Shown here piece after piece: positions 1 to 24,171 of a stretch of DNA of 24,171 nt. This stretch comes from a virus: the IMG/VR virus record IMGVR_UViG_3300036715_001058, positions 1-24,171 of that record; one strand, 5' to 3'. The first letter of the stretch is position 1. The number at the start of each line of letters is the position of its first letter. A program made the position numbers and the translations under genes. The notes under the pieces were generated by a model that was not told the DNA's origin, searched no databases, and saw nothing but the letters and a program-made list of their open reading frames with translations.

Positions 1-77
1 CCACCGTCGAGTTGGCTTTTCAGCGAACCAGTCACTAACAAACCGTTTCGCAGCCCTGTAGAAATATGCAGAGTCAT
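1..77 (-). CDS. Small phage structural protein, partial (paralogue of next gene)
   Basis: A reading frame starts with ATG at 77, preceded by AAGGA, and stays open to the window edge, giving 25 codons. Its first residues, MTLHISTGLRNGLL, align closely with the start of the neighbouring 153-aa protein, MTVRLSTGLRNALA, so the two are probably tandem paralogues. By analogy it would be a small virion protein. Only the N-terminus is visible, so length and function cannot be judged. The gap between the two genes is 8 nt, consistent with one transcript. Confidence 0.7.
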   Translation of the reverse strand, partial: MTLHISTGLRNGLLVTGSLKSQLDG

Positions 78-85
78 GGTTATCC

Positions 86-547
86 TTATTGTGCTGGGAA
101 TGTGAATTGGAACACATCGATTGTGTTTGGAGAACCAACTTCAACATTCACATTAGAGATGTTCAGGTCAGCGCCGGATGTAGCGCAAGCGCCATCTAAT
201 CGGGGCAGCGTCGTGGAGGCTCCGAGGTTGTCTGTGGCATTACCCATCAGACGGAACCAGCCTGCTGTGCCTGCTGCCAAGCCAGTAAATTTCCAAGCGT
301 CTGCTGCGGCCTTCGATACAGTACCACTCGCCGGGGCGTCGAATGACAGACCGTTTGTGGCTGTGCCAAAATCGAATGCTCCGCCGTTTGTCGTGATGAC
401 CCCCAATAGAGTGCCTTGAACTGCTGAGTCGGCAGATAAAGGCTGTGGGCCGGAATAGATGTAGATCACACCTTTGTCAAAAGTCTTACCAAATCCATTT
501 TGCCCTGCCAATGCGTTGCGCAAGCCAGTAGATAAGCGAACTGTCAT
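86..547 (-). CDS. Small phage structural protein, 153 aa
   Basis: The protein is rich in small, polar and beta-forming residues (G, A, T, S, N) with few charges, as is usual for phage virion proteins. It opens with MTVRLSTGLRNALAG, a start I associate with small structural proteins that occur in tandem in podovirus late operons; no named domain can be assigned. The ATG at 547 has a strong GAGGTGAT SD about 5 nt upstream. It lies between the 387-aa virion protein and a truncated paralogue at the window edge. Function beyond a probable virion part is unknown. Confidence 0.7.
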   Translation of the reverse strand: MTVRLSTGLRNALAGQNGFGKTFDKGVIYIYSGPQPLSADSAVQGTLLGVITTNGGAFDFGTATNGLSFDAPASGTVSKAAADAWKFTGLAAGTAGWFRLMGNATDNLGASTTLPRLDGACATSGADLNISNVNVEVGSPNTIDVFQFTFPAQ

Positions 548-568
548 ATATCACCTCAAGTATTTGTT

Positions 569-584
569 ACGGGGTCAGCCCCGT
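569..584 (-). other. Stem-loop enclosing a stop codon
   Basis: ACGGGG pairs with CCCCGT around a 4-nt CTGA loop. The TGA stop codon of the 387-aa gene (575-577) lies in that loop. There is no following T-tract on the minus strand, so it is not a standard intrinsic terminator. It may protect or process the mRNA between two late genes. Confidence 0.5.
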
Positions 585-1738
585 TTGTTGAAAGAAGAAC
601 CCGCTTTTTGAAGCGCTACAATGAACCTGCTGTAACCATCTTTGCGTAAAATTGCAGCAGCCGAGTGTGCTCCAGATTGTACGCTAACCTGATCTATAGT
701 CAAGTTGGTGAACGGTAGCGCACGGCACACACCCCGCACTGTCCAGAGTAACGTTGTACTGCCGTCGAGCGCCCAAGAATTTCCGGGAACCACGCCGTAG
801 TCAGCTTCTACCTTCATGACGTCGCCAGTGTAGCTGCGCACTTCGATATTGGTTCCGATTAAAAGCGCGTCGTCCAGAGGCACAAGGCACAAGCATTCGC
901 CCGGCACTACGAGGTAATCTGAGTTCAGATTGAACAAGTGCGGACTGAATGGGAGGCTGTACCAGATTACAGATATGTTCTGTTCAGGAATAAATTCCGA
1001 GATATACGTAATGCCCTTCCATACTTGGATTACTTTTCCGTCATCAGGAGGGGCGTCGAGAAACAGTGTCGCCAGTTCTATGCCTAACTGGTTAGGCGAA
1101 TCGTCCCATGTGAACGTATGCGAAGAGGTAGATACTGCGAGCTGAAATACTGTGCTGTCAGCCGGAGCAATGTACACATTTGTTTTATTAGGGCTTTGGG
1201 GGATGTCATTTATGACCAGAGAGGAACCGGGAGGCACATTGATCGTGGATACTTCACCCGTGCCTGTTTCGCGTCCGTCAGTCAAGTTTGACGTGAACAC
1301 TACCCTGTATTGCCCGGGCGGCAAATCGCCTGTTCCCAAAGAAAGTGACGGAGCCGATGGGATATCGTACGCCCATTCATGGACACTGTTATCAGGATAT
1401 ATGATGCCTTTGGCACGACCGTTGGAAAATAGCACTTGCTGGTTTGTCTCTGCCCAATAGGTGTATGGTTCGGATAGCCCAGAAGCGAGCACCGTACATG
1501 TCATGTCTTTATTTACAGCGCACAAATCCCCATTACGGACGATGTACATGCGACGGAAATCCAATGTGGAATATGCGCCAGCGATTTTACCTGTGATCGC
1601 CTTAGTGTATCCATCCCGACGTTTGAGACCACCAGTACCTGTCACATTGATGTTGTTGGCAGAGTTCATCCAGCCGAGTGATAACCGCACAGGGTCGGCG
1701 GTATTGTTGATGCCTTTGAATTTCTTGATATCGACCAT
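575..1738 (-). CDS. Beta-rich phage virion protein, 387 aa
   Basis: The start is ATG at 1738, reading MVDIKKFKGINNTADPVRL, with GGAG 6-7 nt upstream; a longer frame from 1840 begins at a GTG without a good SD and adds an atypical proline/tryptophan-rich stretch. The protein is long, beta-rich and low in lysine-rich helices. It has a fibronectin- or Ig-like middle part (around residues 140-230, with PPGQYRVVFTSNLTDGRET and VYIAPADSTVFQLA) and a propeller-like series of short strands after it. The family resembles uncharacterised virion or tail proteins of podoviruses. It sits downstream of the lysis genes, so the late operon resumes structural genes here. Exact role in the particle is unknown. 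Confidence 0.7.
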   Translation of the reverse strand: MVDIKKFKGINNTADPVRLSLGWMNSANNINVTGTGGLKRRDGYTKAITGKIAGAYSTLDFRRMYIVRNGDLCAVNKDMTCTVLASGLSEPYTYWAETNQQVLFSNGRAKGIIYPDNSVHEWAYDIPSAPSLSLGTGDLPPGQYRVVFTSNLTDGRETGTGEVSTINVPPGSSLVINDIPQSPNKTNVYIAPADSTVFQLAVSTSSHTFTWDDSPNQLGIELATLFLDAPPDDGKVIQVWKGITYISEFIPEQNISVIWYSLPFSPHLFNLNSDYLVVPGECLCLVPLDDALLIGTNIEVRSYTGDVMKVEADYGVVPGNSWALDGSTTLLWTVRGVCRALPFTNLTIDQVSVQSGAHSAAAILRKDGYSRFIVALQKAGSSFNKRG

Positions 1739-1860
1739 TTGAGTCTCCAGAATGAGGATTCCCAAACTAGCGGGGAGCAGCCACCAGTTCGGGAAATACG
1801 GGGGTTGTGACGGCGAGACCGAGCCGATAGTAATCCCCACCCACCGCTAGGGATCGACTA

Positions 1861-2295
1861 CTATTCTTTCAGATAAACTTCGCGTTCTTTCATACGTCTG
1901 CGCGTCAGCCCTGCTACTACTTTACCACCTGCTTTGTTCCACAGCAAAAAAGAATTAGCGGCCTCGGCATACTCTTGCCGATTAGTTTTGCGACATACGC
2001 TGCTTGCACCAAAAGCCCCTACGCCTATGTTGTACGCGAGGCAGGTGCAGGCAGCTTGCTTATTGGCAGATTCTTTTACTAGCTGTGGGCAGCGCTGTAG
2101 TACCGCCACTAGGAATTGTGCTGCGCGGTTTCGCAGTTCGGCGTCAGCACGTTCCTGAGTCCATGTGTCGCCTTCCTTTACGCCCAGAGTTTCGCCATAG
2201 CCGATAGTCCATACCCCTACGATGTCCCGGTATGACTCCAGGCGGCAACCTTCAAATGCCTGGAGCATGGGAATCAGTATGTCGAGGGCGTTCAT
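1861..2295 (-). CDS. Phage lysozyme (endolysin), GH24 / T4-lysozyme type
   Basis: This 144-aa enzyme should hydrolyse the beta-1,4 bond between N-acetylmuramic acid and N-acetylglucosamine in peptidoglycan at the end of infection. The catalytic triad of the T4-type family is present with exact spacing: E15, D24 and T30 within FEGCRLESYRD and GVWTIGYG. The C-terminal half has the expected LAYNIGVGAF and GLTRRRMKE motifs. Length matches single-domain family members. There is no signal peptide or N-terminal signal-anchor segment, so release should depend on the holin. Its ATG overlaps the holin stop by 4 nt (ATGA), indicating translational coupling. Confidence 0.93.
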   Translation of the reverse strand: MNALDILIPMLQAFEGCRLESYRDIVGVWTIGYGETLGVKEGDTWTQERADAELRNRAAQFLVAVLQRCPQLVKESANKQAACTCLAYNIGVGAFGASSVCRKTNRQEYAEAANSFLLWNKAGGKVVAGLTRRRMKEREVYLKE

Positions 2296-2762
2296 TTTTT
2301 ATCGAACACCCGGCCTACGAACCAGAATGCCAAAATGCCCGATAAGATGGCGCGGTCTTCTGAGTCATAGATATGGATGAGCGCATCCCAGCCATTCATA
2401 CCCGTGTTCTGTATCGTAACGAACGTGGCGACTTTCGCCAAGCCGTACAAGAACAGGACGTAGTATGTAGTGACAGGGCGAACCGAAAAATTGAGGGCAT
2501 CAATAAATCTGACCCCAGTGGTCTGCATCTGTCCTTTTAATGCCTCTTTCTGAGTGTCCAGAAATGCGATGGCCTGCGAATAATCACCGGAAACATGCAG
2601 CTCGTCCATACGTGATTGAGCACGTGTTTTTTCGAGTTCAAATTGCCTGTCGAGCATAGCCAGCTCGTGTGCGTCGTCGGACTTCTTGTTTAGGAGGGCC
2701 AGCAGCTCTGGCAAAAGGCGCATGAACCCGCCGCCGAGCATCGAGAGTAGGGAGAGTAGCAT
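2292..2762 (-). CDS. Holin, three-TM gene-transfer-agent/phage type
   Basis: A 156-aa protein with a hydrophobic N-terminal segment (about residues 1-24), a charged helical middle (30-80), and two further membrane segments (about 96-117 and 137-153) ending in FWFVGRVFDKK. The layout and the C-terminal FWF-GR motif match the family known as holin of three TMs (PF11351, from memory). It would open the inner membrane and let the lysozyme out. It overlaps the lysozyme start by 4 nt and shares 1 nt (TAATG) with the upstream 87-aa gene, so the three are tightly coupled. Confidence is high for a holin role because of context. Confidence 0.8.
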   Translation of the reverse strand: MLLSLLSMLGGGFMRLLPELLALLNKKSDDAHELAMLDRQFELEKTRAQSRMDELHVSGDYSQAIAFLDTQKEALKGQMQTTGVRFIDALNFSVRPVTTYYVLFLYGLAKVATFVTIQNTGMNGWDALIHIYDSEDRAILSGILAFWFVGRVFDKK

Positions 2763-3025
2763 TATTTACTTCTTTCTATGAGTCGATCGAGTTTCTGGTT
2801 AATCTGACTTAGATCTTCGCGTACGACTTTCTGATTATTTTCAATGGCTAAATCCTGCTTGGCGTCGATCTTTACTTGATTCTGTCGGGCTTCTTCCAGC
2901 ACTGTGACCCTCGTATTCATCGCCATCCAAGCCATCGATCCTGTAACCAAAAACCCGATAAATGTAAGCAAGTGCCCAAAATTTACCGTAGGGTCAAAAC
3001 GTATTCCTTTGCGTTCTTCTTCCAT
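2762..3025 (-). CDS. Lysis-cluster membrane protein with coiled coil, 87 aa
   Basis: One transmembrane helix (about residues 17-36) is followed by a helical, heptad-like tail (about 40-85, with NQVKIDAKQDLAIENNQK). This resembles small holin-accessory or inner-membrane spanin-like proteins of phage lysis cassettes. The stop overlaps the holin start (TAATG). No lipoprotein partner with a lipobox cysteine was seen nearby, so a spanin role is not shown. The SD is a modest GAGAG upstream of ATG at 3025. Confidence 0.7.
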   Translation of the reverse strand: MEEERKGIRFDPTVNFGHLLTFIGFLVTGSMAWMAMNTRVTVLEEARQNQVKIDAKQDLAIENNQKVVREDLSQINQKLDRLIERSK

Positions 3026-3086
3026 ATTTTCTCTCGTTCATCTATTTTTGTAACGACGCCCTGAACCTTCAAACGAGCCGAGCAGG

Positions 3087-3311
3087 TTATGGCACATATA
3101 CCGCGCCGCCCCAGTCGTCGTTGATATGTCGGGATACCCGATCAGCTACTTTCCATTCTTTTGGAAACTCGATCATGATAATAGATATGATGGACAAATT
3201 ACAAAAGATATCGTGCGCTACACAGGAAAAAGCTAATAGCCACACCAAATAGTATGCAGGAGTGGGCAGGCGACCATCGTTCCATGCTATTTTGAGCTTT
3301 AACATAGCCAA
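3087..3311 (-). CDS. Overlapping membrane reading frame, up to 74 aa; possible frameshift product
   Basis: The frame is open from a TTG at 3311 (next ATG at 3305) to 3087 and shares 113 nt with the 84-aa gene in the +1 frame. It has a hydrophobic segment (AYYLVWLLAFSCVAHDIF) followed by a soluble tail with a protein-like pattern, FPKEWKVADRVSRHINDDWG. Neither start has a clear SD. It could be an internally started overlapping gene, the C-terminal part of a +1-frameshifted 84-aa product, or chance. The 113 bp between 3087 and 3199 would otherwise be empty, which favours coding. Confidence 0.4.
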   Translation of the reverse strand: MAMLKLKIAWNDGRLPTPAYYLVWLLAFSCVAHDIFCNLSIISIIMIEFPKEWKVADRVSRHINDDWGGAVYVP

Positions 3312-3453
3312 GAAAGGTAGCTAAAAGACATAGCCATACAATATAGCTCATGACGAACAGCCATAATGCAAACCCGATAGGGTAGATAAGAGCCTTTGTA
3401 ACCAGCAGTATGTCGCTACAAAAGGTCAGGATGCACCCCAACAATCTATCCAT
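3199..3453 (-). CDS. Small multi-pass membrane protein, 84 aa
   Basis: Hydrophobic segments cover about residues 4-18, 21-50 and 65-82, so two or three membrane spans are likely. The ATG at 3453 has GAGG about 6 nt upstream and lies inside the end of the fibre-assembly-like gene (8-nt overlap). Position just ahead of the holin and lysozyme genes suggests a lysis function such as a second holin or antiholin, but no family is recognised. Its 3' half is overlapped by the 74-aa frame. Confidence 0.6.
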   Translation of the reverse strand: MDRLLGCILTFCSDILLVTKALIYPIGFALWLFVMSYIVWLCLLATFLGYVKAQNSMERWSPAHSCILFGVAISFFLCSARYLL

Positions 3454-3928
3454 TTTGTACCTCGCTCACCAACAAAAGGTACTTCGCCCGTAATGACCGA
3501 ATTTCGCTGTCCCGTTGTTTGAGTCTACAGTAGGCGATGTTGTTTGCTATCAGCCACGCTTCGTCGTTCCCCTGCGCCGTGGCGAGTGCTAATGTGAGGG
3601 CTATCAGCGCTTCACGAGCGCCGCGCCCCGTCTTATCCTTGGTCTCCATGTCGTCAATCTGCATGAGGATTCTTGCCGCCTGTATTTCAGGTGGTATCCG
3701 GCTGATAGTCCAGGTAGTGTAGTATTTCCCGTCAGCCTGCAACTCCGCCCCGGTGACAGCCGCTTGCTGCCCGTCGGTGAGCACAGGGGGCGGTGTTTCC
3801 TGCACTATCTCCACACCCAAAAACTCAGCATCAGCGTCAGCCAGTTGTATAGGGATAGAGCAGTTGGGAAATCTGGCTGTCAGTTGATCCCGATCTATGA
3901 TCTCGCCTTCAGGCGTACGTAGAAACAT
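3446..3928 (-). CDS. Tail-fibre-assembly-like protein (XkdW/DUF4376-like), 160 aa
   Basis: The N-terminal part (MFLRTPEGEIIDRDQLTARFPN, then a V-Q-E-T-P-P-P segment and KYYTTWTISRIPPE) has the layout of small proteins encoded beside phage tail-fibre genes: a strand-rich start, a proline-rich linker and a W-x-I/V strand. The C-terminal half is helical. The ATG at 3928 is chosen because AGGA lies 5 nt upstream; the alternative ATG at 3934 abuts that SD. It follows a broken fibre gene, which fits the usual fibre/assembly pairing. Family assignment is from pattern recognition only. Confidence 0.65.
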   Translation of the reverse strand: MFLRTPEGEIIDRDQLTARFPNCSIPIQLADADAEFLGVEIVQETPPPVLTDGQQAAVTGAELQADGKYYTTWTISRIPPEIQAARILMQIDDMETKDKTGRGAREALIALTLALATAQGNDEAWLIANNIAYCRLKQRDSEIRSLRAKYLLLVSEVQNG

Positions 3929-4125
3929 ATTCATCCTAGGCAGAAATAGGACTGTACCCGAAGGGACAGTGTATTAAAAAGTTGACGCCTCCAAAAATTC
4001 ACTACGAACTTACGAGGCTCCGACGGGTACACTTACCGTTGAAAATAGCGCCTCCCTGCATTCCGGAAACCGTCAAGGGCGGTTTTCGACACCATCCCGC
4101 AGCTTTGGGACGATACTACGTGCAT
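3929..4125 (-). other. Gene-free stretch, probable eroded fibre-gene remnant with hairpins
   Basis: No frame longer than about 34 codons is open here on the gene strand. Short fibre-like peptides appear in different frames, for example MQGGAIFNGK and IFGGVNFLIHCPFGYSPISA, the latter ending just before the next gene. Two stem-loops are visible: one with a cUUCGg-type loop at about 3950-3967 and one pairing GAAACCG with CGGTTTTC near 4065-4087. The mix of broken frames suggests decay of a longer gene, though a noncoding role is possible. Confidence 0.4.
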
Positions 4126-4254
4126 CTACGTCGGCTGAGGGTTACAGGTGAGCGTTAAACCCCCCCCATTGGTCAAGGTTCCTGCTGCGGTCTTGTCAGC
4201 AGGATTCCATGTACAGAACCCGGCGGGTTCTAAGAACTTCTTCAGTTTCTTCAT
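4126..4254 (-). pseudogene. Truncated tail-fibre N-terminus, 42 aa
   Basis: The ATG at 4254 overlaps the stop of the 136-aa appendage gene by 4 nt (ATGA), a genuine coupling arrangement. The product begins MKKLKKFLEPAGF and continues CTWNPADKTAAGTLTNGG, a pattern I associate with the start of SPRY/lectin-like phage fibre domains (T-W-N-P-x-D-K, L-x-N-G). It then stops after 42 residues. A run of eight G on the coding strand (4160-4167) lies just before the break; seven or nine G also lead to early stops, so a simple slip there does not restore a long frame. Confidence 0.5.
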
Positions 4255-4661
4255 CGTATCACCTTACCGTACACAGTAGTGCCGCCGTTAGATGTCCATA
4301 GCGTGATGAAATCAGTACCTGCTGATTGCAGCGTGACACCGCTACTTGAGAACGTAGTGGTGAATGACCCGTCTGACTTTACCCAATTTATTGTAGGGAA
4401 CGTGATGGTCTTTCCGCCGAAATTTACGCAATCGAGCTGCAATTTACTAAAAGTACCGGATGCAGGCCAGCCTGTTATTGCCAGCGTAATACTCCCTGTC
4501 GCAGTGATCCGCTGATTACCCGCACTACTCACTGTCACCGTCACTGTTCCAGACGCAATGCTACCCTTATCCAGAAACAGATTAAGGGTATCAGTGGTGT
4601 CTCCGGAGGGCAGCTCACGTAAGTTCCCAGAGACTAAGACAAGTGGTTTGCGGGTAGTCAT
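4251..4661 (-). CDS. Beta-rich tail appendage/fibre protein, 136 aa
   Basis: The N-terminus has a PLVLVSGNLRELPSGDT motif often seen in fibre-associated phage proteins, where a short trimerising or adaptor segment precedes a beta domain. The rest is rich in T, S, G and V and ends GTDFITLWTSNGGTTVYGKVIR, like a fibre tip. It starts 1 nt after the 202-aa gene and is followed, with a 4-nt overlap, by the truncated fibre remnant. No enzymatic motif is seen. Likely a short virion appendage. Confidence 0.65.
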   Translation of the reverse strand: MTTRKPLVLVSGNLRELPSGDTTDTLNLFLDKGSIASGTVTVTVSSAGNQRITATGSITLAITGWPASGTFSKLQLDCVNFGGKTITFPTINWVKSDGSFTTTFSSSGVTLQSAGTDFITLWTSNGGTTVYGKVIR

Positions 4662-4662
4662 A

Positions 4663-5271
4663 TTACGCCAGTACGATAGGCAGCTCGGACTGGAAGTTCA
4701 CCGCACTTGCGCTGATGGCATACCCCACCACCTGCACTACCTTACCTGTTCCCGAAGCCGCAGTGCTCGTCGATTTTCCCGGAGTGGTGCCACTTAGGTA
4801 CTGTACGCCCGGAGTCAGCCCTGTACACTGAGTATTTGTACCTTCGAAATACACTAAGGCACTTGCTGCACTTGCCACGGCGGCGAGTACGAAGCCGTGC
4901 GCCTCTTTGCCAGAGGTAGAGCCGTCAGCTTTGCGGACGTTCGCAGTACCTGCGTTGTTGTACACGTTCACAAAGTCGCCTGCTGCTAATGCCTCGCTTG
5001 CCACGATGGAGGCGGTATCTGCGCCGATACCGATAGGCATCATGGTATTGTCGATACGTCCCGTGCTATCGAGAGCTACGAGTTTGCTTGCGTCGCCTGC
5101 GCCTGCGGAAGACGCCTTGCCGTTGACGATGGATAAATCTAGAACCCCGTTCGCATTCAGCGCTGGGATATTATTAGCGTCGGCTGCACCTGCGGACGTA
5201 GTAAGCGCGGCCTCCTCAGTCAGAGTACCCGCATTATTTTTGATGAACTTTTTCGATGAAGTTGTACCCAT
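4663..5271 (-). CDS. Alanine-rich virion appendage protein, 202 aa
   Basis: The first 80 residues carry the repeated pattern of phage fibre shafts (LTTSAGAADANNIPALNANG, VNGKASSAGAGDASKLVALD, STGRIDNTMMP). This is followed by a compact beta domain (about residues 88-160) with AGDFVNVYNNAGTANVRKA and GLTPGVQYLSGTTPG. That domain is common in phage head fibres and tail appendages and recalls the one in the next 167-aa protein. Probably a trimeric fibre with an N-terminal shaft. Start is ATG at 5271. Confidence 0.7.
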   Translation of the reverse strand: MGTTSSKKFIKNNAGTLTEEAALTTSAGAADANNIPALNANGVLDLSIVNGKASSAGAGDASKLVALDSTGRIDNTMMPIGIGADTASIVASEALAAGDFVNVYNNAGTANVRKADGSTSGKEAHGFVLAAVASAASALVYFEGTNTQCTGLTPGVQYLSGTTPGKSTSTAASGTGKVVQVVGYAISASAVNFQSELPIVLA

Positions 5272-5279
5272 GATGGTTC

Positions 5280-5783
5280 CTAGTTGGTTATGATTGGACG
5301 ACTAATATTGATAACGATTTTCGTAGGGGCAGAAGCGACCGCTACGATAGTTTGTACACCTGATGGAGCGGTTTGTGTCAGTGCCCCATCTACTCCACAA
5401 AAAATAACTTGGTCTGGAATCCATGCCCATGAAGGCTCTACGATCTCGCCGGAATACTGGATGTTAACCGGATCTCCGATCATCGCCGCATTCAGACTAA
5501 TACCTAGCATCAAGTTGGCGTCCCCCGGCGTACTAGCACTCGCGTAAAATGCACTGCCTCCGGAAGTCTTCATGACCCGATGCCCACTAATTACCTGCCC
5601 CGCAGGATATGTGAGATATGAGGCTCCGGCATTACCCGGCAAACCCTGTGGCCCCGGCAAACCCTGCTGTACCACCTCCAGCAATTCAATTACTGCCTCT
5701 GCGGATGCAAGGGAACTGCCATCTCCTACTGTCAGTATCTGAGTGCTTTCGACTTCGTTGATGATGAAGTCAATATCAGCCAC
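5280..5783 (-). CDS. Collagen-repeat head/tail fibre protein, 167 aa
   Basis: Begins with GTG at 5783 (a GGGGG-TGA SD lies about 6 nt upstream) inside the end of the 120-aa gene, an 8-nt overlap. Residues about 41-53 form a short collagen-like stretch, GLPGPQGLPGNAG (four G-x-y triplets), which would nucleate a triple helix. The C-terminal beta domain has AGQVISGHRVMKTSGGSAFYAS and VIFCGVDGALTQTAP, a pattern widespread in phage fibres and decoration proteins. Likely a trimeric virion fibre. Confidence 0.75.
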   Translation of the reverse strand: MADIDFIINEVESTQILTVGDGSSLASAEAVIELLEVVQQGLPGPQGLPGNAGASYLTYPAGQVISGHRVMKTSGGSAFYASASTPGDANLMLGISLNAAMIGDPVNIQYSGEIVEPSWAWIPDQVIFCGVDGALTQTAPSGVQTIVAVASAPTKIVINISRPIITN

Positions 5784-6138
5784 GTGTCACCCCCGGGGTA
5801 ACTATCACTGTACCATATATCTGACGGATTACATCAGTGTTTGGAGCCACGAACTCAATATCGAAAACGCCGGAGTCCCACGAAAAACCGTCGGTTGTCG
5901 CGTCGTTGATGAATAAGTCGATTGTCCCGGATGTGCCACCAAGGGTGATACCCCCATTCGTGGTAGTGAGCGAGGCGAGCACAGTAGGGGACTCATAATC
6001 CGAACGTATCTGCATACGGGCAGAATATCCAGTCAGATCGACAGCGGATACCACGCCATTTACTTTCTGCTTCCAAGTAAATCGCTGACGGAATGTAGCC
6101 CCACGACCAATGACCAATCTTACCTTAAATGCCGCCAT
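5776..6138 (-). CDS. Baseplate/neck-type beta-sandwich protein, 120 aa
   Basis: The protein has the pattern of the small phage family resembling the N-terminal domain of baseplate upper proteins: GATFRQRFTWKQ, VDLTGYSARMQIRS, SGTIDLFINDATT, and SGVFDIEFVAP followed by IYGTVIVTPGVTRG. Length fits a single domain. It probably makes a structural contact between the neck and the fibres encoded next. It overlaps the 215-aa adaptor gene by 14 nt, with AAGGA upstream of ATG at 6138. No catalytic motif. Confidence 0.7.
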   Translation of the reverse strand: MAAFKVRLVIGRGATFRQRFTWKQKVNGVVSAVDLTGYSARMQIRSDYESPTVLASLTTTNGGITLGGTSGTIDLFINDATTDGFSWDSGVFDIEFVAPNTDVIRQIYGTVIVTPGVTRG

Positions 6139-6772
6139 AAGCCACTATCCTTGTCTTGTGTTTGACGCGATCTTTCTCGGCTTTCGCACGGGCACAATAG
6201 GCAAAGAAGTCGGTGCGATTTTGCTCGGAACGTTGGCGGTCTTCTGTTTCTGCATCGTGTTTGCTGTACGCACGGTACTTCATCCAGAACAGCAGACCTT
6301 CCAAATGCTGATCCTCTACTTCTAATTTCTGGTCTATGTCTGTAATAGCCTTCAGCGGCAGGCGATCAACTATGAGCCTGATCGCCACGTCTTCCACTGG
6401 TACAGGATAGAGCTGAATTTTTCCGGGTTCGATCCCGGTAATGATAAATCTTGGTGGGCCTATTCGCCCATCCAGACGGATTTTTCGGACTACTAAATCT
6501 TCGTAATTCACTATCTCAATGGGGTCGCCATTAAGGAAATGTGCGTCGCGGATTTTTAATATCAGGGCTGAGAGAGGCACCACATCTACCCCTGCTCCAG
6601 CGCTAAGCAAAGTGAGCGCGGAGGAGCCGTCACCGATTCCCCCAATCTCACGCACAAACCGTTTTTGCGCACCGTCGGTGTAGCTGATTACCTCTGGGTC
6701 AGACCACAGATAGGGTAACTCAGTATCTACTACATCAAGTCGGAATTGCTCAAGCAGGTCTGTGCTGTCCAT
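6125..6772 (-). CDS. Head-tail adaptor-like protein, 215 aa
   Basis: This protein matches the pattern of podovirus adaptor proteins that dock under the portal: a helical start with SDPEVISYTDGAQKRFVREI, a beta middle where residues around 110-135 read IGPPRFIITGIEPGKIQLYPVP, then LPLKAITDIDQKLEVEDQHLEGLLFWMKYRAYSKHD split over a strand and a long helix. The last part is a charged C-terminal helix. Position after the head genes and before the fibres fits. Assignment is by pattern, without a search. Confidence 0.7.
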   Translation of the reverse strand: MDSTDLLEQFRLDVVDTELPYLWSDPEVISYTDGAQKRFVREIGGIGDGSSALTLLSAGAGVDVVPLSALILKIRDAHFLNGDPIEIVNYEDLVVRKIRLDGRIGPPRFIITGIEPGKIQLYPVPVEDVAIRLIVDRLPLKAITDIDQKLEVEDQHLEGLLFWMKYRAYSKHDAETEDRQRSEQNRTDFFAYCARAKAEKDRVKHKTRIVAYGGI

Positions 6773-6774
6773 GA

Positions 6775-7161
6775 TTACGCTTTAGATTGGTTGTACTTGT
6801 TCCACAGCGAAGTACGTTCGCCTTGGTCGATCTTGAAGCCAACAATCGCGCTCAATGCGCCCAGCTCTGGCAAACCAGTACCAGTGAATGACTCGCGGTC
6901 GTTTTTGGCGATCATGTCATCAAAGGCGGCAAATATCACGGACTCGCGGTCTTCAGGCGACAGCTCTTCCGGAGATCTTGTTTTGTCCTCGGTTGACTCA
7001 CGCAGCTTTTTGAGGTCTTCTTCTGTCGCTGGCAAAGCGCCGATTGACTGTACCAGCGCCCGTAAAGCTGGAGGTACGTACGTCGGCTTGTCTTTAACAA
7101 ACCCGATAGAGCGACCCAGAACTGTGTGCAATGTGTAATCGCGGTTTAGTACAAACTCCAT
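6775..7161 (-). CDS. Conserved phage protein of the head-tail region, 128 aa
   Basis: ATG at 7161 is preceded by GGAG at 7-8 nt; a TTG 12 nt upstream overlaps that SD and is not used. The N-terminus MEFVLNRDYTLHTVLGRSIGF and the central PTYVPPALRALVQSIGALP are typical of a small protein found between capsid and adaptor genes in podoviruses. The middle is charged and probably disordered. Its function is not known; head completion or scaffolding of the neck is a guess from position. Confidence 0.65.
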   Translation of the reverse strand: MEFVLNRDYTLHTVLGRSIGFVKDKPTYVPPALRALVQSIGALPATEEDLKKLRESTEDKTRSPEELSPEDRESVIFAAFDDMIAKNDRESFTGTGLPELGALSAIVGFKIDQGERTSLWNKYNQSKA

Positions 7162-7173
7162 GACTGTCTCCAA

Positions 7174-7201
7174 GATAAAAGGAGAGGGCTTTCGCCCTCT
7201 C
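7174..7201 (-). terminator. Intrinsic terminator after capsid/decoration genes
   Basis: On the minus strand GAGAGGGC pairs with GCCCTCTC around a GAAA tetraloop (stem 7182-7189 with 7194-7201), followed by CTTTTATCTT. It lies 10 nt after the stop of the 164-aa gene. A leaky terminator here would keep capsid mRNA high relative to downstream genes. Confidence 0.75.
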
Positions 7202-7211
7202 GGTTATGACA

Positions 7212-7706
7212 TTAGGCGATTTGAACGTCGCCAGCGCGTCCGTCGATAGTGTACATGACACGGATGCGGACACGTCCTGCTGTGGCATTAGCCACGGTGT
7301 ACGCGAAGGTCATGCGCAAGTTAGAGCCATCATTCGATACCAGCGGAGATGTTAGGATCAGAGCGGTGCGCCCTGTCGTTTTCAAGTCGATACCATTAGC
7401 CAAGGCTGTCGTATTCGCCGCAGTACCCAAAGACAGGGTGGCCGCAGTGGGGCCAGCATAGGCTGTTTCGACGATGATCTCACCGCCCGTGATAACCGCT
7501 CCCGGCGGCATCGGTACAGCGTCGAACACGACAGTGTTCGATGCTGGGCCGACCAGACCTGCCTGCGATGGATCAGTGGACTGCGCCACAGTAGAGCCGA
7601 GCGTTTTCGCCGCCAAATCTACTGAGTCATTCACCCAATTGTTGAAGGCAAAACTTAGTTGCGCTACCAGTGGGGCTTGTGCGGAACGGGATGCAAATAA
7701 TTTCAT
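7212..7706 (-). CDS. Probable head decoration/capsid-associated protein, 164 aa
   Basis: Encoded directly after the major capsid gene and before a terminator, the usual place for a decoration or minor head protein. It is beta-rich with few charges: MPPGAVITGGEIIVETAYAG, AATLSLGTAANTTALANG, and a C-terminal VRIRVMYTIDGRAGDVQIA strand set. That C-terminal pattern resembles jelly-roll proteins. GGGAG lies 7 nt upstream of ATG at 7706. No named family is claimed. Confidence 0.65.
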   Translation of the reverse strand: MKLFASRSAQAPLVAQLSFAFNNWVNDSVDLAAKTLGSTVAQSTDPSQAGLVGPASNTVVFDAVPMPPGAVITGGEIIVETAYAGPTAATLSLGTAANTTALANGIDLKTTGRTALILTSPLVSNDGSNLRMTFAYTVANATAGRVRIRVMYTIDGRAGDVQIA

Positions 7707-7724
7707 GTTTTTCTCCCGGTTCGA

Positions 7725-8837
7725 TTAGATCGCAACGTAGCAAGACATAACGCCAAAGTCTTGTACTGAATTGTTCTCGTAGATCGAACCAAATTTAGGT
7801 TTTAAGAAGCCCAGGATTTTGCCTACAGAGATACCTTGTGAGTTCTCGTAGTCGAAGCCCTTTTCATTCCATTCAGGTGCGCCGATGTCCGCCATACCCA
7901 AAGCCTGCGCACCGCAGAACAGGATTTGACAGCCGTTTTGTGTGCCTGTCGCACCATACTTGGATCCAGATGCTGCGCCTTGAGTATTAGGCACGTGACG
8001 GAATTCGTGGAAGTACAGACCGTCGATTTTTATGCTTGAACCACTGAACAGACTGTTTTCGTCACCACGAGTTTGAGCGTGGCGTACGTTCAGCAGGTAA
8101 GTTGGGTCGAGTTTCAAACGCGCCATAGCCTGTGGATTCAGGAACACGTGGTAGGTTTCTTCGCCGCCTGCTTCTTTGATAGGGCGAATATAACGATCTT
8201 TCGCTGCCGCTTTTAACTGCACAAACAGTTCCCACATCGGCAAATCTGCTGCGACGATAGTATTTGATGCACCACCTTCGACCAGCGTTTTTGCCGTGCC
8301 GTCCCAGCGGAATGCACGTTTTGAAGTCGGCGCTGTAACGTCTGCTGCGAATTCCAGGTATTGCAGATCAGATGCGATACGAGGAGCACCGTTGTTCTTC
8401 TGTCCGTAACTGATACCTGCCAAGGTCAAGAAAGCCATTTGATCGATACGATCCGCCAGCCAGTACGCCAGTACGTCGCGGGAGTTACCACGGAATTCGA
8501 CGATAGATTTTTGGTCTGCCATACGACCTTCATGACGATTCGCATGACGCAGTTGGTCAATACGTATCACTTGGTCGAAGGTCTGCATACCTTCTTCGTT
8601 GCCTTCCAAAGTGCGATCCCCTGCGATACCGTCACCAGTTAAGTCGGCCAACAATGTGATAACTGCGCGAGCGCCTTTTTCAGACTGCTTCAGGCTTGTG
8701 ATGTGTTGTACCAAGGAGTTAGGGCCAGTGCCGAGGAACTTATTGACAAAGGACATGTTCCGGGCGTTTTTCCATAAGTCCAAAGACCAGATGGTTTTTT
8801 GTTCGTTGGTCAGAAGACCAAAGTTCGTGAGTGACAT
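7725..8837 (-). CDS. Major capsid protein (N4 gp56-like / DUF4043 family)
   Basis: A 370-aa HK97-fold-type capsid subunit of the family represented by N4 gp56 (DUF4043, Phage_capsid_3). Supporting pattern: LADLTGDGIAGDRTLEGNEE followed by a long helix, FRGNSRDVLAYWLADRIDQM, the HVFLNPQAMARLKLD strand, and a C-terminal GAPEWNEKGFDYENSQGIS. ATG at 8837 is chosen because GGAGGG lies 5-6 nt upstream; the in-frame ATG 12 nt earlier overlaps that SD. It is set off from the scaffold gene by a terminator and a structured leader, suggesting its own promoter. Confidence 0.88.
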   Translation of the reverse strand: MSLTNFGLLTNEQKTIWSLDLWKNARNMSFVNKFLGTGPNSLVQHITSLKQSEKGARAVITLLADLTGDGIAGDRTLEGNEEGMQTFDQVIRIDQLRHANRHEGRMADQKSIVEFRGNSRDVLAYWLADRIDQMAFLTLAGISYGQKNNGAPRIASDLQYLEFAADVTAPTSKRAFRWDGTAKTLVEGGASNTIVAADLPMWELFVQLKAAAKDRYIRPIKEAGGEETYHVFLNPQAMARLKLDPTYLLNVRHAQTRGDENSLFSGSSIKIDGLYFHEFRHVPNTQGAASGSKYGATGTQNGCQILFCGAQALGMADIGAPEWNEKGFDYENSQGISVGKILGFLKPKFGSIYENNSVQDFGVMSCYVAI

Positions 8838-9175
8838 AGCACCCTCCATATAAAAGATTGAAAAAGTCTACGCTTGTCGAATCTCGTTTCGGCTAACGGG
8901 TGTTATGAGTAGAGCTGTCGTGCTCTGAACGTAGGCGAATATTAAGGCAAAAAAATAGACTGCGCAAGCAGTCTATTTTGTTTTGGGGGCAGATAGCGAT
9001 CAGTCCGCGATCTGCCAATCATCCGATGACATATCAGTCTGTGACGCTAGCCAGCCCGGTAACATCGCACGATGGCATGACCCCACTGTACAAAAACGTT
9101 GTAGCTAGCCTGGTTCATTGATCGTGAGTTGACGAGTTTTGCTTCAATATACGTCTCATGTTTATTCCTTGGTGA
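8838..9175 (-). promoter_or_regulatory. Structured leader between scaffold and capsid genes
   Basis: No gene is seen in these 338 bases. They hold the bidirectional terminator at 8950-8981, an imperfect stem of 10 bp with one mismatch at 8989-9015 (GCAGATAGCG with CGCGATCTGC), and smaller inverted repeats such as CATCG-CA-CGATG. A capsid promoter is expected downstream of the terminator, but no convincing sigma70 elements are visible; a phage-specific or host-alternative promoter is possible. Confidence 0.45.
8950..8981. terminator. Bidirectional intrinsic terminator
   Basis: A 12-bp perfect stem (8952-8963 with 8968-8979) closes a GCAA-type tetraloop. It is bordered by an A-run on one side and a TTTTGTTTT tract on the other, so it can act in both directions. 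On the minus strand it follows the scaffold gene and precedes the capsid gene. Confidence 0.8.
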
Positions 9176-10165
9176 CTACAGAGTGTCACCACGCAGACGC
9201 TCTAACTCTTTTTCATCCAGTTTGGCGAAGGCAGCTTGCGACATCTTCATAACCTTGTCAGCGGTCAGTACACCACCATCTGTGTTGTCAGTGCCAGCCT
9301 TCGCCGTGTTCGCCGGAGTTCTTTTCGCAGCATCGACGTTACGCTCAATAGCCTGTTCACGTCGGGTTTTTTCAACAGCTTTCGAGTCAACACGAACTTT
9401 TGTTTCAGTTGCCGATTCTTGCTTTTTAGTTTCCGGACGAAGGACGTATTTAACTGCTCTTTGGAGCGCAGCGGACGCGGAATCCCCTGTGGCGCGAAAA
9501 GATTTCATCAATGCGGCGACTTCGCCAACGACTTCTTCATCGTAGTCTTCATGATCTTCGTTCAGTACCGGGAACGCCGCTTCTACACGTTCTAATGTCG
9601 TCTGGTAGCGTACTGTTTCCACCGCCTGCGCCTGCGCCAGTTCTGCCTGTTTTGCGGTGCGGTACTCTGTTACCTCGCGCTCCATGCGGCGGATTTCTGT
9701 CATCTTGGCCGATGCTTTCTCTATCTCGCCATCTGCCAGCAACTTGTTGTATTCTTTTTCCAGGCTTTCGATCTTCGTCTCGGATTCCGCAAAACGTTCG
9801 GTTTCCTGCTTACTCTGTTCAACACCGCGAGTGCGCGCCAGCTCTGCATTCAGACGATCGATTTCAGCTACTTTTTTTGACAGGATATCTTTGTGGCGAG
9901 CCAGCGGAATATTCTTATTCGTTTTATCTTCTTCCGCCTTTGTTGCGTCATCGGCGGCGTCATCTGACCCCGTTCCGTCAGCGGCCTTTTCTGCCTCATC
10001 CTCCAGCGGGTTTTTTAGCTCAGTTGCATCAGTCTGTTTGGTATCGTCGCCTGTCGGTTGGAAATCGTCGCCACGATCTGTACCACCACCTGTCTCCTCA
10101 ACGATGCCCATGCTCAAGTGCATGAAAGACAGAAACAAAGATTTGAATAAAGAAGAAATTTTCAT
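9176..10165 (-). CDS. Scaffold-like protein, 329 aa
   Basis: Placed immediately before the capsid gene, with the composition of a phage scaffold. It has an acidic, disordered N-terminal part (about residues 25-90, with GDDTKQTDAT and DEAEKAADGTGSDDAADD), a long coiled coil (about 95-200) and a basic/helical C-terminal segment ending AAFAKLDEKELERLRGDTL. It would template procapsid assembly and then leave. ATG at 10165 has GGAG 5 nt upstream; an ATG at 10180 overlapping the previous stop is the alternative. No protease motif is seen. Confidence 0.78.
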   Translation of the reverse strand: MKISSLFKSLFLSFMHLSMGIVEETGGGTDRGDDFQPTGDDTKQTDATELKNPLEDEAEKAADGTGSDDAADDATKAEEDKTNKNIPLARHKDILSKKVAEIDRLNAELARTRGVEQSKQETERFAESETKIESLEKEYNKLLADGEIEKASAKMTEIRRMEREVTEYRTAKQAELAQAQAVETVRYQTTLERVEAAFPVLNEDHEDYDEEVVGEVAALMKSFRATGDSASAALQRAVKYVLRPETKKQESATETKVRVDSKAVEKTRREQAIERNVDAAKRTPANTAKAGTDNTDGGVLTADKVMKMSQAAFAKLDEKELERLRGDTL

Positions 10166-10176
10166 ACGTACTCCGG

Positions 10177-10533
10177 TCATTTAAGGAACTTCAGTTTGTA
10201 CTGAGTTGAGTTAGTCAAAGTGACGATCTCATCTATGATGTTCTGTAGATGAGTGTCGTCGGGATCGCCTATATCCATCCTGTGCTCTGCGATCCAGTCC
10301 AGCAGAGACCCGGTAAGCTCCAACGGGTCGGAACACATCTCGAACTTTGGAGGAAACTCACCTATCAGCCCGTGTTCGCCTAGATACGCTTCCGCGAGTG
10401 AATCTGCCAGCGGGATTATCTCATCATAAAACGTATTTAGGGCAAGGTGTACTGATAATTGACGAGTTTTCAGGTGCAATACATGCGCGATGGTACGCGC
10501 ATGGAACAGTTTCATAATAAATTCGCCTATCAT
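10177..10533 (-). CDS. Dps/ferritin-like phage protein (DUF5856-like), 118 aa
   Basis: The helical pattern LFHARTIAHVLHLKTRQLSVHLALNTFYDEIIPLADSLAEAYLGEHG, read as two segments, recalls Dps-like phage proteins of the DUF5856 type: a helix with H-x-x-T-x-S/Q-x-x-x-H followed by FYDxIxPLxDxLAEAY. These are four-helix-bundle proteins with unproven function. ATG at 10533 has GGGAG about 8 nt upstream and overlaps the portal stop by 4 nt. Its place between portal and scaffold suggests a head-assembly or DNA-related role, but this is inference. Confidence 0.7.
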   Translation of the reverse strand: MIGEFIMKLFHARTIAHVLHLKTRQLSVHLALNTFYDEIIPLADSLAEAYLGEHGLIGEFPPKFEMCSDPLELTGSLLDWIAEHRMDIGDPDDTHLQNIIDEIVTLTNSTQYKLKFLK

Positions 10534-12650
10534 TTATCCACTCCCGGTTGTGTTCTCGACTGTGCTGCCAGCCTGCGCTGCACCATCATATCCGCTGCTT
10601 TCTGCTGTGCTGACTGGTGGCTCAGGGCTGCTTCCCTCTCTTTTAGGGCAAATTCCTGCAATCTAATGGACTTGTCAAGCTCAAACTTCTCCCGTTCGAG
10701 CTGTATGTCCGCCTGCGCCTTCATAATATCGGCCTCTGCGGAGCCTTTAGCGGCGTCAGGAGGCGTTTGTGCCGTTTTCTGGGCAGTTACTGCCTCCTTC
10801 TGTGTTTTCGCTTGCTTTAGCCCTGCATCTGCCTGTTTCTGGGCAGCTTCCGCCTCAGTCTTCGTTACGCCAGCCTCCATATCGCGCATCCGCAACTCGG
10901 CCTCTTTCTGAGCTTCTGGCGAGTTCTGTGTACTTTCCATCTGCTTGATAATGTCGTTCTTATTCAACAAGCGGGATGACTTGATAATCACGTTATCCGG
11001 TATGGCAATACCCAACTCTTTGAGCGCCACGGCCTGATCAAATTGACTATCTTCCAGTGTTTCACGCTGTGGTACGGAGCTGATTGTTACGCTGTACTCA
11101 CCCACAGTCAGGTCGTTCAGAATTTCGCCCTCTGGCGTAACCTGATTAATCGCTACCTGCTCTACTTCGCCGTTATCGCTATCGTGGGTGATCGCCAAAA
11201 TGCGATCTTCAGTGTAGAAAGTCTGTACTAGGTCAAGCACATTACGGGCGATGATATAGTCGGTGCGAACGAGGCTGTCCAGCGGCTTTGCCATGTTTGT
11301 GCTGGCTGCTTGGCGCTTTGCCTGAATAGCCTTCGCCGCCACATCCTCACGATCCATACCCTGCTGTGAATCACTTACGCCGGATATCGTCTTGATATGC
11401 TCTTCGGCCTTATAACTGAGGCGATCAAGACCCTGTGGGGTGTTGTTAGGCTGGATTTTTTCGATGTCATCCGGGCTGTTGTTGTACTCAATGACGAGAC
11501 CTGTACGAGCGCCATTCTGCTCCAGCTCTTCGATCGACATGTTCGCCAGTGCACCTGTCTTGACCTTCCAGCCGGAGTTCGCTGTCGTGTTGATCACGTG
11601 CAGCTCTTGGCTAGAAATCTTGTTCAGCATCTCTTGAGGGCCGATCAGATTTTCTACCAGACCTATCGTATGCCCTCGGCGGAAATATGGGAAATATGGG
11701 ACTACCGTAAAGTGATTGTACGGAGACCAGTCATCATGCAGTTTCACATTGTCTGAGATCACAGACCAACGTATGCGCTTGACGATCTTCGTCATGGTGC
11801 TTAGGCCGAACGTGCTACACACGAGAGCGATGCGGTTGCGATCCCAATCTTCAGGAATTGGGCGCATCTCGCCTGTCTTCGTGTTAACGAAGTGCTCTTG
11901 ACGATCCAGTACCCGATGCTGGCGCTCAATGACCCGGTGATTGCGCAAGACCGGGGACATATCGTACCCTAGAATCTGTCCGCCTGCCGGATTGAACGGG
12001 ACACCGAAGCGGTCACGGTTGATATCGATGGAGTCGTAGCCATACGGGTAGTAGCTCTGTGTCCGATTGCGGAGCAGTTCTGAGTCTGCCTTGTTGTACA
12101 TGATGGCGATGTCATCTACCGTCATCCACTTCGTCACAAACACTTCATTCCATGTGTCGGGGTCGAATTGGTCAGCGTCATTATCGATCATGACGTTCTT
12201 AGGGTTGATATTCTCTATCTTGACCTCGCCCTGAATGGAGTCGTTGAACTCCACCCTGATATCCAAGAACCCTCGTGACGAGATAATCCCATCTGCGAAC
12301 ATATCTGACCGTTTCCAGTCGAGCTGGTTGTTGTCAGAGATGTGCTTGAATACTTTAGTGAGGGTGTCGGCGGTCGTAGCTGACGCACCCGACTTTGGCC
12401 TGAAGCTGATTTCGGAGCGGTTATATATCTGCTCGCCCATCACGTTACCGACTGTCGAGATGATCTTATTTATCGTCAGCGCCGGACGACGTGCCTGACG
12501 CAACATCTCGCGGTCTGAGGCCGACCACTGATCCCCTTCAAAAAACCGATCACAGATCAGCGATTTCTCGACATAGGCACTATGACCATTGTCACGAACG
12601 AACTGGTATCTGTACCAAATCTTAGTAGCGAAGTCTGTATCTAAGGGCAT
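10530..12650 (-). CDS. Portal protein, P22 type
   Basis: The 706-aa protein fits the P22-like portal family (PF16510 from memory). The N-terminal region reads KSLICDRFFEGDQWSASDRE and RPALTINKIISTVGNVMGEQ. The core carries INPKNVMIDNDADQFDPDTW and PYFPYFRRGHTIGLVENLIGPQEMLNK across a strand and a helix. There is a long helical, alanine/glutamine-rich coiled-coil tail (about residues 575-695), like the barrel region of long portals. It would form the dodecameric DNA channel and terminase docking site. AGGA lies 7 nt upstream of ATG at 12650; the terminase gene ends 8 nt before. Confidence 0.9.
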   Translation of the reverse strand: MPLDTDFATKIWYRYQFVRDNGHSAYVEKSLICDRFFEGDQWSASDREMLRQARRPALTINKIISTVGNVMGEQIYNRSEISFRPKSGASATTADTLTKVFKHISDNNQLDWKRSDMFADGIISSRGFLDIRVEFNDSIQGEVKIENINPKNVMIDNDADQFDPDTWNEVFVTKWMTVDDIAIMYNKADSELLRNRTQSYYPYGYDSIDINRDRFGVPFNPAGGQILGYDMSPVLRNHRVIERQHRVLDRQEHFVNTKTGEMRPIPEDWDRNRIALVCSTFGLSTMTKIVKRIRWSVISDNVKLHDDWSPYNHFTVVPYFPYFRRGHTIGLVENLIGPQEMLNKISSQELHVINTTANSGWKVKTGALANMSIEELEQNGARTGLVIEYNNSPDDIEKIQPNNTPQGLDRLSYKAEEHIKTISGVSDSQQGMDREDVAAKAIQAKRQAASTNMAKPLDSLVRTDYIIARNVLDLVQTFYTEDRILAITHDSDNGEVEQVAINQVTPEGEILNDLTVGEYSVTISSVPQRETLEDSQFDQAVALKELGIAIPDNVIIKSSRLLNKNDIIKQMESTQNSPEAQKEAELRMRDMEAGVTKTEAEAAQKQADAGLKQAKTQKEAVTAQKTAQTPPDAAKGSAEADIMKAQADIQLEREKFELDKSIRLQEFALKEREAALSHQSAQQKAADMMVQRRLAAQSRTQPGVDK

Positions 12651-12658
12651 GTTTTTTC

Positions 12659-14254
12659 CTAAGCCGCCATGTGTGTTGTATTAGAAGTCCCGGCTCGTAG
12701 TTTATCGCGCCAAGACTTTGTTTTTGCCTCTTTTGCTTTTTGTGGGGGTTCTTTACCCACTGCCAACTGTGCCAACCATGCGAGGCTATCTACGCAGTCA
12801 TCATGTACACCAGCCGGGAACCGTAGCATCTCATTTCTGGCTGTATCGTACCAGTCTCCCTCTGAGTTGAAAGAGACCATGCCCTGCTGCATACGCCCCT
12901 GTAATGCCCGACCCCGCGCCTGCTTGTCGGTGATAGGCCGCATCACGACGATCGAGGGGTAAAAACTCATCTCCCGCATACGTTTTTTCAGCAGAGCTTC
13001 GATGGAGCGATAAATCTGTCCATCCTCTACGCCTATTGTCAGGCTTGGATGATACCAGCGTTTAGCCGTATTGAGAATCGCATCCACGATGAGAAACGCA
13101 TCCCCGCTCTTAAACCGTACCATCTCTGCAATGTGCAGCGTGTCGTCACAGTCCTGCAATCCGACTGACCCCACAGTAAAGTCATTGTGCTGCTTCTCGC
13201 TGATGGCGAAGTCCCACGCGATAGATACGTGGCTCGTCCGACGTGGCGGCAGCGGCCCTCGTTTGAAATAGTCTTTCACGAAGTACGCGCCGTCATCCGG
13301 AACCGGGTTCTGCTGGTACAGCGCCGCCCAAAACCTATTAGCGATCGTGGCCTTAATCCGCCTTAGCTTCTTGATGTCGTACCGCACCTCATGCAGCGGG
13401 TCTCCTTTCAGGCGCAGCAGTTTGCCGTTGGCTGGCGCAACATCATACACAATAGCGTCTGTATCCAGATCAAGATACTCATCGTGCTCGGCAATGGCTG
13501 GGTACTTGATGATCTCAAACTGGTCAGACTCAGGGTCTGCTGCCATAGCCTGCTGTAGCCGCCCCGCCAAGTCATCATCGTGCCACCAAGTCTGGATCAC
13601 CAGTACCCCTGCGCCCGGCGCAAGCCGGGTGTATGCAGTAGAACCGTACCAGTCCCAAAGAGACTCGCGTGTCGTGGCGCTGTCCGCCTCTTCGGCGTTC
13701 TTGATCGGGTCGTCGATGATCAAAATATGCGCACCCTTACCTGTGATACCACCGCCCACACCTGCTGCAACATAGCCGCCTGCGTGACCATGTATTGACC
13801 ACTCTTCTGTCGAGCGGTTATCTGGGTGCAGCCGGGCATCAAATACGGACTGGTACGCAGGGTCATCAAAAAATGCCTTGATCTTTTTAGAGAACCCCAT
13901 TGCCAGAGAGATGTTATATGAGCAGGCAATGATCTCGTGGTCAGGGAAATTCCCTAAATGCCATGCCGGGAATGTTTTTGATGCGATCTCCGACTTACCG
14001 TGTCGCGGGGGCATGAGCAGCATCAGTCGTGGGCTAAGTCCTGCCTCCACGTCTTTTGAGAACTGCTCAAGTCGTCGGCAGATATCCTCGTGCACCCATC
14101 CTGCGGTGTATTTCGGATTCATGCGCTGGATGAACGGTAGCAGGTTTCGTTTTGCCAGAATACGTCCAGCAAGTTCCCGCTTTGCCGCAGTAACCTTCAT
14201 CGGCTCAGGCTTGGCTGCTGGCGCTGGCGTCAGTTTATTCTTCTTCGTCGTCAT
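12659..14254 (-). CDS. Terminase large subunit (ATPase-nuclease)
   Basis: The 531-aa packaging motor has an N-terminal ATPase with Walker A PPRHGKS (residues 82-88) and Walker B ILIIDDP (D181, D182), preceded by GGGITGKGAH. The C-terminal RNase-H-like nuclease shows the expected acidic residues in AWDFAISEKQHNDFTVGSVG, GVEDGQIYRSIEALL and HDDCVDSLAWLA. It cuts concatemeric DNA and drives it through the portal. Its start overlaps the small subunit by 20 nt, with AAGGA about 8 nt upstream of ATG at 14254. Length is typical. Confidence 0.95.
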   Translation of the reverse strand: MTTKKNKLTPAPAAKPEPMKVTAAKRELAGRILAKRNLLPFIQRMNPKYTAGWVHEDICRRLEQFSKDVEAGLSPRLMLLMPPRHGKSEIASKTFPAWHLGNFPDHEIIACSYNISLAMGFSKKIKAFFDDPAYQSVFDARLHPDNRSTEEWSIHGHAGGYVAAGVGGGITGKGAHILIIDDPIKNAEEADSATTRESLWDWYGSTAYTRLAPGAGVLVIQTWWHDDDLAGRLQQAMAADPESDQFEIIKYPAIAEHDEYLDLDTDAIVYDVAPANGKLLRLKGDPLHEVRYDIKKLRRIKATIANRFWAALYQQNPVPDDGAYFVKDYFKRGPLPPRRTSHVSIAWDFAISEKQHNDFTVGSVGLQDCDDTLHIAEMVRFKSGDAFLIVDAILNTAKRWYHPSLTIGVEDGQIYRSIEALLKKRMREMSFYPSIVVMRPITDKQARGRALQGRMQQGMVSFNSEGDWYDTARNEMLRFPAGVHDDCVDSLAWLAQLAVGKEPPQKAKEAKTKSWRDKLRAGTSNTTHMAA

Positions 14255-14879
14255 CTTCTAGTTCCTTAAACTTTACGTCGGTGACTTCCCCTGTGACTAT
14301 CTTCAGCAAATCAGCCGTGCTCATTCGTTCGAGCTGCTTCACTGTTACGCTGCCTGTGACATTCACATCGATGGTACGTTTAACTGGCTCATAATACCCG
14401 CACATCTTACCGACCTCGCGCCAAGCTCCGGTGAGTGCAGTCGGGTCTGCCATGACCTTCGCCATTTCCGCCGCTTCTAAAAATCCCTCCATGACCCGTT
14501 CACGTGTCATCTGGCAACTCTCTTCGTAGAGCGCTTTCTCTATGTCATATATCTTCAGAACCGCAGGGTCTTTTGCTAGGCGGTATGCGACTGTACCACC
14601 ATCCGAATATCCGGCGCGATGCGAGGCACCGAGAATAGAGTCGCCCTCCGCCCAGAACTTCACAAAGAGACGTTGCTTCTCTGTTAGCGGACGATCCGGA
14701 TTTGCCTTCAACACTTCTGGTAATGTGATTAGGTTGGGCGAAGTCTCCCGTAGCTTCTTTATTCGTTCCGCTTTCTTTTCCGGTGTGTTCTGAGTAGCGG
14801 GTTTTTTACGACGGGGTACTGGGGTCGTATCATCTCTGGCCCTGATCTTCAGCTCGCTTGGGTCTTTGCGTTTGGTCAT
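14235..14879 (-). CDS. Terminase small subunit (Terminase_2 type)
   Basis: After a basic disordered N-terminus (about 60 residues) comes LTEKQRLFVKFWAEGDSILG followed by ASHRAGYSDGGTVAYRLAKD, the helix-turn-helix pattern of Terminase_2 small subunits that bind packaging sites. The C-terminal part, with SVTVKQLERMSTADLLKIVTG and an acidic tail (DDDEEE), fits the oligomerisation and large-subunit-contact region. It is the first gene of the leftward block. GGAA lies 5 nt upstream of ATG at 14879. Confidence 0.88.
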   Translation of the reverse strand: MTKRKDPSELKIRARDDTTPVPRRKKPATQNTPEKKAERIKKLRETSPNLITLPEVLKANPDRPLTEKQRLFVKFWAEGDSILGASHRAGYSDGGTVAYRLAKDPAVLKIYDIEKALYEESCQMTRERVMEGFLEAAEMAKVMADPTALTGAWREVGKMCGYYEPVKRTIDVNVTGSVTVKQLERMSTADLLKIVTGEVTDVKFKELEDDDEEE

Positions 14880-15137
14880 GGTGTTTCCAGGTAAATTAAT
14901 GCGAAGTGTAATACGGCTGAAAAATCTTTTGAAAATTTTTTGAAAAATTTTTTGAAAAAATTTTATAAAAAAGTGTTCGGTTACGTGTCTTAGGCACCCC
15001 TCATCCCTCGTCAGCGCACACCACCCCCACTTCGGATTCCATATTCAAGTCCCCAATAAGGAGTCTCTTTACCCCCAGCCGCACGGCTTCGACTTTTCTA
15101 CGGCTCCGCTCTCCTTCCCGCTTTCCCACGCGCAGCG
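14880..15137. promoter_or_regulatory. Divergent intergenic region with phased A-tracts
   Basis: No gene is found here. Between 14926 and 14973 the motif TTGAAAAA occurs three times at 11-12 nt spacing (14929, 14940, 14952), close to one helical turn, which should bend the DNA. The rest (14980-15130) is C/T-rich on the plus strand without clear signals. The region separates the leftward late block from the rightward early block and probably holds promoters for both; no convincing leftward sigma70 promoter was identified. Confidence 0.55.
14940..14969 (+). promoter_or_regulatory. Candidate rightward early promoter
   Basis: TTGAAA (14940-14945) is separated by 18 nt from TATAAA (14964-14969), a reasonable sigma70 match embedded in phased A-tracts that would act like an UP or bending element. 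Transcription would start near 14976 and run into the early gene array. This rests on sequence match only. Confidence 0.45.
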
Positions 15138-15178
15138 CAGAGCGTTGCGAACCCCACGCAACGCTCTGTCACTCTGCT
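15138..15178 (+). repeat. Intergenic stem-loop family, copy 1 (with 41-nt direct repeat)
   Basis: CAGAGCGTTGCG pairs perfectly with CGCAACGCTCTG (12 bp) around loop AACCCCA, followed by TCACTCTGCT. The whole 41 nt recurs unchanged at 15414-15454. The stem has no T-tract after it, so it is unlike a standard terminator. It precedes the 57-aa gene. Confidence 0.85.
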
Positions 15179-15230
15179 GTTTGTGTTCTTTCCCTTAATA
15201 CTTAACCCTTAACCCTAACAGGAGCAAATT

Positions 15231-15404
15231 ATGCACGAACTCAAAAGAACACAACTGATCGAACAGATCGCAATACTACGCTGTGCAGTGGACTGCCACG
15301 AATCAGTTAATAACTCGCTGCGTGAATTGATCCGTCAGCGCGACGAGCAGATTGCGCATCTCTCAGGAATCCTGAAAGAGATCCACGCAATAAGCCACAA
15401 ATAG
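15231..15404 (+). CDS. Small coiled-coil early protein, 57 aa
   Basis: Starts at ATG 15231 with AGGAG about 7 nt upstream. The product begins MHELKRTQLIEQIAILR and continues with LRELIRQRDEQIAHLSGIL, a largely helical heptad pattern predicting a coiled coil. It resembles the 96-aa protein two genes downstream (QLIEQIAILR against QLVQELEVLR, then DEQIAHL against DAQIAAL), suggesting paralogy. It lies between two identical 41-nt hairpin repeats. Function is unknown. Confidence 0.7.
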   Translation: MHELKRTQLIEQIAILRCAVDCHESVNNSLRELIRQRDEQIAHLSGILKEIHAISHK

Positions 15405-15410
15405 CGGGCA

Positions 15411-15454
15411 TGACAGAGCGTTGCGAACCCCACGCAACGCTCTGTCACTCTGCT
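15411..15454 (+). repeat. Intergenic stem-loop family, copy 2
   Basis: A 15-bp perfect stem (15411-15425 with 15433-15447) closes the loop AACCCCA. The core and 3' flank (15414-15454) are identical to copy 1. It lies 7 nt after the stop of the 57-aa gene and 40 nt before the start of the next. Confidence 0.88.
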
Positions 15455-15493
15455 TTTATGTAGTTCCCAATCAATCACTTTTGAAAGTTAATC

Positions 15494-15769
15494 ATGAAAA
15501 TCATCGACCCACTTGACTACGAGTACGACACAGCTTTCGTAGAAATTCAGCCATCAGTGATTTCGGAAGTCGAAGAGGACTTTGCGTTCAACGATATCTG
15601 TGCGTTACCCGAAGCGTTGGACTACCTCGACACGGACAGATCAGTCATCAGTTGGTACGGCGAAGAGTACACAGTGCGCCCAGAGTTCATCAAAAAGTGC
15701 AGTGACCTCTTGCGGCATCTAGCCTACCTGCACACTGTCCCCACGTTCGAAGAGGGCATCCCCTTCTAA
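15494..15769 (+). CDS. Acidic early protein of unknown function, 91 aa
   Basis: The protein is strongly acidic (many D and E, for example EVEEDFAFND and YLDTDRS) with a short helical C-terminal region (FIKKCSDLLRHLAYLH). Acidic small early phage proteins often bind host enzymes or mimic DNA, but nothing specific identifies this one. The SD is weak (GAAAG, about 7 nt before ATG). Stem-loops flank the gene on both sides. No family is recognised. Confidence 0.7.
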   Translation: MKIIDPLDYEYDTAFVEIQPSVISEVEEDFAFNDICALPEALDYLDTDRSVISWYGEEYTVRPEFIKKCSDLLRHLAYLHTVPTFEEGIPF

Positions 15770-15773
15770 CCGG

Positions 15774-15801
15774 TACGTAGAGCGAACCCTCGCTCTACGT
15801 A
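15774..15801 (+). repeat. Intergenic stem-loop family, copy 3
   Basis: TACGTAGAGCGA pairs with TCGCTCTACGTA around ACCC (12 bp). Relative to copies 1 and 2, a C-G pair is replaced by T-A, a compensatory change. The flank CTCATCCTGCTTT follows. It begins 4 nt after the stop of the 91-aa gene. Confidence 0.85.
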
Positions 15802-15841
15802 CTCATCCTGCTTTGACATTATCAACCTGAAGGAGAACAAC

Positions 15842-16132
15842 ATGGCCGCACTGAATAAAGCTCAACTGGTTCAAGAACTGGAAGTATTGCGCAAGCTGAA
15901 CACCACCAAGGACGCACAGATTGCTGCGCTGCAATCGCGCACTGAAGACTTGCTGTCCCGCATCTGCGAGCTGGAGGGTCAGCTACTCAACGTCACGGAA
16001 GTGGCGAGCGCCGTCAACAGCTCACGGCGCGGTGCTGATCCTGCATGGGCTGCACGTGTGGCACAGCGCAAGGCAGTGATGGAGGCAGCACGTGCTCAGG
16101 CTATGAACTCTAATCACATGGTAGTCGTGTAA
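15842..16132 (+). CDS. Coiled-coil early protein, 96 aa
   Basis: AAGGAG lies 7 nt upstream of ATG at 15842. Residues 5-50 form a clear coiled coil (QLVQELEVLRKLNTTKDAQI, then LLSRICELEGQLL). The C-terminal half (RRGADPAWAARVAQRKAVM) is basic and alanine-rich. It is probably a paralogue of the 57-aa protein at 15231. An oligomeric or partner-binding role is plausible; nothing more can be said. Confidence 0.75.
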   Translation: MAALNKAQLVQELEVLRKLNTTKDAQIAALQSRTEDLLSRICELEGQLLNVTEVASAVNSSRRGADPAWAARVAQRKAVMEAARAQAMNSNHMVVV

Positions 16133-16136
16133 CTAA

Positions 16137-16165
16137 TACGCAGAGTGAACACCACACTCTGCGTA
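16137..16165 (+). repeat. Intergenic stem-loop family, copy 4
   Basis: TACGCAGAGTG pairs with CACTCTGCGTA (11 bp) around loop AACACCA. A C-G pair of copies 1-3 is T-A here, again compensated. The 3' flank CTCATTCTGCTTA follows. It starts 4 nt after the stop of the 96-aa gene. Confidence 0.85.
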
Positions 16166-16203
16166 CTCATTCTGCTTATACGTTAATAACTCAGGAGTAC
16201 ATC

Positions 16204-16278
16204 ATGAGCACACAAGGAATCATCGTAGTTGAATTAGAGGTCGAGTACGTCGTAGCAACCCTCCCACAAACCAAATAA
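16204..16278 (+). CDS. Microprotein or leader peptide, 24 aa
   Basis: ATG at 16204 has a strong CAGGAG SD 7 nt upstream. It encodes MSTQGIIVVELEVEYVVATL and four more residues before TAA at 16276. The SD of the next gene begins right at this stop, so translation could be coupled. It may be a real small protein or a leader peptide controlling the 65-aa gene. The beta-strand-like composition offers no function. Confidence 0.5.
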   Translation: MSTQGIIVVELEVEYVVATLPQTK

Positions 16279-16293
16279 AGGAAATATATATAT

Positions 16294-16491
16294 ATGCTTA
16301 TCCGTATGAGTGTTAAACAAGCGGCGTTCACCATCATTAATGAGCGCGACGGCGAGGAAGTTGTCTCGGTCAGTATGGACAACTATGAACTATCGTGCGA
16401 TGTCGCAGGCCTTAGCGAGACTTTGGCACAGGTCTGCACACACATTAAAGCTGCCTGGGCAGAACCCAGGAAGGAGGTAGCCGATAACTAA
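16294..16491 (+). CDS. Small early protein, 65 aa
   Basis: The product reads MLIRMSVKQAAFTIINERDG followed by two beta-like stretches and a helix (LSETLAQVCTHIKAAW). AAGGA lies 10 nt before ATG at 16294 across an alternating TA run; ATG at 16306 is an alternative start. It follows the 24-aa frame closely and is followed by a family stem-loop. Function is unknown. Confidence 0.65.
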   Translation: MLIRMSVKQAAFTIINERDGEEVVSVSMDNYELSCDVAGLSETLAQVCTHIKAAWAEPRKEVADN

Positions 16492-16498
16492 TTAATAC

Positions 16499-16521
16499 AT
16501 GCAGGGCATACCGCCCTGCAT
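16499..16521 (+). repeat. Intergenic stem-loop family, copy 5
   Basis: ATGCAGGGC pairs with GCCCTGCAT (9 bp) around ATACC. The core CAGGGC/GCCCTG is a compensated variant of the CAGAGC/GCTCTG core of other copies. The ACTCATTCTGCTT-type flank is missing, so this is a more divergent member. It lies 7 nt after the stop of the 65-aa gene. Confidence 0.7.
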
Positions 16522-16586
16522 TTGTGTAGCCCCTTGTTCATTTAATCTGTTTAATTCACTTAATCTATTTATCTAGGAGAATCACC

Positions 16587-17069
16587 ATGACATCAAAACC
16601 ATCACGCACATCACGCACTCCAGCACAAGAAGCGGAGTTAAAAAAACTCCGCGCAAGGAAAGCGCACGCGGAGACGGTCGAACCAAAGATGGCAGACTCG
16701 ACGGTCGGGCACGACCTGAACGAAGAAGAAGAGGATATCCTCAAAATGGTGCGCGCGATGACGGGCTTCGGCTTCCCATCATGGAAGCGTGCAATCGTCA
16801 GTATGTTGATTAGCATAAGCGTCGGATGTGGCATCACTTACGCCGGGTCGATGGTCATATCGATCATCATGGCTGGGGCGATAGCGACGACAAGTTATTT
16901 CCTGGCACTGGTCCTTGCAGTACTAACCGCAATCATTGTGGCGTATGCAGCAATGAAGCTGAGTGCTAAGACATTCGGGTACATCGCCTCCTCGACGATA
17001 GACGAGGATTACACTGCGGTCAAAAACAAAGTGATTGGCTGGTTCAAGTCAAAACCAATCACAGCGTAA
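16587..17069 (+). CDS. Two-TM phage membrane protein, 160 aa
   Basis: A charged cytoplasmic N-terminal region of about 65 residues (KKLRARKAHAETVEPK, LNEEEEDILKMVRAMTG) precedes two or three membrane segments at about 69-98 and 102-122. A short charged tail ends in KVIGWFKSKPITA. AGGAG lies 9 nt upstream of the ATG. It is followed, after a family stem-loop, by a second membrane protein, so they may act together in the inner membrane. No family or enzymatic motif is recognised; superinfection exclusion or host takeover would be guesses. Confidence 0.75.
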   Translation: MTSKPSRTSRTPAQEAELKKLRARKAHAETVEPKMADSTVGHDLNEEEEDILKMVRAMTGFGFPSWKRAIVSMLISISVGCGITYAGSMVISIIMAGAIATTSYFLALVLAVLTAIIVAYAAMKLSAKTFGYIASSTIDEDYTAVKNKVIGWFKSKPITA

Positions 17070-17074
17070 GCGGA

Positions 17075-17104
17075 AAGTGCGGAGCACCAAAGTGCTCCGC
17101 ACTT
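17075..17104 (+). repeat. Intergenic stem-loop family, copy 6
   Basis: AAGTGCGGAGCAC pairs with GTGCTCCGCACTT (13 bp) around CAAA, so the apex reads CACCAAAGTG and keeps the ACC element. The core CGGAGCA/TGCTCCG again differs by paired changes. The 3' flank is not conserved. It starts 6 nt after the stop of the 160-aa gene. Confidence 0.7.
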
Positions 17105-17142
17105 AAATCGTATAAATCATTTATCTCATTTAGGGGATTACC

Positions 17143-17430
17143 ATGATTATCGAAAGCGGAGTAATCGTAGCACTCGGATTACTTTTCACATTTCTTAAAT
17201 GCAGTTGGAAAGTTAGAGTAAAGATGTTGTCGAATACTCTGGCGATGGATGCAATTATTTTCGTCGGACTGACTCTGATCCATTGGGGATCATTCAGTGG
17301 GGTGATGGTTGCATCGACCGGAGCAATGATCTGTTCAGGCATGTTGTCACTTGGTCGATGGCTATTCGGATACGTCGAGAAGAACAAATATTACCCCGGC
17401 AGGTTCAGCATACTCAAACATCTGAGATAA
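17143..17430 (+). CDS. Small multi-pass membrane protein, 95 aa
   Basis: Hydrophobic segments at about residues 5-20, 34-48 and 52-70 predict two or three membrane spans, with a basic loop (CSWKVRVKM) and a basic C-terminal tail (EKNKYYPGRFSILKHLR). AGGGG lies 7 nt before ATG at 17143. It is the last gene before the repeat-rich origin-like region. Together with the upstream 160-aa protein it forms a membrane gene pair. Function is unknown. Confidence 0.7.
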   Translation: MIIESGVIVALGLLFTFLKCSWKVRVKMLSNTLAMDAIIFVGLTLIHWGSFSGVMVASTGAMICSGMLSLGRWLFGYVEKNKYYPGRFSILKHLR

Positions 17431-17489
17431 CTGATTTATGCCATTAATGGTATAAATCATTTAGCTAATATAAGTTGTCAAACTTACAC

Positions 17490-17793
17490 TGTTGGGATGT
17501 TGGTGTTGGGATCTTGAAAATAACTTTCATTCCTATATACACACACTCTTTTATTTTTATTTTCCTATATAAACTTTATATATAACTTCCCAACATCCCA
17601 ACATTTAGAAGAAAAATAAGGAAATAAGTATATAAATCAAGGAGTTAGGAGTGTTGGGATATTTTTTAAAAGTCCAACATTGTTGGGAGATTTCCCCAAC
17701 ATTTCGGGTGTTTTGGCGACGAAGAAAAATTATTTTCCAATTGCGAAGGCAGACTGCTCAGAGCAATCGGGCATTTCTTCACAAGTCCCAACA
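17490..17793. other. Candidate replication origin with TGTTGGGA iterons
   Basis: TGTTGGGA occurs at 17490, 17504, 17652 and 17681 on the plus strand and as TCCCAACA at 17588, 17596 and 17786. Partial copies lie at 17498-17503, 17673-17679 and 17694-17701. The first plus-strand group and the first minus-strand pair face each other across about 76 bp of very AT-rich DNA (17512-17587), and a 14-nt arm (17490-17503) is perfectly complementary to 17590-17603. Such iterons beside an AT-rich segment are typical of replication-initiator binding sites; a repressor/operator array is the alternative. The surrounding gap 17431-17861 contains no supported gene. Confidence 0.6.
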
Positions 17794-17797
17794 CAAA

Positions 17798-17826
17798 TGG
17801 ACTTTGTGAACACCACACAAAGTCCA
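17798..17826 (+). repeat. Intergenic stem-loop family, copy 7
   Basis: TGGACTTTGTG pairs with CACAAAGTCCA (11 bp) around AACACCA, the same loop as copy 4, and is followed by CTCATTCCGCCTAT, matching the copy 4 flank. The stem itself is unrelated in sequence, so loop and flank are conserved while the stem is kept only by pairing. It lies between the iteron region and the 74-aa gene. Confidence 0.8.
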
Positions 17827-17861
17827 CTCATTCCGCCTATTTGTCACCAAAAGGAGAGATC

Positions 17862-18086
17862 ATGACCTATACAGAATTGAACAAGAAGTATAAAAAACTA
17901 GAAGAAGAGTACAAAGAAATTTCAAATAGTATGGAGTTACTAACGGCAGAAAAACTGGACGATTACACAGTCAGTAAAGAAGTACTGAATGCACGTCGTA
18001 CGACATTTCTTCAACTTCAAACAACACGCTCTATGTTGCTATTCCAAATAAGCGATGTACTGGAAGAGATGCGTAAAGCAGTGTAG
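17862..18086 (+). CDS. Coiled-coil early protein, 74 aa
   Basis: ATG at 17862 has AAGGAGAG about 5-6 nt upstream. The protein opens MTYTELNKKYKKLEEEYKEI and is almost entirely helical with heptad spacing; a second helix (ARRTTFLQLQTTRSMLLFQI) follows a short turn, giving a helical hairpin. It resembles small phage proteins of unknown role. It is followed by a terminator-like hairpin. Confidence 0.75.
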   Translation: MTYTELNKKYKKLEEEYKEISNSMELLTAEKLDDYTVSKEVLNARRTTFLQLQTTRSMLLFQISDVLEEMRKAV

Positions 18087-18093
18087 TACCTAC

Positions 18094-18125
18094 AGCCGAG
18101 CAAATCATCGCTTGGCTATTTTGTT
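18094..18125 (+). terminator. Probable intrinsic terminator
   Basis: AGCCGAGC pairs with GCTTGGCT (8 bp including one G-U pair) around an 8-nt loop and is followed by ATTTTGTTT. It lies 7 nt after the stop of the 74-aa gene. The wobble pair means it works on the plus-strand transcript. Confidence 0.6.
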
Positions 18126-18149
18126 TAACATGAATCTGGAGCTGAGAAC

Positions 18150-18329
18150 ATGGCGATGAATGATGAACTGTATGACGATAAAGACCCTTTTGTCTTACAT
18201 ATCGTAAATGAAGATTTTGAATGGGACGAAGGTTTTATAGACTACGGTGAGGAGACATCAGAAGGATTCTGTACTGACCCTCTCACCGTTCTCGAACGGA
18301 GAGAAGAATGCCAACACCAACAGATGTGA
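18150..18329 (+). CDS. Acidic small early protein, 59 aa
   Basis: ATG at 18150 (an in-frame ATG follows at 18156) opens a frame encoding MAMNDELYDDKDPFVLHIVN, then EDFEWDEGFIDYGEE. The protein is highly acidic. GGAG lies about 10 nt upstream, a little far. It ends at TGA 18327-18329, overlapping the next small gene by 22 nt. Function is unknown; the composition is like other small acidic phage proteins. Confidence 0.55.
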   Translation: MAMNDELYDDKDPFVLHIVNEDFEWDEGFIDYGEETSEGFCTDPLTVLERREECQHQQM

Positions 18330-18487
18330 CACATCACATCCTTGTTGTAACGAACAACGGGTGCGCACGATTGCTGCGCATCACGGCGGAATCAAAGAGG
18401 GAAGCGATGATTGAAGCTGCTTTGATCGGACGTAATCCTGTTCGTCTGTACTGTACTGTTAGGAGGGATCAAAGTGTAACCAACTAA
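18308..18487 (+). CDS. Small early protein, 59 aa
   Basis: ATG at 18308 has a good GGAGAGAAG SD immediately upstream and lies inside the end of the preceding gene. The product (MPTPTDVTHHILVVTNNG, then ARLLRITAESKREAMIEAAL) reads as strand-strand-helix-strand, a plausible compact fold with a basic C-terminus. No family is recognised. The 22-nt overlap suggests translational coupling. Confidence 0.55.
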   Translation: MPTPTDVTHHILVVTNNGCARLLRITAESKREAMIEAALIGRNPVRLYCTVRRDQSVTN

Positions 18488-18676
18488 TCACTTATTAGGT
18501 GTAAATCGCCTGATGGCTGGGGAGCACCTACCCCGTTCCAAAGCCAAGCGACGGCAAACAGCAAAATGTGACAACCTGTCTAATCAGCTCTATCAGCCAA
18601 AGAGCACCGGACGCTGTAACCGGTATCTAGCATCAACCACTTAATCACTTAATCACTTAATCTTAAAGGAAATATC
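18488..18676 (+). other. Short intergenic leader with direct repeats
   Basis: No supported gene lies in these 189 nt. A 43-codon frame from 18513 lacks an SD. Small hairpins are possible (GGGG with CCCC near 18520-18535; ACCGG with CCGGT near 18606-18623). Three tandem copies of CACTTAAT occupy 18638-18661, directly before the AAGGA of the next gene. Confidence 0.5.
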
Positions 18677-19615
18677 ATGACTACATCTATCCAAAAAACA
18701 TTCACTGCATCAGCTATGTTGCAAACTAGCGAGGCATCTCGTACCATCCTGTCGGATGTTATGCAGTACGTCGATGAGCTTAACAAATTAGCTCCGCGCA
18801 ACGGATTTTTTGCGATCAATGCGATTACATCGCAGATCGGATTCGCTTTATGCAATCAGTTACTGTGGGACTTCCGCCGCAAATCGCAGACGGTAGCAGT
18901 TCCAGCTCCGACCGTCGATATATTCAACGACGAGGCATCGGCTAAAGCCGAAGAAACAGAGGTTAAGAACCGCACCTCCGAGCTGGGTCTATCGGAGTTG
19001 CCCCGCGTAAATATGCTACCACTAACCAGTGCGTATAAAATGATGTTGCGCCTGAACATGAGCAACCCGTTAAGCAAGGACTTTCCGGCGCAAATGCCGC
19101 ATGAGATTATTCATCGTTTGCAGTCGCCAGAGAATCCAAGCCTAGACGCGGTGTATGCCGATATGCAGCAGCGGGAAATTAGTAACAACGCTGCTTCCCG
19201 TGCAATTCAGCAAGCCATCACCGCGATGGGTGCAAAATTCGCGGTCTCGACAGAGGCCCGAAACAAGCAAGAAGCGGAGTACATATTGACTGAAATACGG
19301 TCTTACCCGAGTGGCGAGCTGACCGGCGAAGTATGGGAAGACCTGCCGGTACATTTCCAGTATAAGCTGGTGTACGCCGTGCAAAGACAGGCAATAAAGG
19401 CATACGCCTATCTGATGTCTACCAGTGAAAGGGTAGACGACGTTGCGTCTAGACTCAGCGACTGCATCAATACGATGCAGCTCGAGCTTGAGGCAGCAGC
19501 CGCTACAGCGGAGGTGCAGCTCGCCTTTGAGCTGGGTCGTATGGGCAGCGCAGAAGATGTATCGTACAAGGTACAAAGTAAAAACAAGCCGAAGCGCGTT
19601 AGGGTTAAAGCCTAA
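18677..19615 (+). CDS. Helical phage protein of unknown function, 312 aa
   Basis: AAGGA lies about 9 nt before ATG. The protein is mostly alpha-helical with an acidic linker at about residues 72-100 (FNDEASAKAEETEVKN), a helical middle (LTSAYKMMLRLNMSN, PHEIIHRLQSPENPSL), and a long C-terminal helix rich in alanine (ELEAAAATAEVQLAFELGRM) before a basic tail (KSKNKPKRVRVKA-like). The basic tail could contact nucleic acid. I recognise no family. It ends just before a strong intrinsic terminator, so it closes one early transcription unit. Confidence 0.75.
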   Translation: MTTSIQKTFTASAMLQTSEASRTILSDVMQYVDELNKLAPRNGFFAINAITSQIGFALCNQLLWDFRRKSQTVAVPAPTVDIFNDEASAKAEETEVKNRTSELGLSELPRVNMLPLTSAYKMMLRLNMSNPLSKDFPAQMPHEIIHRLQSPENPSLDAVYADMQQREISNNAASRAIQQAITAMGAKFAVSTEARNKQEAEYILTEIRSYPSGELTGEVWEDLPVHFQYKLVYAVQRQAIKAYAYLMSTSERVDDVASRLSDCINTMQLELEAAAATAEVQLAFELGRMGSAEDVSYKVQSKNKPKRVRVKA

Positions 19616-19627
19616 CCACTAACCACT

Positions 19628-19665
19628 AAGCCCTACAACCGAAAGGTTGTAGGGCTTTTCTTTTT
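19628..19665 (+). terminator. Strong intrinsic terminator
   Basis: AAGCCCTACAACC pairs with GGTTGTAGGGCTT (13 bp) around a GAAA tetraloop and is followed by TTCTTTTTG. It starts 12 nt after the stop of the 312-aa gene and is the clearest terminator in the rightward block. The next gene begins at 19680, so its mRNA must come from read-through or an unseen promoter. Confidence 0.9.
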
Positions 19666-19679
19666 GCAGAGGCACCACC

Positions 19680-20357
19680 ATGAATATGATCCACGCGGTA
19701 TTTGAATGGCGAGAAGACAAAGAGTTTGGAGGCACGGGCTGGATTTTAAAAGGCTTTCCAGATTTTAATATATCCAAGGGGTTCACTATATCCCATGACG
19801 TATTAGAGCACTTTGAGGATGGTGACGGATCGCTAGCACATGAAATGATGGCATTTGGTGCCATGATATTTATTCGTGGTGAAACAGGGTGGTTCGAAAA
19901 TAGGCCATACGGTAAGCCTACACCTGAAGCCCTTGCTGGGGATATCGCTAACTTCTTAGAAGAAGTAAATGCAGACGAAAACGAAATAGAGGAACCACCG
20001 AGCACTGTACCATCTGAAGAACATATAGAAGAGCTAATCCAAGAAATAATGATTAGCGGAGTTAAGCAATACGCAGACGATAGCGACTCGGAGATCCCAG
20101 CACTCGTAACAGAGGCTGCGAACCGTATGATCGGCTGGCTGCGTATTGGGTACGCCAGAGCAGCAGTACGCTACAAAGATCATGAAGGCTATGAGGTAAT
20201 GTGTTGCTTCAATCGCATAACCGAAATGAGTAAGCGATTCGAGCATGAAGATTTTGGGGAATTGCACGTGTACGTCGATCTGGCTTCGGAGGATCTCGAC
20301 GTAAAGATGCTAGTCGAATACGGTGACGATTACGACTACGGCGACGACCTCGAGTAA
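19680..20357 (+). CDS. Conserved-looking phage protein of unknown function, 225 aa
   Basis: Residues about 35-75 (FTISHDVLEHFEDGDGSLAH, then EMMAFGAMIFIRGETGWF) recall a motif seen in uncharacterised phage proteins, with H-D-x-x-E-H followed by E-x-M-A-F-G-A. A helical central part follows (SEEHIEELIQEIMISGVKQY). The C-terminus is very acidic and repetitive (YGDDYDYGDDLE). GAGG lies 7-8 nt upstream of the ATG. No enzymatic role can be assigned. Confidence 0.7.
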   Translation: MNMIHAVFEWREDKEFGGTGWILKGFPDFNISKGFTISHDVLEHFEDGDGSLAHEMMAFGAMIFIRGETGWFENRPYGKPTPEALAGDIANFLEEVNADENEIEEPPSTVPSEEHIEELIQEIMISGVKQYADDSDSEIPALVTEAANRMIGWLRIGYARAAVRYKDHEGYEVMCCFNRITEMSKRFEHEDFGELHVYVDLASEDLDVKMLVEYGDDYDYGDDLE

Positions 20358-20413
20358 CATTTCTAGCATACATAAATCCATTGACAAACCTATCAACAAA
20401 TACATCAACGACC

Positions 20414-21202
20414 ATGAATACATACACACCGAAAGAACTTCTAAACATTATCGAAAAACTGCACGCTTTTGGCATTGCGGTGAAACAGGCAATAGGCAAC
20501 CCCTATAGCGACAGCCATAAATCTCTTTTAGCGAACGGCCTTTGCCTCAATATAAACCGTATATGCCCTGATACCGATGTAGTCGAATTCTTTTGCACGG
20601 TCATGCTACGTGGTATGAAGTACCCGTTCAATGACAACGATGCCACAAAGTACAGGCACGAAGTACTTGACGGAACTCTCTATAAGAATAAACATCGCTT
20701 GCAGTTTATCCACATGATGGCGAACCGAGAGCTGCTTACAGAGTACGTCGAGTTCTCTTTACGTCAGATCGAATTTTTTGAACAAGCTGATGCGTACCTT
20801 GCGAAATTTTGTCGCCTCGTTCGTCGCAAACATAGAGATAGACTCACTGAAGACGAGGCTATCAAGTACGCCGAAATGGACATTAACAAGCACAGTCTCT
20901 GTGCTTGTCTAAACACATACAACCGCATTGCCGAAGGAAATGTACGTAACCTTCGGCATTATTTGCATTGTGTGTTATTTAACGGCGAGGATCTTCCATT
21001 CAATGAGAACAGCTCAGAGTTTCGTGAGGAAGGGGACAACGGCGCAAGAATGCTTAACCAAAAACGGTTAAAGTTCCTCATAGATATGCAGTACAGAAGA
21101 ACGCGTAGTGTTATGCACAATAAGTACTTACTGAAAAACGGCTTTCTTTGGCGTTTTGCTGAATACACTAGGTCGTCCGATTTTCCTAATAATGAGCAAT
21201 AG
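20414..21202 (+). CDS. Phage protein with internal duplication, 262 aa
   Basis: Two halves resemble each other: residues about 42-100 (GLCLNINRICPDTDVVEFF, MLRGMKYPFNDNDATKYR, NKHRLQFI) and about 161-223 (SLCACLNTYNRIAEG, VLFNGEDLPFNENSSEFR, NQKRLKFLI). Each half fits a pattern seen in small single-domain phage proteins with C-x-N and G-x-x-x-PF-N motifs, so this may be a tandem fusion. The start is uncertain: ATG at 20414 has no clear SD and a TTG at 20381 adds 11 residues. Two strong hairpins (20886-20908 and 20929-20958) lie inside the second half. Confidence 0.7.
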   Translation: MNTYTPKELLNIIEKLHAFGIAVKQAIGNPYSDSHKSLLANGLCLNINRICPDTDVVEFFCTVMLRGMKYPFNDNDATKYRHEVLDGTLYKNKHRLQFIHMMANRELLTEYVEFSLRQIEFFEQADAYLAKFCRLVRRKHRDRLTEDEAIKYAEMDINKHSLCACLNTYNRIAEGNVRNLRHYLHCVLFNGEDLPFNENSSEFREEGDNGARMLNQKRLKFLIDMQYRRTRSVMHNKYLLKNGFLWRFAEYTRSSDFPNNEQ

Positions 21203-21211
21203 CATTAGTTT

Positions 21212-21283
21212 TACCGCTGGTGCGGTATGCCCGGACTCTTAGACACTACATTCCCTGTTCCAGCCTAAGAGTTCGAGCATACC
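21212..21283 (+). promoter_or_regulatory. Overlapping, mutually exclusive inverted repeats
   Basis: TACCGC (21212-21217) can pair with GCGGTA (21222-21227). A larger repeat pairs 21224-21242 with 21265-21283, 17 of 19 positions plus one potential G-U. The two structures share GGTA, so only one can form at a time, as in attenuators. It lies between the 262-aa gene and the palindrome. Confidence 0.55.
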
Positions 21284-21310
21284 TTCGATACTCGGAGAAA
21301 ATGGGATAAG

Positions 21311-21371
21311 AAATAATATTGCCAGAGCTACTACAGTCAATTTGACTGTAGTAGCTCTGGCAATATTATTT
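21311..21371. repeat. 61-nt perfect palindrome (30-bp arms, 1-nt centre)
   Basis: The 30 nt at 21311-21340 are the exact reverse complement of 21342-21371, with a single T between. The arms have AT-rich outer ends and a mixed core (GCCAGAGCTACTACAGTCAA). It is much longer than needed for a terminator. The direct repeat ACTCGGAGAA lies on both sides at 21290-21299 and 21421-21430. The intergenic stretch 21203-21434 holds no supported gene. Confidence 0.9.
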
Positions 21372-21434
21372 AGCTTTCGGACAGCCAATGCTGAGGCTTT
21401 GCCACGTCCGCCTTTTAACAACTCGGAGAAGACT

Positions 21435-21815
21435 ATGACTACAGACGACGCACGCCCACAAACGCCGATTACGATCACTACTAATTCGGCACGTTTTGCA
21501 CTCGGGCGAGTTGTCGCCACACCCGGCGCATTGGCACTGCTGCAAGCGACTGGACGCAGTGCCATTAGCCTGCTTGCACGCCACATGCACGGCGATTTCG
21601 GGGACGTCTGTAAGGACGACTCGGTGTTGAACAAATTGGCAATTACTGACGGCTCTCGCATCATGAGCGTGTACAGGCTTGTTGACGCGGAAAAGCTCAA
21701 GGTCACGCCGCAACAAAAGCGAGCTGAATTGCCTACTGTCTGGGTCATCACTGAAGGCGCGAACGATGAAGGGGAACGCGAGTGCACGACGTTGCTCTTG
21801 CCAGAGGACTACTGA
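21435..21815 (+). CDS. Plasmid/ICE-associated conserved protein, 126 aa
   Basis: The core matches a small conserved family common on proteobacterial plasmids and integrative elements and of unknown function: ARFALGRVVATPGALALL (residues 19-36), RHMHGDFGDVCKDDSVLN (49-66), GSRIMSVYRL (73-82), WVITEGANDE (103-112) and TTLLLPEDY at the C-terminus. It is longer than the usual roughly 90-100 residues because of a linker at about 85-100. ATG at 21435 has GGAG 6 nt upstream; longer frames run into the palindrome and are rejected. Its presence in a phage points to gene transfer from a plasmid or element. Confidence 0.8.
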   Translation: MTTDDARPQTPITITTNSARFALGRVVATPGALALLQATGRSAISLLARHMHGDFGDVCKDDSVLNKLAITDGSRIMSVYRLVDAEKLKVTPQQKRAELPTVWVITEGANDEGERECTTLLLPEDY

Positions 21816-21832
21816 ATGGCTAATAAATTCCA

Positions 21833-21861
21833 TTTAGAGGTCTCGAAAAGTGGAATATAAT
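21833..21861 (+). promoter_or_regulatory. Candidate promoter of the primase-helicase gene
   Basis: A perfect TATAAT -10 box (21856-21861) lies 17 nt after TTTAGA (21833-21838), which matches four of six consensus -35 positions. Transcription would start near 21868, 28 nt before the ATG at 21896. Confidence 0.5.
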
Positions 21862-21895
21862 CAACCGCTCACAAACTGAGCCAAACGGGGAGAAC

Positions 21896-24171
21896 ATGCT
21901 AACCACATTCTTTAAAGCAAGCATTCCGCTTACTAAGTCGTTCAAGAAAGAAAAAGACGGCACAATCAACAAAACCTCTTACCCGAATGTCTATGAGGTT
22001 ACATCTATAGCAGAAGATGTTAAAGACATGAAACAGTTTGCGGCAATGATCAAGAAACATGCAGGTTATGGTCATTGTCTGGTCAAAGGAAACCCAACAC
22101 GAGATCTGACTTCTGAATCTCGCGCAGGTACTACAGACAGTAATGCAGCAACCGAATGGATCGTATTCGACGTTGACGGATTACCGAACGTAAAAACCCC
22201 AGACGATTTTATGAAGCTGATCGGCTTCAGTAACGTATCGTATGTTGTCCAATATTCTGCCAGTTACGGCATAGAAAATAACGATCTGCGTTGCCATATA
22301 TTTGTGCGTATAGACAAACCGATGGCAGCTCCGCTGATTAAGCAATGGCTTATCCAATTGAACCATACAGTTCCTGCTCTACGCGATGCGATGACATTGA
22401 CTAAGACAGGCAACTCGTTGAGTTGGGCACTCGACATATCCGCTTGCCAGAACGATAAGCTGCTCTATATTGCACCGCCTAAATTAACAGGCATACGCGA
22501 TCCTCTCGGTAAAAGCCCACGTATCGATTACATTCAAAAATCGGCAGCATGTTTGACTATTGCAGGCGCGATCAACTCCACTACTCAGAACCGCAATCTG
22601 ACGAACAAGCGTATTAATGAGATACGCCTGTCTATGGGATACCCTGAGCGAAAAACATCATACAAAATGCACGGGAACATGGAAGTAATGGTGAAGCCGG
22701 ATAGCTGCATCGTCACTGACATCAAATCAGAACGCGGCTACGTGTATTTCAATCTTAACGGCGGAGATAGCTGGGGCTACTACCATCGGGAAGACAACCC
22801 AGACTACATCCTCAATTTTAAGGGTGAGCCTGCTTACCTCACAAAAGAACTGATCCCTGAATATTGGGAACAGATCACAACCGAAACAACGCGCATCAAT
22901 TCTAATGGCATCGTGTTTTTAGCGTTCTGCGATCGTAAGACAGGTGTGTACTGGCGGGGCACTTATGACGCCAGCACAAACTTCCTCAACATCAACATGG
23001 CGAAAAATGAGACGCAAGTGCGCCATTTTGCTAAGCAGAACGGTGTGCCTCTTGGGGAATACATCCCAGAATGGGATTTAATTTTCGACCCACAGGACAC
23101 GACACGTGTTGATGTACAGAACAAAGTCGTGAATTTGTTTGAGCCGACAGACTACATGCTGAAAAAGCCTCGGTCACAGCCTAACTGCCCTAAAGTCATC
23201 CATAAAGTTATCCATCATGCGCTAGGCAGCGACGATGCAGCATACGAGCACTTCATCAATTGGGTCGCGTTCATTCTGCAAAATCGCACTATGGCAAAAA
23301 CTGCCTGGATATTGACGGGTACACAAGGCACAGGCAAAGGTGTACTTATGGGTAAAATCCTGCGTCCTATTTTCGGCGTAAATCAGACTGCGGTACGTCG
23401 GGCCACAGAGCTGAACGAAAAATATAACGACTATATGGAACGAGCGCTGCTGTTCTTTGTTGACGAAATCGAGGTCAAGATATTCAGCAACGAAAAAGGC
23501 GTGATGGCCGATATCAAGAACTATATCGTCGAAGAATTGATCACGATTCGTGCGATGTATAAGACGGCTCGTGAAGTGCCAAATTACTGTTCGTTGATAT
23601 TCAATTCAAACAAACCTACACCAGTCACCATCGATAAGGAAGATCGCCGTTTTAACGTCGGCAAGTATCAGCCTGATAAGCTCGTACTCACAGATGCTGA
23701 GTACGACAATATCGAAAACGAGCTGCAAGCATTTCATGATCATCTCATGGGGATTCAAGTGGATACGCAAAAAGCGCGTACTCCATTAATGTCCCAAGAA
23801 CGTGACGAAATGATGTCGATCAGCGAGACGTCTTTGGACTCAGCAGTATCGGCTATGCGTGAAGGATCGTTAGAATTCTTCATCGAGCAGTTACCAACGA
23901 CAGACCGTTATATGCGCAATCAGATTGAGCGTAACCGAGTCGAAGACTATACCGATTGCCTGAAAGCAGTAATTGAGCATACGGATATGGAGACTGGTAT
24001 ATGCAAAATCAGTAGAGATACCCTGCGCGGATTACTGGAGTATGTAGTAGGCAATATCCCAGAATCCCCGCACAAGTTCACATCTATGCTCAAACACCAT
24101 CGCATACACATGAAGACAGTGCGCATCGGTAAAGAGACGCCATCCGGGACGACAGTTACATGGGTCGATCT
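21896..24171 (+). CDS. Primase-helicase (AEP-like primase plus SF3-type helicase), partial
   Basis: The frame from ATG 21896 (GGGGAG close upstream) is open to the window end, 758 codons. The N-terminal part shows the three motifs of an archaeo-eukaryotic-type primase: FDVDG (D92, D94), the LRCHIFV histidine (H134), and LDISACQ (D180). The C-terminal part is an SF3-like, DUF5906-type ATPase with Walker A GTQGTGKG (G475 to G482, K481), Walker B LLFFVDEIE (D523, E524), then FNSNKPTPVTIDKEDRRF with the sensor Asn and Arg finger region. It would prime and unwind DNA at the phage origin. The C-terminus is cut by the edge. Confidence 0.9.
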   Translation, partial: MLTTFFKASIPLTKSFKKEKDGTINKTSYPNVYEVTSIAEDVKDMKQFAAMIKKHAGYGHCLVKGNPTRDLTSESRAGTTDSNAATEWIVFDVDGLPNVKTPDDFMKLIGFSNVSYVVQYSASYGIENNDLRCHIFVRIDKPMAAPLIKQWLIQLNHTVPALRDAMTLTKTGNSLSWALDISACQNDKLLYIAPPKLTGIRDPLGKSPRIDYIQKSAACLTIAGAINSTTQNRNLTNKRINEIRLSMGYPERKTSYKMHGNMEVMVKPDSCIVTDIKSERGYVYFNLNGGDSWGYYHREDNPDYILNFKGEPAYLTKELIPEYWEQITTETTRINSNGIVFLAFCDRKTGVYWRGTYDASTNFLNINMAKNETQVRHFAKQNGVPLGEYIPEWDLIFDPQDTTRVDVQNKVVNLFEPTDYMLKKPRSQPNCPKVIHKVIHHALGSDDAAYEHFINWVAFILQNRTMAKTAWILTGTQGTGKGVLMGKILRPIFGVNQTAVRRATELNEKYNDYMERALLFFVDEIEVKIFSNEKGVMADIKNYIVEELITIRAMYKTAREVPNYCSLIFNSNKPTPVTIDKEDRRFNVGKYQPDKLVLTDAEYDNIENELQAFHDHLMGIQVDTQKARTPLMSQERDEMMSISETSLDSAVSAMREGSLEFFIEQLPTTDRYMRNQIERNRVEDYTDCLKAVIEHTDMETGICKISRDTLRGLLEYVVGNIPESPHKFTSMLKHHRIHMKTVRIGKETPSGTTVTWVD

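Follow-up and report, generated by a model that had tools for sequence, protein, structure and literature searches.

The locus examined here raises the question of what an array of one 8-nucleotide word, repeated in both orientations between early phage genes, might be for. The window (the whole stretch of DNA analyzed, a virus record of 24,171 bases) is a partial contig in which structural genes lie on the minus strand, with portal, terminase, and major head protein assigned by family match, and early genes lie on the plus strand, several of their products having no family match. Its nearest named relatives are the KPP25-group Pseudomonas phages, whose portal and primase-helicase are about 44% identical to those of the window, and a Herminiimonas genome contig holds one homolog at 62% identity. 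The window phage belongs to the KPP25-like podovirus group. A sequence-only reading had proposed that the array is an initiator-dependent replication origin. That proposal gains support from arrays in relatives, from the offset of an IHF element, from arrays in distant phages with DUF5906-type primases, and from the placement of TTTGGTTA in phage NrS-1, and the TGTTGGGA array is very probably the replication origin of this phage. The origin region is best explained as 17490-17793, or about 17.43-17.85 kb with its flanks. Feature coordinates are collected in Table 1.

Table 1. Features of the window in and around the TGTTGGGA array, with the gene of the proposed initiator.
Feature	Position	Strand	Remarks
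Small early gene just upstream of array	17143..17430	+	Homologs in 53 relatives; synteny marker
Left iteron group: TGTTGGGA (17490-17497), partial TGTTGG (17498-17503), TGTTGGGA (17504-17511)	17490..17511	+	
AT-rich pyrimidine-biased core, probable DNA unwinding element	17512..17587	.	80% A/T, 66% pyrimidine
Right opposed iteron group: two abutting TGTTGGGA (17588-17595 and 17596-17603)	17588..17603	-	
Putative host IHF site AATCAAGGAGTTA, perfect WATCAANNNNTTR	17635..17647	+	+117 from AT-core start; consensus match only
Iteron TGTTGGGA	17652..17659	+	Exact
Partial iteron TGTTGG	17674..17679	-	
Iteron TGTTGGGA	17681..17688	+	Exact
Iteron with one mismatch, TGTTGGGG	17694..17701	-	
Outermost iteron TGTTGGGA	17786..17793	-	Exact
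Small early gene directly downstream of array	17862..18086	+	Without homolog in the fetched loci
Proposed initiator: AEP primase + NrS-1-type D5/SF3-like ring helicase (DUF5906)	21896..24169	+	758 aa read, open at contig end

The seven exact copies and additional partial copies within about 300 bp that the sequence-only reading had described were confirmed. All exact copies of TGTTGGGA in the window fall within 304 bp, with none elsewhere, compared to 0.72 copies expected in the window; none of 100 dinucleotide shuffles reached seven, and when the window was simulated 200 times with a second-order Markov model, no 8-mer clustered more than four times within 310 bp. The array is far from chance. 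Ten TGTTGG cores are present altogether, five on each strand, and the array, as in iteron origins, consists of clustered copies of one short motif in non-coding DNA with a probable AT-rich unwinding element adjoining the repeats. No Rfam match was found, and neither a sigma-70-like promoter nor a terminator-like site was found in 17400-17870. The array contains no perfect DnaA box; in the window such boxes occur only at 20706 and 21111, and the total number of DnaA boxes in the window is at chance level. GC skew had been suggested as a check on the origin, and does not discriminate because its extremes (a minimum at 16.6 kb in the window and an extreme of opposite sign at 23.9 kb in KPP25) both coincide with the gene-strand switch.

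The core between the opposed iteron groups has the length of 76 bp given by the same reading, though its description as nearly pure A/T does not hold, the composition being 80% A/T. The AT-richest 120 bp of the whole window begins at 17518, and TTCCTATATA occurs twice within the core (17530-17539 and 17562-17571). The suggestion that the opposed groups could form a hairpin with a 14-bp stem also stands: the inverted pair (17490-17503 and 17590-17603) is perfect, its loop is 86 nt, and the single-stranded fold of 17486-17610 has z = -4.1. This stem-loop lies 4.1 kb from the replication gene, and further iterons lie outside the stem. The IHF consensus is WATCAANNNNTTR, and a match to it in the window is unremarkable taken alone (1.06 expected); going by the sequences of relatives discussed below, the element is significant as a positionally conserved family element and not singly.

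The gene of the proposed initiator begins at 21896, downstream of the array by 4.1 kb and on the same strand, in agreement with the earlier placement of a primase-helicase about 4 kb downstream. Its product matches DUF5906 and a PHROG of unknown function. When a profile of 54 relatives was searched against the PDB, the C-terminal region of the NrS-1 polymerase was the sole match (hmmsearch E 5.6e-58), and hhalign to that region gave 99.9%. The AlphaFold2 model of the protein (pLDDT 89.8) likewise matches the NrS-1 structure 6k9c (Foldseek E 2.9e-28; VIA Z 30.4, rmsd 3.2, 395 residues), and the next structural matches are the SaPI5 primase-helicase (7ola, second among families in the structural ranking, Z 17.7), ASFV PrimPol, and poxvirus D5/E5. 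The N-terminal 325 residues, modelled separately (pLDDT 93.1), best match AEP primase-polymerases, if weakly (cyanophage S-2L PrimPol, E 1.7e-3, and the LigD polymerase domain), while the N-terminal halves of the NrS-1 and window enzymes could not be aligned by sequence. Residues D92, D94, H134, and D180 are invariant in the 54 sequences, and presumably correspond to the AEP metal-site motifs (DxD, H, D). Taken together, the C-terminal match, the N-terminal match, and these invariant residues indicate, at the level of predicted structure, that the protein joins an AEP primase to a ring helicase of the NrS-1/D5 type. A Toprim-type primase of the P4 kind was ruled out, since the N-terminus matches the AEP fold.

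We would like to note two further observations on this gene and its relatives. Intein-like insertions of about 280 aa are found in three relatives' primase-helicases (L069 10001-13195, L072 6138-9353, and L080 10001-13240), where they sit just before or at the start of DUF5906 and match the Pfam intein splicing domain, with two scoring above the curated cut-off and L069 just below it. Upstream of the window's primase-helicase lies a perfect 30-bp inverted repeat with a 1-nt loop (21311-21371), which is either a real element or an assembly artefact; an exact match to one of its arms was sought in the viral contig collection and none was found.

To compare the surroundings of this enzyme, a family-alignment scan yielded 80 viral loci, which with other fetched loci and after removal of near-duplicates left 78 loci (1.40 Mb). 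Both the AT core and the IHF slot were picked after inspecting sequences. The loci are related to one another, so that the following counts do not tally independent events. In 66 of the 78 loci, compared to 3.9 expected, the 120-bp stretch with the highest A/T content in the whole locus is at most 800 bp upstream of the primase-helicase start. A recurring order is seen in these relatives, in which a short repeat group is followed by a core that is rich in A/T, biased to pyrimidines, and often includes a CTATATAGGAA-like element, and then by opposed repeats, a ATCAANNACTTA element, and often more repeats, the repeats in both orientations continuing beyond the core. Repeats in both orientations reached p<=0.01 in 27 of the 78 cores, compared to 15 of the 234 random stretches; strong repeat clusters were found in 13 of 78 cores with only 7 in the remainder of the 1.40 Mb, and inverted arms of at least 10 bp around the core in 28% of relatives versus 4% of controls. 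Nevertheless, exact-word arrays rise above chance in only about one third of relatives, many having few and degenerate repeats, and this counts against the origin reading, as does the distance between array and primase-helicase gene in the window and in KPP25, whose array (26.4-26.8 kb) is 12 kb from that gene.

The conserved element in the relatives' loci fits the IHF consensus. Perfect IHF sites number 64 in the 1.40 Mb on both strands, and 22 of them, in 21 of the 78 loci, sit 50-150 bp into the core, where 0.24 would be expected; most of these are at +96 to +122. At control AT peaks a perfect consensus was found in 1 of 234, or in 0 of 234 with wider spacing. Most of the 78 loci have no perfect match, which likewise counts against the origin reading. 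The slot was an after-the-fact choice, but the enrichment far exceeds what such a choice could produce. IHF sites are known to assist several plasmid and chromosomal origins (PMC4980987).

What is conserved is the anatomy, while the repeated word differs by lineage. KPP25 carries eight copies of TGTTACGA, and the repeats at other loci are TGTTTCAC (L081), TGTTACAC (L083), GTTCCGAA (L092), TTCCAATC (L036), TCTCATTC (L056), and TTGCTAGG (L057). Mapped on the primase tree, repeat type changes 6 times versus 13.6 when shuffled, with none of 5000 shuffles as low. This pattern in the sequences would be consistent with co-evolution of repeat and enzyme but is not proof of it, because any trait inherited by lineage would track the tree likewise. 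The exact TGTTGGGA iteron is common to none of the relatives, and the search for TGTTGGGA clusters in other phages and prophages that the sequence-only reading had recommended accordingly yields a single match, in the unrelated prophage locus L018. This locus was rejected as a relative of the array, having no similarity to the window at the DNA level or in translation, and resembling a prophage integrase/tRNA flank; it bears TGTTGGG/TGTTGGGA in both orientations at 14201-14290, between a tRNA-like sequence and a possible integrase start at the contig end, and these copies are perhaps arm-type sites. Single copies of TGTTGGGA in L009 (inside long coding frames) and L014 (inside a homolog of the 17143 gene) were read as chance. 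Gene-gap calling missed most arrays when used to find them, because spurious ORFs cover the repeats.

The small genes next to the array bear on its placement. In the relatives listed, homologs of the 17143-17430 gene precede the primase-helicase by about 2.0 to 2.8 kb, and as the window array adjoins this gene, the place of the origin relative to the primase-helicase appears to have changed in the window lineage, as in KPP25. No homolog of the 17862-18086 gene was found in the fetched loci. A 27-bp repeat (17106-17132 and 17446-17472, 85% identical) brackets the 17143-17430 gene.

Beyond the KPP25-like phages, and NrS-1 apart, the analysis covered eight more phages whose primases are of the DUF5906 type, and six of them have an array of a short word in both orientations 3' of the primase gene. 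These are Moraxella Mcat1 (GTGCAGG x8), Pseudomonas KT1 (TGGTTAG x6; this record is unannotated and the gene end was taken from the match), Halomonas H4907 (TGTCTGA x9), Stenotrophomonas S1 (TGTGCGG x11), Vibrio 1.017 (GTATCCG x5), and Stenotrophomonas Suzuki (TGTGACA x9, 0.7 kb away). An array was also sought near the DUF5906-type primases of Vibrio K294 and phiA008, and none was seen. In NrS-1 itself, an array of the motif GGTTACACTT in both orientations begins a few bases past the polymerase gene. The NrS-1 polymerase requires an 8-nt recognition sequence, TTTGGTTA, to start synthesis (PMC8718748), and this sequence occurs once, at 17198 within the array, in the 36,853 of 37,159 NrS-1 bases searched. 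No other outside evidence ties such arrays to initiation as strongly as the position of TTTGGTTA inside the NrS-1 array. The same polymerase was later reported to recognize a second word that is shorter and more efficient (GTG, with GTGA/GTGG the best forms; PMC8718748), and TTTGGTTA is therefore not its only start site. The annotated hypothetical protein NRS1_29 (L016 17055-17456) overlaps the NrS-1 array, translates to repeats, and is probably not a gene.

Comparison with known systems supports the view that the window origin is an iteron origin of a primase-helicase replicon, which is a known kind. The window resembles NrS-1 in its homologous D5-type ring helicase, AEP-type N-terminus, and repeat array in both orientations, that of NrS-1 lying beside its gene and holding TTTGGTTA (PMC8718748); the NrS-1 array differs in being 3' of the gene and in its motif, and the window phage differs in being a KPP25-like podovirus with an N-terminal half that does not align. 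The SaPI replicons (Rep/PriRep) and SCCmec Cch2 likewise have a self-loading initiator helicase of the D5 type and a short-iteron origin near its gene, and passages of the source describe their C-terminal domains (of SaPI Rep and Cch2) as binding the iterons, with no mention in those passages of an IHF element (PMC7581432). Unlike the window phage, these are Gram-positive satellites, and the sequence relation is too weak for profile search. P4 alpha combines primase, SF3-type helicase, and origin binding in one protein (PMC4234260), as may the window enzyme by analogy with P4 alpha and ori-crr, although the P4 primase is of the Toprim type and that of the window is an AEP. In pRN1 ORF904 and Bordetella BIP-1, an AEP prim-pol-SF3 helicase is accompanied by an inverted repeat around a 58-nt loop as origin, the stem-loop origin of pRN1 being a proposed one (PMC4234260). 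The fusion of an AEP to an SF3-type helicase and the inverted repeat are shared with the window, but pRN1 has no iterons, and the window array reaches well past the inverted pair. Near the published stem-loop region of BIP-1 we found a weak four-copy cluster of CTCGTTT. Lastly, the plasmid origins of RK2, R6K, pSC101, and P1 comprise iterons, an AT-rich unwinding element, and in some an IHF site (PMC4980987), all of which have counterparts in the window, where the IHF site is a consensus match. Those plasmids use RepA/TrfA-type initiators together with host DnaB, whereas the phage enzyme is itself a primase-helicase, and the window array, unlike iteron plasmid origins, has no mismatch-free DnaA box. 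No RepA/TrfA-family initiator was found among the early window proteins searched, several of which have no family match, on a contig that is partial.

From these likenesses we propose how the origin may work. The phage's own AEP-primase/D5-type ring helicase, the most likely initiator, would bind the TGTTGGGA iterons as double-stranded DNA and, by analogy with SaPI Rep and Cch2, would assemble on the two opposed iteron groups with the assistance of host IHF bending the DNA at 17635-17647. Since these groups flank the AT core, two hexamers could assemble face to face; the core would then melt and two rings would load onto the strands. The AEP domain would prime, possibly opposite an iteron sequence as the NrS-1 polymerase does, and forks would depart in both directions. 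We put the probability that the array is the origin and that the primase-helicase is also the protein binding its iterons at roughly 0.77. It is conceivable, if doubtful, that the iteron has two roles, being bound as double-stranded DNA by the D5-type helicase and, after melting, acting as the single-stranded template word for primer-free AEP synthesis, as TTTGGTTA does in NrS-1. If so, one protein would read both origin identity and primer start, the two would drift in step so that each lineage of DUF5906 phages came to have its own replicon specificity, and primer-free synthesis would start next to TGTTGGGA or TCCCAACA.

Two alternatives retain an origin here and assign the work differently. 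Another phage protein, an early DNA-binding one of no recognized family, might bind the iterons and recruit the primase-helicase; several early proteins without family match are available for this role, and the gap between array and primase-helicase gene (4.1 kb in the window, 12 kb in KPP25) would suit it. We nevertheless consider it unlikely, as the core lies directly upstream of the primase-helicase in most relatives and directly downstream in the distant DUF5906 phages, the only small array-adjacent protein, the 17862 product, has no homolog in the fetched loci, and SaPI Rep and Cch2, of the same helicase kind, bind their own iterons according to passages of PMC7581432. A stem-loop origin of the pRN1/BIP-1 type, in which the 14-bp inverted pair with its AT-rich loop is functional and the outer repeats are incidental, is similarly unlikely. 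The perfect 14-bp arms around the 86-nt loop, the enrichment of long arms around relatives' cores, and the pRN1 origin itself, a 21-nt stem and 58-nt loop beside a prim-pol/SF3 gene (PMC4234260), speak for it; yet half of the iterons (17652-17793) are outside the stem, relatives' repeats also extend past the core in both orientations, and opposed copies of one motif automatically make an inverted repeat.

The remaining alternatives dispense with an origin. The position of the array between early genes, and multiple short sites in both orientations that would suit a DNA-binding regulator, are compatible with operator sites through which a phage repressor or activator controls early transcription, but this is quite improbable given that 17400-17870 contains no sigma-70-like promoter or terminator-like site and that such a role would account neither for the AT core and the IHF element nor for the association with the primase-helicase across relatives. 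That same association is also left unexplained if the repeats are arm-type sites for an integrase or serve in partition or packaging, which we regard as highly improbable: the prophage L018 does have TGTTGGGA copies in an integrase-like setting, but the window proteins searched include no integrase, and the terminase genes are 3 kb from the array.

If the array is an iteron origin served by the primase-helicase, its anatomy has wider use. DUF5906 primase-helicases are common in phages and satellites, and the literature we found describes their origins in individual cases only, satellite islands among them. An AT core flanked by opposed short repeats next to a primase gene, to which many KPP25-like phages add an IHF consensus some 100 bp into that core, would serve as a rule for finding them; the rule predicts an origin in dozens of phages, KPP25 included, and reads the NrS-1 repeat region, annotated as a hypothetical protein, as an origin. 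As the iteron words differ by lineage and follow the enzyme tree, they offer natural pairs for testing how initiator specificity evolves.

Separately from the array, the early region of the window contains a family of five plus-strand hairpins (15136-15168, 15412-15444, about 15778-15803, 16137-16163, and 17798-17826), several of which lie 40-60 bp upstream of small early genes. Seven other relative loci were checked for a narrower form of the hairpin loop motif, and none contained it. The five hairpins share the loop GAAC(A/C)CC and the 3' flank ACTCATTCTGC, while their stems differ yet remain paired, with compensatory changes in 10 of the 13 predicted pairs, and they could be hairpin promoters or 5' leader elements.
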